64,000 bases of DNA from Kribbella sp. NBC_01245 (GTDB lineage Bacteria > Actinomycetota > Actinomycetes > Propionibacteriales > Kribbellaceae): the NCBI RefSeq assembly GCF_036226525.1, contig NZ_CP108487.1, positions 3,844,001 to 3,908,000 on the forward strand, given 5' to 3'. Positions 1 through 64,000 of this stretch are shown piece by piece. The notes under the pieces were generated by a model. It had not been told where the DNA came from. It made no database searches and saw only the letters and a list, made by a program, of their open reading frames with translations. Position 1 is the stretch's first letter. Each line of letters starts with the position of its first letter. The position numbers were made by a program, and so were the translations under genes.

Positions 1-431
1 AGACCTCAGCATCACCCCGATAGCTGCCGCCGTTAGGTTCGGGTCGGTGTGAGTTAAGGGGCGAGCTCGCTTGCGACGCCGTAGGCGCCCTTGACGCGTG
101 CCGGGCCGGACCGCCCTTCCCATGATTGCTGTCGGGGTGATGCGGAGCCCTAGCCCACCTGCACGGCCTGCCTCACGGCTTACGCCTGAAGGCATGGCCG
201 AGTTGCTCAGCCTCACAACTCCCCCGGTGCTGTTCGTTGACGAGAACGCCTGCGTCAGCGTGCGGCACCTTTGCCGTGTGCGCGCCATGCCAAGGGCCGC
301 CAGGGAGGAGCCCTTAGGCGACGAACCGCCAGCGGCCCGGCCTCCGGTGGCGGCGCGCACCCTGCGGCCCTGTGGACCGCCTTGAAGACGTAGAGAAAGT
401 TGTCAGGAGATCCGCTGGGTACAACGGTTTG
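1..431. other. gene-poor left edge with a spaced inverted repeat
   Basis: I see no convincing gene here. The open frame at 98-385 has no family resemblance and poor coding character. Two arms, CATCACCCCGATAGC at 10-24 and GCTGTCGGGGTGATG at 128-142, are inverted complements with one mismatch, about 100 bp apart. Their role is unknown. By the polarity of the tRNA fragment next door, this side should be the chromosomal flank of the putative integrative element. Confidence 0.4.
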
Positions 432-476
432 TGCGCCGCCAGGGACTCGAACGCCAAAGCCGCTGATTAAGAGTCA
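432..476 (-). pseudogene. degenerate 3' half of tRNA-Lys(CTT), probable att site of an integrative element
   Basis: On the minus strand the block TGACTCTTAATCAGCGG (460-476) matches the anticodon arm of tRNA-Lys with anticodon CTT. It is followed by a T-loop (TTCGAGT) and an acceptor 3' strand GCGGCGC plus discriminator A. The D arm and the 5' acceptor strand are absent: upstream sequence stops matching at the anticodon stem and the 5' stem no longer pairs. The T stem has one mismatch, and no CCA is encoded. Homology that begins in the anticodon arm and runs to the tRNA 3' end is what tyrosine-recombinase integration leaves at the distal element end. The polarity puts the element at higher coordinates. 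No integrase is seen nearby. Confidence 0.7.
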
Positions 477-534
477 TTGGTCTGAGCGGCGACGGCCGCC
501 CCTCCGTTCTGATGGACGCGCGAGACGGCAGCGT

Positions 535-1413
535 CTATCGACTTCGAATGATTTTGTCCCTCAGTTTCTCGCTAAGCTGACCGAGCATCTCGGCTAGCTG
601 ACGTCCGGAGATGGCCGATGCCGTCAAGGCTTCGAACTGCTGGCGATAGAGAGCAACGTCGCGAGGTTCCGTGACGCTCACGTAGGCATGGATGGTCTCG
701 ACTTGAACGAATGGCTCGTCCTCGTCCAGATCCTCGTAAAGGCTGAATCCATGCCACGGGATCGCCGTGGTCGTACCGTCTAGCGGCACGACACTGACCG
801 AAACGTTGCTGAGGGTGGAGAGATTCAGGATCCGATCGATCTGCGCGAGCTGCACCTCGGGCGGGCCAGGTCGCCAGCGCAGTGCGGCCTCGGTGATCAC
901 GAACTCGAACCGATGCCCTTGCTCGTACAGGACTTGCTGTCGATCGACTCGTCGCTGGACGGCCGCCGCGTAGTCCTGTTGCCCGGTGAGATCTGATGCG
1001 ATGAAGACAAGGCGCGCGTACTCGGCCGTTTGCAGCAGGCCAGGCACCAAGGTCGGCTGGAACACACGAAGCGTTCTTGCCTTCGCTTCGCGGTCACGGA
1101 CCTGCTGCTGCATTGCGGCGAGCGTGTCGGCTGCCATGAATTCGCGCCAGCCGTCGGTCTGGTTGAGAGCGGCTTCGGTCGCCTCGATCATGGCCTGGAG
1201 ATGATCAGCGGCACCACAGACATCCATCCAGACGGTGAGCTCGGGAATGGACGCGAGCGCCTCACCCCGTTCAATCCGGCTAACCCTGGACTGACTGAGG
1301 CCGGTGCGGTGGGCGAGTTGCCGCCCACTCACACCGGCCAGCACCCGATAACGCCTCAGATCGGCTCCGAGTCGTTGGCGTGGCGTTCTTGGCGTCTTGA
1401 GCTGATCGTCCAC
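535..1413 (-). CDS. XRE-family regulator with DUF5753 (Scr1-type antitoxin-like)
   Basis: This 292-aa DNA-binding regulator has an N-terminal XRE helix-turn-helix (about residues 12-70, with GRQLAHRTGLSQSRVSRIERG). A DUF5753 ligand or partner domain follows (about 100-280, with VPGLLQTAEYAR near its start). In Streptomyces such proteins pair with DUF397 partners in Scr1/Scr2-like toxin-antitoxin-like couples. No DUF397 gene is visible here; the partner seems to be the upstream DUF6879 gene. The GTG start follows the DUF6879 stop by 13 bp, so it is the last gene of a three-gene operon. It may repress its own operon through the TGAGTCA copies at 2200-2349 (inference). Confidence 0.85.
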   Translation of the reverse strand: MDDQLKTPRTPRQRLGADLRRYRVLAGVSGRQLAHRTGLSQSRVSRIERGEALASIPELTVWMDVCGAADHLQAMIEATEAALNQTDGWREFMAADTLAAMQQQVRDREAKARTLRVFQPTLVPGLLQTAEYARLVFIASDLTGQQDYAAAVQRRVDRQQVLYEQGHRFEFVITEAALRWRPGPPEVQLAQIDRILNLSTLSNVSVSVVPLDGTTTAIPWHGFSLYEDLDEDEPFVQVETIHAYVSVTEPRDVALYRQQFEALTASAISGRQLAEMLGQLSEKLRDKIIRSR

Positions 1414-1426
1414 TTGCGCGGTACGG

Positions 1427-1960
1427 CTACCTTTCTATCGCCAGATAGGTGTTCAGGCCGACCGAATGCTTGAGAGCAAGGTCCCGCTCAGTGCGGCAGC
1501 GCTGCAAGATCGCCGGGTCCGTACTGTGCTCGAACCCGATGAACTGGCCATCACCGTCATAGTCCATGAGCACCACGTAAGCGTCAGTGGAGTCGGCGTC
1601 GAACAGCCAGAAGTCTTTGGAAAGTTCGGCGAGGGACGGATCTGCAGCACGCTCGGCGATGCTGATCTGCTCGCCCGCAGCCTGGCTCTCGACATAGCCG
1701 ACGAGCTCGTACCGCAGATACTCAGAGAGCGGATGATCGACGACATGGACTCGTTGCCAGGACTTACCAGCCACGGTCGTTACGGCGATCCGGGCAAGCC
1801 AGGGCGTATTGAGAACCGAGCGCACAGGACGAGGCGTTCCGTTCCTGAACGCATGGATGCGTGAGTCCTCTTCGGACACGGCGTAGGTCTGAAGTGTCTC
1901 CAAACGGAAGACGTCGGTCGCAAAGCGGTCGAAGTGCGAGTCAAACTCATCGAAGCTCAC
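1427..1960 (-). CDS. DUF6879 family protein
   Basis: The 177-aa product shows the DUF6879 pattern: an early aromatic FRLETLQTYAV segment, a central RVHVVDHPLSEYLRYEL segment, then DFWLFDADS and a closing G-x-x-x-G-x-E stretch. The molecular function is unknown. The family is restricted to actinobacteria and usually sits beside XRE-DUF5753 regulators, as here. The GTG start overlaps the stop of the upstream 73-aa gene by four bases (GTGA), which indicates translational coupling. It could be the effector half of a regulatory or toxin-antitoxin-like pair; that is inference from context only. Confidence 0.8.
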   Translation of the reverse strand: MSFDEFDSHFDRFATDVFRLETLQTYAVSEEDSRIHAFRNGTPRPVRSVLNTPWLARIAVTTVAGKSWQRVHVVDHPLSEYLRYELVGYVESQAAGEQISIAERAADPSLAELSKDFWLFDADSTDAYVVLMDYDGDGQFIGFEHSTDPAILQRCRTERDLALKHSVGLNTYLAIER

Positions 1961-2178
1961 TGTGTCGCCTCAGCCTCCATCTTCCGGATGTAATCCTCGA
2001 GGAGCTTACGGGGAACCAGCACGACAGTTTCGTCTTTTGGCATCAAGCTCAGCTGAGCAAGCGCCGCAGCATCGACCAGCTCAGTTCCCTGGATCGCCAC
2101 CAGGTCGCCCTCGTCGGTATCGAAGACGTTCGGGCAGGGCCCGTTTTCGCAGGGGCCGGCGCGGTGAATGAGTCGCAT
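1957..2178 (-). CDS. small 73-aa protein of the DUF6879/XRE module
   Basis: The protein begins with a Cys-rich CENGPCP segment, then a Gly/Asp turn, IQGTELVD, and an amphipathic C-terminus with VVLVPRKLLEDYIRKM. I recognise it as the short companion often found just ahead of DUF6879 genes, but no function is known to me. The ATG has a strong ribosome site (GGAGGGACA). It is the first gene of the operon, its stop overlaps the DUF6879 start, and it is divergent from the gene at 2387. The two cysteines could bind metal or form a disulfide, which is untested. Confidence 0.7.
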   Translation of the reverse strand: MRLIHRAGPCENGPCPNVFDTDEGDLVAIQGTELVDAAALAQLSLMPKDETVVLVPRKLLEDYIRKMEAEATQ

Positions 2179-2196
2179 TGTCCCTCCAATTACTCG

Positions 2197-2350
2197 AAAT
2201 GAGTCACTGCGCAGAGTCTGACAGCGGCCACGACGAGCGTCAAGGACCGTCCACAGTCAACGCATAAGTCGCGAGAAGCCATATGCCAAACGCCGCTTGA
2301 CACCTGAGGCCCGAACCGCCACCCTTGTTTTGTGAGTCAAAATGAGTCAC
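2197..2350. promoter_or_regulatory. TGAGTCA repeats in the divergent promoter region
   Basis: The 11-mer AAATGAGTCAC occurs at 2197-2207 and again at 2340-2350. A third TGAGTCA lies at 2333-2339, three bases before the last copy. The first copy also forms a short palindrome ACTC-GAAAT-GAGT. All lie between the divergent starts at 2178 and 2387, so they are good candidates for binding sites of the XRE regulator encoded at 535-1413 (inference). Confidence 0.5.
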
Positions 2351-2386
2351 ACGATCTGAAGATCGATTTCAGGGGGCGCTGAGGAA

Positions 2387-2710
2387 GTGACAACCGCCGC
2401 ACCGCTACTCCATTGCTATATCCGTGAGCACGTCTTCATGACACCCCGGGAGGCGGCCGACATCCGTACTCGTTTCGCAGTTTTCGCCGAACGCGAGGGT
2501 TTCCAACTCGGCAGGATCTATACCGAGAGGCCTGACACGGTCCCCGCAGCGTTCCGTGCGCTGGTGGTCGCGGCAGCGGAGCCCGGCATCACTGCTGTAG
2601 CCGTGCCCAGCCTGCGGCACCTCGCAGTTGTCGGCGAACCCAACGCGATCAAGGACCACCTAGAGCGAGTCACCGGCGTTCAAGTCCTCTTCGCTGGAAA
2701 CGCCCCATGA
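2387..2710 (+). CDS. small recombinase-like protein lacking the catalytic serine
   Basis: The 107-aa product resembles the N-terminal fold of serine recombinases in layout: an early beta strand LLHCYIREH, a helix with RFAVFAEREGF, the strand LGRIYTER, then FRALVVAAA and ITAVAVPSLRHLAVVG. It lacks the Y-x-R-x-S catalytic motif and any DNA-binding domain, so it is unlikely to be an active recombinase. The GTG start has AGGGGG and GAGGAA upstream. It is divergent from the 73-aa gene and shares its operator region. It may be a regulatory relic of the integrated element or an unrelated small fold. Confidence 0.55.
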   Translation: MTTAAPLLHCYIREHVFMTPREAADIRTRFAVFAEREGFQLGRIYTERPDTVPAAFRALVVAAAEPGITAVAVPSLRHLAVVGEPNAIKDHLERVTGVQVLFAGNAP

Positions 2711-2930
2711 ACCGGCGGTCGGGCGTACTGCCTCCTCGCTGCGCCCGTCCGCCGTTCCAAACGGATTCGGCAGGTCGGTTCTCCTCCGCCTGACCACGTT
2801 CCTTAGACGCCGGCCGCCATTCCGATTCCGGGAGCCTCCGGCCGCGGTCCTATTGCGGACACCTCACACCTTGGCGGCCGGAGACTCCCAAAGTTGTTCA
2901 CGACTATCTCTCGAACAGATAGGGAAAATC

Positions 2931-3437
2931 ATGCGTAGAGCACTTTTGGTGACGGTGGCCAGCGTGGCCCTCCTGATCACACCGGGCTTAGCGGTTGCGG
3001 GTGTACTCCCGGAGCCCAAGTGGCCAGCGGCTGACTGGTCGATGCAGCACGAAGCTGATAGGCGCTCACCGGGTCCAACAGATCTCCCGTGGGCTTGCCA
3101 CGGCCACACCGATCCCCCGAACAAGGTGCGGATGGTCGATGACTCCCCAGGGGTTGGCTTCGATGCCTACACCGACTGCGTCGGCGCATTCGGCGTACAG
3201 AAGACCTGCATCAAGTTGCAGGAGAAGGACTACTACGGGACTTTCTATGACCGGACCACGTACCGGTGCAGTGTCGAGACGGTTAAACCTCGGTCATACA
3301 GGTTCAGTGCGGAGTCCTGCCGAGGGGCCGGTTTCGGTACATTTCGAGTGTTCGCCCGTTCCACTGCCTACCCGAACCAGGTCGAAAAGCACTCCTACGG
3401 TGCATCAGACCCAGCCACTTTGTGTCAGGGCTTCTAG
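2931..3437 (+). CDS. small secreted protein, unknown function
   Basis: I placed the start at the ATG preceded by AGGGA, which gives 168 aa. It opens with an arginine-containing n-region, a hydrophobic stretch (LLVTVASVALLITPGLA) and a likely signal-peptidase site after GLAVAG. The mature part is rich in aromatics and has about six cysteines (WACHG, DCVG, KTCIK, RCSVE, SCRG, LCQG), suggesting disulfides. I do not recognise a family. An in-frame upstream start at 2853 would bury the signal peptide. It lies in the accessory island just before the immunity-type genes, so a role as a surface or secreted factor is possible. Confidence 0.6.
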   Translation: MRRALLVTVASVALLITPGLAVAGVLPEPKWPAADWSMQHEADRRSPGPTDLPWACHGHTDPPNKVRMVDDSPGVGFDAYTDCVGAFGVQKTCIKLQEKDYYGTFYDRTTYRCSVETVKPRSYRFSAESCRGAGFGTFRVFARSTAYPNQVEKHSYGASDPATLCQGF

Positions 3438-3451
3438 CGATTGGTGATTAC

Positions 3452-4033
3452 ATGACCTCTTCGGAATGGCGGATGGCATGGGATGACAACAGCGCCGCAC
3501 CTGAAGCCAGCAACGGGCAGATGTGGGTCGTCGAGGTGGAGACCAGCGGGGCTCTCGCCGCCGCGCCTCGTGTGCTTAGGTGTTGGTTCCACGGTGAGGA
3601 CTTGGCTGTACGGGACGATCAAGGTGTCCTTCTCTGGCTCAACGTCGGCCCGTACACCGCCTATCAAGATGGCGGACGAGGCCTTGCCGAAGCAAGGGAG
3701 GACGCGTTCGACGAGGTTATGTTCCGTCACCCCGTACCGGAGGCAGCGGCGCTGGCCAGTTTGCAGTCAGCGCTGGCGTGGCTCGGCACGAGAGAGCCCA
3801 ATTCACCTGCGGAAGAGCCGACGAAGTACTTGGGACTCTCAGCCCGCACCACCAGGCTCTCCAGCGAGCCGTTCGATGACATTCAGATCGTTACCGACGA
3901 GGCCACGGGCCGGGTTCTACAGATCATGGCTACTCACCACGTGCACGGTCAGTCGGGCGTCAGGGTCACCAACGCCGCACTTCACCCGGTAAGCGATGAG
4001 GCCTTCGAAGTATTGGAGTCCGATCGAACCTAG
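3452..4033 (+). CDS. unknown 193-aa soluble protein
   Basis: The ATG at 3452 was chosen over an in-frame GTG 30 bp upstream because the latter overlaps the previous gene. No signal peptide or membrane segment is seen. The acidic, Trp-containing sequence (SSEWRMAWDDN, QMWVVEVE, LRCWFHGEDLAV) resembles the small single-domain proteins of immunity arrays in composition only; I do not recognise the family. It is followed after 11 bp by the Imm1-like gene and is probably co-transcribed with it. Confidence 0.55.
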   Translation: MTSSEWRMAWDDNSAAPEASNGQMWVVEVETSGALAAAPRVLRCWFHGEDLAVRDDQGVLLWLNVGPYTAYQDGGRGLAEAREDAFDEVMFRHPVPEAAALASLQSALAWLGTREPNSPAEEPTKYLGLSARTTRLSSEPFDDIQIVTDEATGRVLQIMATHHVHGQSGVRVTNAALHPVSDEAFEVLESDRT

Positions 4034-4044
4034 GAGTTCAGAGG

Positions 4045-4453
4045 GTGAAGGGGAGCGAAGCTCACCTCAGCCATGAGGCCGATCAGCCGTGGACTCTCAA
4101 TGCTCCCGCCGATGTGGATCACCTAGTTGACGCCTTGATCGCTGAGTCGTTCGACAACTCGATCGCAGAAGTCACCATCCTCGAAAGGCCCCTGACGCCG
4201 GAAGGTTACCCGGATCACCAGCTTCGGATCGCAGTCAACGAATCTGGTACAGCGGGCGGACTCTGCCTGATTGTCGACGGCAAGATCTGGTTCAGTCTCG
4301 GCAAGACCAGTGACCGTGATCGGGTGTTCTATTGCTACCAGGGCAACGAACATCGACTTTCCCCGCGACTCCGAGATCTCGATCGACGATGTGCGCAGCA
4401 GCGTGAAAGCGATCCTGGCCAGCGGGGGACAACTACCCGACACCATCGCGTAG
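4045..4453 (+). pseudogene. Imm1-like immunity protein gene with a frameshift
   Basis: From the GTG at 4045 the first frame encodes an Imm1-like N-terminus (VDHLVDALIAESFDNSIAEV, then RIAVNES, LCLIVDGKIWFSLG, RVFYCYQGNE). After about position 4347 that frame becomes low-complexity Arg/Gln text. The expected Imm1 C-terminus is in another frame and ends at TAG 4453: DFPRDSEISIDDVRSSVKAI followed by LASGGQLPDTIA. One extra base, or two missing, near 4343-4352 explains this. Imm1 proteins neutralise deaminase and other toxins of polymorphic toxin systems. No toxin is visible nearby. A sequencing error is possible, but the next gene is also shifted. Confidence 0.75.
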
Positions 4454-4521
4454 GCCGAATCGCTGTCGGTACAGGAACCAGACAGCCGGCCACTCTGAGC
4501 TAAGCAACCGAAAGGAAGGCC

Positions 4522-4937
4522 ATGATCAGGCAGTCGCAGCAACTGCTGACCACTATTGGTCAGTCGATGGCCCGGTCAGCTCCCGCCGGCTGGGAGACCG
4601 TTGAGCTGCACGTCACTGCCGCCGGCGGTATGAGCCGCACCAACATCAGGGCGATTGAGGCGACGGCTCGGTGGACCGCAAGTTCGCTCTCGATGACGAG
4701 GGTCAAGATGCGGCCGCCGAGTTACGTTACGAGATGTGGCAAGCGGACAAGGGCACTTGGTACAACGCAGATTTCTCCCTGACGCGAAGCGGCGGCTTCC
4801 ACGCCGAGTTCGACTACGACAACCCGCCTTTTGGTGGCGATGTTGATGCCGATCTTCTCCTGGAGGATCAGCGACTTCTGCCGCGGACCGCCGACCAGTT
4901 GCCGGAGTGGCACCCTGCGGCTCGCCTCGATCGCTAG
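4522..4937 (+). pseudogene. YezG-like immunity protein gene with a frameshift
   Basis: The N-terminal part (IRQSQQLLTTIGQSMARSAP, GWETVELHVTAAGG) reads from the ATG at 4522 with an AAGGAAGG ribosome site. The C-terminal part reads in another frame from about 4670 to TAG 4937 and holds DRKFALDDEG, LRYEMW, GTWYNADFSL, FDYDNPPFGG and LPEWHP. Together they match the YezG/DUF600-type immunity layout, which ends in a Y-D-x-x-P-F motif and a W-H-P. The shift lies near 4655-4672. YezG-like proteins inhibit YeeF-type nuclease toxins, but no toxin gene is present. Two adjacent broken immunity genes suggest decay. Confidence 0.75.
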
Positions 4938-4955
4938 TAGGCCGAACGAGGCCGG

Positions 4956-4988
4956 CGGCGTCAGCTTCCGCCCCGGGAGCTGACGCCG
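4956..4988. terminator. strong bidirectional hairpin terminator
   Basis: Arms CGGCGTCAGCT (4956-4966) and AGCTGACGCCG (4978-4988) are perfectly complementary around an 11-base loop. T-rich sequence (GGTTGTATTT) follows on the plus strand. It separates the convergent genes ending at 4937 and 5004. Confidence 0.8.
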
Positions 4989-5003
4989 CTGGTTGTATTT
5001 GGG

Positions 5004-5423
5004 TTACTTCTTGACGGTGATCTTCACGGCGGACGAGGCGGCCTTGGCGGTGGCGACGCGGAAGTACTGGGCGCCGATGCGGCCGCTCTTCACGCGGACC
5101 GAGTAGGTGCCGGACTTGGTGGTGACGGTGGACGCCGGGAAGGTGACCCACTTGTTCGTCTCCCAGCGCTGCACGACGACCTTGGTGCCGGCCTTGGTCC
5201 CCGTGGCCTTGCCGCTCAGGACGAACTGCTGCCAGGCCTTCACGGTCGTCGGCTTGCCCGTAATGGTCAGCGTCGGCGCCGCGACGGACGACGCGACCGC
5301 GTCAGCACCGGAGGAGCCGGATGAGCTGGCGTTGGCCGGCAGAGCGGCGGCGGCACCGAGCGCCAGAGCGACACCGGCGAAGCCTGCCACGGAACGACGA
5401 ATGACTTGAGAACGAACGCGCAT
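5004..5423 (-). CDS. secreted Ig-like repeat protein
   Basis: The 139-aa product starts at the ATG preceded by GAGGGGAAAA. It has a Sec signal peptide (RRSVAGFAGVALALGAAAAL, cleavage near ANASS), a Ser/Ala-rich linker, and one beta-sandwich-like domain (about 55-139) with KPTTVKAWQQFVLSGKATG and the VVVQRWETNKWVTF strand. Such domains recur in actinobacterial secreted proteins and may bind the cell surface. There are no catalytic motifs. It is monocistronic, separated from the kinase gene by about 90 bp. Confidence 0.7.
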   Translation of the reverse strand: MRVRSQVIRRSVAGFAGVALALGAAAALPANASSSGSSGADAVASSVAAPTLTITGKPTTVKAWQQFVLSGKATGTKAGTKVVVQRWETNKWVTFPASTVTTKSGTYSVRVKSGRIGAQYFRVATAKAASSAVKITVKK

Positions 5424-5513
5424 TTCGATTTTCCCCTCGAGTATGAAACCGGGCCCCCTTGAGCCCACCGCCTCAATAGACGAAGCCTGCAAAGGAAAAG
5501 TTGAGCCCGAATA

Positions 5514-6758
5514 TCACGACTCGATGTCAGTCCGCTCCGGAAGTTCCAGCCGCGCGGACGCACCACCCGTGGTCGCCGTACCGAAAATGAGCCGCCCACC
5601 AAGCACTTTCGCATGCCCGGCCGCGATGGTCAGGCCAAGCCCATGACCGACACCCCGCTCGGCCATCCCGGACCGGAACCGGCGTGGACCTTCGAGCAGC
5701 AGCTCGGCGGGATAACCGTTGCCATGGTCAACGACTTCGATGGTCCGCCCGGTCACCGTCAGCTCGATCGGCGGCTCACCATGACGCAGACCGTTCACGA
5801 CCAGGTTCGCGAGGATCCGCTCGACCCGGCGTGGATCGGTGACGACGACCTCGTCCGGGCCGATCCGGTGCACCTTGACACTGCCCGGCGCCAGCGCGTG
5901 CTGCATGCACAGCCGTGCGACGGCGGAGTCGACGAAGGCGCCGAGTCCGACGTTCTCCAGATCGGCCTTCTCCATGCCCGAGTCGAACCGCGCGATCTCC
6001 AGCAGGTCCTCGACCAGACGGCGCAACACCTTCGCCCGGTCCCGGACCAACTCGCTCGGACGGCTCGGCGGCAACAGCTCGGCAGCGGTAAGCAGACCCG
6101 TCACGGGCGTCCGCAAGTCATGCGCAACGTCCGCGGTGAACCGCCGCTCCGCGTCCAGCTGCCCCCGGAGCGACGAGGCCATCGTGTCGAGGGCCGTCGC
6201 GAGGGACGCCACTTCATCTTTGCCCTGGCCAACCGCCGCCACGGCCGAGGCATCGAGATCCCCCGCGGCGATGCGGCGCGCCGTACCGGCGACCGCGACG
6301 ATGCGGCGCGACAGGCTGCCTGCGGCGACGACGCTGACCAGCGCGACCAGACCGACGGTGCCGATACCGCCGACCACCAGGGCCTGGCGCAACGCGTCCA
6401 TCGAGTCGTCGCTGGCCTCGTACGGCTCGACGATGGACAGGATCTGCCCATCGTCGACGCCCTGGGCCGCCCACAACTCGGACTGCGGGGAGTCCGTTTT
6501 GTAGGTGGCCCGCTTGCCGTCCTCGACGGCCTGGCGCAGTTCGCCCGGGACGTCCGGATCATCCAGCCGGGTGCCCAAGGTGGGCAGTCCGGTTTGGTTG
6601 AAGATCTCCGCGGCGTACTTGATCTTGTCGTCGGCGATCGACCGCGTCCGGTCCAGCCGGGCGGCCGAGGCGTGGTTGTAGACGGCGATACTGAGCACCA
6701 GGATCGCGAACGACGAGACCGCCAGGAAGATCAGGCCCAGCTTGCTGCGCAGGCCCAT
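5514..6758 (-). CDS. sensor histidine kinase, CseC-like
   Basis: The 414-aa membrane kinase starts with GLRSKLGL. It has a first transmembrane segment at about 8-28, a short extracytoplasmic domain, a second at about 126-148, a HAMP linker (about 150-203), and a HisKA box with phospho-acceptor H213 in VAHDLRTPVTG. A HATPase domain follows, with N-box NLVVNGLRHG, G1 VDHGNGYP and G2 GVGHGLGLTIA. It follows the regulator gene by one base. In Streptomyces CseC senses cell-wall stress and phosphorylates CseB. The upstream in-frame extension to 6866 lies inside the regulator gene and is not credible. Confidence 0.85.
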   Translation of the reverse strand: MGLRSKLGLIFLAVSSFAILVLSIAVYNHASAARLDRTRSIADDKIKYAAEIFNQTGLPTLGTRLDDPDVPGELRQAVEDGKRATYKTDSPQSELWAAQGVDDGQILSIVEPYEASDDSMDALRQALVVGGIGTVGLVALVSVVAAGSLSRRIVAVAGTARRIAAGDLDASAVAAVGQGKDEVASLATALDTMASSLRGQLDAERRFTADVAHDLRTPVTGLLTAAELLPPSRPSELVRDRAKVLRRLVEDLLEIARFDSGMEKADLENVGLGAFVDSAVARLCMQHALAPGSVKVHRIGPDEVVVTDPRRVERILANLVVNGLRHGEPPIELTVTGRTIEVVDHGNGYPAELLLEGPRRFRSGMAERGVGHGLGLTIAAGHAKVLGGRLIFGTATTGGASARLELPERTDIES

Positions 6759-6759
6759 C

Positions 6760-7458
<699 letters not shown>

Positions 7459-7482
7459 AGCGGTTGTGCTCCCTAACCGGAA

Positions 7483-8052
7483 CTATCGGCTCACTTTCAC
7501 CATCCGGCGCAACTCTTTGTTCCATCGGTAGACATCCACCTTGGAGCCGGATGGGCAGCAGGCCTTGGCGCTCTGCCCGAACACTGAGGATTCCACAACC
7601 AGGGTGGATCCCTTGCCCACCGACACGGTCAAACTGTCACCCTGTGTTTGCCAGACCACCTTCGGAGCAGTGGCGAGGTGGTCGATCAGCAGCACCACGA
7701 ACGCGCCACCGCTGACCGTACTGATGGTGACAGCCTGCTTCGGGGAGGTGCCGGCCGGGGTTAGCACGACGCCGGTTTGCACACATCCGAACTTGCAGAT
7801 CTTGACCAGGTTCTTCATATCGACCCGCACGGCCGGGTCCCGCAGCAACACCTGCCGCAAGGCCGGCACCGACAACGCCTGCGGTGTGTTCGCAGGGCCG
7901 ATCGAGCGGTCCGGCTTGGGCGACGTGGCTGCCGAGGAGACCGGGCCACCGGGACCCTCGACGCGCAGACCCTCACCGGATCCACAGGAGCCGAGAAAGC
8001 CCATCAGCAAGGGAAGGACGGCCAGCAACGGCAGCGTCGAGCGCAGTTTCAC
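7483..8052 (-). CDS. lipoprotein ahead of the CseBC-like pair, CseA-like
   Basis: I chose the GTG with an ideal AGGAGG site, six bases upstream. The 189-aa product has a lipoprotein signal with lipobox FLGSC (Cys 23), then a Pro/Ser linker. The mature domain has two cysteine pairs (ICKFGCVQTG and KACCPSG) and hydrophobic strands VTISTVSGGAFVVLLIDH. By position and type it matches CseA, a lipoprotein that tunes CseBC signalling in Streptomyces; the assignment rests mostly on synteny. It is the first gene of the lipoprotein-regulator-kinase operon. Confidence 0.65.
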   Translation of the reverse strand: MKLRSTLPLLAVLPLLMGFLGSCGSGEGLRVEGPGGPVSSAATSPKPDRSIGPANTPQALSVPALRQVLLRDPAVRVDMKNLVKICKFGCVQTGVVLTPAGTSPKQAVTISTVSGGAFVVLLIDHLATAPKVVWQTQGDSLTVSVGKGSTLVVESSVFGQSAKACCPSGSKVDVYRWNKELRRMVKVSR

Positions 8053-8163
8053 GTTGGCCTCCTCACCTGTCCTCGTCCGTCGGAACCGCGGTCCCCAGGG
8101 CGGAGGACGGCGTTGGTGAGGCCAGCCAATCACAGACCAGGGGCCGCACCGGCGACGCGCTGT

Positions 8164-8188
8164 GACGGTGTTTCGCAGCGGTCGTTCG
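8164..8188 (-). promoter_or_regulatory. possible ECF sigma-E-type promoter for the Cse-like operon
   Basis: On the minus strand, CGAAC (8184-8188) is followed after 16 bases by CGTC (8164-8167). This resembles the GGAAC-N16/17-CGTC promoter of sigma-E-type ECF factors with one mismatch. It lies about 110 bp upstream of the lipoprotein start. It is a weak match, supported mainly by the type of operon. Confidence 0.3.
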
Positions 8189-8270
8189 ATACCCCCAATG
8201 GTGCTCGCAGGAGGTCACGGTGCACAGCCGCGACAGGTGTTCTCTGCCCTGCAGTTGTGTTGCGGCACCG

Positions 8271-9641
8271 TCACGGCAGGATTTTGCCCGGATTCAGCAG
8301 GCCGCGCGGGTCGAGCGCTTGTTTGATCGATCGATGCACGTCGAGGGCGACCGGGCCGATTTCCTTCGCCAGCCAGTCCATCTTCAGTACGCCGACACCG
8401 TGCTCGCCGGTGATCGTGCCACCGAGTTCCAGCCCGATCTCCATGATCCGGTCGAATGCCACCTGAGCCCGGCGGGCCTGTTCCGGATCGGCCGCGTCGA
8501 ACACCACGGTCGGATGCATATTGCCGTCACCCGCATGCCCGACCACGCCGACCGTGATCCCGACCTCGGCCGCGATCCGCTCGACGCCGGCGATGAACTC
8601 GGCAAGCCGGGAACGCGGCACGCAGACGTCGTCGATCATCGTCGTACCGAGCTGTTCCAGCGCCACCAGTCCGGCCCGGCGAGCCTCCAGCAGCAGGTCG
8701 CCCTCGAGCGGGTCGTCGGCCACGATGCAGTCGGTGGCGCCCGCGTCCCGGCAGAGCTGGGCGACCTTCTCGATGTCCTGTACGGCGGCCTCACCACCGA
8801 CGTCCGTCTGAGCGATCAACATGGCGGCCGCATCCGCGGGCAGGTCCATTCGCTTGTACGCGTTGACGGCCGCGATCGTCGTACCGTCCATGATCTCCAG
8901 CAACGACAGGGATACGCCGCTGCGGACGATGCCGACGACGGCCTCCCCCGCGGTGACGGCCGAGTCGAACAGGGCCGCCATCGTGTGCGGGCGTTGCGCC
9001 TGCGGGCGAAGCGCCAAGGTGGCCTCGGTGATGATGCCGAGCGTGCCCTCGCTACCGACGAAGAGCTTGGTCAGGTCGTACCCCGCTACGCCTTTGACCG
9101 TCTTCCGGCCGGTGCGCAGGATCTCGCCGTTGGCCAGCACGACCTCGAGACCGAGCACGTAGTCCGTGGTCACGCCGTACTTCACGCAGCACAGACCGCC
9201 CGAATTCGTAGCGAGATTGCCGCCGATCGAGCAGAACTCCCAGCTGGACGGATCCGGTGGGTAGAAAAGCCCGTGCTCTTCGACGGCCCTGGACAGTACG
9301 GCGTTGAAGATCCCGGGCTGCGTCACGACGTACTGGTCGACTGGTTCGATCCGGAGGATCTGGTCCATCTTCTCCAGGGAGATGACCAGTCCGCCCTCGA
9401 TCGCGTTCGCGGCGCCGGAAAGGCCGGAGCGGGCGCCCTGCGGAACCACGGGAAGGTCTAACTCGGCGGCCACCCGCATGGCGGCCTGGACGTGCGCGGT
9501 CTCGCGGGCGAGCACCACCGCGACCGGCACACCGGCCGGGCAGAACATGGCCCGGTCATAGCGATAACTCTCGATCCGGTCGGGATCGGACAGCACAACG
9601 GACTCCGGCAGCACCTGCCGGAGTCGGTCGACCGCGTCCAT
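8271..9641 (-). CDS. FAD-binding oxidase, GlcD/D-lactate dehydrogenase type
   Basis: The 456-aa flavoenzyme has an N-terminal PCMH FAD domain (VPQGARSGLSGAA, then SIGGNLATNSGG and GTLGIITEATLAL). The C-terminal FAD-oxidase domain holds the metal and substrate motifs GHAGDGNMHP and TGEHGVGVLKM, and ends NPGKILP. This is the standard full length for GlcD subunits and D-2-hydroxyacid dehydrogenases, which oxidise glycolate, D-lactate or similar acids. No GlcE/GlcF partner genes are adjacent, so a self-sufficient dehydrogenase is more likely. It starts 8 bp after the stop of the upstream secreted-protein gene, so the two are probably co-transcribed. Confidence 0.85.
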   Translation of the reverse strand: MDAVDRLRQVLPESVVLSDPDRIESYRYDRAMFCPAGVPVAVVLARETAHVQAAMRVAAELDLPVVPQGARSGLSGAANAIEGGLVISLEKMDQILRIEPVDQYVVTQPGIFNAVLSRAVEEHGLFYPPDPSSWEFCSIGGNLATNSGGLCCVKYGVTTDYVLGLEVVLANGEILRTGRKTVKGVAGYDLTKLFVGSEGTLGIITEATLALRPQAQRPHTMAALFDSAVTAGEAVVGIVRSGVSLSLLEIMDGTTIAAVNAYKRMDLPADAAAMLIAQTDVGGEAAVQDIEKVAQLCRDAGATDCIVADDPLEGDLLLEARRAGLVALEQLGTTMIDDVCVPRSRLAEFIAGVERIAAEVGITVGVVGHAGDGNMHPTVVFDAADPEQARRAQVAFDRIMEIGLELGGTITGEHGVGVLKMDWLAKEIGPVALDVHRSIKQALDPRGLLNPGKILP

Positions 9642-9649
9642 GGGACCGG

Positions 9650-10123
9650 TCAGCGCACTTTGGCGGTCTGGCCCTTGGACACGCTCGCCCAGCCGTTGTT
9701 GCTGCCGTTGTACTCGTTGCCGATCGCCAGGAACGTCAGACCGCCATTGGGGTCCGACACCGACGCGGTCGCACAGGTCCGGGCGGAACCGGCCGGCACC
9801 TCGCAGGACAAGTTCGTACCGATCTTGTCGTTACCGCGATAGCGCAGCAGGAACGCCTTGAACTTGGTGAACTTGACGACCTTGTCGTAGGCGATGACCT
9901 CGGCCCAGTAGTTCGAGCAGGCATCACGTTTCAGCTGGATGGAGCCGACCGCGGCATTGGATCCCCAGTTACGCCGAACCGGCGCAGCCGAGATGATCTT
10001 GACGCCACCACAGTTCGCCTTGGTGGACGTGACCGGCGACGGCGCGGCCTGCGCGGTGACCGGCAACACGAAGCCGGCCCCGGCCAGACCGGCCGTACTG
10101 AGCAGCAAGCCCAGAGTTCTCAT
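9650..10123 (-). CDS. secreted protein, unknown function
   Basis: The 157-aa product starts at an ATG with AGGAAGGG upstream. It has a clear Sec signal peptide (LGLLLSTAGLAGAGFVLPV, cleavage after AQA). The mature chain has cysteines in ANCGG, DACSN, LSCEV and RTCAT, and the stretch VGSIQLKRDACSNYWAEV. That stretch recalls the DUF2690 layout (strand, polar, Cys, Trp), though only loosely. A role at the cell surface is all that can be inferred. Confidence 0.6.
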   Translation of the reverse strand: MRTLGLLLSTAGLAGAGFVLPVTAQAAPSPVTSTKANCGGVKIISAAPVRRNWGSNAAVGSIQLKRDACSNYWAEVIAYDKVVKFTKFKAFLLRYRGNDKIGTNLSCEVPAGSARTCATASVSDPNGGLTFLAIGNEYNGSNNGWASVSKGQTAKVR

Positions 10124-10223
10124 CGGTAACCCTTCCTGAGCCGGCGCCCCGACGCCCGCTCACCACCGCAGAGTACGCGAACCACTCCTGTACGAACAGC
10201 GAGTCCGCATACCGAACACCTGA

Positions 10224-10258
10224 AGCCCCTCACCGGACGGGTTCGGCGGTGCGGGGCT
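10224..10258 (-). terminator. hairpin terminator downstream of hpd
   Basis: AGCCCC-T-CACCG (10224-10235) pairs with CGGTG-C-GGGGCT (10247-10258) around an 11-base loop, with one internal mismatch. It lies just past the hpd stop codon. No strong U-tract follows. Confidence 0.6.
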
Positions 10259-10268
10259 CCAGGTCGGG

Positions 10269-11600
<1,332 letters not shown>

Positions 11601-11618
11601 CTAGGAAGGATCCCGACC

Positions 11619-12092
11619 GTGGCGGTGGACGAGCTGGACGCCCGCATCCTGGAGCTGTTCGCGACCGAACCGCGCGTCGGCGTGCTGGAGGCGTCCCGGC
11701 GGCTCGGCGTGGCCCGCGGCACGGTCCAGGCGCGGCTCGATCGGCTCAACCGCGATGGCGTCGTGCGCGGTTGGGGGCCTGACCTCAATACGGAGGCGAT
11801 CGGGTATCCGGTGACCGCTTTCGCGACGCTGCAGATCGAGCAAGGGACGGGGCACACGTCGGTCGCGGCGGCGCTCGCGGGCATCCCGGAGGTGCTGGAG
11901 GTCTACACGATCACTGGCGCGGAGGACCTGTGGTGCCGGATCGTGGCGCGGTCCAACGCGGATCTGCAACGGGTGATCGACCAGGTCGTGGTCGTGCGCG
12001 GCATCCAGCGGGCGTCGACGGTGATCGCCCTCGCGGAGCAGATCCCGCATCGGACGCTGCCGCTACTCCGCGCGGCCACGTCCGACTCTTAA
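11619..12092 (+). CDS. Lrp/AsnC-family regulator, divergent from hpd
   Basis: The 157-aa regulator has an N-terminal winged HTH (LDARILELFATEPRVGVLEA to LDRLNRDGVVRGWG) and a C-terminal RAM effector domain (VTAFATLQIEQGTGHTSVAA, ITGAEDLWCRIVARSNADLQ). The chosen GTG has AGGAAGGA eight bases upstream. A much longer open frame runs in from upstream but lies antisense to hpd. Divergence from hpd suggests it controls tyrosine degradation, sensing an aromatic amino or keto acid. Its stop overlaps the stop of the convergent IclR gene within TTAA. Confidence 0.9.
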   Translation: MAVDELDARILELFATEPRVGVLEASRRLGVARGTVQARLDRLNRDGVVRGWGPDLNTEAIGYPVTAFATLQIEQGTGHTSVAAALAGIPEVLEVYTITGAEDLWCRIVARSNADLQRVIDQVVVVRGIQRASTVIALAEQIPHRTLPLLRAATSDS

Positions 12093-12733
12093 GCGAGGCG
12101 TTTCGCGACCTCGACCGCGGCCCGGGCAACTCGCGGACCGACGAAGTCGCGGTCGAGTTTGCCCAGTACGACGACACCGATCGACGCCTCGACCCCCGGC
12201 ACCCCGAGCACGGGTGACGACACGCCCTGCGCGCCGGCCTGGAGCTCGCCCGCCGTGATCACGAACGGACGTCCAGCCGGATCGGGCTTACGCCGTCCGG
12301 CCAGAATCGCCTTGCCGGCGGCGCCTTGGTCGAGCGCATGCCGCGAGCCCATCCGGTACGACACGTGGAAGTCGGTCCAGCTCGGCTCGATCACCGCGAT
12401 GGCCAGTGCCTCGTCGCCGTCGGCCACGGTCAGGTGCGCCGTGGCGCCGGTGTCCTCGGCCAACGAGCGCAACACCGGCAGGGCCGCGTCCCGCAGGGTG
12501 GGCTGCACCCGGCGCGAATAGTGCAGTACGGCGAGACCGAGGCGGGCCCGGCCTTCGCTGTCGCGCCGAACTAATCGGTGCAGCTCGAGCGTGTTGACCA
12601 GGCGGTACACGACCGTACGGCTTACCCCGAGCGAGGACGCCAGCTCGGTGATGGACAAGCCGTCCGGGGCGTCCGCCAGCAACTCGAGGACGGTCAGTCC
12701 CCTGTCGAGCGTCTGCGACGTCTCTGCCGGCAC
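12089..12733 (-). CDS. IclR-family transcriptional regulator
   Basis: The 214-aa protein starts with SQTLDRGLTVLELLADAPDG, the typical IclR opening. The winged HTH is ITELASSLGVSRTVVYRLVN, followed by an effector domain with ATAHLTVADGDEALAIAVIE and HALDQGAAGKAILAG. It is about 30-40 aa shorter than many IclR proteins at the C-terminus but looks complete. The GTG at 12733 is the only sensible start. It is divergent from a membrane protein gene 57 bp away, which is the most likely target besides itself. Confidence 0.88.
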   Translation of the reverse strand: MPAETSQTLDRGLTVLELLADAPDGLSITELASSLGVSRTVVYRLVNTLELHRLVRRDSEGRARLGLAVLHYSRRVQPTLRDAALPVLRSLAEDTGATAHLTVADGDEALAIAVIEPSWTDFHVSYRMGSRHALDQGAAGKAILAGRRKPDPAGRPFVITAGELQAGAQGVSSPVLGVPGVEASIGVVVLGKLDRDFVGPRVARAAVEVAKRLA

Positions 12734-12790
12734 AACGCGAAGCGTATCCGTTTTTCGGTCACGAACCGACGGACCACGTATCTTGCTGCC

Positions 12791-13507
12791 GTGCGAAACT
12801 ACTGGTCGCTCCTGCCCGTGGTCGCTATCTGCGTGCTGCTCGCGCTCGCCTACGCGGTCCCGACCCTCATCCGGCCACAGCTCACCGACAACGTGCTGAA
12901 GGCGTTCCGCCCGGTCGCGAGCGGTGAAGAACGTGTGCCCCTGACGGATCAACAGCAGCGCAAGCGCCGAATGGCCGCTGGTGGTGTGCTGCTGGCGATG
13001 TTCCTGCTGATCGGCTTCAACATCTCGCTGAATCGCGAGGCGAACGGGTGCTACCTCGTGTCGAAGGCGTGGGGCGCCGACGACAGCATGACGTACGACG
13101 ACCCGTGCCTGGACCAGATCATCGGCGACACCCAGAAGCCGGACGGCGAGCCGATCGACAAGAACCCGCAGGCCGTCGAGAAGTACCAGGTGGTCAAGGA
13201 CAAGAAGCCGAAGTACCTGCAGTGGATCTATGGGCGGCCGTCGTACAAGTCGGATCTGGTCTTCGGTGTGCCGTACAAGTGCGGTTTCGACATCAAGATC
13301 AAGGAGCACCCGGACAAGATCGTCGCGGTGCTCGACATGAGTGCGCCGTGCCCGTCGGACAGCAAGGTCCGGGTGGTCGCGACCAATCTCAAGCAGCCCC
13401 TCGGAGACCGCAAGGTGGTCACGGTCGGGGACAAGCCGCTCGAGCAGATCAACCCGGAGATGCCGGGCTGGGGCACCGTGCTCAAGGCCCTCGCCACCGG
13501 CGGCTAG
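12791..13507 (+). CDS. two-TM membrane-anchored protein, unknown function
   Basis: The 238-aa product has hydrophobic segments at about 5-25 (LLPVVAICVLLALAYAVPTL) and 59-76 (GGVLLAMFLLIGFNISL). The C-terminal domain is extracytoplasmic, Lys/Asp-rich, and has cysteines in NGCYLV, DPCLDQ, YKCGFD and APCPSD, fit for two disulfides. The GTG at 12791 is inferred from the first hydrophobic segment; no clear ribosome site is seen. I do not recognise the family. It is divergent from the IclR gene. Confidence 0.65.
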   Translation: MRNYWSLLPVVAICVLLALAYAVPTLIRPQLTDNVLKAFRPVASGEERVPLTDQQQRKRRMAAGGVLLAMFLLIGFNISLNREANGCYLVSKAWGADDSMTYDDPCLDQIIGDTQKPDGEPIDKNPQAVEKYQVVKDKKPKYLQWIYGRPSYKSDLVFGVPYKCGFDIKIKEHPDKIVAVLDMSAPCPSDSKVRVVATNLKQPLGDRKVVTVGDKPLEQINPEMPGWGTVLKALATGG

Positions 13508-13534
13508 TGCCTTGCGCTTCGTCGGTGCTGGGCA

Positions 13535-14188
13535 TTAGAAGTCGATGCGCATGACCAGGCGGCGTTTGGTCGGGTGGGTGACCTCCTTGAAACCGGCTTC
13601 GGCGAAGACGTGGTGGCTGCCGACGCGCAGTTCGCCCCAGGTGATCTCCTTCCCGGGATGCGTGATCATCGGGTAACCCTCCAGCGCGCGGGCACCACGC
13701 TCGCGGGCGAAGTCGACCGTGGCCTTGGCGAGCTCGTACGTGATGCCGCGGCGGCGAAACCCCTTCCGGGTGACGAAGCAGGTCACCGCCCAAACGCCGT
13801 CGTCGTCCGGGTCCTCGTTCCGCTCCGCCCACGGGACACGGCTGCGCAACAGCCGCACGTAAGCCGTACGAGGCTCCACCGCGCACCACCCGACCGGCTC
13901 GCCATCGAGATACCCGACCAGCCCACTGGTCTGATCTTCCGATCCGGCCGAGCAGCCGGTCTGGGCCAGTAGGCGCGCTTCGCGTTCCTCCTGCGGGATC
14001 GCGTACCACCTGCCGTCAAGCACTTTCAACCGCTGGCATTGGCAAGCCGCCGGATAGTCGCTGTTGCCGAAGATCGTCTGCAAGTCTTCCCAAGTGGCCT
14101 CGTTCGCCGGTTTGACCTCGATCACGACGGGGGTCAGGGTGTCGATCTCGGTTCCGGCGACTGGGGGTTCGGTCAGGATCTCGGTCAT
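13535..14188 (-). CDS. GNAT-family N-acetyltransferase
   Basis: The 217-aa enzyme starts at TEILTEPPVAG; upstream in-frame codons lie in the divergent promoter. The acetyl-CoA motif A is visible as VWAVTCFVTRKGFRRRGITY, with the R-x-x-G-x pyrophosphate loop. An N-terminal Cys/Trp-rich stretch (AACQCQRLKVLDGRWYAI) recalls a group of GNATs with a cysteine cluster. The substrate is unknown. It is divergent from the WYL gene at 14293, with a 25-bp palindrome between them. Confidence 0.85.
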   Translation of the reverse strand: MTEILTEPPVAGTEIDTLTPVVIEVKPANEATWEDLQTIFGNSDYPAACQCQRLKVLDGRWYAIPQEEREARLLAQTGCSAGSEDQTSGLVGYLDGEPVGWCAVEPRTAYVRLLRSRVPWAERNEDPDDDGVWAVTCFVTRKGFRRRGITYELAKATVDFARERGARALEGYPMITHPGKEITWGELRVGSHHVFAEAGFKEVTHPTKRRLVMRIDF

Positions 14189-14207
14189 GGCGGGCAGGCT
14201 AATGTTG

Positions 14208-14232
14208 TTCCCGGACGATGTGCGTCCGGGAA
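14208..14232. promoter_or_regulatory. palindromic operator between GNAT and WYL genes
   Basis: Arms TTCCCGGAC (14208-14216) and GTCCGGGAA (14224-14232) are perfect inverses around a seven-base centre. It lies between the divergent starts at 14188 and 14293, so it probably binds the WYL regulator encoded at 14293. Confidence 0.55.
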
Positions 14233-14244
14233 GGCGACCAGACG

Positions 14245-14254
14245 CGACCACTCG
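14245..14254 (+). repeat. copy of an interspersed CGACCACTCG repeat
   Basis: CGACCACTCG lies within CAGACGCGACCACTCG and is followed by TGGCCGAAAGATG. Related copies lie at 20555-20583 and 33882-33891, all intergenic. Confidence 0.45.
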
Positions 14255-14292
14255 TGGCCGAAAGATGGGGAGCCGGAAGAAGAGGGACGGCG

Positions 14293-15264
14293 TTGGATGA
14301 GGCAAGCCCGACCGCGAAGGCGTTGCTGGCGCTCGAGTTGATCCAGGACAATCCCGGGATCAGTGGCGATCGGCTCGGCCTGCGCCTCGGCGTGTCCGAT
14401 CGGGCCGCCCGGCGGTACGTCGGCACGCTCCGCGACGCGGGTATCCCGATCGAGTCCACGCCCGGGCGGTACGGCGGCTATCGCGTCGGCCGGGGATTCC
14501 GGCTACCGCCGCTGATGTTCTCCACCGCCGAGGCCCTCGGGTTGATGATGGCCGCGTTGGAGGGACAGCACAGCGCCTCGGATACGAACGACCCGGCCGG
14601 GCGCGCGATCGGCAAGATCCTCCGCGTCCTGCCGACTTCCGTGGCGGCACCGGCCGAGGCGATCCGGAAGCTGATTCCGGCGCCGCCCGATACCGGGACC
14701 AACCCGGACCCCGAGATCACCGCCGTCCTCGTGCAGAGCTGCGTCGACCACCATCGCGTACGACTTGGCTACCAGCTCGGGGATCGCGAGACCCGCACGA
14801 TGTACGTCGACCCGTGGGCCGTCGCCGTACGGCATGGTCGTTGGTACCTGCTCGGCTGGTCGCATACCAAGGACGCCCGCCGGGTGTTGCGGGTCGACCG
14901 GGTCGTGGCGGTGGACCCGCAGCCGGAGACGTTCGTACCGCCGGATGACCTCGACCCGATCCGGACGATCGAGGAGCACCTCGCGGAGGGCTGGAAGTAC
15001 CCGGTCGAGATCGTCATCGACGCGCCCATCGCCACGGTCGGCCAGTGGATCGCGCGGAACCTCGGCCGGCTGGAGGCCATCGACGAGCACCACACCCGGT
15101 TGATCGGCAGCACCGAAGAGCCCGAGTGGTACGCCCGGCGGATCACCTCGATCGACGCGCCCTTCCACATCATCGGGCCCGAGGAACTCGCGAAGGCCGT
15201 CCGCACCCTCGGCGAACGCCTAACCCAAAGCTCAGCCCCTCAACTCTCTGCGGGACCCTCGTAG
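14293..15264 (+). CDS. HTH-WYL domain transcriptional regulator
   Basis: The 323-aa regulator has an N-terminal winged HTH (GISGDRLGLRLGVSDRAARR) followed by GRYGGYRVGRGFRLPPLMF. A central WYL ligand domain (about 140-230) includes GRWYLLGWSHTKDARRVLRV, and a WCX C-terminal extension closes it. WYL proteins bind nucleotides or DNA damage-related signals in several systems and often act locally. The TTG start follows GAAGAGGGAC; an ATG at 14218 falls inside the palindrome and is less likely. It is divergent from the GNAT gene and overlaps the convergent WYL gene by 25 bp. Confidence 0.88.
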   Translation: MDEASPTAKALLALELIQDNPGISGDRLGLRLGVSDRAARRYVGTLRDAGIPIESTPGRYGGYRVGRGFRLPPLMFSTAEALGLMMAALEGQHSASDTNDPAGRAIGKILRVLPTSVAAPAEAIRKLIPAPPDTGTNPDPEITAVLVQSCVDHHRVRLGYQLGDRETRTMYVDPWAVAVRHGRWYLLGWSHTKDARRVLRVDRVVAVDPQPETFVPPDDLDPIRTIEEHLAEGWKYPVEIVIDAPIATVGQWIARNLGRLEAIDEHHTRLIGSTEEPEWYARRITSIDAPFHIIGPEELAKAVRTLGERLTQSSAPQLSAGPS

Positions 15265-16220
15265 CGGGTGGCGATCGCGGCGGCGCGGTTGCGTAGAGCG
15301 GTGCGCAGCCACTGCGGGGCCAGGGCTTCCGCGTTCGTGGAGAGCTGCCAGAGCGCCCATTCGGCGTGCCTCGAGTCTTGGAAGGTCACCTCCATCCGCA
15401 GCCAGCCGTCTGCTTCGGCTTCTTCGGCGAGGACGGCCAGCGCGGTGCCCACCAGGTCCTCCCGCCGCACCGGGTTCACTCGGACCAGCACGGTGACCTG
15501 GTCGTCGCCGCTCCGGAACCGCGCGCTGCGTTCCTGCCAGGCCCGGTCCAGATCGACCCGGTCTGGTCGCTGCGCGGGTTCGGCGAGTTCCTCGGCGGCC
15601 AGGATCCGGGATAGCCGATAGGTGCGGTCCGCGCCGGATCTCGTGGCCAGCAAGTAGCCCTGGTCTCGTACGGTGACCAGGCCGATCGGGTCCACCGTGC
15701 GCCATTTCGAGGTCTCGTTCATCGCGGCGTAGTGGATGCGCAGCTTGTGTCCGGCGAACACCGCGCGCCGGACCTCGGCCGCTATCGGATCAGGCACCTC
15801 CTCAGCGACCAACCGGCGGGAGAGGAGATCGGTCTCCGGGTCGATGAGCAATCGCTCGGCCACGCCGGCCGCGGTATCCCGTTGGCTTTCGGGTAGCGCG
15901 TCGACCACTTTGAGCATGGCCGAAGCGAGCGCCGAGCCAAGACCGAACGCCTGCGCGCCGCGTCGCGATCCGGCGACCAGTAGTGCGAGCGCTTCGTCGT
16001 GGTTCAGTCCGGTGAGCTCGGTCCGGAAGCCGGGCAGCAACGCGAACCCGCCATGCCGGCCGCGTTCGGCATAGACCGGGACGCCGGCCGCGGACAGCGC
16101 CTCGATATCGCGCAGCACGGTCCGGGTGGACACCTCCAGCTCGCGGGCCAGCGTTTCCGCCGACAGCCGACCGCGCTGGCGCAGCAGCAGGACCAGTGAG
16201 ACCAACCGGTCGGCGCGCAT
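15240..16220 (-). CDS. HTH-WYL domain transcriptional regulator, second copy
   Basis: The 326-aa protein begins with a DeoR-type HTH (LSAETLARELEVSTRTVLRD), then GRHGGFALLPGFRTEL, a WYL domain with KLRIHYAAMNETSKWRTVDP and GYLLATRSG, and a WCX tail. It is only distantly related to the WYL protein it faces tail to tail (ends overlap by 25 bp), so this is not a recent duplication. It is divergent from the RidA gene, and a CACGACA-N5-TGTCGTG palindrome lies between them, so RidA is its probable target. Confidence 0.88.
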   Translation of the reverse strand: MRADRLVSLVLLLRQRGRLSAETLARELEVSTRTVLRDIEALSAAGVPVYAERGRHGGFALLPGFRTELTGLNHDEALALLVAGSRRGAQAFGLGSALASAMLKVVDALPESQRDTAAGVAERLLIDPETDLLSRRLVAEEVPDPIAAEVRRAVFAGHKLRIHYAAMNETSKWRTVDPIGLVTVRDQGYLLATRSGADRTYRLSRILAAEELAEPAQRPDRVDLDRAWQERSARFRSGDDQVTVLVRVNPVRREDLVGTALAVLAEEAEADGWLRMEVTFQDSRHAEWALWQLSTNAEALAPQWLRTALRNRAAAIATRYEGPAES

Positions 16221-16240
16221 ACGAAAACTCTACGGGAATA

Positions 16241-16259
16241 CACGACAGAGGATGTCGTG
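16241..16259. promoter_or_regulatory. palindromic operator between WYL and RidA genes
   Basis: CACGACA (16241-16247) and TGTCGTG (16253-16259) are perfect inverses around GAGGA. The GACA-N5-TGTC form is a layout I associate with WYL/YafY-type regulators. It lies 20 bp upstream of the WYL start. Confidence 0.6.
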
Positions 16260-16350
16260 ATTTGTTGGCAGGCTCACCACCACAACGTCAAAGCCGGTGG
16301 CCACCGAGCCGACGGACGTACGCACTCTCAACGAATCGAATGGAGCTGAA

Positions 16351-16752
16351 GTGGCAATGGAGCGAACCGCGGTCAACCCGTGGGCGTGGTCGGTGGAGAT
16401 GGGCTACAACCAGGGTGAGGTCGTCTCCGGACACACCCGGACCCTATATTGCGCCGGGCAAACCGCGATGAGCAGCGACGGCTTGCCCCAGCATGCCGGT
16501 GACATGGCGGCGCAGTTGGCGCTGAGCCTCGACAACCTGGAGGCCGTTCTCGGCGAGGCCGGCATGTCCCTCGCGAACCTCGTCCGGCTCAACGTCTACA
16601 CCACCGACGTCGATCTGCTTTTCCAGCACTACGGCGTGCTGGCGTCCCGGTTGGGCGCCGTCGGAGTGGCACCGGCCACCACGATGCTCGGCGTGACCCG
16701 GCTGGCGATCCCCGTCCTGATGGTCGAGCTCGAGGGGACCGCCGTCAGCTAG
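16351..16752 (+). CDS. RidA-family protein (YjgF/YER057c/UK114)
   Basis: The 133-aa protein belongs to the RidA family, which hydrolyses reactive enamines or imines or has related roles. Visible motifs are GHTRTLYCAGQTAMSSDG, a central helix with SLDNLEAVLGEAGMSLANLV, and VRLNVYTTD. The conserved C-terminal Arg is in LGVTRLAIPVLMVELEG. GGAG at 16341 fits the GTG at 16351 better than the ATG six bases later, though both are possible. Its stop codon shares CTAG with the stop of the convergent MFS gene. Confidence 0.9.
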   Translation: MAMERTAVNPWAWSVEMGYNQGEVVSGHTRTLYCAGQTAMSSDGLPQHAGDMAAQLALSLDNLEAVLGEAGMSLANLVRLNVYTTDVDLLFQHYGVLASRLGAVGVAPATTMLGVTRLAIPVLMVELEGTAVS

Positions 16753-18002
16753 CGGAGGGCGCGCACGTCAGCGTCGTACTGGCGGAAAGGTTTGTTGCGC
16801 AGCAGCAGGATGAAGAGGCCGACGAGGCAGATCAGGGCGCCTGCGAGGAGTGCGATCGTTGGGGTGGTGAGGGAGGCCGTCGCGCCGGCTACGAAGTCGC
16901 CCAGCCGTGGGCCGCCCGCGACCACCACAATGAACACGCCTTGCAGGCGCCCGCGCATCACGTCGGGAGCTGCCGCCTGCAGGATGGTGCCGCGGTACGA
17001 CGAACTGAACATGTCCGCGGCACCCGACAACGCGAGCAGCGCCACCCCGAGCCAGATCGTGCGGGACAACCCGAACAGGCCGATGGCAACGGCGTACGCG
17101 GAGATGCAGACCACGATCGCGAGCCCCTGGCGTCGTACCCGGCCGACCCAGCCGGAGAACAGTACGGCGATGATCGCGCCCAGGGCCGGTGCCGCCTGCA
17201 ACAGACCGACCGTGCGGATCCCACCGGCGAAGAACGACCCGGCGACCGCGGGGAACAACGCCCGCGGCTGCGCGAAGACCATCGCGAGGATGTCCGCCAC
17301 GAACGTAGCCAGCAGCACCGGCGCCGTACGCAAGAACGCGAACCCCTCGACCACCGAACGCAGGCCCGCCCGCCGTACCTCTCCCACCGGCGGCACCGGC
17401 GGCAGGCGGACCAACGCGTAGAGCGCGGCGGTGAAGGTGAAGACGTCCACCACGTACGCCGCGGCGAACCCGTGCCAGGCGATCAGCGTCGCGCCCAGCA
17501 GAGGTCCGACCGTGAAGCCGAGGTTGTACGCCGCCGAGCTCAGGGCGTTCGCGGCCGGCAGTAGTTCCGGTCGCAGTAGTCGCGGGATGATCGCGGCTCG
17601 GGCCGGACTGTTCATCGCGAAACAGGCCGACTGGCACGCGACCACGCCGTACAGGATCCAGGTCTGCTCGAGCTCCAGCACCGCCTGCACAACGAGGACC
17701 GTCGAGAGCAGCCAAAGCCCGGCCGACGAGACCAGCGCGAGCGTACGGCGGTCGACAGCGTCCGCCATCGCACCGCCGTACAACCCGAACACCGCAAGCG
17801 GGACCAGCGCGAAGAGTCCGACCAGCCCGACCGAGAACGTCGAACCGGTCAGCGCGTAGACCTGGATCGACACGGTCACGGCCGTCATCTGCTGACCCAG
17901 CTGCGACACGGTCGAACCCAGCCAGAGGCGGCGGAAGTCGGCGGACTCGCGCAGCGGCCGGATATCGGTCAGCCAGGAGAACGCACGCGCCACGAGACGC
18001 AC
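16749..18002 (-). CDS. MFS transporter, EntS-like exporter
   Basis: The 417-aa membrane protein has about 12 transmembrane segments. It carries MFS signature elements: the motif-A-like loop GGAMADAVDRRTLAL after TM2, and FRRLWLGSTVSQLGQQMTAV at the start, which is typical of the enterobactin-exporter-like MFS_3 family. The substrate is unknown. Its TAG stop lies on the complementary strand of the same CTAG that ends RidA. No biosynthetic genes are adjacent. Confidence 0.88.
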   Translation of the reverse strand: MRLVARAFSWLTDIRPLRESADFRRLWLGSTVSQLGQQMTAVTVSIQVYALTGSTFSVGLVGLFALVPLAVFGLYGGAMADAVDRRTLALVSSAGLWLLSTVLVVQAVLELEQTWILYGVVACQSACFAMNSPARAAIIPRLLRPELLPAANALSSAAYNLGFTVGPLLGATLIAWHGFAAAYVVDVFTFTAALYALVRLPPVPPVGEVRRAGLRSVVEGFAFLRTAPVLLATFVADILAMVFAQPRALFPAVAGSFFAGGIRTVGLLQAAPALGAIIAVLFSGWVGRVRRQGLAIVVCISAYAVAIGLFGLSRTIWLGVALLALSGAADMFSSSYRGTILQAAAPDVMRGRLQGVFIVVVAGGPRLGDFVAGATASLTTPTIALLAGALICLVGLFILLLRNKPFRQYDADVRALR

Positions 18003-18096
18003 GTTATGTCATGGCACCGATTGCCCCCTCGTTGCGTCAGTGTGGAGACGCCTGGTGTCCCGACGTGGGGCGCGCGCTAACGAAGGAGCGACCGAT

Positions 18097-18294
18097 ATGA
18101 CCCAGCATCCTCAGCAGGCTCCGCAGCCGCAGCTGTTCTGCCCGTTGTGCCGGGGCAACCAGTTCCAGCAGGAGGAAGCCCGCAGCGACTCGCGCTGGGG
18201 ATTCACCTCGCACCGGATGACGCTGATGATCTGTGTCAGCTGCCGCCACGTCTTGCACTTCTACGACGACCACTCGATCTTCGACTTCAACTGA
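18097..18294 (+). CDS. small zinc-ribbon protein
   Basis: The 65-aa protein starts at an ATG with AAGGAG upstream. Two Cys pairs (FCPLCRGN and MICVSCRHV), 29 residues apart, form a probable zinc ribbon. The tail LHFYDDHSIFDFN is acidic and aromatic. Small proteins of this type are common in actinobacteria and their role is unknown. It is convergent with the SDR gene nine bases away. Confidence 0.75.
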   Translation: MTQHPQQAPQPQLFCPLCRGNQFQQEEARSDSRWGFTSHRMTLMICVSCRHVLHFYDDHSIFDFN

Positions 18295-18302
18295 GCCTGC
18301 CT

Positions 18303-19022
18303 TTACCAGGACAGAGTGCCGCCATCAGTGTGGAAGCCGCCGGTCGCCGCGTCCGCGCCCAGCGTCGCCGCCGCAACGGCGACGGCGGCACCCTGAGCCG
18401 GCGTACGCGGCGCGTCCCAGCCGCCCATCTCGGTCTGGCAGTTACCGGGATCGGCCGCGTTGACCAGGATGCCGGTGCCGCGCAGGTCGTTGGCAAGCAT
18501 CACCGTGACCATGTTCACCGCGGCCTTGGAGCTGTTGTAGCCGAGCATGCGCATCTCCGACATCGGTGACGCCGGATCGCCCACGCTGGTCAGGGAGCCG
18601 AGCTCGCTCGACACGTTCACGATCCGGGCCTGCTCGGTCTTGCGCAACAACGGCAGCATGCTCTGGGTGACCGCGACCAGGCCGATCACGTTGGTCTCGT
18701 AGGCCTCACGCAGTACGTCGAGACCCACCTCGGGCACGCCGTTGTCGCCGGGCGGAATGATCGCCGCGTTGTTCACCAGTACGTCGAGCCGCCCGTGGCC
18801 GGCCTCGATCTCCTTCGCGGCAGCCTCGATCGAGGCCTGATCGCGGACGTCCAGCCGGACCTCGCGGGCGTCGATCCCCTCGGCGGCAAGCTCCGCGGCC
18901 GTCGTACCGTCCGGGGTGCGAGCGCCGACCAGCACTGTGTGGCCGAGTTGGCCGAGCTGGCGGGCGATCTCCTTGCCGATACCTCTGTTGGCGCCGGTAA
19001 CCAGCGCGATCTTCGTCGTCAT
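18303..19022 (-). CDS. short-chain dehydrogenase/reductase
   Basis: The 239-aa enzyme has TGANRGIG (cofactor loop, residues 10-17), VNNAAII, catalytic Ser in IVNVSS and Tyr/Lys in YNSSKAA. The Arg in the preceding TGANRG segment and the loop VGART suggest NADP(H) preference. Its C-terminus GADAATGGFHTDGGTLSW resembles actinobacterial SDRs placed beside XRE regulators. It is divergent from the XRE gene and shares an operator region that carries two GGGAC-N5-GTCCC repeats. Confidence 0.9.
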   Translation of the reverse strand: MTTKIALVTGANRGIGKEIARQLGQLGHTVLVGARTPDGTTAAELAAEGIDAREVRLDVRDQASIEAAAKEIEAGHGRLDVLVNNAAIIPPGDNGVPEVGLDVLREAYETNVIGLVAVTQSMLPLLRKTEQARIVNVSSELGSLTSVGDPASPMSEMRMLGYNSSKAAVNMVTVMLANDLRGTGILVNAADPGNCQTEMGGWDAPRTPAQGAAVAVAAATLGADAATGGFHTDGGTLSW

Positions 19023-19073
19023 GCCCCCAACGCTGACCGGTTTCGCGCAATCCAGGCAGAGCGAGCCCATCCG

Positions 19074-19130
19074 GGGACCGGGCGTCCCTGGTTGTGCTGG
19101 TGGAAGGGTGGGACCGGGCGTCCCTGGTTG
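19074..19130. promoter_or_regulatory. two direct repeats, each a GGGAC-N5-GTCCC palindrome
   Basis: A 21-base unit occurs at 19074-19094 and again at 19110-19130. Each unit contains GGGAC-CGGGC-GTCCC followed by TGGTTG. The 36-bp period places two identical palindromes between the divergent SDR (start 19022) and XRE (start 19149) genes. The XRE protein is the likely ligand. Confidence 0.65.
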
Positions 19131-19148
19131 GCGATTGGGCGGGCTGCG

Positions 19149-20006
19149 ATGCTGGTGTGCGTGGACAGGGCACAGCTGGCGGACTTCCTTCGCATTCGGC
19201 GCGAGCGGCTTCGGCCCGACGACGTGGGCCTGCCCGCGGGCTTCCGCCGCCGTACGCCCGGGCTCCGCCGCGAGGAGGTCGCGAGCCTCGCCACCATGTC
19301 CACCGACTACTACACCCGGCTGGAACAGGGTCGCGGCCCACACCCGTCCCGCCCGGTGCTGACCGGTCTCGCCCGCGCCTTGCGGTTGACCGATGCCGAG
19401 CGCGACCACCTCTTCCGGCTCGCCGGCGAACAACCCGCACCGCCGCCGGGACCACCCGCGGAGGTGCGATCCGGCGTACTGCGCATGCTCGGCCGCCTCG
19501 ACGTACCCGGCCTGGTCCTCGACGCCAAGTACGACGTACTCGCGTGGAACGCCCTCGCCGCCGCCCTGCTGACCGACTTCTCGGCCGTACTGCGCAAACA
19601 CCGGAACCTGCTGCGCCTGCGGTTCCTGGACGGTACGACGCAAGCGGACCGATTCGGCGAGGCCGCCACCGAAACCTTCGCCCGGGAAGTCGCGGCCGAC
19701 CTCCGCGCGACAACCGGCCGCTATCCGGATGACCCAGCCCTGGCGGGACTGGTCGACGACCTGACCTCAGGCAGTCCCGAATTCGCCAAGCTCTGGGCGG
19801 CACACGAGGTCCAAACCCAGCAAACCCTGTGCCAGACCATCAACCACCCACTCGTCGGCCGCATCGAAGTCTGCTGCGAAGTCCTCGTCATCCCCGAACG
19901 CGACCAACGCGTAATCCTCTACACCACCGAACCCAACAGCCCCTCCGAAGCCGCCCTAACCCTGCTCTCCGTAATAGGCACCCAAGACCTAACCACCACC
20001 CGCTGA
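19149..20006 (+). CDS. XRE-family regulator with MmyB-like ligand-binding domain
   Basis: The 285-aa protein has an N-terminal HTH of the pattern LADFLRIRRERLRPDDVGLP, GLRREEVASLATMSTDYYTR, LEQGRGPHPSRPVLTGLARA. The C-terminal MmyB-like domain (about 110-280) includes VLDAKYDVLAWNALAAALLT and GRIEVCCEVLVIPERDQRVI. In Streptomyces MmyB-like domains are proposed to bind small hydrophobic ligands. Such regulators commonly control a divergent SDR, as here. GTG codons 6 and 12 bases downstream are alternative starts. Confidence 0.88.
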   Translation: MLVCVDRAQLADFLRIRRERLRPDDVGLPAGFRRRTPGLRREEVASLATMSTDYYTRLEQGRGPHPSRPVLTGLARALRLTDAERDHLFRLAGEQPAPPPGPPAEVRSGVLRMLGRLDVPGLVLDAKYDVLAWNALAAALLTDFSAVLRKHRNLLRLRFLDGTTQADRFGEAATETFAREVAADLRATTGRYPDDPALAGLVDDLTSGSPEFAKLWAAHEVQTQQTLCQTINHPLVGRIEVCCEVLVIPERDQRVILYTTEPNSPSEAALTLLSVIGTQDLTTTR

Positions 20007-20044
20007 CCTGCTCCACCAGCAAGCGGCACCAGGCCTCGGCGTAC

Positions 20045-20389
20045 CTAGCGGAGGACGCCTTCCTGGGGGTCGTAACAGACCAGGCCGTGCTCGGCGGCCA
20101 ACTGACCCATGTACGACACGACCTCGTCGGCCCGTTCGAAGTCGATGTTGACCGTGAGGATGTCACCCACAGCGTCGGCCAGGATCGGCCCAGACCGCCA
20201 CGGGTTGCCCGGCGCATCCGGCTCGTCAGGGAACCGCTGGGTGAGAGCCTGGGCATACGCGACGATGGCCGCGCTCGGCGGTGTCTCCTCGTCCTCCTCG
20301 AGAATCTCCATCAACTCCTCGTACCGGTCGTCGGCCTCTTCATCATCGGCCGGCCGGATCCCAACCCACACTGCGATGTCATAGCTCAT
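20045..20389 (-). CDS. conserved acidic protein, unknown function
   Basis: The 114-aa acidic protein reads YDIAVWVGIRPADDEEADDR, then Glu-rich helix, ALTQRFPDEP, NPWRSGPILADAVGD and EHGLVCYDPQEGVLR. The layout (S-Y-D-L-A-V-W at the start, G-L-V-C-Y-D-P-Q at the end) is shared by many uncharacterised actinobacterial proteins; I know no function. No membrane segment is seen. It is convergent with the XRE gene. Confidence 0.7.
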   Translation of the reverse strand: MSYDIAVWVGIRPADDEEADDRYEELMEILEEDEETPPSAAIVAYAQALTQRFPDEPDAPGNPWRSGPILADAVGDILTVNIDFERADEVVSYMGQLAAEHGLVCYDPQEGVLR

Positions 20390-20712
20390 CCCCCGATGCT
20401 GCCCGCCCGACCACCGCCCTGTCTCCCACCACGCCCTGCCGGGGCGCGCAAATTGCCGACTCGACGCTCCGACGCGCGATACCGGTCCGACGCGGGGTGC
20501 ACACGCCCCGTCCGACCGTGGTCTCGCTATCCACGGGCGCGCACCACGCTCTCTCGAGTGGTCGGGTCAGACGCGACCACTCGCGGGCAAGGGAGGACGG
20601 GACCGCATTCCACGTCCGACCGTCGCCGGTTACGACGCCGGCCCCGCGTCCGACCGTCGCGGGTGGCGACGGCTTGGCGCGGCGGGCGAAGGGTGGTGGA
20701 GCGGGCGGGTGG
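20390..20712. other. intergenic region with repeated GTCCGACC words
   Basis: No gene is evident. GTCCGACCGT occurs at 20509, 20622 and 20648 (first bases approximate). A perfect 10-bp inverted repeat, CGAGTGGTCG (20555-20564) and CGACCACTCG (20574-20583), lies in the middle. The same 10-mer recurs at 14245 and 33882. Confidence 0.45.
20555..20583. repeat. inverted pair of the CGACCACTCG interspersed repeat
   Basis: CGAGTGGTCG and CGACCACTCG face each other nine bases apart. The right copy shares 16 bases (CAGACGCGACCACTCG) with the copy at 14239-14254. It lies upstream of the 114-aa gene that starts at 20389. Confidence 0.5.
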
Positions 20713-22512
20713 TTAGGCGCGGCGTTGGGTGGCCCAGTCGCGGAGGAGGTCTAGGCGTTCGCGGAGTTGGTCGGAGGAGGCGTGGGCCGCGGGTGGGCCG
20801 CCTAGTTTGCGGCGGAGGTCGTTGTGGATTACGCCGTGGGGTTGGCCGGTTCGGTGGTGCCAGGCGGCTACCAGGCCGTTGAGCTCGCGCCTCAGTAGCG
20901 ACACCTGCTCGTGCGTGGCCAACTCCGTGACGCGATCCGGCTCGCCGCGGGCGTCGCGGTCCTCCAGGCGGTTGGCCTTCTTTTGGGCGGCGATGGACTT
21001 GGCTTGGCGCTTGTTGAGGAGTTCGCGCACCTGGTCCGGCTCGAGCAGACCCGGCAGGCCGAGGAAGTCGAGCTCCTCGTCGGACCCGATCTCGCCACCC
21101 GTGCCGTAGTCGCCACCATCGAAGACGACCCGGTCGAACGACGCGTCCGAGCCGAGCGCCTCGAAGTTGCCCTCGAGCTCGTCGGACGCACCCTCGGTCG
21201 CATTGGCCGCCGCGATCAACCCGTCCTCGAGGGCAAAAATATCACCGTCGCCATTCGAGTTCTTCCGGCCGAGGACGTGGTCGCGTTCGACCTCCATCTC
21301 GGCGGCGAACCCGAGCAACCGGGTGACCGACGGCACGAACACCGACGCCGTCTCACCACGCTTCCGCGCCCGCACGAACCGCCCGACGGCCTGCGCGAAG
21401 AACAGCGGCGTCGAGGTCGGCGTCGCGTACACCCCGACGGCCAGCCGGGGCACGTCGACGCCCTCGCTGACCATCCGGACCGCGACCATCCAGCGCTGCT
21501 GCCCCTCGGCGAACGCGCCGATCTTCTTCGATGCCGCCTTCTCGTCGGAAAGCACCACGGTCGGCGCCTCGCCGGTCAATTCGCGCAGCACCTTGGCATA
21601 GGCGCGCGCCGTGTTCTGATCGCCGGAAATGACCAGTCCACCCGCGTCCGGCATGTGCCGCCGTACCTCGGTGAGCCGTTTGTCGGCCGCGGACAACACG
21701 GCCGGCATCCACTCGCCGGTCGGGTCCAGCGCCGTACGCAGCGCCTGAGCGGTGAGGTCCTTGGTCAGCGGCTCACCGAGGCGGGCCGCGATCTCGTCAC
21801 CGGCCTTGGTCCGCCAGCGCATCTCACCCGAGTACGACATGAAGATGACCGGCCGGACGACGTGGTCGCGCAGCGCGTGCCCATAGCCGTACGTGTAGTC
21901 GGCCCGGCTGCGCGCGGCGCCGTCATGACCGTGCTCGTACGTCACGAAGGGGATCGGGTTGTCGTCCGAACGGAACGGCGTACCGGTCAGGGCCAACCGC
22001 CGGGTCGCGGGCTCGAAGGCCTCGCGAATACCGTCACCCCAGCTCAGCGCGTCGCCGCCGTGGTGGACCTCGTCGAGGATGACCAAGGTGCGGAACTTCT
22101 CCGTCCGGACCCGGAAGGCCAGCGGGTTCACGGCGACACCGGCGTACGTCACTGCGACACCGGTGAAGTCCTTGTTCGTTTTGCCCTTGCGGCCGGCGAA
22201 GGCCGGGTCCAGCGCGATCCCGGCCCGGTCCGCCGCCTCGGCCCATTGGACCTTGAGGTGCTCGGTCGGCGTGACCACGGTGATGCGCTCGATCACCCGG
22301 CGTTGCAACAGCTCCGCGGCGACGGTCAGCGCGAACGTCGTCTTGCCGGCGCCAGGCGTCGCGACGGCGAGGAAATCCTTGGGTTGCTTCTCGAGGTAGA
22401 GCCGCAGCGCCTCGGCCTGCCAGGCGCGAAGCTTGCTCGCTGTGCCCCAAGCGGCACGGTCCGGATAAGCGGGTGGAAGGACTAGCGGCTGAGCGGGGAC
22501 GTGCGAGTTCAC
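20713..22512 (-). CDS. DEAD/DEAH-box superfamily 2 helicase
   Basis: The 599-aa ATPase shows SF2 helicase motifs: Q-motif-like LRAWQAEALRLYL, motif I ATPGAGKTTFAL, Ia VVTPTEHLKVQWAE, II LDEVHHGG (DEVH), III LALTGTPFRSD, V RMVSEGVDVPRLAVGV and VI QAVGRFVRARKRG. The C-terminal third (about 430-599) is a coiled, charged actinobacterial extension. The GTG start was chosen because longer frames run into the divergent DUF3039 gene. Pairing of this helicase with DUF3039 is widely conserved in actinobacteria. The role is unknown; DNA repair or RNA handling is possible. Confidence 0.9.
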   Translation of the reverse strand: MNSHVPAQPLVLPPAYPDRAAWGTASKLRAWQAEALRLYLEKQPKDFLAVATPGAGKTTFALTVAAELLQRRVIERITVVTPTEHLKVQWAEAADRAGIALDPAFAGRKGKTNKDFTGVAVTYAGVAVNPLAFRVRTEKFRTLVILDEVHHGGDALSWGDGIREAFEPATRRLALTGTPFRSDDNPIPFVTYEHGHDGAARSRADYTYGYGHALRDHVVRPVIFMSYSGEMRWRTKAGDEIAARLGEPLTKDLTAQALRTALDPTGEWMPAVLSAADKRLTEVRRHMPDAGGLVISGDQNTARAYAKVLRELTGEAPTVVLSDEKAASKKIGAFAEGQQRWMVAVRMVSEGVDVPRLAVGVYATPTSTPLFFAQAVGRFVRARKRGETASVFVPSVTRLLGFAAEMEVERDHVLGRKNSNGDGDIFALEDGLIAAANATEGASDELEGNFEALGSDASFDRVVFDGGDYGTGGEIGSDEELDFLGLPGLLEPDQVRELLNKRQAKSIAAQKKANRLEDRDARGEPDRVTELATHEQVSLLRRELNGLVAAWHHRTGQPHGVIHNDLRRKLGGPPAAHASSDQLRERLDLLRDWATQRRA

Positions 22513-22636
22513 CGGCTGCTCTACTCCCCCGTGTAGTCGACTGATCGGCCGTGCAGGAACGTTACCTGAAATCACAGCCAAGGTCAGATCGCGCCAAACC
22601 CAGCGCCAGGTGGGCGTGTCGTTAGACTGGGACGCT

Positions 22637-22924
22637 ATGAGCACCCAGCTGAGCCCCGGCGCCGAGACGATCGTCGACGAGCGCACCAAGCCGTCACTGG
22701 ACGAAGGTGACCACGAGCGGTTCTCGCACTATGTGCCGAAGGACAAGCTCACCGAGGCGATGGTGATGGGCACCCCGGTGGTCGCCTTGTGCGGCAAGGT
22801 CTGGGTGCCGAGCCGCGACCCGCAGAAGTTCCCGGTCTGCCCGGAGTGCAAGGAGATCTGGGAGTCGATGAATCCCGGTGACGACAAGGGCGGCGACAAA
22901 GGCGGGGACGGCGACAAGAGCTAG
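22637..22924 (+). CDS. DUF3039 family protein
   Basis: The 95-aa protein has the DUF3039 core: a central FSHYVPKDKLTEAMVMGTPV segment, then a zinc-ribbon-like LCGKVWVPSRDP and VCPECKEIWE. The tail is a Gly/Asp/Lys-rich disordered sequence. Its function is unknown. It is divergent from the SF2 helicase, a conserved arrangement that suggests a shared process. Its TAG stop is part of the CTAG at the edge of the MITE-like element. Confidence 0.9.
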   Translation: MSTQLSPGAETIVDERTKPSLDEGDHERFSHYVPKDKLTEAMVMGTPVVALCGKVWVPSRDPQKFPVCPECKEIWESMNPGDDKGGDKGGDGDKS

Positions 22925-23087
22925 TGTCCTGAGTCAGAAGTTCGTGCCTTAGCTCCGGTGTCCAGGTGCGTGCATCGCAAGGCGGAGGAGGGGAGCAATC
23001 TTTTTCGATTGTGACCCGACGACAACGCAGCGAGGTGCGTGCCTGGGCGCCGGAGATGAGGTGCGAACTTCTGACTCAGGACACTAG
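22921..23087. mobile_element. MITE-like hairpin element flanked by CTAG
   Basis: CTAG at 22921-22924 and 23084-23087 bracket about 160 bp whose ends are inverted repeats. The first 24 bases (CTAGTGTCCTGAGTCAGAAG plus TTCG) are identical, and matching continues imperfectly through CTCCGG and CCAGG to near the centre (GCAATC-TTTTTC-GATTGT). It codes for nothing. The whole unit can fold into one long hairpin. CTAG is probably a 4-bp target duplication. The insertion separates the stop codons of DUF3039 and YqgE without damaging either. Confidence 0.8.
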
Positions 23088-23641
23088 TTGTGTGACGGGT
23101 CGTCCGGATAGGTAGCGAGCAAGGCCATCTCGTCTCGCTGCCGCCGGAGGACCCGTCGCCACAGCGTCTCCGGCGCCAGGCTGAAGACATCATCAGGCTC
23201 GGACGGTACGACGTACCACGCGCCTTCGGTGATCTCGTCCTCGAGCTGGCCGCTGCCCCAACCGGAGTAGCCGGCGAAGATCCGCATCCGCCGGATCGCG
23301 CCGGCCAGGAGTGCGGGTGGTGCGTCGAGGTCCAGCAGGCCGATCCGGCCGAAGCACTCGCGCCAGCCGGGCGGATCCGACTGGTCGGTGATCTCGGCCA
23401 CGGCCAGGGCGCTGTCGGTGCCGACCGGTCCGCCCATGAACAGCACGCCCGGTTCGCTGACGGAGTCCGACCAGTCGGCGAGCACCCGGTCGACCTCGAG
23501 ATCGGCCGCGCGGTTCACCACCACGCCGAGCGCGCCGTCATCGTCATGGTCGAGCAACAGGATGACGGCCCGGCGGAATGGTGGCTCGTCGAGGATCGGT
23601 GTGGCCACCAAGAGCGATCCGGTCAGGGTCGTCGCCGTCAT
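23084..23641 (-). CDS. YqgE/AlgH family protein
   Basis: The 185-aa protein carries the family pattern: GSLLVATPILDEPPFRRAVI at the start, LDHDDDGALGVVVNR, VLFMGGPVG, and RIFAGYSGWGSGQLEDEI. YqgE/AlgH proteins are conserved, and their molecular role is unsettled. The stop TAG lies in the CTAG at the right edge of the MITE-like element. It is convergent with DUF3039. Confidence 0.93.
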   Translation of the reverse strand: MTATTLTGSLLVATPILDEPPFRRAVILLLDHDDDGALGVVVNRAADLEVDRVLADWSDSVSEPGVLFMGGPVGTDSALAVAEITDQSDPPGWRECFGRIGLLDLDAPPALLAGAIRRMRIFAGYSGWGSGQLEDEITEGAWYVVPSEPDDVFSLAPETLWRRVLRRQRDEMALLATYPDDPSHN

Positions 23642-23648
23642 GGCTCCA

Positions 23649-23990
23649 TCATGTCCTGCCGACGCGCCTCGCGCTCACTATCCACGCCCCGAGCGCCACA
23701 CCGGCGAGATCGGCGACCGTGTCGAGTACGTCACCACCGCGCTGCGGCAGCGCCACGTGCTGGATGACCTCGCTGACCACCGCATTGACGATCAGTACGG
23801 CGAACAGCGGCCGTGCGGGCACTCCCGCCCGCGGCCCGAGGTAGGCCACGACCGCGAAGAGCAGCAGGTGGACCACCTTGTCGGCGTACGGGATGCCGAC
23901 GTCCGAACCGGCCGCCCGCGGCGCGTACAGCGCGGCGAGATGCACCACGCAGGCCACGCCGAAGGCGACCTTCCAAACCCGGGGGGTCAC
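23649..23990 (-). CDS. VanZ-like membrane protein
   Basis: The 113-aa protein has about four hydrophobic segments. Its VanZ-type polar motifs are DKVVHLLLFAVVAYL and VVSEVIQHVALPQRGGDVLD, the latter resembling the E-x-x-Q-x-x-x-x-x-R-x-x-D pattern of the family. Functions of short VanZ-like proteins are unclear; they are thought to act in the envelope. Its GTG start overlaps the malic enzyme stop (GTGA), so it is translationally coupled to that gene. Confidence 0.8.
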   Translation of the reverse strand: MTPRVWKVAFGVACVVHLAALYAPRAAGSDVGIPYADKVVHLLLFAVVAYLGPRAGVPARPLFAVLIVNAVVSEVIQHVALPQRGGDVLDTVADLAGVALGAWIVSARRVGRT

Positions 23991-25414
23991 GCCGGGCTGT
24001 CGTCCGGGTAGTGCTCGGACGCCGGCGGCTTACCACCCGCGGCATCCCGCACGGCGTGCGCGACGATCGTGTGCACCTCGGGGTGGAACACGCTCGGCAC
24101 GATGTAGTCGGCGTTGAGCTGGTCATCGGTGACGACACTGGCCAGCGCCTTCGCGGCGGCCAGCTCCATCTCGATCGAGACCTTCGAGGACTGCGCATCG
24201 AGCAGGCCGCGGAAGACGCCCGGGAAGACCAGCACGTTGTTGATCTGGTTCGGGAAGTCGCTGCGGCCGGTCGCGACCACGGCGGCGTGCTCGTGCGCGG
24301 CGGCCGGGTCGACCTCGGGGTCGGGGTTGGCCAGCGCGAACACGATCGACTTGTCGGCCATCGTCGCGATGTCGGCACCGGTCAGGATGTTCGGCGCGGA
24401 GACTCCGACGAACACATCGGCTCCGGCCAGCGCGCCCTTGAGGTCACCGCTGTACTTGGCGGCGTTGGTGTTCTCCGCGATCCAGCGCAGCTCCGGCGAC
24501 AGCCCGTCGCGCTCGGTGTGGATGACCCCGGCGACGTCCGCGACGATCGTGTCCTTCACCCCGGCCAGGATCAGCAGCTTGAGGATCGCCGTGCCGGCGG
24601 CGCCCGCACCCGAGAGCACGACCCGGACGGACCCGATGTCCTTGCCGACGACGCGCAGCGCGTTGAACAGGGCGGCCAGCACCACGATCGCCGTACCGTG
24701 CTGGTCGTCGTGGAATACCGGGATGTCGAGCTCCTCGCGGAGCCGGGCCTCGATCTCGAAGCAGCGCGGCGCCGAGATGTCCTCCAGGTTGATCCCGGCG
24801 AAGCCCGGGGCGATCGCCTTCACCACCTGGATGATCGCCTCGGTGTCCTGGGTGTCCAGGCACAGCGGCCAGGCGTCGATCCCGGCGAAGCGCTTGAACA
24901 GGGCGGCCTTGCCCTCCATCACCGGTAGCGCGGCCTTCGGGCCGATGTTGCCCAGGCCGAGCACGGCCGAGCCATCGGTGACGACGGCGACGGTGTTGCG
25001 CTTGATGGTCAGGCGGCGCGCGTCGTCGGGGTTCTTCGCGATGGCCAGGCAGACCCGCGCGACACCGGGGGTGTAGACCATCGAGAGGTCGTCCCGGTTG
25101 CGGATCGGGTGCTTGGCCTCCATCGAGATCTTGCCGCCGAGGTGCATCAGGAAGGTCCGGTCGGAGACCCGGCCGATCTCGACGCCCTCGACCGCTCGCA
25201 TGGCCTCGACCAGGCGGTTGGCATGCTCGGTATCGGCGGCCGCGCAGGTCACGTCGATCCGGAGCCGTTCGTGTCCGGAGGCCGTCACGTCGAGCGCGGT
25301 GACCACACCACCGGCCTGCTCCACGGCGGTCGTCAGTCTGCTCACCGCCGATCCGCCGGCGGGCACCTCGAGTCGGACGGTGATGGAGTAGGAAACACTC
25401 GGGATGGATGTCAC
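23987..25414 (-). CDS. NAD(P)-dependent malic enzyme with N-terminal ACT-like domain
   Basis: The 475-aa enzyme converts malate to pyruvate and CO2. An N-terminal ACT-like regulatory domain (about 1-85, VSYSITVRLEVPAGG) precedes the catalytic part. Catalytic motifs are MVYTPGVARVC (Tyr), GLGNIGPKAALPVMEGKAAL (Lys), metal site IPVFHDDQHGTA and nucleotide loop LSGAGAAGTAIL. This matches the short bacterial malic enzymes that carry an ACT-like domain. It is divergent from the LacI gene. Two palindromes lie in the 123-bp gap. Confidence 0.93.
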   Translation of the reverse strand: MTSIPSVSYSITVRLEVPAGGSAVSRLTTAVEQAGGVVTALDVTASGHERLRIDVTCAAADTEHANRLVEAMRAVEGVEIGRVSDRTFLMHLGGKISMEAKHPIRNRDDLSMVYTPGVARVCLAIAKNPDDARRLTIKRNTVAVVTDGSAVLGLGNIGPKAALPVMEGKAALFKRFAGIDAWPLCLDTQDTEAIIQVVKAIAPGFAGINLEDISAPRCFEIEARLREELDIPVFHDDQHGTAIVVLAALFNALRVVGKDIGSVRVVLSGAGAAGTAILKLLILAGVKDTIVADVAGVIHTERDGLSPELRWIAENTNAAKYSGDLKGALAGADVFVGVSAPNILTGADIATMADKSIVFALANPDPEVDPAAAHEHAAVVATGRSDFPNQINNVLVFPGVFRGLLDAQSSKVSIEMELAAAKALASVVTDDQLNADYIVPSVFHPEVHTIVAHAVRDAAGGKPPASEHYPDDSPA

Positions 25415-25454
25415 GCCCGGATCTTCTCATGAGGCCACTGCGCTTGGTGGTTGC

Positions 25455-25491
25455 GTACATTGTGTACATCCGGGTAATCCATTACCCGGAT
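25455..25491. promoter_or_regulatory. LacI-type operator palindromes upstream of lacI-family gene
   Basis: ATCCGGGTAAT (25468-25478) and ATTACCCGGAT (25481-25491) form a perfect 24-bp palindrome around CC. Next to it GTACA-TTG-TGTAC (25455-25467) forms a second. Both lie between malic enzyme and the LacI gene. A diverged copy of the 24-mer (17 of 24 positions) is at 33806-33829, ahead of the ABC operon, which links this regulator to sugar uptake. Confidence 0.75.
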
Positions 25492-25537
25492 CTGGTTAAA
25501 GTGTCCCCCTAACTCTGCTCGGGACTTGGGAGGCGTG

Positions 25538-26530
25538 GTGGCGACCATCAGCGATGTGGCCGCGCGGGCCGGGGTGTCCACCGCGACGGTCTCCCGTGCG
25601 ATGAACGGCAAGGCGAGTGTCGACCGCGACCTCGCCGCCCGGGTCCTGGCCGCCGCCGAGGAGCTCGGTTACCAGCCGAACGGGCCGGCCCGGAATCTGC
25701 GCCGGCAGGAAACGGCCGTCATCGCCCTGATCATCTCGGACGTGGAGAACCCGTTCTTCACCGCGATCGCGCGCGGTGTCGAGGATGTCGCGCACGAGGT
25801 CGGCTACTCGGTCGTGCTCTGCAATTCCGACGAGAACCCGGCCAAGGAGAGCCGCTATATCGACATCGCCCTGCAGGAGCGCGTCGCCGGCGTCATCCTC
25901 TCCCCCACCGGTACGTCGACCAGCGTCGAGCGACTGACCACCCGCGGTACGGCGTTCGTCGCGGTCGACCGGCCACTCCCCGGCCAGGACAGCGACCTGG
26001 TCATGGTCGACACGCGGCTGGCCGCCCGCCAGGCCACTGAGCACCTGGTCGCGCAGGGGTATCAGCGCATCGGCTGCATCACCGGTCCGGCCGGCGTGCG
26101 CACAGCCGACGACCGGCTCGCGGGCTATCGCGACGGCCTCCGCGCGGGCCGCCAACGCAGCACCACCAAGCTCGTACGGCGAACCGAGTACAAGGCGGCC
26201 GGAGCTCATCGCGCCGCGCTCGAGCTACTCGCCCATCCCGAGCCGCCCGACGCGCTACTGGTGGCGAACAGCGCCCAGGCCGTCGGCGTACTGCAAGCCC
26301 TCCAGGAGCGGCAGACCCGGATCGGACTGGTGGCCTTCGACGACGCGCCTTGGGCGGCGCTGATCGATCCGCCGTTGACCGTCGTCGCCCAACCGGCGTA
26401 CGAGATCGGCGCGGTGGCGGCCCGCCTGCTGCTGGCCAGAATCGCCGACAACACCCGAGCCACTACGACCACTACGTTGGCCGCGAAACTGATCGAACGC
26501 GGCAGTTCACGATCGCTCCAACGTCGGTAA
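25538..26530 (+). CDS. LacI-family transcriptional regulator
   Basis: The 330-aa regulator has an N-terminal LacI HTH (TISDVAARAGVSTATVSRAM) with hinge GYQPNGPARNLRR. The periplasmic-binding-protein-like sensor contains IALIISDVENPFFTAIARGV, VAVDRPLPGQDSDLVMVD and IGLVAFDDAPWAALIDPPLT. The GTG at 25538 sits five bases after GGGAGG. It probably represses its own gene and, through the matching operator at 33806, the RbsABC-type/GH172 operon. Its effector is likely a sugar released by the GH172 enzyme (inference). Confidence 0.92.
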   Translation: MATISDVAARAGVSTATVSRAMNGKASVDRDLAARVLAAAEELGYQPNGPARNLRRQETAVIALIISDVENPFFTAIARGVEDVAHEVGYSVVLCNSDENPAKESRYIDIALQERVAGVILSPTGTSTSVERLTTRGTAFVAVDRPLPGQDSDLVMVDTRLAARQATEHLVAQGYQRIGCITGPAGVRTADDRLAGYRDGLRAGRQRSTTKLVRRTEYKAAGAHRAALELLAHPEPPDALLVANSAQAVGVLQALQERQTRIGLVAFDDAPWAALIDPPLTVVAQPAYEIGAVAARLLLARIADNTRATTTTTLAAKLIERGSSRSLQRR

Positions 26531-26585
26531 TTCGACCTGCGTCGAAGCGATGGCACCACCCTTCGACACGATCGAGGGTGGACGA

Positions 26586-26987
26586 ATGCGACGGATTTCG
26601 ATAGCCCTGTCAGCGGCCTTGGTCCTGGTGGCCACGGTCTTCACCGCTCCAACGGCAATGGCCTCCGGCGAGTTCTCGGTCTGGAATTACCAGAACGGCG
26701 CCCGCTGCGACTTCTACGGCAACGCACCGTCCCTCGGACAGTGCACGAACACCAATTACCTGTACCACAACAACGGCAATCCCTGCTCTGGCTGTGACCA
26801 CATCAAGCTCTACTGGGGACGCGACTACACCGGCGCCTACCGCTGCATCCCGCCGGGTGAGATCGCGGGTGAGTACGCCCAGCCCGGCCTGACCTTCAAC
26901 CGAGTCGGCGAGAAGAGCGGGTCCTCCGGCCTCAACCAGACCATCTGGCGCAACGCGGCCTCGGCCAAGTGGTCGGGTCCCTGCTGA
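26586..26987 (+). CDS. small secreted protein, I36/crystallin-like pattern
   Basis: The 133-aa product begins RRISIALSAALVLVATVFTA with signal cleavage near AMASG. The mature part reads FSVWNYQNGARCDFYGNAP, LYHNNGNPCSGCDHIKLYWG and AYRCIPPGEIAG, with five or six cysteines. The Y/W-x-G-x-x-Y strand pattern recalls peptidase-inhibitor I36 and beta/gamma-crystallin-like secreted proteins, but the match is loose. It sits 55 bp after lacI on the same strand and could be cotranscribed. Confidence 0.65.
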   Translation: MRRISIALSAALVLVATVFTAPTAMASGEFSVWNYQNGARCDFYGNAPSLGQCTNTNYLYHNNGNPCSGCDHIKLYWGRDYTGAYRCIPPGEIAGEYAQPGLTFNRVGEKSGSSGLNQTIWRNAASAKWSGPC

Positions 26988-27000
26988 CGCGACAAACCTG

Positions 27001-27030
27001 AGGTGGGCCGGGTCGCCCCGGCCCACCTTT
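27001..27030. terminator. perfect hairpin terminator between convergent genes
   Basis: AGGTGGGCCGGG (27001-27012) pairs perfectly with CCCGGCCCACCT (27017-27028) around a four-base loop, followed by TTTG. It serves the plus-strand secreted gene and probably the GH172 operon from the other side. Confidence 0.88.
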
Positions 27031-27031
27031 G

Positions 27032-30000
27032 TCAGTTCAGCTTCAATCGGAGTACGTCGAGGCCGGCGAGGTAGCCGGTGGACGCCGCGTTCTTGCCTGT
27101 CACCGTCATGGTCAGGCGGTGTTTGCCCTGGGTGAGCGCGAGTGTGCCCGTCATCGGCGGCGCGATGACGACCCGGCCGGGCTCGTAACCGTCGAACGGC
27201 GTGCCGAAGGGCTTGCCGTCGATCGCCAGTTCGGCGATGCCGTAGTCGGGCGCCTTGGTCAGCACGGCCCCGATGTCGTACGTCCCGGTCGCCGGTACGT
27301 CGAACTCGACCTCGATCTTGTCGCCCGCGCTGTCCGCCCGGAACCACAGGTGCTGGTTGTTCGACCAGATCACGCCACAACAGTTGCCCTGGGCCTCGAC
27401 CGGCGCGTCCGCACTGATTGCCGGAAGCAACCACTCGGCCTCGATCAACGCCGTCGTACCCGAAGTCGCCGACGCTGCCGGGGACAACGCACTGCGATGA
27501 CCTGCGCCATCAACCGCGCGCACCCGGTAATGCCAGGTCTCACGCAACCCCAGGCCGCTGTGCCGGAAGGCCGGGACCGGAGTCTTGCCGACCAACGTCC
27601 CGAGCTCGGCCGGGTTGCGTGAGGCATAGACCTCATACGTCGCGACGCCAACGTTGTCGCGGCTGTCGGACCAGCTCACGGTGTTCTCGTTCGTCTCGCC
27701 GCCAACGGCCCGGACCGTTTCGACCGCCGTCGGACTCGTACGGTCCTGGAACGGCGCCACTCGGGAGACCACGTCGTACGACGAAGCCGTCCACGCAGGC
27801 GCTCCTTGGACAGCCTTGAGTTCGACCTTCAGCCGGGACTTGCCTGCCGTGAGGGATGCCGGCAAGTCGTACGAGTCCTCCAGCCAACGGGACGTCGTGT
27901 TGCCCAAAGGCTGGAGCCATCGGCCTGCTGGTTGACCGTCGACTCGTACATCAACCGCCTGCCACGGCTTGGCCTGGTCGCCGAGGCGGTTCAGCCGTAC
28001 GCCGCGGTTCTGACGGTCGATCGTGACGTTGAGGTCTACCGGCTGCGATGACACTGGCCTTGTTACCGGCAGACCGTCGAAGTCACCTTCGTACGTGCTG
28101 GTGAGGGCCGGGCCTTCAAGTTGCACGTGGTCGGTTTGCTTCAGTTGGTAGCCGGTCTGCCCGTACCAATAGGCCGTCGAACTGTAATCCGCGAGCTTGT
28201 CCGAGGCCGGCCCGTGCTCGATCCCGAAGCGCAGGCTCGACGAGAAGCCGATGGCGTCGCCGACGAGTAGACGGAAGGCGCCGGTGCAGTCGTACCGGCA
28301 GCCGTCGCCATCGGTCTCGTAGGCGGGATTGCCCGCGGTAGGCATGTTGTAGGTGATGCCGTCGCGGAAGTACCAGCCGGACTCGTAGAAGTCCTCCGTG
28401 CCGGTGCCGTGCCAGGCGGGCGAGAGGGCTCCGTCGACGTACACGCGTTCGTCACCCTCGAGGTACTCCCGCCGGTTCCCGCCCGGGATCAACCCGCGCA
28501 TGCTGTGCGTCACGCCGTAGAAGACGCCAGTGCCTTGCGTATCGAGGAACAGCCAGTCCTGCCCGTTGACGGTCTGACCGCTGTGCGAGGTCGCGTGGAA
28601 ATGGCCCGCTTTGACGCTCCGGCTGGGTGCGCTCGTCACTGCCGCGAGGCCTTGTGTGACTGGCGTTGGGCCGGTGTTGACCAACTCGACCTTGGCGGAA
28701 TAGGCGAACGGCATCGGCCACCAGGCGGTATACCAGCCGTCCGGACTGGCGTCGATCGACGAGAACAGCGTGCGGGTGTCGTACTCCCCGATACCCGAAC
28801 CGAAGAACTCGCCGAGTGGGGAATCGACCGTCGTCTGGCCGTCGAAGGTGATCCGCAGCCGCAGGTTCGTCAACAGGGCGTCGGACGCGGCCAGCGCGGC
28901 CGGATCGACCTGGTAGCGCTGCGTGCGAAGACCTTGCCAGGACTGCTGGTCGATCTTGTAGCCGTGGGCCAGCTCTTCACCAGGATGTGCTGGTCCAACG
29001 TCCATCACGTCCGTGCGGATCCACTGGCCGTCGATCTTGCTCTGTACGTCGTAGCGGAACTCGTTCACGTCGAGGTCCGACTCGTCGAAAACGTTGCTAA
29101 CGGCAAGTTTCGACTTGCCGCGAGTCAACTCGACAGGAAGCTCCAGCGTCTGGTCGGCCCAGCGGCCGGCCGGTTGCGCGGCACCACTGGACCACTCACC
29201 GGCGGGTTGGCCGTCGATCAGCAGGCGGCTTCGCTGGTTGCCGATCATCGGGTCGAACCGCTTGGTCAGCCGCACGCCGTCGTTGCCCGGAGCAACGGCG
29301 ACCGTGAAACTCGAACCACCCTTGAAGGCTCGCCCGTCGTCCACCACGCGAGGCGATCGGACCAGTTGCGGCAGCTTGAACCGCACCTCGGTCAGCTGGG
29401 CGGGACCGTTGACGCGCGCAACCGTCGTCGTACCACCTGGTTTGACCGCGAGCGGGGCCTGCCGCCGGATGGCTCCCGGATCGGCGGGCTTTGGATCCGC
29501 GAGGCCGAAGCGGCGTAGTTTTTCAATCACGTCGAGCGCCTGGTCGGCAGGGTTGAACGTTCGAATCCCTACAGAATCGGGGAAGGCGCGATACGAAACG
29601 TGGTAGAAGAGCGGGTTGTGCTGGACGGTGATGCGCATGCTGTCGCGGTACGGCATCGGCACCTTGAGTACGACACCACCAGCGGTGTCATCACCGTTCG
29701 CGACCAGCGGCCAGACGTACGGCGCACCGAGTTTGCCGGTGACGACGTCTTGGGCCTTCGCGTCCAGCACGGTCTTGCCGTCGAGCTCGATCCGGATCCA
29801 TCCGGTGTCGGTGACATCACCACCACCGGTCGGCCCGAACCGGGTGAACCAGATCGACTGGACCTCCCCGGCACCGGCCGCCTCGGCGATCACGCAGCCG
29901 GCGTCACTCGTCCGCAGGCAGGAGTACTGGCCGTCGAAGCCGTCGTTGTTACCGCCGGAGCGGTCGAAGCTGGAGAACTGGCGGGACTGCTCGCCGGACC

Positions 30001-30145
30001 GGGATTCGCCGGTCCGGTCGAGCTGGCGGTAGAGATCCCAACCGACCAACCGGTTGCTGTCAGCAACAGTTTCAACCGATGCGTTGGCCGGAACGGCGGG
30101 AATCAGTAACGCTAGAAGGGCAGGCAGAACTAAGCCTTTGAGCAT
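27032..30145 (-). CDS. secreted GH172 (DUF2961) glycoside hydrolase with FN3 and C-terminal carbohydrate-binding-like domain
   Basis: The 1037-aa secreted enzyme has a signal peptide (LVLPALLALLIPAVPANA). The DUF2961 fold includes FSSFDRSGGNNDGFDG and EVQSIWFTRFGPTGGGDV near the N-terminus, and the hallmark GTGTEDFYESGWYFRDG in the middle. An FN3 domain (about 804-897) and a C-terminal beta-sandwich (about 898-1037, IEAEWLLPAISADA) follow. GH172 members act on fructofuranosides or D-arabinofuranosides, including mycobacterial arabinan. It is the last gene of an operon with an RbsABC-type importer 48 bp upstream, so it probably releases a pentose or furanose for that importer. Confidence 0.88.
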   Translation of the reverse strand: MLKGLVLPALLALLIPAVPANASVETVADSNRLVGWDLYRQLDRTGESRSGEQSRQFSSFDRSGGNNDGFDGQYSCLRTSDAGCVIAEAAGAGEVQSIWFTRFGPTGGGDVTDTGWIRIELDGKTVLDAKAQDVVTGKLGAPYVWPLVANGDDTAGGVVLKVPMPYRDSMRITVQHNPLFYHVSYRAFPDSVGIRTFNPADQALDVIEKLRRFGLADPKPADPGAIRRQAPLAVKPGGTTTVARVNGPAQLTEVRFKLPQLVRSPRVVDDGRAFKGGSSFTVAVAPGNDGVRLTKRFDPMIGNQRSRLLIDGQPAGEWSSGAAQPAGRWADQTLELPVELTRGKSKLAVSNVFDESDLDVNEFRYDVQSKIDGQWIRTDVMDVGPAHPGEELAHGYKIDQQSWQGLRTQRYQVDPAALAASDALLTNLRLRITFDGQTTVDSPLGEFFGSGIGEYDTRTLFSSIDASPDGWYTAWWPMPFAYSAKVELVNTGPTPVTQGLAAVTSAPSRSVKAGHFHATSHSGQTVNGQDWLFLDTQGTGVFYGVTHSMRGLIPGGNRREYLEGDERVYVDGALSPAWHGTGTEDFYESGWYFRDGITYNMPTAGNPAYETDGDGCRYDCTGAFRLLVGDAIGFSSSLRFGIEHGPASDKLADYSSTAYWYGQTGYQLKQTDHVQLEGPALTSTYEGDFDGLPVTRPVSSQPVDLNVTIDRQNRGVRLNRLGDQAKPWQAVDVRVDGQPAGRWLQPLGNTTSRWLEDSYDLPASLTAGKSRLKVELKAVQGAPAWTASSYDVVSRVAPFQDRTSPTAVETVRAVGGETNENTVSWSDSRDNVGVATYEVYASRNPAELGTLVGKTPVPAFRHSGLGLRETWHYRVRAVDGAGHRSALSPAASATSGTTALIEAEWLLPAISADAPVEAQGNCCGVIWSNNQHLWFRADSAGDKIEVEFDVPATGTYDIGAVLTKAPDYGIAELAIDGKPFGTPFDGYEPGRVVIAPPMTGTLALTQGKHRLTMTVTGKNAASTGYLAGLDVLRLKLN

Positions 30146-30193
30146 GGCGGGCTCCTCAGGTCTATTTGTTCAGGGCTGTTTGAGGCCTTGCGG

Positions 30194-31207
30194 TCAGCCG
30201 GTCGGGTTCTCCTCGGCGTAGATCGACGCGGCGTTGCTCTTGTCGATCAGCCGGGTGGTCAGGGTCTGCGAACGCTCGATGGTGCCGCAGTCGACCAGCA
30301 GCTTCTTGGCCGCGGCGATCGCTTCCTTACCGTTGGTCGGATAGGTGAAGGTGGCAGTCAAACGGCCCTGTTCGACGGCCTTGATACCACCGGACGGGAT
30401 CGGCAACGCATCGATGCCGATGAACTTCATCTCCTTCTCGCGACCGACCGCCTTCGCCGCCAGGTAGGCGCCTTCGGCCATCGGGTCGTTGTGCGCGTAG
30501 ACCACGTCGATCTTCGGATTGGCCTTCAGCAACGCGTCCATCTGCGCCTGGCCCTTCTCCCGCAGCCAGTCGCCACTCGCGGTCGCGACGACCTTCACCT
30601 TGGGATTGGCCTTGATCCCAGCAGCGAAGCCCTGGTTGCGCTCGGCCTGCGGGGTGGCGCCGGCCAGGCCCTTGAGCTCGACCACGTTGCCGCCGTTCGG
30701 TAGCACCTTCTCGGCGACGTACTTGCCGGCCTCGGTGCCGATCTCCACGTTGTCGCCGCCGATGAACCCTGTGTAGGCATCGCCCTCGACCTTGCGGTCC
30801 AGCACGATCACCGGGATGCCCTTGTCGAAGGCCTTCTTCACCACCGCCGTGAGCGGTTTGGCCTCGTTCGGGCTGATGAGCAGCAGGTCGATCTGCTGGG
30901 TGATGTAGTTCTCGACATCCGCGACCTGCTTGGCGTTGTCCTGCGCAGCGTCGGCGAACTTCACCTCGAACTGCGGCACCTCCTTGGCGGCGGCCGCGAT
31001 GTCGTCGTCCATCCGCTGCCGGTACGGCTCGGCCTTGTTGGCCTGGCTCATCCCGATCACATACTTGCCGTCGTCCCCTTGGCAGGACTTGGAACCCTGC
31101 GCCTGTGGGGTTTCCGACGTGCGCTCGCTCGTGGTGCCGCAACCGGTGAGCACCAACGCGGCGACGGCCGCGACGGCGAGCGGGCTCTTCAGGTGTCGCA
31201 TGGTCAT
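30194..31207 (-). CDS. sugar ABC transporter substrate-binding lipoprotein, RbsB/YtfQ-like
   Basis: The 337-aa lipoprotein has lipobox LVLTGC and a Peripla_BP_4 fold: KYVIGMSQANKAEPYRQRMD, IDLLLISPNEAKPLTAVVKK, VIVLDRKVEGDAYTGFIGGD, DVVYAHNDPMAEGAYLAAKA and FIGIDALPIPSGGI. The motif set resembles the YtfQ/RbsB group that binds pyranose or furanose sugars. The ATG at 31207 has AAAGG; an ATG six bases later is possible. It lies between the permease and the GH172 gene. Confidence 0.92.
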   Translation of the reverse strand: MTMRHLKSPLAVAAVAALVLTGCGTTSERTSETPQAQGSKSCQGDDGKYVIGMSQANKAEPYRQRMDDDIAAAAKEVPQFEVKFADAAQDNAKQVADVENYITQQIDLLLISPNEAKPLTAVVKKAFDKGIPVIVLDRKVEGDAYTGFIGGDNVEIGTEAGKYVAEKVLPNGGNVVELKGLAGATPQAERNQGFAAGIKANPKVKVVATASGDWLREKGQAQMDALLKANPKIDVVYAHNDPMAEGAYLAAKAVGREKEMKFIGIDALPIPSGGIKAVEQGRLTATFTYPTNGKEAIAAAKKLLVDCGTIERSQTLTTRLIDKSNAASIYAEENPTG

Positions 31208-31216
31208 GCCTTTCTG

Positions 31217-32236
31217 TCAGGAGGCGGGTCGCAGCCGTTGCAGCGCGGCCGCCGCGACGATGACGAGACCCTTGATCAACAGCTGGATGTTGGAGTCGAT
31301 GTTGTTCAGGGCAAGGATGTTGTTCAGTACGCCGAGCAGCAGCGCGCCCGCCACCGTCCCGGCGACGGATCCGCGGCCGCCGGCCAGACTGGTGCCGCCG
31401 ATCACCACGGCCGCGATCGCGTCCAGCTCGTAGCCGATACCGTCGTTCGGGCTGCCCTGGTTGAGCTGAACGGCGTGCACGATGCCGGCCAACGCCGCGA
31501 GCAGTCCGCAGATCGCGAAGACGGCGATCTTGACCCGGTTGACCGGTACGCCGGACAGCCGCGCGGCCTTCTCGTTGCCGCCGACGGCGTACAGATGCCG
31601 GGCGAAGGCGCTGACCCGCAGGAACACCACGGCCGCGATCGCCACCACGGCGAAGATCAGCACCGGGATCGGCACCAGCCCGCCGAACGTCCGCTCGCCC
31701 AGGATCGCGAACGACTCCGGCGCCTCGTTCGGCCCGTCGCCGTACGCGATCGCGACGCCCTGCCCGTCGGACCAGATCCGGGCCAGCCCGCGCGCTATCT
31801 GCAGACCGGCCAGCGTGACGATGAACGACTGGATGCCGATCATCGCGGTCGCCATCCCCTGCAGCGCGCCGAAGACCAGTCCGAGCAGCAGCACGAGCGC
31901 CACCGACGGCAGGAAACCCCAGTCACTTTCGACCATCAGCACGGCCGAACCGACCGCCGCGAGGCCGAGCATCGCGCCCACCGACAGGTCGATACCGCCG
32001 ATCAGGATCACGAACGTCATACCGATCGCGATGATGCCGATCTCGGAGACGGCCCGGACGACGTTGGCCAGGTTGTCGGCGCTGAGGAAGAGGATCTCGC
32101 CGTTGCGCCGGGGCGAGAAGACGATCGCCGCGATGAACACCGCGAGCAGGCCGAACACGCTCTGGAAGCGGAACAGCACCTCCGTCCTGCTCTGGCGGGT
32201 TGTCTCGATCGTTGTGTCGGTCGTTGTTTGGGTCAC
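31217..32236 (-). CDS. sugar ABC transporter permease, RbsC/AraH-type
   Basis: The 339-aa permease has about ten hydrophobic segments and the BPD_transp_2 signatures SEIGIIAIGMTFVILIGGID, LSVGAMLGLAAV, GIQSFIVTLAGLQIARGLAR and GGTSLAGGRGSVAGTVAGAL. It forms the membrane channel of a monosaccharide importer, probably as a homodimer since only one permease gene is present. Its GTG start overlaps the ATPase stop (GTGA). Confidence 0.93.
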   Translation of the reverse strand: MTQTTTDTTIETTRQSRTEVLFRFQSVFGLLAVFIAAIVFSPRRNGEILFLSADNLANVVRAVSEIGIIAIGMTFVILIGGIDLSVGAMLGLAAVGSAVLMVESDWGFLPSVALVLLLGLVFGALQGMATAMIGIQSFIVTLAGLQIARGLARIWSDGQGVAIAYGDGPNEAPESFAILGERTFGGLVPIPVLIFAVVAIAAVVFLRVSAFARHLYAVGGNEKAARLSGVPVNRVKIAVFAICGLLAALAGIVHAVQLNQGSPNDGIGYELDAIAAVVIGGTSLAGGRGSVAGTVAGALLLGVLNNILALNNIDSNIQLLIKGLVIVAAAALQRLRPAS

Positions 32237-33789
32237 CGCACTCCTTCAGCCTTGTCGAAAAGCGTGCCTTCGCCCATCGCCGCGGCGAGCAGATCGCCCT
32301 CACTCGCACCGGCCGTCGCGAACTCGGCCACGTTCCGCCCGTCTTTGAGTACGACGACCCGGTCGCAGACACCGATCAGCTCGGGCAGTTCCGACGACGC
32401 GAGCAGTACGCCGAGTCCCTGCGCGGCCAATTCGCCCAGCAGGCGGTAGATCTCGGCCTTGGCGCCAACGTCCACGCCGCGCGTCGGTTCGTCCAGGAGC
32501 AGCAAGCGCGGCCCGGTCAGCATCATCCGGCCGAACACCACCTTTTGCTGGTTGCCGCCCGAAAGCGTGCCGACTTCGTCCTGTAACCGGCCGAACTTGA
32601 GCCGCAGCCGGTCGGCCATCCGGATCGCGGCAGCCCGTTCCTTCCGCCGCGTAACCACGCCGGCCGTGCCGTAGGTCGGGAGGCTCGACACCACCGTGTT
32701 CGCGAGGATCGAGTGGAACAACACCAGCCCGGAGGCGCGTCGATCCTCCGGCACGAACCCGATGCCCTGCTTAAGCGCCTGCCGTGGACTACTCGGGCGA
32801 ATCTCCTTACCCGCAAGGACGATCCGGCCCGCGACGGCACCACGCGGCGCAACGCCGTACAGCGTCTCGAGGAGTTCGGTACGACCCGCGCCGAGCAGTC
32901 CGGCCAGCCCGACGATCTCGCCCGCCTTCACGGTCAGGGAGATACCGGCTGGATCGCGACGGCCGGGGCGCGGACGGCGTGGCGTCAGCGCGAGGTCGTC
33001 GACGCGGAGCAGCTCGGCACCGGTCGGCGCGTCCGGCGTGGTGAACAACGTCTGCACCGGGCGTCCGACCATCGCCTCGACCACCTCGGCCGTACTGAGT
33101 TCGCGTGGGTCGAAGCTCGCCACGTTCCGGCCGTTGCGCAGCACGCTGGCCCGGTCGGCGATCTGCGCGATCTCCTCCATCCGATGCGAGATGTAGACGA
33201 TGCCGACGCCGGCGCGACGCAATTCCCGGATCACCACGAAGAGACGTTCGACCTCGGACGTCGTGAGGGCCGACGTCGGCTCGTCCATCACCAGGACGCG
33301 CGCGTCGAGCGAGATGGCCTTCGCGATCGTGACGAGCTGTTGCTCACCAACGCGCAACTCGCCCACCGGACGGCCCGGATCGAGGTCGACCCCGCTGCGC
33401 GTCAGCAACGCCTTGGCCTCGCGATACATCCGGCGCCGGTCGACCGTACGCAGACTGGTCCGCAACTCCCGGCCGAGGAAGATGTTGTCCGCGACCGACA
33501 GACCAGGTACGAGGTCGAGCTCCTGGTGGATCATCGCGATCCCGGCTGTCTGCGCATCGGTCGGCCCGGCGAATCGGACCGGTTGACCGTCGACCTCGAT
33601 ATCGCCTTCGTAGTCGGTGATATCGCCGGACAGGATCCGCATCAACGTGCTCTTGCCCGCGCCGTTCTCTCCGAGCAGGGCGTGCACCTCCCCGGCGCCG
33701 AGCGTGAACCCGACGCCCTCACACGCACGCACGCCGCCGTACCGCTTGCCGATTCCGGCCATCCGGACCAGCACGGACTCCTCGGCCAT
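32233..33789 (-). CDS. sugar ABC transporter ATP-binding protein with two ATPase domains, RbsA/XylG-type
   Basis: The 518-aa protein has two fused ABC ATPase domains. The first has Walker A LLGENGAGKSTL, Q-loop MIHQELDLVP and Walker B VLVMDEPTSAL, with a weak signature VGELRVGEQQLV. The second has degenerate Walker A LAGLLGAGRTELLE, signature LSGGNQQKVVFG and Walker B LLLLDEPTRGVDVGAKAEIY. The asymmetry is normal for RbsA-type proteins. The ATG has GGAGGTGAC. It is the first gene of the importer/GH172 operon, 17 bp downstream of a LacI-type operator. Confidence 0.95.
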   Translation of the reverse strand: MAEESVLVRMAGIGKRYGGVRACEGVGFTLGAGEVHALLGENGAGKSTLMRILSGDITDYEGDIEVDGQPVRFAGPTDAQTAGIAMIHQELDLVPGLSVADNIFLGRELRTSLRTVDRRRMYREAKALLTRSGVDLDPGRPVGELRVGEQQLVTIAKAISLDARVLVMDEPTSALTTSEVERLFVVIRELRRAGVGIVYISHRMEEIAQIADRASVLRNGRNVASFDPRELSTAEVVEAMVGRPVQTLFTTPDAPTGAELLRVDDLALTPRRPRPGRRDPAGISLTVKAGEIVGLAGLLGAGRTELLETLYGVAPRGAVAGRIVLAGKEIRPSSPRQALKQGIGFVPEDRRASGLVLFHSILANTVVSSLPTYGTAGVVTRRKERAAAIRMADRLRLKFGRLQDEVGTLSGGNQQKVVFGRMMLTGPRLLLLDEPTRGVDVGAKAEIYRLLGELAAQGLGVLLASSELPELIGVCDRVVVLKDGRNVAEFATAGASEGDLLAAAMGEGTLFDKAEGVR

Positions 33790-33805
33790 GTCACCTCCGC
33801 GGCTG

Positions 33806-33829
33806 GGTCGAGTAATCGATTTCCCGGAC
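33806..33829 (-). promoter_or_regulatory. LacI-type operator ahead of the ABC/GH172 operon
   Basis: The 24-base window contains GAGTAATCGATTTCCCGGAC and matches 17 of 24 positions of the palindrome at 25468-25491, with a CG centre in place of CC. It lies 17-40 bp before the ATPase start codon, a good position to block transcription. Confidence 0.65.
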
Positions 33830-33867
33830 GCTAGACCTGGCGCCGCCCAAGCGTCAACCCCCGAGCC

Positions 33868-33898
33868 ACATCTTCGGGCCGCGAGTGGTCGGAAGATG
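33868..33898. repeat. interspersed CGACCACTCG repeat inside a CATCTTC/GAAGATG hairpin
   Basis: CATCTTC (about 33869-33875) and GAAGATG (33892-33898) are inverses and enclose CGAGTGGTCG (33882-33891). Read on the minus strand it matches the copy at 14245 over CGACCACTCG-y-GGCC-(n)GAAGATG-like sequence. It is upstream of the ABC operon. Confidence 0.5.
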
Positions 33899-34000
33899 AG
33901 GAACCACGCTAGGTCGCCCCGCCGGCACCTCCCACCCCTTCGAACCCAGTCGAATCCCCACCCGCCTTGACCGCGGGGAATCGCGGGTTGGGGTTGGGGG

Positions 34001-35161
34001 TTAGGCCTCGTTCAGCCAGGCGTTGACGGAGGCGTTGTGTTCGCCTAGGCGGGGTGGGGGGAGGTTGGTTTCGCGGGCGCCGGCGTAGGGGTGGTCGTCG
34101 AAGCGGAGGGGTGGGCCGGGGAGCTGGATCTTGCCGAGGGTCGGGTGGTCGACGTCGATCAGCAATCCCTGCGACCGGGTCTGCTCCCACTCGTACACCT
34201 CGGCGATGTCGCGCACCTTGCCCGCGGGAATGCCCGTCGCCGCGAGCCGGACCAACCAGTCGTCAGAGGGCTTCTCGGCGAAGGCGGTCTCGATCGCCTC
34301 GGTCAACGCGTCGCGGTTGGCGACCCGTACGGCGTTGGTGGCGAATCGCTCGTCGGCCGGATCCAGGCCCACGATCGGCGCGAACATCCGCCACTGGCCT
34401 TCGCTGCCGACTGCCACCTGGACGATGCCGTCTTGCGTCCGATAGAGGCCGTACGGCGCGATCTGCGCGTGGTGGTTGCCGACTCGGCCGGGCACCTCGC
34501 CGGCGACGGTCCACTTGGTGCCGTGGAAAGCGTGGACGCCGACGACCGAGGCCAGCAGGCTGGTTCGCACCACGCGGCCGCGGCCGCTGATGGACCGCTC
34601 GTGGATGGCGGCGAGCACGCCGTACGCGCCGTACATCCCGGCGAGCAGATCCGCGATCGGCACGCCCGTCTTCGTGGGTTCGGTCTCGCCGGTGATGCTC
34701 ATCAGACCGCCTTCGCCCTGCGCGATCTGGTCGTACCCGGCGCGACCGCCCTCCGGCCCGTCATGCCCGAAACCGGTGATCGAGAGAATGACCAGCCCTG
34801 GGTTCAGCTCGTGCAGGGCGTCGACCGAGAAGCCGAGGCGGTCGAGCACACCGGGACGGAAGTTCTCCAGCAGTACGTCGGCCTTCCGGATCAACCTGGT
34901 CAGGAATTCCTTGCCCTCGGGCGATTTCAGGTCCGCCGTGACGGATTCCTTGTTCCGGTTGGCCGACAGGAAGTACGTCGACTCGCGCGCGTCCTCCGGC
35001 CCGGCGAAAGGTGGACCCCAGCCCCGGCTGTCGTCACCACCCTCAGGCGTCTCCACCTTGATCACCCGCGCACCGAGATCCCCCAGCATCATCGCGGCAT
35101 GCGGCCCGGCCAGGGCCCTCGTAAGGTCAACAACCACCAGGTCCGAAAGAAGGTTCTGCAC
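34001..35161 (-). CDS. CaiB/BaiF family CoA-transferase
   Basis: The 386-aa class III CoA-transferase moves CoA between carboxylic acids. Family motifs are VVDLTRALAGPHAAMMLGDL, GARVIKVETPEGGDDSRGWG, SANRNKESVTADLKSPEG, DVLLENFRPGVLDRLGF, and the catalytic Asp in RAGYDQIAQGEGG. The length and C-terminal HDHP-like FDDHPYAG and LGEHN are usual for the family. It starts nine bp after the alpha/beta hydrolase stop, so it closes a four-gene operon with SDR and membrane protein. The acyl substrate is unknown; formyl-CoA:oxalate, carnitine and alpha-methylacyl-CoA racemase-like members share this fold. Confidence 0.93.
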   Translation of the reverse strand: MQNLLSDLVVVDLTRALAGPHAAMMLGDLGARVIKVETPEGGDDSRGWGPPFAGPEDARESTYFLSANRNKESVTADLKSPEGKEFLTRLIRKADVLLENFRPGVLDRLGFSVDALHELNPGLVILSITGFGHDGPEGGRAGYDQIAQGEGGLMSITGETEPTKTGVPIADLLAGMYGAYGVLAAIHERSISGRGRVVRTSLLASVVGVHAFHGTKWTVAGEVPGRVGNHHAQIAPYGLYRTQDGIVQVAVGSEGQWRMFAPIVGLDPADERFATNAVRVANRDALTEAIETAFAEKPSDDWLVRLAATGIPAGKVRDIAEVYEWEQTRSQGLLIDVDHPTLGKIQLPGPPLRFDDHPYAGARETNLPPPRLGEHNASVNAWLNEA

Positions 35162-35170
35162 TCCCCCACC

Positions 35171-36214
35171 TTAGGTGGCGACCACCTGAGCCCTAGCGGT
35201 ACGGCGGACCAGACCGGCCAGGCGTTGGGAGACGTCGCGCGGGCGTTCTTGCATGAGCATGTGGCCGGCCTTCGGGTACATCCAGAGGCGGGCGTTCGGC
35301 AGGAGTTCGGCCGTGCGGTTCGCGTGGCGTGGGGAGATGAGGCGATCCCGGGTGCCGTGCATGACCTCGATGGGCAGGTCAGCGAGGACCTTGGCCGCGT
35401 CCTCCCGGTTGTGCTGGGTGATCGCCTCGAAGAAGCCCGCCAGCGATCGCCCGGGCGTATCCGCCAGATCGGCCAGCAGGATGTCCACCTCGGCCGGATC
35501 CGGATTGACCCCGAACACCATCCGCTGCAACGCCGGCCGCTGCAACCTCGCCGCCAACGCAAACTCCCGCCACCGCGCCGCCAGCCTCGCCTTCCCAACA
35601 GACGACCCGGCCGAGGTCTGGGCCGCGAGCTTCCGGGCGCGACGCTCGATCCGCTGACCCGCGAGGTTCACCGCACGCGGCGCCACCACGGCCGCGGTCG
35701 AGTTGAACTGCCGCGGCAGCCCAAACGCCCGCTCCGAAAGACGCCCAGTCGACGTACTGATCAAAGCCGCCGCCGCAATCCGCTCACCGAACAGGTCGGG
35801 CCGCTGCTCAGCCAACGCCAGCAACGTCATCCCACCCATCGAATGCCCCGCATAAACCAGAGGCCCCGACGGCACCAACGTATCGAGCAAAGTCACCACG
35901 TCTTCGGCCAACTGCTCGATCCGCGTAGTCCCATCCGGCGCGGCCTCACTCTGCCCATGCCCACGGTGATCCCACGCGATCACCCGCACGTTCTCGGGCC
36001 CGAGCAACCGCGGCAGATCCGCCAACTGGTGATGCCAACTCCGGGTCGAACACGTCCACCCATGCGCCAGCAACACCGTCACCGCCGCCTCGGCACTCCC
36101 ACTCTCCACCACCCGCAACCGCACCCCGTCCGCCGCCACCACAACCCGTTCATCGGGCCCTTGTGACGCGGCGTGTCGGGGTTCATCGGTCTCTTGTGAC
36201 CATGCGTGCGTCAT
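35171..36214 (-). CDS. alpha/beta hydrolase
   Basis: The 347-aa hydrolase has oxyanion region LLAHGWTCSTRSWHHQ, nucleophile Ser in VYAGHSMGGMTLL, acid Asp in HGTRDRLISP and His in PKAGHMLMQERP. A cap domain lies at about 185-270. It may be an esterase, lactonase or epoxide hydrolase; the sequence does not decide. Its ATG overlaps the SDR stop (ATGA). With CaiB, SDR and the nearby monooxygenase it fits a ketone or lipid breakdown pathway. Confidence 0.9.
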   Translation of the reverse strand: MTHAWSQETDEPRHAASQGPDERVVVAADGVRLRVVESGSAEAAVTVLLAHGWTCSTRSWHHQLADLPRLLGPENVRVIAWDHRGHGQSEAAPDGTTRIEQLAEDVVTLLDTLVPSGPLVYAGHSMGGMTLLALAEQRPDLFGERIAAAALISTSTGRLSERAFGLPRQFNSTAAVVAPRAVNLAGQRIERRARKLAAQTSAGSSVGKARLAARWREFALAARLQRPALQRMVFGVNPDPAEVDILLADLADTPGRSLAGFFEAITQHNREDAAKVLADLPIEVMHGTRDRLISPRHANRTAELLPNARLWMYPKAGHMLMQERPRDVSQRLAGLVRRTARAQVVAT

Positions 36215-37032
36215 ATCTTCCCCAGTTTCTCCGCGAGCTCGCCAAGACCGCCCTTACGCCTTTGCTGGTTGGTGCGCAGCCGTACGACGCGGTCCGCCAC
36301 CGACGGTAGATGCCGCGCGATCGCCACCCCGAAGCCGGTCCCCCGCGTCGACGCCCGATTGCGCGGCGGGCGCTTCGCCCCGGCGACGGCCACGATCGTC
36401 CGAACCACCTGGTCAACCGTCTCGGCCGGCAGGAACAACCCAAGATCCACACCTCGCGCCAGTGACGCATCGTGAATCGGCGTCGGCACATACCCCGGGT
36501 AGATCACGCTCACGTCGATGAACCGCCCGTTCTCGAGCCGGAGTGCGTCCGCATACGTGTCGATCGCCCGCTTGGACACCAAGTACGACGTCGCGAGCGG
36601 AAGGTTCACGTACGCCAGACCGGACGATACGAAGATGACCCGGCCGCAGGCGCTGCGCAACTCGTCCAGCGCAGCGGCGGTGACACCCCAGCCCGCGAAC
36701 AGGTTGACCTCGATCACCTTCCGGGCAACGGCGTCCGGGGCTTCCCCTGCGAGCCCCGGCACACCGATACCCGCGTTGTTGATCAGCAGGTCGAGCCCAC
36801 CGAGCCGGCCGATCGCCTCCGCCACCGCGAGCCGGATCTGCTCGGGCTGGGTCAGGTCACACGCGATGACGTCCTCACCCTCGAGCAGGTCGAGCCCGAC
36901 CACCTTCGCGCCATGGCCGCGGAGTTGCTCGGCTGTCGCGGCACCGAAGGCACCAGCGGCACCGGTGATCAGCACCCGCCTCCCGGCCAGGTCCCATTCG
37001 CCGGGTTTGCGGGCGCCCGCTCGGCCGGTCAT
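36211..37032 (-). CDS. short-chain dehydrogenase/reductase
   Basis: The 273-aa enzyme has a cofactor loop LITGAAGAFGAATA, DLLINNAGIGVPG, IFVSSGLAY (Ser) and TSYLVSKRAID (Tyr and Lys). The C-terminus is Arg-rich (VADRVVRLRTNQQRRKGGLG). The ATG at 37032 overlaps the stop of the 600-aa membrane protein gene (ATGA). The substrate is unknown; a hydroxy-lipid or ketone is likely from context. Confidence 0.9.
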   Translation of the reverse strand: MTGRAGARKPGEWDLAGRRVLITGAAGAFGAATAEQLRGHGAKVVGLDLLEGEDVIACDLTQPEQIRLAVAEAIGRLGGLDLLINNAGIGVPGLAGEAPDAVARKVIEVNLFAGWGVTAAALDELRSACGRVIFVSSGLAYVNLPLATSYLVSKRAIDTYADALRLENGRFIDVSVIYPGYVPTPIHDASLARGVDLGLFLPAETVDQVVRTIVAVAGAKRPPRNRASTRGTGFGVAIARHLPSVADRVVRLRTNQQRRKGGLGELAEKLGKI

Positions 37033-38831
37033 GCGTTCTCCTTCTGACGAGCACTCTCGAGGGCTTCCACCCGGAGGCGTCCACCGCGGGCACCCCGGCC
37101 GATCAACCAGGCGATACCGGCGATCTCCAGTACGCCGACGACCGCGACCAGCGCGTACCCGGTGTTCCACATCCACGGCGGTACGTCGGTCCGCTCCTCC
37201 CGGCGCAGCACCTGCTGCTCATGCCCAAAGGTGCGAGTCGATCCGCTCACCGCGGCGATACCATCCTTGCCGATGGCAACATCAGCTGGCGCATAGACCC
37301 ACATCGCGACCATCTCTCGCTGGCCGGTGTGCAGCCGAATCATCGACTTCCACTTGCCATACAAGGGCAACGGGCCTTCGGACCGATAGGTGCCCTCAGC
37401 AACTTCAACCATCCTGTAGATGTCGCGCCCACCGCCCTGCCAGGCCATCGCGTCGAACCAGCGCGCGTCGTCCGCCGCATCGGCCGGGTTCAACTCGACC
37501 GTGACGTACGCCGTAGGCTCGGCGCCAACCGCGACCGGCTCCAGCGTCATCGTCGCGCTCACGCCCTCGCCCCCGGTCCGCGGCACGCAGAAGAAGATCG
37601 CGGCCACCACCAACGCGAGACCAGCCGCACCCAACCGATGCGTCAACCGCAGCGGCGGCGTACGTCGTACATCTCCAGCCACCTCGGCCAGCCGGGTCGC
37701 GATCCAGGCGCCGATCAGGCCCGCGCCGATACCAGTGGCCAGACCGAAGCCGATTGCCGAGGGCAACAACGAGGACGGCCACGGAATCGGCATCCAGACC
37801 TGGCTCCAGCCGAACTCGGCCAGTACGCCGACCGTGCCGATCAACGCACCCGCGACCACGCCGAGGCGGAAGCGGTTCTTGTTGCCGAGGGCAAGCGCCA
37901 CGATCTCGACGATCAACGCCTCCGCGAGCAGCAGCGGGAAATGCCCAAGGATCTCGCCGAGCGGCTGGTCGACCAGGAAGGCGATCAAGCCACGGACCGC
38001 GAGGTAGACCACCAGCGCGCCAAGCGCCGTACCCGGCCCGCGTCGCGAGCGCAGGATCGTGAAGGCCATCGCGGCACCGAAGACGATCAGAATCGGCTGC
38101 AAAATAAGGGGGAACTGCGGTACGCCGTAGTTGAACTCCGTGCTGAAGAGGTCCCACGCGATCAGCAGGGCGCCGACCGTGACGATCTCCTGCGCACGTC
38201 GACGGAGGTTCGTCCCGACGAGCTGCTCGACCTCCGCGAGCGCCAGCAACCGGGCGAAGATCGAGAAGATGACGCCGCCGATCATCAGCAGGTGGGTCGG
38301 CCCCCACAGCGTTACGTCCTCGCCGAACAAGCGGTGCCACATGTCGTCCATCGGGAAGCCGACGAGCGCGAACGTGCCGCAGAAGGTGACCAGCGCGGCA
38401 CTGCACGGGATCCGCCAGCCCTTGGTGAGCTTGATCGTCCGGGCCGGCAGCGGTTTGCCCGCCAGCGCGATCGGCAGCACGCCGGCCACGATCACCCCGA
38501 GGATGCCGAAGAAGATCGGGTAATGCGCGGGCGTGCCGAACGGGCCGGTATCGCGACCCTTGTCGATGTGCACGGCGATGTCCCACCAGACGCCGAAAGC
38601 GGCGGCGAGCAACGACGCGGTGTGCAGGTACGGCGAGAGTGCGGCCCAGCGCGGTACGCCGTCGACACGCCCGACGAAGCCGGCGAATCTGCCGACCACC
38701 GTCTCGTGTCCGGTCCGCTCCCGCCACAGCAGTACGGCGAGCGACAGATAGACCAGGGAGACGAACCCGGTCACGATCGCCACCTGGTCGAACGAGGCGG
38801 TACCGGTCGAGGCCGCCAAGGGCATCGTCAT
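37029..38831 (-). CDS. 600-aa polytopic membrane protein, unknown family
   Basis: The protein has about 11-12 transmembrane segments in the first 420 residues, an extracytoplasmic domain (about 430-545, including LPLYGKWKSMIRLHTGQREM), a last transmembrane helix near 560 and a charged tail. Conserved-looking histidines and acids sit near membrane ends: WWDIAVHIDKGRDTGPFG, PMDDMWHRLFGED and WGPTHLLMIGG. These could bind metal or haem, which is speculation. It is the first gene of the operon with SDR, hydrolase and CaiB. A 19-bp palindrome lies 39 bp before its start, shared with the divergent MerR gene. Confidence 0.75.
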   Translation of the reverse strand: MTMPLAASTGTASFDQVAIVTGFVSLVYLSLAVLLWRERTGHETVVGRFAGFVGRVDGVPRWAALSPYLHTASLLAAAFGVWWDIAVHIDKGRDTGPFGTPAHYPIFFGILGVIVAGVLPIALAGKPLPARTIKLTKGWRIPCSAALVTFCGTFALVGFPMDDMWHRLFGEDVTLWGPTHLLMIGGVIFSIFARLLALAEVEQLVGTNLRRRAQEIVTVGALLIAWDLFSTEFNYGVPQFPLILQPILIVFGAAMAFTILRSRRGPGTALGALVVYLAVRGLIAFLVDQPLGEILGHFPLLLAEALIVEIVALALGNKNRFRLGVVAGALIGTVGVLAEFGWSQVWMPIPWPSSLLPSAIGFGLATGIGAGLIGAWIATRLAEVAGDVRRTPPLRLTHRLGAAGLALVVAAIFFCVPRTGGEGVSATMTLEPVAVGAEPTAYVTVELNPADAADDARWFDAMAWQGGGRDIYRMVEVAEGTYRSEGPLPLYGKWKSMIRLHTGQREMVAMWVYAPADVAIGKDGIAAVSGSTRTFGHEQQVLRREERTDVPPWMWNTGYALVAVVGVLEIAGIAWLIGRGARGGRLRVEALESARQKENA

Positions 38832-38869
38832 CGGGTTTCTCCCTCTAGTTTGGATGCTACACAGTTGAT

Positions 38870-38888
38870 GTTACATACGATATGTAAC
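38870..38888. promoter_or_regulatory. MerR-type operator palindrome
   Basis: GTTACATA (38870-38877) and TATGTAAC (38881-38888) are perfect inverses around CGA, within CTACAC-to-GTGTAG flanks. It lies between the divergent membrane-protein (38831) and MerR (38924) starts. Related half sites occur at 41182-41204. Confidence 0.75.
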
Positions 38889-38923
38889 GTGTAGTCTGGG
38901 ACACTGTCAAGGTGGGAGGACAT

Positions 38924-39673
38924 ATGCCGGGCCCGGCCGAAGAACTGACCGTCGACCAGCTCGCCGCCAAGGTGGGTATGACCGTGCGGAACGTGCGCGC
39001 GTATGCGGGTCGAGGTCTGATCGGACCGCCCCGGCTGGTCGGGCGGACGGGCTACTACGGCCCCGATCACATCGCCCGGCTGACGCTGGTCCGCGAGCTG
39101 CTGGCCAAGGGCTACACGCTGGCCGCGGTCGAGCGGATGATGAGCGAGATGCCCGACGGCGAGATCGCGCTGGGCGTCTTCGAAACCCTGATCACCCCGT
39201 GGTCGCCGACTCCGCCCGAGGTCATCACCGAGGAGCAGCTGGCCGAGCGCGCGGGCGTTCCGCACGACCCGGACACCATCGCCAAGCTGATCGAGCTGGG
39301 GATCGCCGAGCGCCTCGACGACCGGCAATTGCGAATCCCGAACCCGGATCTGCTCCGCGCCGGTCTCGACGTGATCAAACTCGGCGTACCGCTCGAGGCC
39401 ATCTTCGTGCTGCTGCCGAAGCTGTTCGAGCACAGCAACGCGATCGCCAAGGTGTACGTCGAACTCTTCCGCAGCACGGTCTGGCGGCAGTTCGCCGACG
39501 CCGGCATGCCATCCGAGGGATGGCCGGAGATCCAGCGCACCCTGGAGAACATCATCCCGCTCGCCGGTCAGGCCCTGGTCGCGTCCTTCCGCGAGGCGAT
39601 GGGCCGCGAGATCGAGGCCGTCGCCTACGAGGAGTTCGGCCTCGACCCGACCGCGCTGTCCTCGGCCGGCTGA
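38924..39673 (+). CDS. MerR-family transcriptional regulator
   Basis: The 249-aa regulator starts at an ATG with GGGAGG. It has a MerR winged HTH (LAAKVGMTVRNVRAYAGRGL, YYGPDHIARLTLVRELLAKG). A long effector domain (about 85-249) is rich in helices (LRAGLDVIKLGVPLEAIFVL) and has no cysteines, so a lipophilic or large ligand is more likely than a metal. It is divergent from the 600-aa membrane protein and convergent with the small gene at 39625. It probably controls both membrane-protein operons. Confidence 0.88.
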   Translation: MPGPAEELTVDQLAAKVGMTVRNVRAYAGRGLIGPPRLVGRTGYYGPDHIARLTLVRELLAKGYTLAAVERMMSEMPDGEIALGVFETLITPWSPTPPEVITEEQLAERAGVPHDPDTIAKLIELGIAERLDDRQLRIPNPDLLRAGLDVIKLGVPLEAIFVLLPKLFEHSNAIAKVYVELFRSTVWRQFADAGMPSEGWPEIQRTLENIIPLAGQALVASFREAMGREIEAVAYEEFGLDPTALSSAG

Positions 39674-39837
39674 TTCACAGGCCGCGAGCCTAGGTCTTCG
39701 TTCCATTCGTCATCCCACTCCTCGTCGGGTGCGGCGGCGTCCGAGCGCCGGGCGATCCGGATGAACGCGGCGATCAGCAGCAACGGCCCGAGCACCATCG
39801 CCAATTCGGGAATCCCGCCCATATGCAGCGCGATCAT
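39625..39837 (-). CDS. small single-pass membrane protein
   Basis: The 70-aa product (IALHMGGIPELAMVLGPLLL, then IAAFIRIARRSD) has one transmembrane helix and an acidic tail (PDEEWDDEWNEDLG). Its ATG overlaps the stop of the 435-aa membrane protein (ATGA), so the two are coupled and probably interact. Its 3' end overlaps the end of the convergent MerR gene by 49 bp. It is easy to miss because a longer spurious frame covers it. Confidence 0.65.
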   Translation of the reverse strand: MIALHMGGIPELAMVLGPLLLIAAFIRIARRSDAAAPDEEWDDEWNEDLGSRPVNQPAEDSAVGSRPNSS

Positions 39838-41141
39838 GAGCCCGCCACCAAGGCGATCCCGCCCGCGGTGAACGCGACCATTGCCGCCAGCATCGGGTAC
39901 TGCGCCCGCCGCAACTGCCGCCGCGCGAACAACGCCGTCGCCCGGTCGTGCGCCGCGATGACGCCGAGCACGTGACCGAGCACGATCGCCCCGATCTGCA
40001 CCGCCGCGATGAACGTCGTCCCGATCACGGCGTAGTCGATCCCGTGATCCCCCAGTCCGAGCAGATTCCACCCGCGGCTGAACGGATCACCCGCGAGCAG
40101 CACACCCTCCTGCCCCTGGAAGACCGCGAACGAGAAGTAGTGCGCCACGGCATACCCGATGGCGATCGGCACTAGCGAATGCGCGAACGCCCCCGGCAAA
40201 CCCGCCTCGCCGATCATGCCCGGCCGGATCCGCGCCGCACCCGTCGATCGGGCCGCGACCAGGAAGACGATCGAAACCACGGCCACACTGACGATCAACC
40301 CGAGTGTGTACGTCACGACGTGCGAGTAGTTGCCGACGGCACGCGTCCAGATCGACCACCGGCTTACGCCATCGAAGGCCGTTGACCCGAGCAACAAACA
40401 GACCAGGGCAACCAAACCCGTTGCCTGGGGCATCGACGCGAGACCGGCGAGCGGGTTGCGCAGTACCAGCCGACCGTCGACCCGGCCCCACGGACTGAGT
40501 CGCGCGAGCGTTTCGGCGTACACCTCGAAGCTGTCCCCCACCGCGAACCACCCTGCGCCGAAGACGACGCCCGCCACGACATTCACCACGCCGTACGACG
40601 TGAGGAAGATCGCGACGACCAGTGGTTCGGAAGCGGCCGGGTAGCAAAGCTCGAGCCAGAGGAATACGGCCAGTACGGCGACCGCCGGCCAATAGGCGTA
40701 CCGCTTCGGCAAGATCGCGAAGCCCTCGGGCCTTCGGAGCAACACGCGGACCAACCCGGCCAAGGTGCACAACGGATTCGCGAGGCGCCAAACCGGGCCG
40801 AAGAGCAGTGAGAGCGGGATGATCCCGACCCAGATCCACACGTACAACCAGGTCGGCGCCGGATTGAGCGCGGCCGACGTACTCCCGAACCAGGCCGCGC
40901 CCACCAGTACGGCGAACGCCGCCAGCCCGAGTCCTCGCAACGCCCAGCGGGTGACGCGCGCATCGACCAGTGCCGTGAGCCTCGGCAGCGGCAATCCGCG
41001 TGCGCCCTCGAAACGCGGGCGCGACCAGAAGGCCGCGAGCGCGAAGAACGAGACGGCCACCGCGGCGGAGGCGGCGTAGATGCCGAGCCACAGCGGAACC
41101 GGCAGGTCACCCCGCCCTCCGATGCCGTGTAAGGCGATCAC
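39834..41141 (-). CDS. 435-aa polytopic membrane protein
   Basis: The protein has about 11-12 hydrophobic segments. It begins IALHGIGGRGDLPVPLWLGI, with later segments such as PLSLLFGPVWRLANPLCTLA and AHSLVPIAIGYAVAHYFSFA that contain histidines. I recall related actinobacterial proteins labelled fenitrothion hydrolase in databases; that label rests on one enzyme and is not dependable. The start codon is GTG. MerR-type half sites lie 41-63 bp upstream. It shares regulation, and perhaps a process, with the 600-aa membrane protein. Confidence 0.7.
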   Translation of the reverse strand: MIALHGIGGRGDLPVPLWLGIYAASAAVAVSFFALAAFWSRPRFEGARGLPLPRLTALVDARVTRWALRGLGLAAFAVLVGAAWFGSTSAALNPAPTWLYVWIWVGIIPLSLLFGPVWRLANPLCTLAGLVRVLLRRPEGFAILPKRYAYWPAVAVLAVFLWLELCYPAASEPLVVAIFLTSYGVVNVVAGVVFGAGWFAVGDSFEVYAETLARLSPWGRVDGRLVLRNPLAGLASMPQATGLVALVCLLLGSTAFDGVSRWSIWTRAVGNYSHVVTYTLGLIVSVAVVSIVFLVAARSTGAARIRPGMIGEAGLPGAFAHSLVPIAIGYAVAHYFSFAVFQGQEGVLLAGDPFSRGWNLLGLGDHGIDYAVIGTTFIAAVQIGAIVLGHVLGVIAAHDRATALFARRQLRRAQYPMLAAMVAFTAGGIALVAGS

Positions 41142-41181
41142 GCGGACTCCGATCAGCCTCGGGATGTATCCGACCGATCGA

Positions 41182-41204
41182 ATGTAACACGGTGAATGTC
41201 ACAT
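41182..41204 (-). promoter_or_regulatory. second MerR-type operator
   Basis: ATGTAAC (41182-41188) and ATGTCAC (41196-41202, within ATGTCACAT) share the half-site of the palindrome at 38870-38888 and are 14 bp apart. The site lies upstream of the 435-aa membrane protein and overlaps the last bases of the monooxygenase gene. Confidence 0.55.
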
Positions 41205-42662
41205 AGGAAGTGACTGGTAATCCGCCGGATCGAAGCGCTTGGTTAGCGACCGGAACTTGAAGGTGAACGACGGCCAGAGCGTGGTGTTGCGGCCCTTGGA
41301 GTCGAGGTACCAGCTGACGCAACCGCCGCGGGTCCAGATCGTGTTCTTCATCGAGGACCGCACGCCATCGACGAATTCGCGCTGCACCTCGGGCTTGACG
41401 TCCACCTCGGCCAGACCGGCCTGGTCCATCGTCTTGATCGCGTCGAGCACATACGCGACCTGCGACTCGATCATGTAGACCATCGAGCTGTGCCCGAGGC
41501 CGGTGTTGGGCCCGACCAGCAGGAAGAAGTTCGGGAAGCCGGAGATCGTCGTACCGAGGTAGGCCTCCATCCCGTCGGCCCAGCGCTCGCGCAGACTCTG
41601 GCCGTCGCGACCGTGCAGCATGTCCATCACCGGCAGGTCGGTGACGCGGAAGCCCGTGCCGTAGATGATCGTGTCGACCTCATGCTTGGTGCCGTCCTCC
41701 GTGATCACGCCCATCGGGGTGACCTCGCGGATCGCGTCGGTGACGACCTCGACGTTGGGCTGAGCCAGAGCCGGGTAGTAGTCGTCCGAGATCAGGATTC
41801 GCTTGCAGCCGAGGGTGAAGTCGGGGGTGAGCTTGGCCCGCAGCTTCGGATCGCGGATCTGGGCGGCGAGGTGCTTCTCGGCGATCTTCTGGCCTTGCCG
41901 CATCAATGCGGGCGCCTTCGTGAACCCAAGCACCAGGGCCTCGCGCGACCAGTAGATACCACCGCGAACAGCCTTCTGCGCAAGGGGAAAGCGCCGGAAG
42001 ACCGCCTTCTCGGCCTTGCTGATCTTGCGGTCCGGCCGCGGCATGATCCACGGCGGCGTGCGCTGGAAGAGGTGCAGTTCCTCGACGTCCGGCTGGATCG
42101 CGGGCACGAACTGGATCGCCGAAGCGCCCGTCCCGATCACCGCGACCTTCCGGCCGCTGAGGTCCTGCGAGTGGTCCCACACGGCCGAGTGGAAGACCGC
42201 GCCCTCGAAGGTCTCGATCCCGGGCAGCTTCGGGTACGACGGCTCGGCCAGCCCGCCCATCCCGGAGACCAGCACGTCGGCGGTCAGCACGCCGCGCGAG
42301 GTGGTGACGCGCCAGACTCGCTTGCCCTCGTCCCAGTCGGCCGACTCGACCGCATGCCCGAAGCGGATGTGCGGGCGAACACCGAAGTCGTCGGTCACCT
42401 TCTGCAGGTACGCCTCGATCTCGGGCTGAGGGGAGAACGTCGACGACCAGTCCGGGTTCGGCGCGAACGAGAAGCTGTAGAGGTGCGAAGGCACGTCACA
42501 CCGGCAGCCCGGGTAGGTGTTGTCCCGCCAGGTGCCGCCGACCTCCTCGGCCCGCTCGAGCACCACGAAGTCGTGGTAGCCGGCCTCCTTCAGGCGCACG
42601 GCCATCCCGATCCCGGCAAAGCCCGTACCGGCCACGATCACGCGGTGATGAGTGCTGCTCAT
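41199..42662 (-). CDS. flavin-containing monooxygenase, Baeyer-Villiger type
   Basis: The 487-aa enzyme has FAD Rossmann motif VIVAGTGFAGIGMAVRL, then EEVGGTWRDNTYPGCRCDVP. The Baeyer-Villiger fingerprint-like FEGAVFHSAVWDHS is at about 155-168, followed by NADPH motif VAVIGTGASAIQFVPAI. It inserts oxygen next to a ketone, giving an ester or lactone, or oxidises heteroatoms. It is divergent from a TetR regulator with a perfect operator in the gap. The esterase, SDR and CaiB genes nearby would fit ketone breakdown after the oxidation (inference). Confidence 0.93.
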   Translation of the reverse strand: MSSTHHRVIVAGTGFAGIGMAVRLKEAGYHDFVVLERAEEVGGTWRDNTYPGCRCDVPSHLYSFSFAPNPDWSSTFSPQPEIEAYLQKVTDDFGVRPHIRFGHAVESADWDEGKRVWRVTTSRGVLTADVLVSGMGGLAEPSYPKLPGIETFEGAVFHSAVWDHSQDLSGRKVAVIGTGASAIQFVPAIQPDVEELHLFQRTPPWIMPRPDRKISKAEKAVFRRFPLAQKAVRGGIYWSREALVLGFTKAPALMRQGQKIAEKHLAAQIRDPKLRAKLTPDFTLGCKRILISDDYYPALAQPNVEVVTDAIREVTPMGVITEDGTKHEVDTIIYGTGFRVTDLPVMDMLHGRDGQSLRERWADGMEAYLGTTISGFPNFFLLVGPNTGLGHSSMVYMIESQVAYVLDAIKTMDQAGLAEVDVKPEVQREFVDGVRSSMKNTIWTRGGCVSWYLDSKGRNTTLWPSFTFKFRSLTKRFDPADYQSLPM

Positions 42663-42700
42663 GCGGTCCTCCAGGGCTTGGTTCGCTCGGGACTTGAGTG

Positions 42701-42719
42701 AACTTACTCCGAGTAAGTT
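42701..42719. promoter_or_regulatory. TetR-type operator
   Basis: AACTTACTC (42701-42709) and GAGTAAGTT (42711-42719) are perfect inverses around one C. It lies between the monooxygenase (start 42662) and TetR (start 42745) genes. Confidence 0.8.
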
Positions 42720-42744
42720 ACCGGGAGTCAGTTAGACTTCGCAA

Positions 42745-43386
42745 GTGACCTCGACCACCTCTGCACCTGCGGCTCCCCGACGACGCGATCGGGCGGCCAG
42801 GGAGCGGGAGATCCTCGACGCGGCCGAGCGGATCTTCGGCGAACGCGGCTACCAGGGCACCTCGATGGACCACGTCGCGGCCGCCGCGGGCGTCTCCAAA
42901 CCGCTCGTGTACCAGTACTACGGCTCCAAGGACGGCCTCTTCCTCGCGACGTTGTCCCGCCTGCGCGCGCAGTTGCTGGACTACGTCTCCGACTCGATCC
43001 TGGCGGCGCCGGATACCGAGAAGGCGATGTACGCCGGGTTGGTGGGCTGGTTCACGTTCCTTGATGAGCATCCGCGCGCGTGGGCGGTGATGGTCGACGA
43101 GGGCATGCTGACGACCGGGCCCGCCGCCGAGGCCGCCGACGCGGTCCGCACCGACTTCGTCAACCTCATCGCGACGATGATCCGGCTCAACCAGCCGGCC
43201 GAATCGCCGTACGACGACGAAGAGGTCCAGATCGTCGCCCAATCCATCTCCGGCGCCACCGAACGCCTAGCCATCTGGCGAACCCGCTCCGGCGGCGGCC
43301 CCACCCCCGAAAAGGTCGCCACCACCCTAATGAGCCTTCTCTGGGTAGGCCTCGACTCCCTCCAGTCGGGCCACACCTGGCCATAA
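42745..43386 (+). CDS. TetR-family regulator of the monooxygenase
   Basis: The 213-aa repressor has the TetR HTH (TSMDHVAAAAGVSKPLVYQY, YGSKDGLF) after an Arg-rich N-terminus. The ligand domain is helical (WFTFLDEHPRAWAVMVDEGM). Its GTG start is 25 bp after a perfect 19-bp palindrome, which is the likely operator for itself and for the divergent monooxygenase. Confidence 0.92.
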   Translation: MTSTTSAPAAPRRRDRAAREREILDAAERIFGERGYQGTSMDHVAAAAGVSKPLVYQYYGSKDGLFLATLSRLRAQLLDYVSDSILAAPDTEKAMYAGLVGWFTFLDEHPRAWAVMVDEGMLTTGPAAEAADAVRTDFVNLIATMIRLNQPAESPYDDEEVQIVAQSISGATERLAIWRTRSGGGPTPEKVATTLMSLLWVGLDSLQSGHTWP

Positions 43387-43417
43387 CGCCCCGCACCACG
43401 GCGGCTGATGCCGTGAG

Positions 43418-43535
43418 CACCGCCACCGCGCCAGCACCACCGCGGTTGATGATGTGCGTGCCGCTACTGCGCCGGCCAGCAAGGCGCATCATTAGGCGGG
43501 TGCCGCCACCGCGCCGGCCACTAAGGGCGGATCAT
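43418..43535 (+). repeat. three imperfect tandem repeats of about 42 bp
   Basis: Units beginning near 43419, 43461 and 43502 share the pattern CCGC-y-AC-y-GCGCCRGC followed by a TGAT/ATCATTAG-like end. The similarity is clear between the last two (CCGCTACTGCGCCGGCCAGC against CCGCCACCGCGCCGGCCACT). There is no gene. It directly precedes the nested palindromic repeat. Confidence 0.5.
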
Positions 43536-43538
43536 GAT

Positions 43539-43747
43539 GAAGGTGGTGCCACTGCACGGCGGCGATTGGGCGCAATACAGGGCCATTTTGGATCCCAAGC
43601 CTTCAAAGATCCGGATGCTGATGTTGCGACGATTGGGCGCATCTCGCGCCCCATCCGTTCAAAGCCTTCCCTATAAGTCACGCCCACCCTGCTGGGAGTA
43701 GGGGCGCGAGATGCGCCCAATCGTCGCCGTGCAGTGACGGCACCTTC
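43539..43747. repeat. nested palindromic repeat element, non-coding
   Basis: The outer arms, 43539-43574 and 43712-43747, are inverted repeats that share CACTGCACGGCG and GATTGGGCGCA. Inside, CGACGATTGGGCGCATCTCG plus CGCCCC (43627-43652) is the perfect 26-bp inverse of 43701-43726. GATTGGGCGCA thus occurs three times (43564, 43630 and inverted at 43712). No open frame of note exists. The layout suggests a MITE or a BIME-like composite of palindromes. Confidence 0.7.
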
Positions 43748-43816
43748 ACCGGTTGGCCGCCCATTGGCGCCTGGAGTGGCGCCGTGCGCTGTGCGGGGGT
43801 GTGATGGGATCGGGGT

Positions 43817-44674
43817 GTGACGGAGAAGCCTCGGGTGCCGGCGGCGGGGCTGGTGTTGGGTGGGGTGGTTTCTGTTCAGTTCGGCGGGGCCTTGGCGGCG
43901 AAGCTGATTCAGGATATTGGGCCCGCCGGTACTGTCACCATGCGGTTGTTGCTGGCTGTTCCTATCTTGTTGCTGATCGCCAGGCCAGGACTGCGAGGGC
44001 GGACCAAGAAGGATCTACTCGCAGTTGTTGCCTTCGGCATCGTCCTTGGATTGATGAACCTCTCCTTCTATCTGAGCCTCGAACGGCTCCCCCTCGGCGT
44101 CGCCGTCACGATCGAGTTCATCGGCCCCCTCGGCCTGGCCGCCGCGATGTCCCGGCGGCGGCGCGACCTGATCGCCGTCGCGGCGGCAGCGGCGGGCGTC
44201 GTACTGGTCAACGGCCATGACCTCTCCAAAGTCGACTGGATCGGCGTAGGTTTCGCCGCTTTGGCCGGCGTCTTCTGGGCCGGCTACATCCTCCTCAGCG
44301 CCGAAACCGGCCGACGATTCGCCCAACTAGACGGCCTGGCACTAGCAATGGTCGTCAGCAGCCTCATCACCGCGCCGATCGGCGTAGCCACAGCCGGTGC
44401 CGACCTCCTGCACTGGCACCACCTAGCCCTAGGCGCAGCGATCGCCATACTGTCCTCGGTCCTCCCCTACTCGCTCGAGACCCTGGCCCTACGACGCATG
44501 AACCCGGCCGTCTTCGGCATCCTCATGAGCCTCGAACCAGCCGTCGGCGCGCTAGCCGGCCTGCTAGTCCTAAGCCAACGCCTGAGCGCCGTACAGATCG
44601 CGGGCATGGTCTGCGTAGTCGCCGCCTCGATCACCGTCACCCGAACCCCGCGTTCGGAACAGCGCGACCTCTGA
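43817..44674 (+). CDS. EamA/DMT-family transporter, RhtA-like
   Basis: The 285-aa membrane protein has ten hydrophobic segments in two EamA halves (for example VVAFGIVLGLMNLSFYLSLE with RLPLGVAVTIEFIGPLGLAA, and later LPYSLETLALRRMNPAVFGI and LMSLEPAVGALAGLLVLSQR). This is the pattern of RhtA-like amino-acid or metabolite exporters. The GTG at 43817 is the likely start. It is 55 bp upstream of the sulfite-oxidase-like gene but has no clear link to it. Confidence 0.9.
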   Translation: MTEKPRVPAAGLVLGGVVSVQFGGALAAKLIQDIGPAGTVTMRLLLAVPILLLIARPGLRGRTKKDLLAVVAFGIVLGLMNLSFYLSLERLPLGVAVTIEFIGPLGLAAAMSRRRRDLIAVAAAAAGVVLVNGHDLSKVDWIGVGFAALAGVFWAGYILLSAETGRRFAQLDGLALAMVVSSLITAPIGVATAGADLLHWHHLALGAAIAILSSVLPYSLETLALRRMNPAVFGILMSLEPAVGALAGLLVLSQRLSAVQIAGMVCVVAASITVTRTPRSEQRDL

Positions 44675-44729
44675 CGACCGACGGGCATAGGCTGGACGGC
44701 AGGACCGGAAAACAGCCGGAGGGGCCGCT

Positions 44730-45827
44730 ATGTCCGTCGAGACCTTCAGTACCGCATCACGCGTCGCCGGGAAGGGCGAAGGGGTGACGCTCGAGGAGCT
44801 GCAACTCGCCGCGCGTAATCACGGCATGCCGCTGGAGGCCATGCGGTACGACGTGACGCCGGCCGGGCTGCACTACGTCCTGGTGCACTACGACATCCCC
44901 GCGGCGGATGCCCCGAACTGGCAGCTCGAGCTAACTGGTTGCGTCGAGCAACCATTGTCGATCGGTCTGACCGAGTTGAAGGCGATGAACCGGCAGATCG
45001 TCCGGGTCACCCTCGAATGCGCGGGCAACGGCCGTGCGCGGCAAGACCCGCGGCCGGTCAGCCAGCCCTGGCTCGTGGAAGCCGTCGGCACGGCCGAATG
45101 GACCGGGGTGCCGTTGACGGTGCTGCTCGAACACGCCGGTGTACGACCCGATGGCGTCGACGTCGTATTCACGGGTGCGGACCACGGGTTCGAGCGCGGT
45201 GTGGAGCAGGATTACCAGCGCGGGCTTTCCCTGACCGAGGCGATGGAAGTTGGTGCGCTCGTCGCCTGGGAGATGAACGGCGAACCGCTGCCGCCTCAGC
45301 ACGGCTTCCCGCTGCGACTGGTCGTGCCGGGGTGGTATGGGATGGCCAGCGTGAAGTGGTTGCGCTCGATCGAGGTCATCGACCACGAGTTCACCGGCTT
45401 CCAGAACGCGGTCGCGTACCGCCTGCGGAGTAGTGCGGACGATCCCGGCGTGCCGGTGACCCGGATCGAGCCGCGCGCGTTGCTGATCCCGCCTGGTCAT
45501 CCTGATTTCATGAGCCGGGCGCGGATCCTCAAGACCGGGGCGGTTGTACTTCGCGGGCGTGCGTGGTCGGGCTGGGCGCCGGTGGATCTGGTCGAGGTCA
45601 GCGTCGATGGTGGGGCCAGTTGGCGGGAAGCTGAACTAGATGCCGAGGGCAATGACCTTGCCTGGCGCGGATTCAGCGTGGAGTGGGATGCGACGCCGGG
45701 TGAGTATGAGCTCACGGCCCGCGCTCGGGATGAGAGTGGGCGGGTTCAACCGCTGCAGGCGGCCTGGAATCGTGGGGGTTTCGCCAACAACAGCGCGCAT
45801 CGGATTCCGGTTGTTGTGATCGACTGA
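44730..45827 (+). CDS. sulfite oxidase-fold molybdopterin oxidoreductase
   Basis: The 365-aa enzyme has the Moco domain (about 50-220) with the Mo-ligand Cys in VTLECAGNGRARQDPRP and GADHGFERGVEQDYQRGLS. The Moco-dimerisation domain (about 245-365) has VVLRGRAWSGWAPVDLVEVS and VDGGASWREAELDAE. No signal peptide and no haem domain are present, so this is a cytoplasmic member whose substrate (sulfite or another) is uncertain. The ATG has GGAGGGGCC upstream. Confidence 0.92.
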   Translation: MSVETFSTASRVAGKGEGVTLEELQLAARNHGMPLEAMRYDVTPAGLHYVLVHYDIPAADAPNWQLELTGCVEQPLSIGLTELKAMNRQIVRVTLECAGNGRARQDPRPVSQPWLVEAVGTAEWTGVPLTVLLEHAGVRPDGVDVVFTGADHGFERGVEQDYQRGLSLTEAMEVGALVAWEMNGEPLPPQHGFPLRLVVPGWYGMASVKWLRSIEVIDHEFTGFQNAVAYRLRSSADDPGVPVTRIEPRALLIPPGHPDFMSRARILKTGAVVLRGRAWSGWAPVDLVEVSVDGGASWREAELDAEGNDLAWRGFSVEWDATPGEYELTARARDESGRVQPLQAAWNRGGFANNSAHRIPVVVID

Positions 45828-45915
45828 ACCCGCGTGTCGAGTGGCGGTTCCGCGCATCGAAAGTTCCATGATGGGGATAGGTGCAACGCACGATTTCTCA
45901 CATGGGACGCGGGCG

Positions 45916-46170
45916 ATGAACTCCTTGGACACTGACCAGGCAATTGGCATTCACCTGCACGCAAGGGTGTTTCGGCGGCCGGAGGGTCCGCCGGGGAGCG
46001 TCTGGTACGTCGATGTCGACGACCTCGACGATCCACAACCAGACGACCCGTACTGGTACGGCTACTTCTGCTCCCAACGCGCCGCCATAGACGCCGCCTG
46101 CGAACGAATAGCCGCAGCCCAGGCCAACCGCCTACACCGCCTAAGCGAGTCCCTACGCCTAACGGGCTAA
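45916..46170 (+). CDS. small acidic protein, unknown function
   Basis: The 84-aa product (IGIHLHARVFRRPEGPPGSV, WYVDVDDLDDPQPDDPYWYG) has an acidic, aromatic middle and an Arg/Ala helical end. I do not recognise it. The ATG at 45916 was chosen over a longer frame because the extension lacks coding character. There is no membrane segment. Confidence 0.45.
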   Translation: MNSLDTDQAIGIHLHARVFRRPEGPPGSVWYVDVDDLDDPQPDDPYWYGYFCSQRAAIDAACERIAAAQANRLHRLSESLRLTG

Positions 46171-46209
46171 CCAACGCCAACACCGGCACCACTAGCCCGA
46201 TGGGCACCA

Positions 46210-46230
46210 CCTAAGCGCTGCGTGCTTAGG
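46210..46230. terminator. short hairpin between convergent genes
   Basis: CCTAAGC (46210-46216) pairs with GCTTAGG (46224-46230) around seven bases. It lies between the convergent small gene and the multicopper oxidase operon. Confidence 0.55.
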
Positions 46231-46251
46231 GGATGCGAATCGGACTGGTGG

Positions 46252-47721
46252 TTATTCCGGTTCGTTGTGGTGGTGGCCGCCTATGCGGTAGGGGGTGGTG
46301 AAGCCTGTGTAGGCGAGGTGGGTCATTAGGCCTTGTTTGGCGTGGGGGAGGTTGTGGCAGTGGTCCATCCAGATGCCGGGGTTGTCGGCTACGAAGGCGA
46401 TTTCGTAGGACTCGTCGTCGCCGACCTCCAACGTGTCGGTCCACCAGGGGCTGCCGGATGACGGCACGCCGTTGCGGCTCAGCACCACCGCGTGATGGCC
46501 ATGCAAGTGCATCGGATGCGCCTGACCGCTCTTGTTGGTGATGCGCATGCGGACCACGTCGCCCTCGCTCACCATGTACATCGGCACGTCAGGCATCAAC
46601 TTCCCGTTGATCGTCCACCACAACCCGGGCTTACCGTCCAGGAACCCAGCCCTCCGCCCAATCCGGTACTCGAACCGCCGATCCGCCTCGTCCGGCTTGA
46701 ACCCGATCGGCCCAGCCTTGCCATACGACAGCAAATCCACGTTCTCCGCCGACATCCCCACCACCGGCCCACTGGAACCACTCGGCCCAATCAGCAGGGA
46801 CGTCGCGGCACCACCCGCATCCAGCCGCATACCCTCCGCAGGCACCACCGCCTCCAGGTCGACCCGGCCGCCGGCAGGCAGGAGATACCCCGCGCCCTTG
46901 ACGTCCGAAGGCCCGCGCAACTCCCGCCCATCCACGGCCACCACGCGGTACGTCGTACCAGCCAGACCGATCCGGATGACGGCGTTATCCGTGTTCACCA
47001 CGCGGACCCTTACCGTCGTACCGGCCGCAAGGTCATGCCGGGATTGCCCGATATGCCCGTTGATACTGCGCCTCTCGTCGTACGTATGGATCGCGGCAAC
47101 CACATCCCGTACTGGCTGTGCCCCGTCGATCACGATGGTGCCGAACAACCCATCGCGGACCTGCTCGCTGGACACCTGATGCGAGTGATACCAGTACGTC
47201 CCAGCGTCGACGGCCCGGAACCGATAGGTATGACGCTTGCCAACGGCAACGGAATCCTGAGTCACTCCCGCCACACCATCTTCGGCATTCGGTACGTCGA
47301 TCCCGTGCCAGTGCAGGGTCGCGCCTTCGGTCACCGACTCGTTGACCAGCGTGACCTGGACCAGATCCCCAACACGAGCGCGAAGAGCCGGCCCCGGCGA
47401 GGTCCCGTTCAGCGTGAATCCGTCGATGACCTGACCGCTCGCCAGCGTGATCTTCCCCTTGCGAGCCGTCACCGTCACGTCCACATCAGGCTTACCGGCC
47501 GGCCCTCGCAAGTCCGCGACGCTGACACCACCAACGCCATGACCTGCAGCATGATCGTGGGCAGGCCCGCCACCATTGTCGGCGTACCCCATCTCCATGG
47601 CGGAGTAGTCGTCCGGCACCAAGCTGGTCGCCCACAGATAGGCCAGCGGCGCGAGCACCGCGAGAGCCATTCCGAGAGCGACCAGCCCGCGCCGACGCTT
47701 CCGCCGACTTGCCTCAGCCAC
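46252..47721 (-). CDS. membrane-anchored multicopper oxidase
   Basis: The 489-aa enzyme starts at a GTG that overlaps the upstream stop by eight bases. An N-terminal helix (GLVALGMALAVLAPLAYLWA) anchors it outside the membrane, followed by a His-rich linker. Three cupredoxin domains carry copper ligands LHWHGID, YWYHSHQ, HPMHLHGHH and the type 1/3 motif MDHCHNLPHAKQGLM. Multicopper oxidases couple substrate oxidation to reduction of O2; the substrate could be Cu(I), Mn or a phenol. It is the third gene of a tightly overlapped operon with DUF1707 and a 4-TM protein. Confidence 0.92.
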   Translation of the reverse strand: MAEASRRKRRRGLVALGMALAVLAPLAYLWATSLVPDDYSAMEMGYADNGGGPAHDHAAGHGVGGVSVADLRGPAGKPDVDVTVTARKGKITLASGQVIDGFTLNGTSPGPALRARVGDLVQVTLVNESVTEGATLHWHGIDVPNAEDGVAGVTQDSVAVGKRHTYRFRAVDAGTYWYHSHQVSSEQVRDGLFGTIVIDGAQPVRDVVAAIHTYDERRSINGHIGQSRHDLAAGTTVRVRVVNTDNAVIRIGLAGTTYRVVAVDGRELRGPSDVKGAGYLLPAGGRVDLEAVVPAEGMRLDAGGAATSLLIGPSGSSGPVVGMSAENVDLLSYGKAGPIGFKPDEADRRFEYRIGRRAGFLDGKPGLWWTINGKLMPDVPMYMVSEGDVVRMRITNKSGQAHPMHLHGHHAVVLSRNGVPSSGSPWWTDTLEVGDDESYEIAFVADNPGIWMDHCHNLPHAKQGLMTHLAYTGFTTPYRIGGHHHNEPE

Positions 47722-48127
47722 TGGTCGAGAGGACTGGGGGCGTACTAGCGCGCTTAGCCGCCATACTCGCCACTCCGGCGATCGCCAACCCGTTGATCCC
47801 ATGCAGGATGCCAAGGGCAGGCGCGCCCGAGGCGAGCACCGCGAGCGTGATCTGGAGTACGACCAACCCGAAGACGATCCCGGCGAGCTTGCGCCCACCC
47901 GGTACGTCGGCGAAGAACGACACCACCAGCAGTGCGAGCACCACCACGGCCAGGATGTTGCCGTTCATCGCATGGATCGACTGTCCGAGATTGCTATACG
48001 ACGAGTCGACCGTGACGCCGTCGCGGGCATCACTGTTCAGCATGAACCCGTCGAGCCCGATCGCCGCCACCTGGATCACGACCCCGAGCGTGACCAGCAT
48101 GGCCAGCACCCGGTACGCCGCCCTCAC
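47714..48127 (-). CDS. four-TM membrane protein (possibly DUF6220)
   Basis: The 137-aa protein has four hydrophobic segments: VLAMLVTLGVVIQVAAIGLD, ILAVVVLALLVVSFFADV, LAGIVFGLVVLQITLAVLAS and a final HGINGLAIAGVASM. A loop His in SIHAMNGN could bind copper or haem. It overlaps DUF1707 upstream (GTGA) and the oxidase downstream, so all three are coupled. It may support the oxidase, as an electron acceptor, anchor or metal route; that is inference. Confidence 0.7.
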   Translation of the reverse strand: MRAAYRVLAMLVTLGVVIQVAAIGLDGFMLNSDARDGVTVDSSYSNLGQSIHAMNGNILAVVVLALLVVSFFADVPGGRKLAGIVFGLVVLQITLAVLASGAPALGILHGINGLAIAGVASMAAKRASTPPVLSTSG

Positions 48128-48609
48128 GCGCTTCGGCCTTGCATGCCGCGCTGCTTCTTACGCTGCGCGAAGATCACCGCGCCGATGATCAGCACCAGGA
48201 ACAACGGCACCGGCGGATGGCCGCCCACGACGGCACACGCGATCGACGCCAGCAAGGCGAACCCGACCAACGCCGCGATCACCGGCACCGGCAGACCCTT
48301 TCGGCCAGGACCGGCCCAGCTCCCCAGACCCCGCTGCTTACCGGAGCGCTCGTCCTGAGGCGCGGTCCAAGGCGCGCCAGGCGGCGGCCACGGAATACCA
48401 CCCCAGGATGACTGCTCCGGCAGATCGGTGAACAACGCCTTCAGATCGGCCTCGGTCTTCGCCTTCAAGGCCTCGCCCACCCGCTCGGTGTGCTCCTCCG
48501 CGGTCAGCCGCCCGGCCTCGTAGTGCTCGCCGAGCCGCCGGACCGCCTCCTCCCGCTCCTGATCCCCAACCCGGACCCCGTCCGGGCGGTCGTTCTCGTT
48601 CCCGCTCAT
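48124..48609 (-). CDS. DUF1707 membrane protein
   Basis: The 161-aa protein begins with the DUF1707 domain (RVGDQEREEAVRRLGEHYEA, GRLTAEEHTERVGEALKAKT, ADLKALFTDLP). A proline-rich linker and two transmembrane segments near 110-150 follow (VIAALVGFALLASIACAVVG, LFLVLIIGAVIFA). DUF1707 is an N-terminal domain of actinobacterial membrane proteins of unknown role. It leads the operon with the 4-TM protein and the oxidase. Confidence 0.85.
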   Translation of the reverse strand: MSGNENDRPDGVRVGDQEREEAVRRLGEHYEAGRLTAEEHTERVGEALKAKTEADLKALFTDLPEQSSWGGIPWPPPGAPWTAPQDERSGKQRGLGSWAGPGRKGLPVPVIAALVGFALLASIACAVVGGHPPVPLFLVLIIGAVIFAQRKKQRGMQGRSA

Positions 48610-48724
48610 GACTCTCCCCTAGATCGTCGTCGAACTGACTACGACGATCGTGTCCCGCGCACCCCCTGCGGCGCGTCGCCCAGGCGGCGGCACCTCGCCT
48701 ACTCCCCAGGGAGTACACGCACGC

Positions 48725-50080
48725 TCAGGAGGAGGCGGCCGAGAGGATCTGGTTGACGTCATTGTTGGCCTCGATCAGGTCTTTCGGGTCGGTCTCGAAC
48801 GCCATCACAGAGTCCATCGCAGGCTTCATGACCGACGACACGTCAGCCGCGTTGGGATTGGCCGGGTAGGCGAAGGTCGCACCCGCGCTGACCGGCTCGA
48901 GGAAGGGCGTGATGTCCCAGCCGTCGGCCGCGAAGGCCTGCTGGGCCGCGGGCATGCAGGCGGTCACGGCCGGGAAGACCACGGCGGCCTTCGCGACGAT
49001 GTCCTGCGCCTCCTTCGAACCGAGGAAGCTCACCCAGGCCCACGCGGCGTCCTTGCGATTGGTCCCGGCCCAGATCGTGTCGGCCAGACCGTTCATCATC
49101 GACATCCGCTTGCCGTTCGGGCCTTGCGGCAACCGGGCCAGCTTGGTCTTGACCCGGCCCAGGCCCGCGTAGGTGCCGAGCATCCAGGACCCGTTCGGCG
49201 TGATCGCGTACTTGCCGGCGCCGAAGGCCTCGGTGATCCCCACGCCTGACTTGGCCTGCGCGAGGGTCGGCATGTAGCCCTTGGTGATGAGACCGCGGTA
49301 CCACCCGATCGTCTCGGTGAATTTCGGATCGCCGTAGAAGAACTTCGTCCCCCACGGTTCACCCTCGCTGTAGGTCCAGCCGTTCGTTGCGGCGTACCAG
49401 CTCCAGCTGGTCTGGCCGTCCGAGTCGCCGCCATCGCTGAAGCCGAGACCGAAGACCTTGATGTTGTTCTTGTCGAAGCCCGGTTGATCCCCGCGCCGGC
49501 CTTTGCTGTCCACGGTGAGCCGCCGGACGATCTGCTCGAACGTCCCGCCATCAGCCGGGTTCCACGTCATCGAGTTGATCTGGTCGGCGCTGATGCCCGC
49601 GTCGGCGGTCATCGCGCTGTTGTAGAAGTACGCCTCGGTGTCCCAGTCCTTCGGCAGGCCGTAGCGCTTGCCATCGTCGCCGATCCAGCGCTCGGCCAGA
49701 CCCTTCTGGTAGATCCCGAGGTCGAGTACGTCGCGCTCGACCAACTCGTCGATCGACAGCAGTTGGTCCTTCGCGGCGAACAGCGGATACCGCGCGGAGT
49801 GCGAGGTGAAGACGTCCGGCGCGGTGCCGGAGATGAAGCCGGTGACCAGGTTCGACCAGTAGTCGTTCCAGCCGAACTGCTCGACCTTGACCGAGTACTG
49901 CGGATGCTTACGCTGGAAGGCCTTCGCGCACTCGACGTACATCGGCAGTTGCGCCGAGTCCCAGAGCCAGTACGACACCTCGCCCGGTGGACGGTTCGCG
50001 ACCCCGTTGTTGCATCCGGCAACGGCCGCGGCGGCCAGACCGGCGGCCCCGGCAAGGAATGAACGACGTGAGATGGACAT
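48725..50080 (-). CDS. carbohydrate ABC transporter substrate-binding lipoprotein
   Basis: The 451-aa binding protein has a twin-arginine signal (SISRRSFLAGAAGLAAAAV) with lipobox AVAGC. The SBP_bac_1 fold reads VSYWLWDSAQLPMYVECAKA, VEQFGWNDYWSNLVTGFISG, APDVFTSHSARYPLF and YGLPKDWDTEAYFYNSAM. It is the last gene of the alpha-galactoside operon, eight bp after MalG. It probably binds melibiose, raffinose or another alpha-galactoside, judged from the GH36 gene. Confidence 0.92.
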   Translation of the reverse strand: MSISRRSFLAGAAGLAAAAVAGCNNGVANRPPGEVSYWLWDSAQLPMYVECAKAFQRKHPQYSVKVEQFGWNDYWSNLVTGFISGTAPDVFTSHSARYPLFAAKDQLLSIDELVERDVLDLGIYQKGLAERWIGDDGKRYGLPKDWDTEAYFYNSAMTADAGISADQINSMTWNPADGGTFEQIVRRLTVDSKGRRGDQPGFDKNNIKVFGLGFSDGGDSDGQTSWSWYAATNGWTYSEGEPWGTKFFYGDPKFTETIGWYRGLITKGYMPTLAQAKSGVGITEAFGAGKYAITPNGSWMLGTYAGLGRVKTKLARLPQGPNGKRMSMMNGLADTIWAGTNRKDAAWAWVSFLGSKEAQDIVAKAAVVFPAVTACMPAAQQAFAADGWDITPFLEPVSAGATFAYPANPNAADVSSVMKPAMDSVMAFETDPKDLIEANNDVNQILSAASS

Positions 50081-50088
50081 CTCGAACC

Positions 50089-50970
50089 TCACTTGATCCC
50101 GGAGAAACCGATGGAGTTGGTGATCCGCTTCGCGAACGCGAGGAACAGGATCAGGATCGGCAGCGCGGCCACCAGCGTCGCCGCCATCAGCCCGGCCCAG
50201 TCCGGCGAGCCCTGCGGCGTCTGCGACCGGAAGATGCCGAGGGCAACGGTCAGCACGCGCACGTTCTCCTGCTGCCCGACCAGCAACGGCCAGAAGTAGT
50301 CGTTCCACGAGGTGATGTACGTCAGGATCGCGAGCGTGGTGATCGGCGCCGCGCTCATCGGCAGGATCATCTGGAAGAAGATCCGGGGATGGCCGGCGCC
50401 GTCGATCATCGCGGCCTCCTCCAGCTCCCGGTTGATCGTGATGAAGAACTGGCGCAGGAAGAAGATCGCGAACGGCGTCATGAACGCACTCGGCAGGATG
50501 ATGCCGGCAAAACTGTTCAGCAGGCCGAGGTTCTTGATCAGTACGAAGTTCGGCAAGGTGCTGAAGATCGGCGGCACCATCAACGCCGCCAGGAACAACG
50601 CGAACACCTTGTCCCGGCCGGGCCAGCGCAACCGGGCGAAGGCGTACGCCGCCATCGCGCTGAAGAAGACCTGGCAGAACGTCGTGACGGTTGCCACGAC
50701 CAACGAGTTCCGCAGGTACAGCCAGAAGTTGACCGAGGCGCCGCTACCACCTTGGGCCTGCGCCTCCTCGACCGAGGCCAGACCGAGCACTCGTCTGAAC
50801 GCGCCGAGCGTAGTCTCGACCGGCAGCAGCGAACCGGGGTCGCCGACCAGCGCCACGTTGTTCGACAGCGCCGTACGCAACATCCAGTAGAAGGGGAAGA
50901 TCGTCACCAGCATCAGCAGGACAAGCATGGTCCACGCGACCACCCGGCCCGGGTTGATCCGTTCTCTCAT
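50089..50970 (-). CDS. carbohydrate ABC transporter permease, MalG-type
   Basis: The 293-aa permease has six hydrophobic segments and the EAA loop EAAMIDGAGHPRIFFQMILP that contacts the ATPase. It starts RINPGRVVAWTMLVLLML and ends SIGFSGIK. It pairs with the MalF-type protein at 52117-53007. A TnpB insertion of about 1.1 kb lies just upstream of its ATG and now separates it from malF. Confidence 0.94.
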   Translation of the reverse strand: MRERINPGRVVAWTMLVLLMLVTIFPFYWMLRTALSNNVALVGDPGSLLPVETTLGAFRRVLGLASVEEAQAQGGSGASVNFWLYLRNSLVVATVTTFCQVFFSAMAAYAFARLRWPGRDKVFALFLAALMVPPIFSTLPNFVLIKNLGLLNSFAGIILPSAFMTPFAIFFLRQFFITINRELEEAAMIDGAGHPRIFFQMILPMSAAPITTLAILTYITSWNDYFWPLLVGQQENVRVLTVALGIFRSQTPQGSPDWAGLMAATLVAALPILILFLAFAKRITNSIGFSGIK

Positions 50971-50985
50971 CGGTAGTCCGGCGCG

Positions 50986-51017
50986 GAAATCCCGTCCTCG
51001 AGGGCGGGGATTAGACG
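50986..51017 (+). repeat. left copy of the sequence that flanks tnpB
   Basis: GAAATCCCGTCCTCGAGGGC followed by GGGGATTAGACG forms a hairpin (arms 50988-51012). It resembles the right flank at 52085-52116 in the same orientation. It lies 18 bp upstream of the malG start. It may be the element's left end or a relic of an earlier right end. Confidence 0.5.
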
Positions 51018-51068
51018 CCGGTCCCTCCCTTCAGAAAATTGTCGGTGGCGGTCGCCACAATTGGTGGC

Positions 51069-52079
51069 GTGTCCAGGTACCGGCTTGTCCCGACCCCCGC
51101 GCAGGAGACTGCGCTGCTGGGGCACTGCGGCCATGCCCGGTACGTGTGGAACCTCGGACTCGAACAGCGACTGATGTGGCGACCAGGACGGCCACCCACC
51201 CCCGGATACAATGCACAGTGCTCGCAGCTGACCGAAGCCCGCGCCGCGGAGCCGTGGCTGGCGGCCGGGTCGCAAACGGTGCAACAGCAAGCATTGCGCG
51301 ACCTCGACCAAGCCTGGCGAAACTTCTTTGGCGGTACTCACTCCAGGCCGCCGTGGCGCAGGGCCGGCCGACGCGAGGGGTTCCGGATCGTAGGGCCACA
51401 GGCCCAGCGGGTCGAACGGTTGAACCGTAAATGGGGCCGGGTGCTGGTGCCGAAAGCCGGCTGGATCAAGTTCCGCTGGTCGCGACAGGTGCCGGATGCA
51501 AAGTCGTACCGGATCACCCGCGACCGGGTGGGGCGGTGGCACATCGCCTTCGCCGCCATCCCCGACCCGGTACCGGCACCCGGAAGCGGTGAGGCCGTCG
51601 GAGTCGACCGCGGTGTCGCTGTGTCGGCGGCCCTGTCCACCGGCGAACTGCTCGCATGCCCCGGACTGCGCGGCCCCGAAAAGACCCGGCTGAAGCAGCT
51701 GCAACAGCAGCTCGCGCGGTGCAGACGCGGATCGAACCGGCGCACCCGGATAAAGATAGCCATCGCCCGACTGCTGGCCCGCGAAACCGATCGGCGCAAG
51801 GACTGGGTCGAGAAGATCTCCACCTATATCGCTGGGCGGTTCGACCTGATCCGGGTCGAGGACCTGAAGATCCGCAACATGACCCGCTCCGCACGCGGCA
51901 CCGTCGAGCAGCCGGGCCGCAACGTCCGGGCCAAAGCGGGATTGAACCGGGGCATCCTCGCTCAGCATGCTGATGTGAATGCAGCCAGGAACATCGCGGC
52001 CGGACGGGCCGTGACCGCACGCCGAGGCACGAGGTCTGTGCCGTTGAAGCGTGAACCACATCTCGCTACCTCCGCGTAG
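51069..52079 (+). CDS. orphan TnpB-like RNA-guided nuclease lacking the zinc-finger segment
   Basis: From the GTG at 51069 the 336-aa product opens SRYRLVPTPAQETALLGHCG, HARYVWNLGLEQR, as in IS200/IS605-type TnpB. RuvC acids are present: D180 in AVGVDRGVAVSAALSTG, E264 in IRVEDLKIRNMT and D302 in HADVNAARNIAAG. The E-to-D distance is 38 residues, against 83 in ISDra2 TnpB (E278 to D361). The missing stretch normally holds the two C-x-x-C pairs of the zinc finger, and none are seen here. No TnpA gene is adjacent. It lies antisense within the alpha-galactoside operon. Confidence 0.85.
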   Translation: MSRYRLVPTPAQETALLGHCGHARYVWNLGLEQRLMWRPGRPPTPGYNAQCSQLTEARAAEPWLAAGSQTVQQQALRDLDQAWRNFFGGTHSRPPWRRAGRREGFRIVGPQAQRVERLNRKWGRVLVPKAGWIKFRWSRQVPDAKSYRITRDRVGRWHIAFAAIPDPVPAPGSGEAVGVDRGVAVSAALSTGELLACPGLRGPEKTRLKQLQQQLARCRRGSNRRTRIKIAIARLLARETDRRKDWVEKISTYIAGRFDLIRVEDLKIRNMTRSARGTVEQPGRNVRAKAGLNRGILAQHADVNAARNIAAGRAVTARRGTRSVPLKREPHLATSA

Positions 52080-52084
52080 TGGGA

Positions 52085-52120
52085 TGAAATCCCCCGCCAC
52101 CAGGCAGGGGAGGACGTCAA
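52085..52120 (+). mobile_element. right end of the tnpB element with hairpin, probable omegaRNA 3' end
   Basis: CCCC-C-GCC (52091-52098) pairs with GGC-A-GGGG (52103-52110) around ACCA, followed by AGGACGTCAA. TnpB elements of this type end in such a hairpin, which is part of the guide-RNA scaffold. TCAA (52117-52120) overlaps the stop codon of malF, so the guide would start with malF sequence. Confidence 0.6.
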
Positions 52121-53007
52121 GCCAGGTCACTCTCCTTGGCCCGCAGCAACTTCATCTGGAGCAACGAGACCACCGCCAGGATCGCGAACAACACCATCGC
52201 CATCGCGGAGGCGTAACCGAAGTCGAACCGGGTGAACGCCCGCTCGTAGATGTAGTAGTAGAGGACCCGGGTCGCGTTGATCGGACCACCCTGCGTGGTC
52301 ACCGCAACCGTGTCGAAGATCTGGAACGACCCGATCATCGTCACCACCAGCACCATCACCAGGACGGGCCGGAGCAACGGCAGGGTGATCCGCCGGAACG
52401 CGTGCCACTCCGAAGCACCGTCGACTTCCGCCGCTTCGTAGACGTACGACGGAATCGTCTGCAGGCCGGCGAAAACAAGCAGGGCGGTATAGCCCATGTG
52501 CCGCCAAACGTTGATCAAGGCAATCGTCGGGATCCCCCAGACCGATTCACCGAAGAACGCGATCGGGTCGATTCCGACCCACGTCAGCAGCTGGTTCAAG
52601 ATGCCGACCTGGTAGTCGAGCATCCAGAACCAGACCAGGGCGACCACCACGTTCGCGATCAGGTACGGCAGCAGGATGACGCCGCGGACCACGATCGACT
52701 TCGTCAGCCGGAACATCAGCATCGCGATCCCGACCGCGAGCACGGTCTGCAATCCGATGTTGATCACCACATACTCGACGGTGACCACGAGCGCGTTCCA
52801 GAAGAAGCTGTCATGCAGCATTCGCTCGTAGTTGTCGAGGCCGTTGAACTTCGGCGGCGTGAGCAGGCTGTATTCGGTGAAACTCAGGTACGCGCCGCGC
52901 AACGTGGGCCAGATGTAGAACACCACGAAGCCGATGGTGGCCGGGATCAGGAAGATCACGGCCACCTTCAAGTCGCCGTACCGTCGGGTGCTCGCCTTGG
53001 CGGTCAC
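52117..53007 (-). CDS. carbohydrate ABC transporter permease, MalF-type
   Basis: The 296-aa permease has six hydrophobic segments and EAA loop EAAEVDGASEWHAFRRITLP. It starts at a GTG with AGGAGG, 9 bp after the GH36 stop. The C-terminus LLRAKESDLA is usual, so the TnpB insertion did not truncate it. The insertion boundary coincides with its TGA stop. A MalK-type ATPase gene is absent, as is usual for actinobacteria that use a shared MsiK. Confidence 0.94.
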   Translation of the reverse strand: MTAKASTRRYGDLKVAVIFLIPATIGFVVFYIWPTLRGAYLSFTEYSLLTPPKFNGLDNYERMLHDSFFWNALVVTVEYVVINIGLQTVLAVGIAMLMFRLTKSIVVRGVILLPYLIANVVVALVWFWMLDYQVGILNQLLTWVGIDPIAFFGESVWGIPTIALINVWRHMGYTALLVFAGLQTIPSYVYEAAEVDGASEWHAFRRITLPLLRPVLVMVLVVTMIGSFQIFDTVAVTTQGGPINATRVLYYYIYERAFTRFDFGYASAMAMVLFAILAVVSLLQMKLLRAKESDLA

Positions 53008-53015
53008 CGGGCCTC

Positions 53016-55130
53016 CTAGTCGAGGGAGCGGATGTCCAGCAGGATCGCGTTCTCGGGCCACTGGGCAGGGATCTGTACGCCGACCGCGGCGAGGGCGGCG
53101 CCGTTCAACTCGACGGCGTCGCTCATCCAGTCGGCTGCCCGCAATTGCTTGCCGGGCGTGTGCAGGCGCGATACCCGGTAGCGCCGGTCGGGCGCCAAAC
53201 CAGGAATGCGAACCCGGCCCAAGTCGGAGGTGATCGACTGGACCAGCTGTACGGCGGCGAAGACGGCCCGCGAGCCGTCTTGGGCCACCACACCGTGCAA
53301 CCAGAATTCGTCCGGCCCACGGTCCGCGCGGACCACCCGGCCGGTATGCAAAAGCGGACGTAGTTCCTTGTGCAGCGCAACCCACCCTGCCAGCTCGGCC
53401 CGTTCCTCCGGCGTCGCCGCACTGATGTCCCACTCGATGCCGAAATGGCCGAACATCGCGGTGATCGCCCGGAACGCGAGGGACTGGGTCCGTCCGGAGC
53501 TGTGCGAGGTCGGCGGGCCGACGTGGCAGCCGATCAACTCGGGCGGTAGCAGCAGTTGGGTGTAGCGCTGGATGCGTTGCCGTTCAAGGGCGTCGTTGTT
53601 GTCGCTACCCCAGACGCGGTCGGTGCGTTCGAGGATGCCGAGGTCGACTCGCGCACCACCCGACGAGCAGGACTCGATCTCCAACCCGGGATGGCGTTCG
53701 CGCAGTTCGTCCAGCAGACGGTAGATCGCCAGCGTCTGCGCGTGCACACCTGGTCGGCCGGTCAGTTGGTTGCCCGCGTCAACGAGATCGCGGTTGTGGT
53801 CCCACTTGAGATACGAGATGTCCTTGTACTCGGCAAGTAACGAGACGAGCCGCTCGAGCAAGTAGTCGTACGCCTCGGGAATGCCGAGGTTGAGCACTTG
53901 CTGATGCCGGGCGGTCGGCGGCATTCGGTTGCCGGTGGCAAGGATCCACTCGGGGTGATTGCGGGCTAGGTCGGAGTCCGGGTTGACCATCTCCGGCTCG
54001 AACCAGAGGCCGAACTGTAGTCCGAGTCCGATCACGTGGTCGACCAACGGGTGCAGCCCCTTCGGCCAGACGCCGGCGTCGACGTACCAGTCCCCCAGTC
54101 CGGCGCGATCGTCCCGGCGGCCGTTGAACCAGCCGTCGTCGAGTACGAACCGCTCGGCGCCGACCTCGGCGGCCGCGTTCGCGATCGCCTTCAGCCTTTC
54201 GAGGTCGTGGTCGAAGTAGACGGCTTCCCAGGTGTTCAGTACGACTGGCCTAGTGGTGCTCGGGTGGTTCGGCCGGGCCCGCAGGTATTCGTGGAATCGG
54301 GTCGACGCTTCGTCAAGACCCACGCCGTACGCGCCGAAAATCCAGGGCGTCTCGTACGACTCGCCTGGTTCGAGCCGTCCCTCGCCGGGGAGCAGCAGCT
54401 CGCCACCACCGACGACGCCGAAGCCGGTCTGCCCGCGTTCGGCGTACGTCTTGTGGTTGCCGCTCCACGCGGTGTGGATACCCCAGACCTCGCCGGAGTT
54501 GAAGCCGAACCCGCGCTCACCGGCGTACAGCAGCAACGTCGCGTCGGCCCCGGTCCGGCCGCGGCGGCTGTCCCGCACGTGCGCGCCCTGAGTGAAGGCG
54601 TGCCGCTGCGGCGCCCGCTCGCCCGCGTGCCTGCCGGTCATGTCGAACAACTCGGTGGCCTCGGTCGGCACCGGCAGGGCGATCCGCAACCCGTCCACCG
54701 TGTACGCCGACGCGCCCACGTTCGTGACCTCAGCCTTCGCCCGCACGAGCCCGGACGGCGTGAGCTCGAGGTCGACCGTCAACTCGAGCCCGGCCGCCTC
54801 GTCAACCGCCTTGACCCGGACGGCGTTGTCGCCGATGACCGCGGCCTCAGTCCTTTGGAAGGCGGTAGAGAAGTTGACGCCATCGCGATGACCACTCAAC
54901 CCGGGGAGGCCGAACCACCCGGACGAGTACTCGGGAACGACCGTGACCGGCTGGTTCTCGTCGAGCCCGTTACCGGCCTGCGCCGTACCGGCACCACGCT
55001 TCAGCTCCGCCAGATCCAGCTCACCGAGGTCCGCACCCCAATGAACCACCACCGGCAGCGTCGGCCCGGCGCAGTCAAGCACCAGACTGACCCCAGCGGC
55101 CCGGAAGTGCAGCAGGTCAATGTTCGACAC
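53016..55130 (-). CDS. alpha-galactosidase, GH36
   Basis: The 704-aa enzyme has the N-terminal beta-sandwich, then the GH36 barrel. Visible motifs are ERFVLDDGWFNGRRDD, GLWFEPEMVNPDSDL, nucleophile Asp in SYLKWDHNRDLVDAGNQ, IESCSSGGARVDLGIL, and acid/base Asp in RVWGSDNNDALERQR. It hydrolyses terminal alpha-galactosides. No signal peptide is present, so it acts in the cytoplasm on sugar imported by the MalFG-type transporter encoded downstream. The start is GTG. It leads the operon, and a 10-base direct repeat lies upstream. Confidence 0.94.
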   Translation of the reverse strand: MSNIDLLHFRAAGVSLVLDCAGPTLPVVVHWGADLGELDLAELKRGAGTAQAGNGLDENQPVTVVPEYSSGWFGLPGLSGHRDGVNFSTAFQRTEAAVIGDNAVRVKAVDEAAGLELTVDLELTPSGLVRAKAEVTNVGASAYTVDGLRIALPVPTEATELFDMTGRHAGERAPQRHAFTQGAHVRDSRRGRTGADATLLLYAGERGFGFNSGEVWGIHTAWSGNHKTYAERGQTGFGVVGGGELLLPGEGRLEPGESYETPWIFGAYGVGLDEASTRFHEYLRARPNHPSTTRPVVLNTWEAVYFDHDLERLKAIANAAAEVGAERFVLDDGWFNGRRDDRAGLGDWYVDAGVWPKGLHPLVDHVIGLGLQFGLWFEPEMVNPDSDLARNHPEWILATGNRMPPTARHQQVLNLGIPEAYDYLLERLVSLLAEYKDISYLKWDHNRDLVDAGNQLTGRPGVHAQTLAIYRLLDELRERHPGLEIESCSSGGARVDLGILERTDRVWGSDNNDALERQRIQRYTQLLLPPELIGCHVGPPTSHSSGRTQSLAFRAITAMFGHFGIEWDISAATPEERAELAGWVALHKELRPLLHTGRVVRADRGPDEFWLHGVVAQDGSRAVFAAVQLVQSITSDLGRVRIPGLAPDRRYRVSRLHTPGKQLRAADWMSDAVELNGAALAAVGVQIPAQWPENAILLDIRSLD

Positions 55131-55159
55131 TGTTGATTCACTCTTCTTTCTGTTGATTC
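55130..55159 (-). promoter_or_regulatory. direct repeats upstream of the GH36 operon
   Basis: CTGTTGATTC occurs at 55130-55139 and 55150-55159, exactly 20 bp apart, so on one face of the helix. The first copy abuts the GTG start. Further upstream ACTGAAGT occurs twice (55210 and 55240) inside ACCAA/TTGGT inverted arms. These may be sites for a sugar-responsive regulator that is not encoded nearby. Confidence 0.4.
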
Positions 55160-55237
55160 TTAGGCAAGGACAATCCCGCCCCTGGGGCGCCCTGTCAATA
55201 CCTTGACCAACTGAAGTAAGAGCTTGGTGACGCTTAG

Positions 55238-56011
55238 CTACTGAAGTCGCACTCTGATCAACAGATCGTGGAGGCCCTCCGCCGCGGACGGCTGGTCGGG
55301 CAGGATCGAGGCCGCCTCCCCATCGTCGAGCGCCCGCTGCAGTCGCTCGTAGTCCCGCTCCAGGCTCTCAGCGGCCGGAGGCGTGGGCAGGTCGTTCAGA
55401 CTGCCGTGTTCGGCCTCGGTCTTCACCGCCATCAGCTCGCTCAGGTAGTCCGGCGCCTCAGGTAGCGACGTGAGCTCACGCAGATCGGCCTGCACCTCAC
55501 CCGAGCGCAAGAGGTGGATGCCGGTCAGCAGGACCCGGAAGGTGTAGAGCAGCGGCTTGAGCTCACCACTCTTACCGAACAGGTCCCACTGGTTCTTGCC
55601 GAAACCGCGATAGTGATGCGAATGCCACTTGGTCAGGCATCCGGGGCTCAGGGCAACGAGTTCCTCGTGATGGGGGCTGGAGGCAACGACCAGTGGTGAC
55701 AGCACTTGCTCCAGCACGTAGCCGTTGCGCCGCAACATCAACCGCGCGAACTTGGCGAAATCGTGACTGACCAGGTCGACCTCGGCCTCGTTCTGGAACC
55801 AGGTCCGGTCGAGGGTCTCGGGGCCGGTGCGCAACCCGACGACTTCCTCGACGGGCAAGACGTGCACGCCCCGCAGGTCGACGTCGGAGTCGCGACTCGG
55901 AAACCCGTACAGATGCGCGCCCGAAACCGTCGCGAACATCAACCGGTAGGGCTGATCGTCGATGATGCCGCGCAGTTCGTCGAAGTCGAGTCCGGTCATG
56001 TCGCGGGTCAT
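55238..56011 (-). CDS. YcgL-like predicted nucleotidyltransferase (COG3541)
   Basis: The 257-aa protein has a polymerase-beta-type nucleotidyltransferase pattern. The G-x-x-x-x-G loop and paired acids lie in VSGAHLYGFPSRDSDVDLRG, and a third acid is likely in EAEVDLVSHD. Helices follow (KWHSHHYRGFGKNQWDLFGK). It is a paralogue of the next gene upstream and its ATG overlaps that gene's stop (ATGA). The substrate is unknown. Related proteins occur in phages and in defence or RNA-repair settings. Confidence 0.8.
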   Translation of the reverse strand: MTRDMTGLDFDELRGIIDDQPYRLMFATVSGAHLYGFPSRDSDVDLRGVHVLPVEEVVGLRTGPETLDRTWFQNEAEVDLVSHDFAKFARLMLRRNGYVLEQVLSPLVVASSPHHEELVALSPGCLTKWHSHHYRGFGKNQWDLFGKSGELKPLLYTFRVLLTGIHLLRSGEVQADLRELTSLPEAPDYLSELMAVKTEAEHGSLNDLPTPPAAESLERDYERLQRALDDGEAASILPDQPSAAEGLHDLLIRVRLQ

Positions 56012-56913
56012 CGCATGCCCTCCAGATTGCGCGCACGAACGGTATGCAGCCAAGCGTCCACTCTCGCGGTATCCGGTGCCTCCGGCAACGAAGTACTCGC
56101 GAGTGCCGTCTCAAGTTCGGCGTGCAGGCTCAACCGCCAGCGCTCGACCTCTTCCCATGGCAGTTCGCCTCGGCGTACGGCGAGGAGGCGGTCGCGGTGG
56201 TCGCCGGCGTCGATGGCGAGGCGACCTTCGCGTAGCAGAGTACGGGCCGCGAGCAACAACCGGATCAGGTGCATGACGTGCTTCCACTTGGGCCTGCCAT
56301 CGCGCCGGAAATCCGTCTCGAGCTTCTTGAACTGGCTCAGCACATACCCCGAGTACGTCTGGTAGGCGAGCTGCGACAAGAAGGCATCACGCAGGCCGAC
56401 CAGCTCCTCCCCGATCGGCGTCTGCCGCACGACCAGTGGCGAATGCAGGACTTCGAGAATGTTCGGATTGGCCTTGAGCGCAAGTTCACAGAAGCGCTCG
56501 ACCTCCCAGGAGAACCACTCGTCATCCGGCCCATCGACATGCGCCGGCGGCTTGGCGAAAGACCAGAACGCCGGGGTCGGAGCGACGTACACACCGCGGG
56601 TATCAGTATCGGAGGCGTCCGTGTCCAGACCGAAGGCGCGCGAGCCGACAATCACGGCGTACACGGTGTGGTCCCGGACCAGCGTCGCGCCGTCGACTGG
56701 CATGACCGCGACCTGCTCACTCTGGTACGCCGTTCGCAGCGCGAGGCCGTCGCGATCGCAGACCGCCTCGCGCCCGTCGACCAGGCGTACGTCGTACCGC
56801 CCATCGGCCCGCAGACCCGTCACCCGGCCGGTCGCGCCCGCCGGGATCTGGCCGCTCGCGGCGCGCAGCACGACCTGGGTTCCGGGCGCGAGCTGTGGCA
56901 TGGCAGCGGACAT
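56008..56913 (-). CDS. YcgL-like predicted nucleotidyltransferase with N-terminal SH3-like extension
   Basis: The 301-aa protein has a short beta-rich N-terminal part (about 1-60, LAPGTQVVLRAASGQIPAGA, DGRYDVRLVDGREAV). The nucleotidyltransferase core then reads VYAVIVGSRAFGLDTDASDT, DTRGVYVAP, with a further acid in FSWEVERFCEL. A helical C-terminus contains KWKHVMHLIRLLLAARTLL. The ATG at 56913 is preferred; one at 56901 is possible. It is coupled to its paralogue by an ATGA overlap. Two such genes in tandem are unusual. Confidence 0.8.
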   Translation of the reverse strand: MSAAMPQLAPGTQVVLRAASGQIPAGATGRVTGLRADGRYDVRLVDGREAVCDRDGLALRTAYQSEQVAVMPVDGATLVRDHTVYAVIVGSRAFGLDTDASDTDTRGVYVAPTPAFWSFAKPPAHVDGPDDEWFSWEVERFCELALKANPNILEVLHSPLVVRQTPIGEELVGLRDAFLSQLAYQTYSGYVLSQFKKLETDFRRDGRPKWKHVMHLIRLLLAARTLLREGRLAIDAGDHRDRLLAVRRGELPWEEVERWRLSLHAELETALASTSLPEAPDTARVDAWLHTVRARNLEGMR

Positions 56914-57029
56914 GCCGTCATGCTGCCGGAAGGGGCAGGCCATCCGGAGGTCGGGGCGGGATCGACGGCACCGGACGGGCCTGACGTGCGTCACTATTTA
57001 CGCTGAATCACCACATGGAGGGGGTAGTC

Positions 57030-57785
57030 ATGCGAAGTGACTTGTTCGCCGCGTCGAACCAGGAGCAGGAGTCGGCTCAGGCCGGACTGCGGTTGCAGAA
57101 CTCGAAGCTGCTCAAGGTCGAGCTGCGCGGCGAGGTGTTCGCGCGGCAGGGGTCGATGGTCGCCTATCAGGGCAACGTGCAGTTCGAGGCACAGGGCTCG
57201 GGCGGTATCGGCAAGTTCCTGAAGGCCAAGCTCACCGGCGAGGGCATTCCGCTGATGAAGATGCGTGGTCAGGGCGATGTGTTCCTCGCCGACCACGCCG
57301 CGGATATCTACCTGATCGACCTGGAGGGGCCGCACGACGGCCTCAGCATCAATGGCGCCAACGTGCTCGCCTTCGAATCGTCGCTCAGCTGGGACATCAA
57401 GATGGTCCAAGGTGCCGGGATGATGTCGAACGCCGGTCTGTTCAACTGCAACTTCAGCGGTCAGGGCCGGATCGCGATCACCTGTGCGGGCACGCCGGTC
57501 GTGCTGAACGTCGACCAGCCGACGTTCGCCGATCCGCAGGCCGCGGTTTGCTGGTCGACCAGCCTGCAGACCGGGTTCCAGCGCGCTGAGACGCTCGGCC
57601 TCGGCACGCTGCTCGGCCGTACCACCGGGGAAGGTTTCACGATGAGCTTCGCCGGCCAGGGCTTCGTCGTGGTCCAGCCGTCCGAGCAACCGCCGGGCGG
57701 CCTCATCGGCGGCACCGGCCAGGGCCAGCAGTCCGGCCAAGAAGGCGTCGGCGGCATGCTCGGCGGCCTCCTCGGCGGCCGCTGA
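57030..57785 (+). CDS. AIM24 family protein
   Basis: The 251-aa protein carries the AIM24 beta-helix pattern: VELRGEVFARQGSMVAYQGN, GIGKFLKAKLTGEGIPLMKM, GDVFLADHAADIYLIDLEG, VLAFESSLSWDIKMVQGAGM and GRIAITCAGTPVVLNVDQPT. The Gly/Gln-rich tail is disordered. The name comes from a yeast mitochondrial protein; the bacterial role is unknown. The ATG has GGAGGGGG. It is divergent from the nucleotidyltransferase pair. Confidence 0.92.
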   Translation: MRSDLFAASNQEQESAQAGLRLQNSKLLKVELRGEVFARQGSMVAYQGNVQFEAQGSGGIGKFLKAKLTGEGIPLMKMRGQGDVFLADHAADIYLIDLEGPHDGLSINGANVLAFESSLSWDIKMVQGAGMMSNAGLFNCNFSGQGRIAITCAGTPVVLNVDQPTFADPQAAVCWSTSLQTGFQRAETLGLGTLLGRTTGEGFTMSFAGQGFVVVQPSEQPPGGLIGGTGQGQQSGQEGVGGMLGGLLGGR

Positions 57786-57793
57786 CCCAAACC

Positions 57794-57828
57794 TCCGGGC
57801 CGGCTCCCTTTGGGGAGACCGGCCCGGA
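57794..57828 (+). terminator. hairpin terminator after AIM24
   Basis: TCCGGGCCGG (57794-57803) pairs perfectly with CCGGCCCGGA (57819-57828), with an inner TCCC/GGGA pairing after one mismatch. No U-tract follows. Confidence 0.7.
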
Positions 57829-57834
57829 ACCGCA

Positions 57835-57862
57835 TATTGACAAATTAATCTGTCAATACGAC
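57835..57862 (+). promoter_or_regulatory. promoter overlapped by ArsR-type operator
   Basis: TATTGACA (57835-57842) and TGTCAATA (57851-57858) are perfect inverses around an AT-rich centre. The left arm contains a consensus -35 TTGACA, and TACGAC (57857-57862) is a plausible -10 at 14-bp spacing (short) or with flexible placement. The ArsR start is 11-14 bp further on, so transcripts may be nearly leaderless. The repressor would cover its own promoter. Confidence 0.65.
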
Positions 57863-57872
57863 AGTGGTGGTC

Positions 57873-58472
57873 ATGACCGGCCGGATGAGGTACTTGGAAG
57901 AACCCGAGCAGGTGCGGGCGGCGCTCTCGCCGTTGCGGCGACAGCTGCTCGGGTTGCTGCAGGAGCCCGCGTCGGCCAGCCAGCTCGCGCAGACGCTGGA
58001 CCTACCGCGGCAGCGGGTGAACTACCACCTGAAGGAGCTGGAGAAGGCCGGACTGATCGAGTTGGCCGAGGAGCGGCAGCGACGCGGGTTCGTCGAGCGG
58101 CTGTTCCAGGCCACGTCGGCGGCGATCGTGGTCGACCCCTCGGTGATGACCACCGGCGAGGAACGAACCTTCACCCGGTTGCACGACCAGTACGCCGCCG
58201 AGCACCTGGTCGAGACGGCCGCCGCGACTGTGCGGGAGGTGGCCCGCATGCAGGGCAAGGCCGCCGACGCCGGGCAGCGCCTGCTCACGTTCACCCTGGA
58301 GGCCGAAGTGCGCTTCGCCGAACCAAGTGACCTGCACCGATTCACCGACGCCCTCACCGCGGCCGTCCGCCGTACGGTCGAGGACTTCGACGCCGAGGGC
58401 GGCCGGCCGTATCGCCTGATCGCGGGCGGATTCCCCCGCCCGGCCCGTAATAGTGAAGGAGCTTCATCGTGA
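57873..58472 (+). CDS. ArsR-type winged-helix regulator
   Basis: The 199-aa regulator has a winged helix (LRRQLLGLLQEPASASQLAQ, TLDLPRQRVNYHLKELEKAG, LIELAEERQRRGFVERLF) and a C-terminal helical domain with EAEVRFAEPSDLHRFTDALT. It lacks metal-binding cysteines. ATG at 57873 is preferred; two GTG codons lie just before it. Its stop overlaps the start of the SRPBCC gene (GTGA). Such ArsR-SRPBCC pairs are common, and the partner's ligand may act as inducer. Confidence 0.88.
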   Translation: MTGRMRYLEEPEQVRAALSPLRRQLLGLLQEPASASQLAQTLDLPRQRVNYHLKELEKAGLIELAEERQRRGFVERLFQATSAAIVVDPSVMTTGEERTFTRLHDQYAAEHLVETAAATVREVARMQGKAADAGQRLLTFTLEAEVRFAEPSDLHRFTDALTAAVRRTVEDFDAEGGRPYRLIAGGFPRPARNSEGASS

Positions 58473-59143
58473 ACACTCCTCGTATTGAGGTGACTGTCGC
58501 CGCGCCGGTCGACGCCGTGTGGGCCGCCTTGCGCGACAAGGACCAGATCCGGCATTGGCACGGCTGGGAGTACGAGGGCCTCGAGGCCGAGATCGACCTG
58601 ATCTTCTTCACGGCGTATACCGAGTCGACCGACGACCACACGCTGGAGATCCAGGGCGGCGACCGGTTCGAGCTGAGCCCGGTCGAGGGCGGCACCCGGA
58701 TCACGCTCACCCGTGCGCCGCATAGCGACAACGCCGAGTGGGAGGCGTACTACGACGACATCACCGAGGGCTGGATCACCTTCGTCCACCAGTTTAAGTT
58801 CGCCCTCGAACGTCATCCCGGCGAGGCCCGTCGCACCCTCTTCTACGCCGGTACGTCGGAGTCGGCGTTGGCTGCGCCCGTCGACGGCGAGCCCGGTACG
58901 TCGTACGAGGTCGAGTTGCTCGGCGAGGTCCTTCGCGGTCGGGTGTGGTTCCGCTCGGAGCACCAGCTCGGCCTCACCGTCGACGCCTGGGGCGACGGCC
59001 TGCTCATCCTGAGCCACGTGCCGCCCTCGGAGGCCAAACCCGACGGCTCCTCGATGGCCGTGCTCACCTTCTACGCCGTCGACCCCGCGCCGACGGACGC
59101 GCGCTGGACGCCGTACTGGATGAAGGGGGTCGAACAACGCTAG
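58469..59143 (+). CDS. SRPBCC (START/AHSA1-like) domain protein
   Basis: The 224-aa protein opens EVTVAAPVDAVWAALRDKDQ, the usual SRPBCC start, with IRHWHGWEYEGLEAEIDLIF and later ITLTRAPHSDNAEWEAYYDD. A second half (about 125-224, RRTLFYAGTSESALAAPVDG) looks like an added domain. SRPBCC proteins bind hydrophobic ligands in a deep cavity. It is translationally coupled to the ArsR gene by GTGA, with GAAGGAG ahead. Confidence 0.85.
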   Translation: MNTPRIEVTVAAPVDAVWAALRDKDQIRHWHGWEYEGLEAEIDLIFFTAYTESTDDHTLEIQGGDRFELSPVEGGTRITLTRAPHSDNAEWEAYYDDITEGWITFVHQFKFALERHPGEARRTLFYAGTSESALAAPVDGEPGTSYEVELLGEVLRGRVWFRSEHQLGLTVDAWGDGLLILSHVPPSEAKPDGSSMAVLTFYAVDPAPTDARWTPYWMKGVEQR

Positions 59144-59263
59144 GTATTCGGGTGTGCACGTAAGGTCTACCGGTGGGTCACTTAGTGGGGGTAGATTCCC
59201 CGCACTGCGCGGCCGCGACGGGGCTCGAGGGGCGGCCGCCACCCGCCCAAGGAAGGCCGTGCC

Positions 59264-60463
59264 ATGCGCCGAAGCCGCCGCGTGTTCGCCCTCAGTCTCA
59301 CCTCCGCCGCCCTGATCGCCCTACTAACCGCACCACCCGCTCAGGCGGATGGACCCGGATCCGGCACGCCGTACGTCGTGAGTGTCGGTGATTCGTACAT
59401 CTCGGGCGAGGCCGGTCGGTGGGCCGGCAGCTCGAACAACTCCGAGACGCCGGCCGACGCGCTCGGCGCGCACGCCTATCACGACAACGCGAGCGGTACC
59501 GGCGAGGCGATCGAGCGGTGCCATCGCAGCAAGTCGGCCGAGATCTTCATCGGCGGCGTCGGCGGTCTCAACCTGGCCTGCTCCGGCGCCCGCGCGGTGA
59601 CGAGTTCGGGCGATCTGTTCAAACCCGGGCTCGACTTCTTCGACAACGGCGCGGGCCGGATCGGCCAGGCGAAGGCGCTGCAGCAGTTCGCGACCACGCA
59701 CAACGTGAAGATGGTGGTCGCCTCGATCGGCGGAAACGACTTCGGATTCGCCGACATTGTGACCAGGTGCGTGACGAACTTCCTCACCTCGCCGTCGTGG
59801 TATCCGGACTACTGCAAGGACGACTCCTCGGTCACGGCCAACTTCACCGCGGCCAACGTCACCGCGGTCCGCGCGCGGATCGCGACGGGCTTCCAGAACG
59901 TCCGTACGGCGATGCGCAACGCGGGTTACGCCGACAACGCCTGGACTCTGGTGGTCCAGACGTACCCATCGCCGATCCCGGCCGCGAGCGGCTTCCGCTA
60001 TGGCCAGAGCGGATTCACCCGGCAGAGCGTCGGCGGTTGCGGCTTCTGGAACGCGGACGCCGACTGGGCCAACGCCACCGCCCTCACCACCATCAACGCC
60101 TCGGTCCGAGCCGCCATCACCCAATCCGGCCTCGCGAACGTCCGCACGCTCGAACTCGCCTCGGCCTTCAACGGCCGCCGCCTCTGCGAGAAGACGGTCG
60201 GCCTGTACGAGGAAGTCGGCCTCTCCTCGTGGACGCAACCGACCGCGGTGGACCGCACCGAATGGGTCAACCAGATCCGCACCGTCACCACGGCCGGCTC
60301 GAACTATTACATCCAGGAGTCCCTGCACCCCAACTACTGGGGCCAACTAGCCGTCCGCTCCTGCGTCCGCCAGTCCTACAACGCCGGCACTCCCCGCGGC
60401 GGCACCTGCTCGATCACCGGCACCGGCCTCCAAAACGGCGAACCCCGCATGTTCCTCTCGTAA
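59264..60463 (+). CDS. secreted SGNH/GDSL-type esterase
   Basis: The 399-aa secreted hydrolase has a signal peptide (VFALSLTSAALIALLTAPPA, cleavage after AQA). SGNH blocks are VVSVGDSYISGEAG (Ser), LNLACSGARA (Gly), VVASIGGNDFGFADI (Asn) and ESLHPNYWGQLAVRSC (Asp/His region). Six or more cysteines suggest disulfides, as in Streptomyces secreted lipases and esterases. The natural substrate is not evident. It is convergent with the SMR pair and its stop is adjacent to theirs. Confidence 0.92.
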   Translation: MRRSRRVFALSLTSAALIALLTAPPAQADGPGSGTPYVVSVGDSYISGEAGRWAGSSNNSETPADALGAHAYHDNASGTGEAIERCHRSKSAEIFIGGVGGLNLACSGARAVTSSGDLFKPGLDFFDNGAGRIGQAKALQQFATTHNVKMVVASIGGNDFGFADIVTRCVTNFLTSPSWYPDYCKDDSSVTANFTAANVTAVRARIATGFQNVRTAMRNAGYADNAWTLVVQTYPSPIPAASGFRYGQSGFTRQSVGGCGFWNADADWANATALTTINASVRAAITQSGLANVRTLELASAFNGRRLCEKTVGLYEEVGLSSWTQPTAVDRTEWVNQIRTVTTAGSNYYIQESLHPNYWGQLAVRSCVRQSYNAGTPRGGTCSITGTGLQNGEPRMFLS

Positions 60464-60826
60464 TCAGTCGGGGCGGTCGGCCAGCTTGAGCCAAACGACG
60501 CCCGCGATGATCAGGGTGAGCCAGAGGGCCTTGGCCGTGGTGAGGGTTTCGTCGAAGAAGAGCGGGCCGAGAAGTGCGGCTCCGACGGCGCCGATGCCGG
60601 CCCAGACCGCGTAGCCGATGCCGACGGCGATGGTGCGCAGGGCAAGGCTGAGGGCGAAGAGGGTCAGGAGGAAGAAGACGACCGCGACGAGCGACCAGGA
60701 CAGCACGGTGAAGCCCTGACTGCCGCCGACGGAGAGCGCATAGCCGATCTCGAAGGCGCCCGCCAGACCGAGCACGAGCCAGGCCCGTGCTCGGTTGGCG
60801 GGTGCGGGGTTGGTGGCCTGAGGCAT
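60464..60826 (-). CDS. SMR-family efflux subunit (second of pair)
   Basis: The 120-aa protein has four transmembrane segments. SMR motifs are LVLGLAGAFEIGYALSVGGS (membrane Glu), VGIGYAVWAGIGAVGAALLG and LWLTLIIAGVVWLKLAD. Paired SMR proteins form asymmetric antiparallel heterodimers, as in EbrAB or YkkCD, and export cationic compounds or guanidinium-like molecules. Its ATG overlaps the upstream SMR stop by one base (TGATG). Confidence 0.92.
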   Translation of the reverse strand: MPQATNPAPANRARAWLVLGLAGAFEIGYALSVGGSQGFTVLSWSLVAVVFFLLTLFALSLALRTIAVGIGYAVWAGIGAVGAALLGPLFFDETLTTAKALWLTLIIAGVVWLKLADRPD

Positions 60827-61146
60827 CAGACGGCTCCGCTCAACTGGAGGCCGACGACTCCGGCGATGACGGCGACGATGCCGAGGAGCTTGCGCCAGTC
60901 GAGGCGTTGGCCGAAGAGCACGGCGCCGAGGATGACGATCCCGACGCCGGCGACAGAGGTCCAGATGGCGTAGCCAACGCCGACGTCGAAGGTGAGCAGC
61001 GCCAGGCTGAGGAAGTACGTGGCGATACCTCCGCTGATCAGCGTGACGGTGGTCCAGGTGAGTCGTGTGAACCCCTGGGCCTTACCGGCGGAGATGGCAA
61101 CGGTGATCTCAAAGACAACGGCGATGCCGAGGTAGAGCCAATGCAT
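60826..61146 (-). CDS. SMR-family efflux subunit (first of pair)
   Basis: The 106-aa protein has four transmembrane segments: HWLYLGIAVVFEITVAISAG with the essential Glu, then FLSLALLTFDVGVGYAIWTS and LLGIVAVIAGVVGLQLSG. The ATG at 61146 has AAAGGAC. It leads a two-gene SMR operon and is divergent from a MerR gene. A perfect hairpin lies in its 5' leader. Confidence 0.92.
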   Translation of the reverse strand: MHWLYLGIAVVFEITVAISAGKAQGFTRLTWTTVTLISGGIATYFLSLALLTFDVGVGYAIWTSVAGVGIVILGAVLFGQRLDWRKLLGIVAVIAGVVGLQLSGAV

Positions 61147-61160
61147 GGTGGTGTCCTTTA

Positions 61161-61207
61161 TCGAGGGGGCTGCCCCTCGATCGTGGAACTTCACACTGGT
61201 GTCAACT
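61161..61207. promoter_or_regulatory. leader hairpin and MerR-type operator of the SMR operon
   Basis: TCGAGGGG (61161-61168) pairs perfectly with CCCCTCGA (61173-61180) in the leader, 14 bp before the SMR start codon. Next to it ACTTCACACTGGTGTCAACT (61188-61207) is an imperfect palindrome with a minus-strand TTGACA, a likely MerR-controlled promoter. Confidence 0.6.
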
Positions 61208-61244
61208 GCAAGAATGGAGGCAGCCGACAGCCTCAGGAGGTCTC

Positions 61245-61604
61245 ATGCGCATCGGTGAGTTAGCAGATGCCAGTGGCGTCAGCACCCGGTCTCTGCGGTA
61301 CTACGAGGAGCACGGGCTCATCCGATCCGAGCGCACACCCGGTGGCTGGCGCGACTTCGAGAGCTCCATGGTTGAACGCGTGGTCATGATCCAGCACCTA
61401 TTCGCCGCAGGTCTGTCCAGCGCCACCATCAACGAACTGCTCCCCTGCCTGGAGGCCCCACCAGAGGAGCGCACCGGCGTCATGGACCAACTACTCGCCC
61501 AGCAAGTCGAACGCCTCGAGGCCAAACGCCGCGACATCGTCCGCGAACTCGACACCCTCCAAGCCCTACGCCACGAAACCGCCATATCGCCACTCCGCGC
61601 CTGA
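61245..61604 (+). CDS. MerR-family regulator of the SMR pump
   Basis: The 119-aa regulator has the MerR HTH (MRIGELADASGVSTRSLRYY, EEHGLIRSERTPGGWRDFES), then a dimerisation helix (LAQQVERLEAKRRDIVRELD). The short C-terminus has one cysteine (LLPCLEA), so it is probably a drug or small-molecule sensor rather than a metal sensor. It is divergent from the SMR operon. Its TGA stop begins an AT-rich inverted repeat. Confidence 0.9.
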   Translation: MRIGELADASGVSTRSLRYYEEHGLIRSERTPGGWRDFESSMVERVVMIQHLFAAGLSSATINELLPCLEAPPEERTGVMDQLLAQQVERLEAKRRDIVRELDTLQALRHETAISPLRA

Positions 61605-61642
61605 TACTTGCATCAATGATACTATCTTAAATGCAAGTATCA
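61602..61642 (+). promoter_or_regulatory. AT-rich inverted repeat ahead of the DUF234-type ATPase
   Basis: TGATACTTGCAT (61602-61613) and ATGCAAGTATCA (61631-61642) are perfect 12-base inverses around a 17-base AT-rich loop. It spans the MerR stop codon and lies 24 bp before the ATPase start. The base composition is unlike the surroundings. It could be an operator or a terminator/attenuator. Confidence 0.6.
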
Positions 61643-61665
61643 CTGCTGCGAGATTGGCTCAACCG

Positions 61666-63087
61666 ATGAGTCGCTTTGTTGGACGTCAAACCGAGCTCGA
61701 CATTCTCGACGAATTGTTGTCGGTCGTACGCGGCGGTGGACGCAGTGGCCGGCCGGGACGCGCGGTGCTGATGCGGGGCCGCCGCCGGGTCGGCAAGTCC
61801 AGGCTGGTCGAGGAGTTCCTCGAGCGCACGCACGTCCCGCACGTATTCTTCACCGCCGTCGGCGGATCCAGGACAAACGATCTGAGCGGATTCATCGCCG
61901 AAGTCGCCACCTCGTCACTTCCCGACGCGTCCCGATTCAGGGACTTCGCCGATCCGCAAACCTGGGACGCCGCCCTCGGCCTGCTGGCGACTGCCCTGCC
62001 CACGGACCAGCCAAGTGTCGTCGTCCTCGATGAACTCCCCTATCTGATCCACGAAGACCCCACTGTCGAAGGCGCGTTACAGAAGGCGTTCGACCGGACG
62101 CTATCCAAGCTTCCGGTTCTGCTCGTCCTGATCGGCTCCGACGTCGCCATGATGGAGAAGCTCAACACGTACGGTCGGCCGTTCTACCAGCGCGGCAGCG
62201 AGATGGTCGTTCCTCCCCTCAGCCCTGCCGACGTCGCAGCCATGCTCGATCTGTCACCGGCCGACGCGTTCGATGCCTACCTGGTTTCCGGCGGGCTCCC
62301 CCTGATCCTGGCGGAGTGGCCGCGCGGCGCGGGCGTGTGGGACTACCTGGAACAAGCCCTGCGACGACCGACATCAGCACTGCTCGTCAGTGGCGAGCGG
62401 ATACTCTCGGCGGAATTTCCCACCGAGGCACAAGCTCAGACCGTGCTGCGGGCCATCGGACACGGCGAACGCACCTTCACCTTGATCGGCCGAGCCTCCG
62501 GCGACCTCAACCCCGGATCCGTGAAACGCTCATTGGAATACCTCACCAGCCGACGCGTGGTGGCGACCGAGCTACCTCTGTCCACCAAGCCCAGCAAGGA
62601 AACCCGCTACCGGGTCGACGACCCCTACCTTCGCTTCTGGCTTTCCTTTGTCGGACCCGGCATCCCGAGCGTAGAACGAGGGCGTGGCGACCTGGTCGTC
62701 GACTCGATCCGCCGCAGTTGGACCTCCTGGCGCGGGCGAACGGTGGAGCCCGTCATCAGAGAGGCACTCTGGCGCATAGCCGACGACCGGCTCCCCAACG
62801 ACACGAACGTCGTCGGTGGCTACTGGACCCGCACCAACGATCCGGAAATCGACCTCGTCGGTACGGACCGATCGCCTGTCGCCGGCAAGATCACGATGGT
62901 CGGATCGATCAAGTGGCTCGAGAACAAGGCCTTCGACACCCGCGATCTCGCCCGCCTCATCAGCCACCGCTCACAACTGCCCGGAGCAAGCGACACCACA
63001 CCACTGGTGGCCGTCGCGCGAAGCGGCTGCACCGTCCAGGCAATCCAAGCCTTCACCCCCGCGGACCTGCTCGCGGCCTGGTCTTAA
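61666..63087 (+). CDS. ATPase with C-terminal DUF234/PD-(D/E)XK-like domain
   Basis: The 473-aa protein has an archaeal-ATPase-type AAA domain: RFVGRQTELDILDELLSVV, Walker A MRGRRRVGKSRLVEEF, Walker B SVVVLDELPYLI, and sensor-like LLVLIGSDVAMME. A winged-helix middle (about 260-320) precedes a DUF234 domain with NDPEIDLVGTD and GSIKWLENKAFDTRDL, matching the D-(x)-K core of PD-(D/E)XK nuclease folds. Such proteins are widespread and poorly understood; a nuclease or defence role is possible. ATG at 61666 was chosen over a TTG 12 bases earlier. Confidence 0.85.
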   Translation: MSRFVGRQTELDILDELLSVVRGGGRSGRPGRAVLMRGRRRVGKSRLVEEFLERTHVPHVFFTAVGGSRTNDLSGFIAEVATSSLPDASRFRDFADPQTWDAALGLLATALPTDQPSVVVLDELPYLIHEDPTVEGALQKAFDRTLSKLPVLLVLIGSDVAMMEKLNTYGRPFYQRGSEMVVPPLSPADVAAMLDLSPADAFDAYLVSGGLPLILAEWPRGAGVWDYLEQALRRPTSALLVSGERILSAEFPTEAQAQTVLRAIGHGERTFTLIGRASGDLNPGSVKRSLEYLTSRRVVATELPLSTKPSKETRYRVDDPYLRFWLSFVGPGIPSVERGRGDLVVDSIRRSWTSWRGRTVEPVIREALWRIADDRLPNDTNVVGGYWTRTNDPEIDLVGTDRSPVAGKITMVGSIKWLENKAFDTRDLARLISHRSQLPGASDTTPLVAVARSGCTVQAIQAFTPADLLAAWS

Positions 63088-63142
63088 GCCTGCGCGTGCC
63101 TCGATGATTCCCGCGGGAGTCGGTCGGTGCCGGGTTAGTGCA

Positions 63143-63832
63143 TCAGACTCGCGGTGGCGGTGCCGGCGGGCGGATGTGAGCGAACATGCTGCGGCCGTTC
63201 CAGGTCGGGAAGGCCCTGACGAGCCATGACGGACCGTGAAGCTCGATCCTGGAGTCGCGGGTGGCCTCCGCCCAGGACAGCTGGCCGGCGTGCCACTTGA
63301 CGAACGCCTCGGCCTCGGCGGTGATGTACAGGTCCTCGTCCAGACCCGGATAGGTCTTGCAGATCTCGGCCTCGCCGTGTTCGAGCAGCAGCCAGTAGCG
63401 CTCGTGGGACCGAAAGCCGGTGAAGTCCAGCCGAACGACTACCCGCCTGTCGGGGAGGCGGTCCGGACGGAGCGCGTTGCACATTGACCACAGGGCCACG
63501 AACGGATCGAGGTTCTCCGGAGCGATCTCGAGCCACTGAGCTCCCCACTCGCCGAGGGTCTGGCAGACCTTGAACAGATCGTGGCCCGAGCTGGTGAGCT
63601 GGTAGCGGTTACCGCGCCCGTGCGCCTTCGGTGTCGCCTCGACGATGCCGAAGCGTTCGAGCTGCTCGAGCCGCTGTGCGAGGAGCGTGTGGGAGAGTCC
63701 CGGCGCCCCCTCGATGATCTCGCCGAAGGTTTCACAGCCCAGATGCAGGTTGCGGATGATCAACGGCGTCCAACGCTCAGCGAAGATCTCGGCACCACGG
63801 GCGATCGGGCAGTACTGGCCGTACGTCCTCAT
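63143..63832 (-). CDS. HxlR-family regulator with C-terminal SCP2-like domain
   Basis: The 229-aa protein has an HxlR winged helix (YGQYCPIARGAEIFAERWTP, LSHTLLAQRLEQLERFGIVE, RYQLTSSGHDLFKV). The C-terminal domain (about 130-229, WSMCNALRPDRLPDRRVVVR, LDFTGFRSHERYWLLLEHGE) resembles the sterol-carrier-like domain seen in many actinobacterial HxlR proteins. It is divergent from an FAD-dependent oxidoreductase. Repeats GAAGTCCAGAT lie between the two genes. Confidence 0.9.
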   Translation of the reverse strand: MRTYGQYCPIARGAEIFAERWTPLIIRNLHLGCETFGEIIEGAPGLSHTLLAQRLEQLERFGIVEATPKAHGRGNRYQLTSSGHDLFKVCQTLGEWGAQWLEIAPENLDPFVALWSMCNALRPDRLPDRRVVVRLDFTGFRSHERYWLLLEHGEAEICKTYPGLDEDLYITAEAEAFVKWHAGQLSWAEATRDSRIELHGPSWLVRAFPTWNGRSMFAHIRPPAPPPRV

Positions 63833-63864
63833 GAACGCAGTGTCCCGCGCCTTTCGACCGCCGT

Positions 63865-63896
63865 GAAGTCCAGATTCCTTACTTCGAAGTCCAGAT
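63865..63896. promoter_or_regulatory. HxlR-type operator with direct repeats
   Basis: GAAGTCCAGAT occurs at 63865-63875 and 63886-63896, 21 bp apart. The second copy overlaps a perfect palindrome ACTTCGAAGT (63881-63890). It is in the divergent region between HxlR and the oxidoreductase. Confidence 0.55.
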
Positions 63897-63938
63897 AGCT
63901 GCCTTCTCCTCGGCGCCCCCCGATGTTGCGATGAGCCC

Positions 63939-64000
63939 ATGACAACACGAACCACGATCCGGATCCCCGGCTTCCGGGGCGACGTGATCGCCCCCGACCA
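63939..64000 (+). CDS. FAD-dependent oxidoreductase, N-terminal fragment (runs off the window)
   Basis: Only about 20 codons are present: TTRTTIRIPGFRGDVIAPD after the ATG. The GFRGDVIAPD segment is the usual start of berberine-bridge-type FAD-binding oxidoreductases in actinobacteria. The gene continues beyond the window. It is divergent from the HxlR regulator, a common pairing for inducible oxidoreductases. Confidence 0.55.
   Translation, partial: MTTRTTIRIPGFRGDVIAPD

What the first reader, a model, noticed from the sequence alone, without database searches (positions are those of the whole stretch)
50986..52120. Orphan TnpB with an in-frame loss of the zinc-finger segment, splitting an alpha-galactoside operon
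All three RuvC acids are kept (D180, E264, D302), but E264 to D302 is only 38 residues, about 45 fewer than in ISDra2 TnpB. The four zinc-finger cysteines are missing, and the frame is open to the end. Either it is a recently deleted relic, or a TnpB that works, binds RNA, or acts as a repressor without the target-loading segment. It lies antisense between malF and malG of one operon, where a toxic or mobile gene would be expected to be lost.
Basis: partly seen in the sequence, partly recalled or inferred. Interest (0 to 1): 0.72.

Follow-up and report, generated by a model that had tools for sequence, protein, structure and literature searches.

The report
Deleted TnpB relic inside sugar operon
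A damaged copy of a common RNA-guided transposon gene sits in a sugar-transport operon of a soil bacterium; it has lost part of its cutting domain, its guide-RNA part looks intact, and it sits in the gene overlap so neatly that neither neighbouring gene is broken.

Summary
In detail: tnpB (window 51069-52079, +) has lost 165 bp (55 aa) in frame, keeps D180/E264/D302 and lacks the Zn finger. The host is a Kribbella with 11 copies of this element family; 8 have an intact tnpB, 84-88% identical to this one. The deletion is private: none of the other 88 copies examined in the genus has it, nor any of the other 23 matches (E<=1e-38) in 293 genomes of the order. Mapped on ISDra2 TnpB it spans about residues 299-358: nearly the whole TNB domain plus the end of the first RuvC segment with strand beta5. 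The protein is most likely nuclease-dead (inferred). The omegaRNA region, both ends and the guide look intact, so a sibling TnpB might still use this guide in trans (untested). Neither operon ORF is broken: the element lies exactly in the ATGA stop/start overlap of two permease genes; its target TCAT keeps the second gene's start and its terminal TCAA gives the first gene a new stop. This is the family's habit: 56 of 71 placeable copies lie antisense on start-like codons, against 53 of 791 background sites. Verdict: a decayed member of a known kind; the insertion habit is the more interesting part.

The parts
50967..50970 (+). Target tetranucleotide TCAT kept beside the left end; on the - strand it is ATGA, with the start codon of the downstream permease gene
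   Evidence: empty sites in other Kribbella
50971..52120 (+). The IS200/IS605-type (tnpA-less) element, left end to terminal TCAA
   Evidence: alignment of 11 copies in the genome and empty-site comparison
50990..51010 (+). Left-end hairpin (TCCCGTCC-TCGA-GGGCGGGGA), read by eye, not folded
   Evidence: sequence; aligned position
51069..52079 (+). tnpB with the in-frame deletion, 336 aa from the GTG; open frame from TTG at 51039 (346 aa)
   Evidence: Pfam OrfB_IS605 and HTH_OrfB_IS605 were the only two families at E<=0.001 (the intact sibling was not scanned as a control)
51965..51966 (+). Deletion junction; 165 bp present in the siblings are missing here
51990..52120 (+). Predicted omegaRNA scaffold, intact
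   Evidence: single-sequence fold with four hairpins, z -3.51; consensus of 40 copies supports three of them, 22 of 22 consensus pairs formed here; third-position diversity low at the 3' end of the gene
52117..52120 (+). Right end TCAA; on the - strand it supplies the TGA stop of the upstream permease gene
52121..52140 (+). Predicted guide, the flanking 3' end of the upstream permease gene; matches empty sites of other Kribbella
52117..53433 (-).
   Evidence: BPD_transp_1
50089..50970 (-).
   Evidence: BPD_transp_1; match of at least 84% identity in 36 of 38 Kribbella genomes, own included, weaker matches only in the other 2

Best explanation
This is one decayed copy of a multicopy, tnpA-less IS200/IS605-type TnpB element of Kribbella. 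It sits in the ATGA overlap of two permease genes, and a private 165-bp deletion has removed nearly all of the TNB/Zn-finger domain and part of the RuvC fold, so the protein has most likely lost RNA-guided cleavage. Shown: the deletion, its uniqueness among the copies examined, the conserved ends and omegaRNA sequence, and a site that spares both ORFs. Inferred: loss of activity, and that the copy persists because it is harmless where it sits, perhaps helped by sibling TnpB proteins that could load its omegaRNA.
For: Eight siblings with intact tnpB in the same genome, 84-88% identical in DNA. In 38 Kribbella genomes only this copy aligns with the deleted protein from end to end, and none of the other 88 copies lacks this segment in this way. 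In 293 genomes of the order, of 24 matches at E<=1e-38 only this one runs across the junction (13 candidates scored per genome). Lost residues map to ISDra2 about 299-358 (my reading of the alignment); RuvC is 185-326 and 360-375, TNB 327-359, inserted after beta5 (PMC10097598, passages). Most ZnF substitutions were depleted in a mutational scan of ISDra2 TnpB (PMC11844463, a preprint, passages); a RuvC mutant of AmaTnpB no longer processes omegaRNA (PMC10278001, passages). Decay is common: of 88 copies assessed, 80 look intact, 3 have in-frame internal deletions (L001, L011, L167), 3 are frame-broken (L010, L215, L216), 1 is truncated (L211), 1 has an internal stop (L162). One deletion in three keeps the frame by chance. 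Start and stop of the flanking genes preserved.
Against: Singleton changes in this copy (8 nonsynonymous, 7 synonymous) do not differ from those of the intact siblings (66 and 66), so there is no sign of relaxed selection; with 15 changes the test has little power and fits a recent deletion. The frame is open to the end. Half of the family's six internal deletions or frame breaks keep the frame, slightly more than one in three, but the numbers are tiny. A structure prediction gave no usable model, so damage to the RuvC fold rests on the alignment alone. No assay or expression data.
Confidence: 0.82

Rival explanations
1. Guide donor: the protein is dead, but the copy still makes its omegaRNA, which intact sibling TnpB proteins load in trans, so the insertion is still protected against the empty site. 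It is then a non-autonomous omegaRNA element. (This can hold together with the best explanation.)
For: 22 of 22 consensus omegaRNA pairs formed and strong folding; the scaffold is nearly identical to that of the 8 siblings with intact tnpB; TCAT plus guide matches the empty site exactly over 20 nt in 2 of 29 fetched genus loci, and with 0 or 1 mismatch over the first 12 nt in 15 of 29.
Against: No expression data; use in trans is not shown for this family; a recent deletion would leave the omegaRNA intact anyway; 14 of 29 relatives have 2 or 3 mismatches in the first 12 nt.
Confidence: 0.3
2. Functional TnpB without Zn finger: it binds omegaRNA and DNA and acts as a minimal nuclease or as a repressor of the transport operon.
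For: All three acidic residues and the N-terminal half are kept; frame open; the omegaRNA could form.
Against: The deletion takes RuvC core including beta5; private to one copy; no other genomic target of the guide within 3 mismatches, and its own target is split by the element; most ZnF mutations are depleted in ISDra2.
Confidence: 0.06
3. Assembly or sequencing artefact that dropped 165 bp.
For: The family is repeated in the genome; no reads could be checked.
Against: The copy differs from each of the 8 intact siblings by 12-16% in DNA, so collapse with one of them is unlikely; the genome is a single 8.68-Mb contig; the junction is clean and in frame.
Confidence: 0.04

Closest known systems
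ISDra2 TnpB (IS200/IS605, PDB 8h1j, 8bf8)
   Same: Homologous protein with the D-E-D triad; omegaRNA overlapping the 3' end of the gene and the right end (described for ISDra2 in PMC10097598; by conservation here)
   Different: Target TCAT/TCAC instead of the TAM TTGAT; no tnpA in the element; this copy lacks about residues 299-358
AmaTnpB and the 'Derived TnpB' clade (RuvC-III NADXN)
   Same: The AmaTnpB TAM is TCAC; the RuvC-III motif here is HADVN, NADVN in L011 and in two viral-contig relatives, close to the derived type NADXN
   Different: Clade assigned by motif only; no tree was built, and AmaTnpB was not compared by sequence
TldR (TnpB-like nuclease-dead repressors)
   Same: TnpB relative with a probably inactive nuclease
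   Different: TldRs have an inactivated RuvC, keep guide and DNA binding, and many are tied to non-transposon genes (PMC13418256, passages); here the acidic residues are kept and the guide matches only its own insertion site

Membership tests
IS200/IS605-type TnpB element | OrfB_IS605 protein with RuvC D-E-D | tested here: met
   Pfam PF01385 and PF12323 over cut-off; D190, E274, D312 in the 346-aa frame
IS200/IS605-type TnpB element | CXXC-CXXC Zn finger (TNB domain) | tested here: not met
   Absent in this copy, present in 8 of 8 siblings with intact tnpB. It is a deleted member, not an intact one
IS200/IS605-type TnpB element | Fixed terminal sequence, fixed target word on the left, no target duplication | tested here: met
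   TCAT on the left here and TCAA on the right; 11 of 11 copies in the genome end in TCAA, 10 of 11 have TCAT on the left (L008 has no recognisable left end); empty sites
IS200/IS605-type TnpB element | omegaRNA at the 3' end | tested here: inconclusive
   Supported by conservation and structure; expression not testable here
IS200/IS605-type TnpB element | Y1 TnpA in the element or genome | tested here: not met
   None in the element; in the own genome one partial Y1_Tnp match just over cut-off (27.7 bits), which the genus-wide search did not list; that search found 1 of 38 genomes with a match. tnpA-less elements are a known subgroup (recalled)
TldR | RuvC catalytic residues lost | tested here: not met
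   All three kept
TldR | Guide matches a regulated gene elsewhere | tested here: not met
   Only its own site within 3 mismatches over TAM plus 15 nt
TldR | RNA-guided DNA binding and repression | not testable with these tools
   Needs an experiment

The most novel reading that the evidence does not exclude
The copy is a non-autonomous guide element: protein dead, omegaRNA alive and used by sibling TnpB proteins, within a TnpB family whose copies persist without a resident transposase by occupying ATGA/GTGA start and stop-start sites, where TCAT/TCAC on the left and TCAA on the right leave both genes intact.
Probability: 0.25. Interest if true: 0.68.

Novelty: new member of a known kind. Interest (0 to 1): 0.4.

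Why it matters
It suggests how TnpB copies decay, protein first and guide RNA last. The family's insertion habit gives a testable reason why tnpA-less TnpB elements can last in compact genomes: their target word is the reverse complement of a start codon plus A, and their last four bases can write a new stop codon for the gene before it.

Tried and rejected
Structure prediction of the deleted protein with 3 homologues from viral contigs gave mean pLDDT 44.2; it is not used, and no fold search was run. Rfam gave nothing meaningful (2 matches, best E 0.36, far below the gathering scores). The promoter/terminator scan found nothing. The branch test for relaxed selection was inconclusive. The family-level search returned the same 38 genomes, and at its threshold only the own genome matched, so it adds nothing. 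A binomial p-value printed used a provisional count (29 of 34) typed before the counting rule was fixed, and is not used.

Counting rules for insertion sites: exploratory, several candidates per copy; left-end signature: 50 of 89 placed, 38 start-like, 26 with a rebuilt stop, 21 with both; 39 dropped; TCAT/TCAC nearest the expected left end, within 20 bp: 71 of 89 placed, 56 start-like, 34 rebuilt stop, 28 both; 18 not placed. The last is reported because it drops fewest. Backgrounds: window ATGA sites 24 of 288 start-like and 1 of 288 both; window ATGA plus GTGA sites 52 of 790 start-like and 6 of 790 both, 53 of 791 start-like with the interior rule. Background against me: in the 14 relatives' operon loci L057-L070 it is higher, 92 of 611 start-like and 39 of 611 both, because these loci are rich in ATGA junctions, this one included. 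The codon score was trained on genes of this operon and its relatives.

One search did not assess L154 because of its position in the locus. Papers not held: the TldR paper (PMC11702177) and the TnpB classification paper (PMC10691335). No title or abstract start in the listings spoke of start-codon insertion by TnpB elements; those papers were not read for it, and the library lacks most subscription papers.

Full report
What is there. The host is a Kribbella: the closest named loci for the permease gene are from K. catacumbae, K. pittospori and other Kribbella, and the window lies in a single 8.68-Mb contig. The ORF at 51039-52079 (+) is TnpB (PF01385, PF12323). The genome holds 11 copies of the family: 8 with intact tnpB and three shortened, namely this one (L001), L010 and L011. 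A more distant TnpB (34% identity, L013) lies next to the only Y1 TnpA trace found in the genome.

The deletion. Against the siblings the copy lacks exactly 165 bp, codons 310-364 of L002, with about 1 bp of microhomology at the junction 51965/51966. L002 carries its CXXC pairs at residues 338/341 and 357/360, and the 7 other intact siblings align there with the same cysteines. By the alignment to ISDra2 TnpB the lost residues correspond to about 299-358. Nakagawa et al. (PMC10097598; passages, section 13) give RuvC 185-326 and 360-375, TNB 327-359 inserted between beta5 and alpha4, and the catalytic residues D191, E278, D361. The deletion therefore removes all but the last residue of TNB, and the end of the first RuvC segment with beta5. 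The three acidic residues are present, but the fold that places them is incomplete. That the protein is dead is an inference from this, supported by depletion of most ZnF mutants in ISDra2 (PMC11844463, passages). A structure prediction failed to give a usable model.

Is the deletion shared? Not in what was searched. In 38 Kribbella genomes only this copy aligns with the deleted protein from end to end. With the intact sibling as query, 89 copies pass E<=1e-100; all 89 were fetched, and only this one has this gap (L154 judged from its full-length match). Shorter fragments below that threshold were seen and not studied. In 293 genomes of the order, 24 matches passed E<=1e-38, in 12 genomes, and only ours crosses the junction. 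Decay is common in the family: of 88 copies assessed, 80 look intact from the probable start, 3 have in-frame internal deletions (L001 55 aa, L011 about 103 aa, L167 25 aa), 3 are frame-broken, 1 is truncated and 1 has an internal stop. Keeping the frame is thus no sign of function. Singleton substitutions give no contrast with the siblings (8 nonsynonymous and 7 synonymous, against 66 and 66).

The omegaRNA. Third-position diversity among the 9 copies with a readable tnpB is 0.16-0.38 per 20-codon block up to codon 340, then 0.104 (341-360), 0.181 (361-380) and 0.056 (381-400). The 131 nt up to the right end fold into four hairpins (z -3.51). RNAalifold on 40 of the 86 available tails gives 22 pairs in three of the four hairpins, 9 with compensatory changes; the hairpin around the tnpB stop codon is not in the consensus, and the covariation term is small (-1.67 kcal/mol). 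This copy forms 22 of 22 consensus pairs. In ISDra2 the part of the omegaRNA needed for cleavage starts about 116 nt before the guide, which here lies 3' of the deletion. So the guide RNA may be alive although the protein is not. Its guide (52121-52140) has no other TCAT-adjacent target in the genome within 3 mismatches over TAM plus 15 nt. It matches empty sites of other Kribbella: over 20 nt exactly in 2 of 29 fetched genus loci; over the first 12 nt 0 mismatches in 2, 1 in 13, 2 in 13, 3 in 1.

The site. In 29 genus loci fetched the two permease genes abut at this point through a 4-bp overlap, ATGA in 28 and GTGA in 1, and the 14 named loci L057-L070, which partly repeat them, agree (13 ATGA, 1 GTGA); none holds the element. 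Six further close matches were not fetched. Here TCAT (= ATGA) stays on the left as the start of the downstream gene, and the element's terminal TCAA (= TTGA) gives the upstream gene its stop after an alanine codon (GCT; GCA if the flanks are joined). Both proteins stay complete; the overlap is lost and 1150 bp carrying an antisense gene now separate the genes, so expression of the second gene may suffer (not tested).

The habit. Over the 89 copies a uniform rule placed the left end of 71 (62 TCAT, 9 TCAC). Of these, 56 are antisense to a start-like codon, 34 have an upstream reading frame ending in the rebuilt stop, and 28 have both. In the window background, 53 of 791 ATGA/GTGA sites are start-like and 366 gene-interior, while 0 of 71 insertions are interior; both features together occur at 6 of 790 background sites. 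Among non-interior sites the contrast is 56 of 71 against 53 of 425. In 14 operon loci of relatives the background is higher, 92 of 611 start-like and 39 of 611 both. The coding test is a simple codon-usage score trained on genes of this operon and its relatives, so the size of the effect is approximate. TCAC is a known TAM (AmaTnpB, PMC10278001, passages). The genus search found a Y1 transposase in 1 of 38 genomes; it did not list the partial match that one search found in the own genome, so this is a lower bound. Recent transposition by a resident TnpA looks unlikely; how the copies persist is open.

Conclusion. A decayed, nuclease-dead copy is the best reading (0.82). That its guide RNA is used by siblings is possible (about 0.3). 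A working Zn-finger-less TnpB or repressor is unlikely (0.06).

Noticed in passing
89 tnpB loci in 30 of 38 Kribbella genomes (L001-L011, L139-L216): The family mostly sits antisense on ATGA/GTGA start codons, often at stop/start overlaps, and its terminal TCAA rebuilds the stop of the upstream gene.
   Followed up: partly
L011 (G000:C1:878783-882319): Another in-frame deletion derivative in the same genome: it lost about residues 181-283 with RuvC-I and II but kept the Zn finger, the reverse of the window copy.
   Followed up: partly
L013 and L026 (G000:C1, about 1475847-1479692): A divergent TnpB (34% identity) beside a partial Y1 TnpA match (27.7 bits, cut-off 23), the only TnpA trace found in this genome.
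   Followed up: no
L151 and L206; L209 and L210: Pairs of copies from different genomes lie at what looks like the same gene start, which suggests old insertions inherited by descent.
   Followed up: no
38 Kribbella genomes: Dozens of intact tnpB copies, but a Y1 TnpA listed in only 1 of 38 genomes (a lower bound); what mobilised them is unclear.
   Followed up: partly
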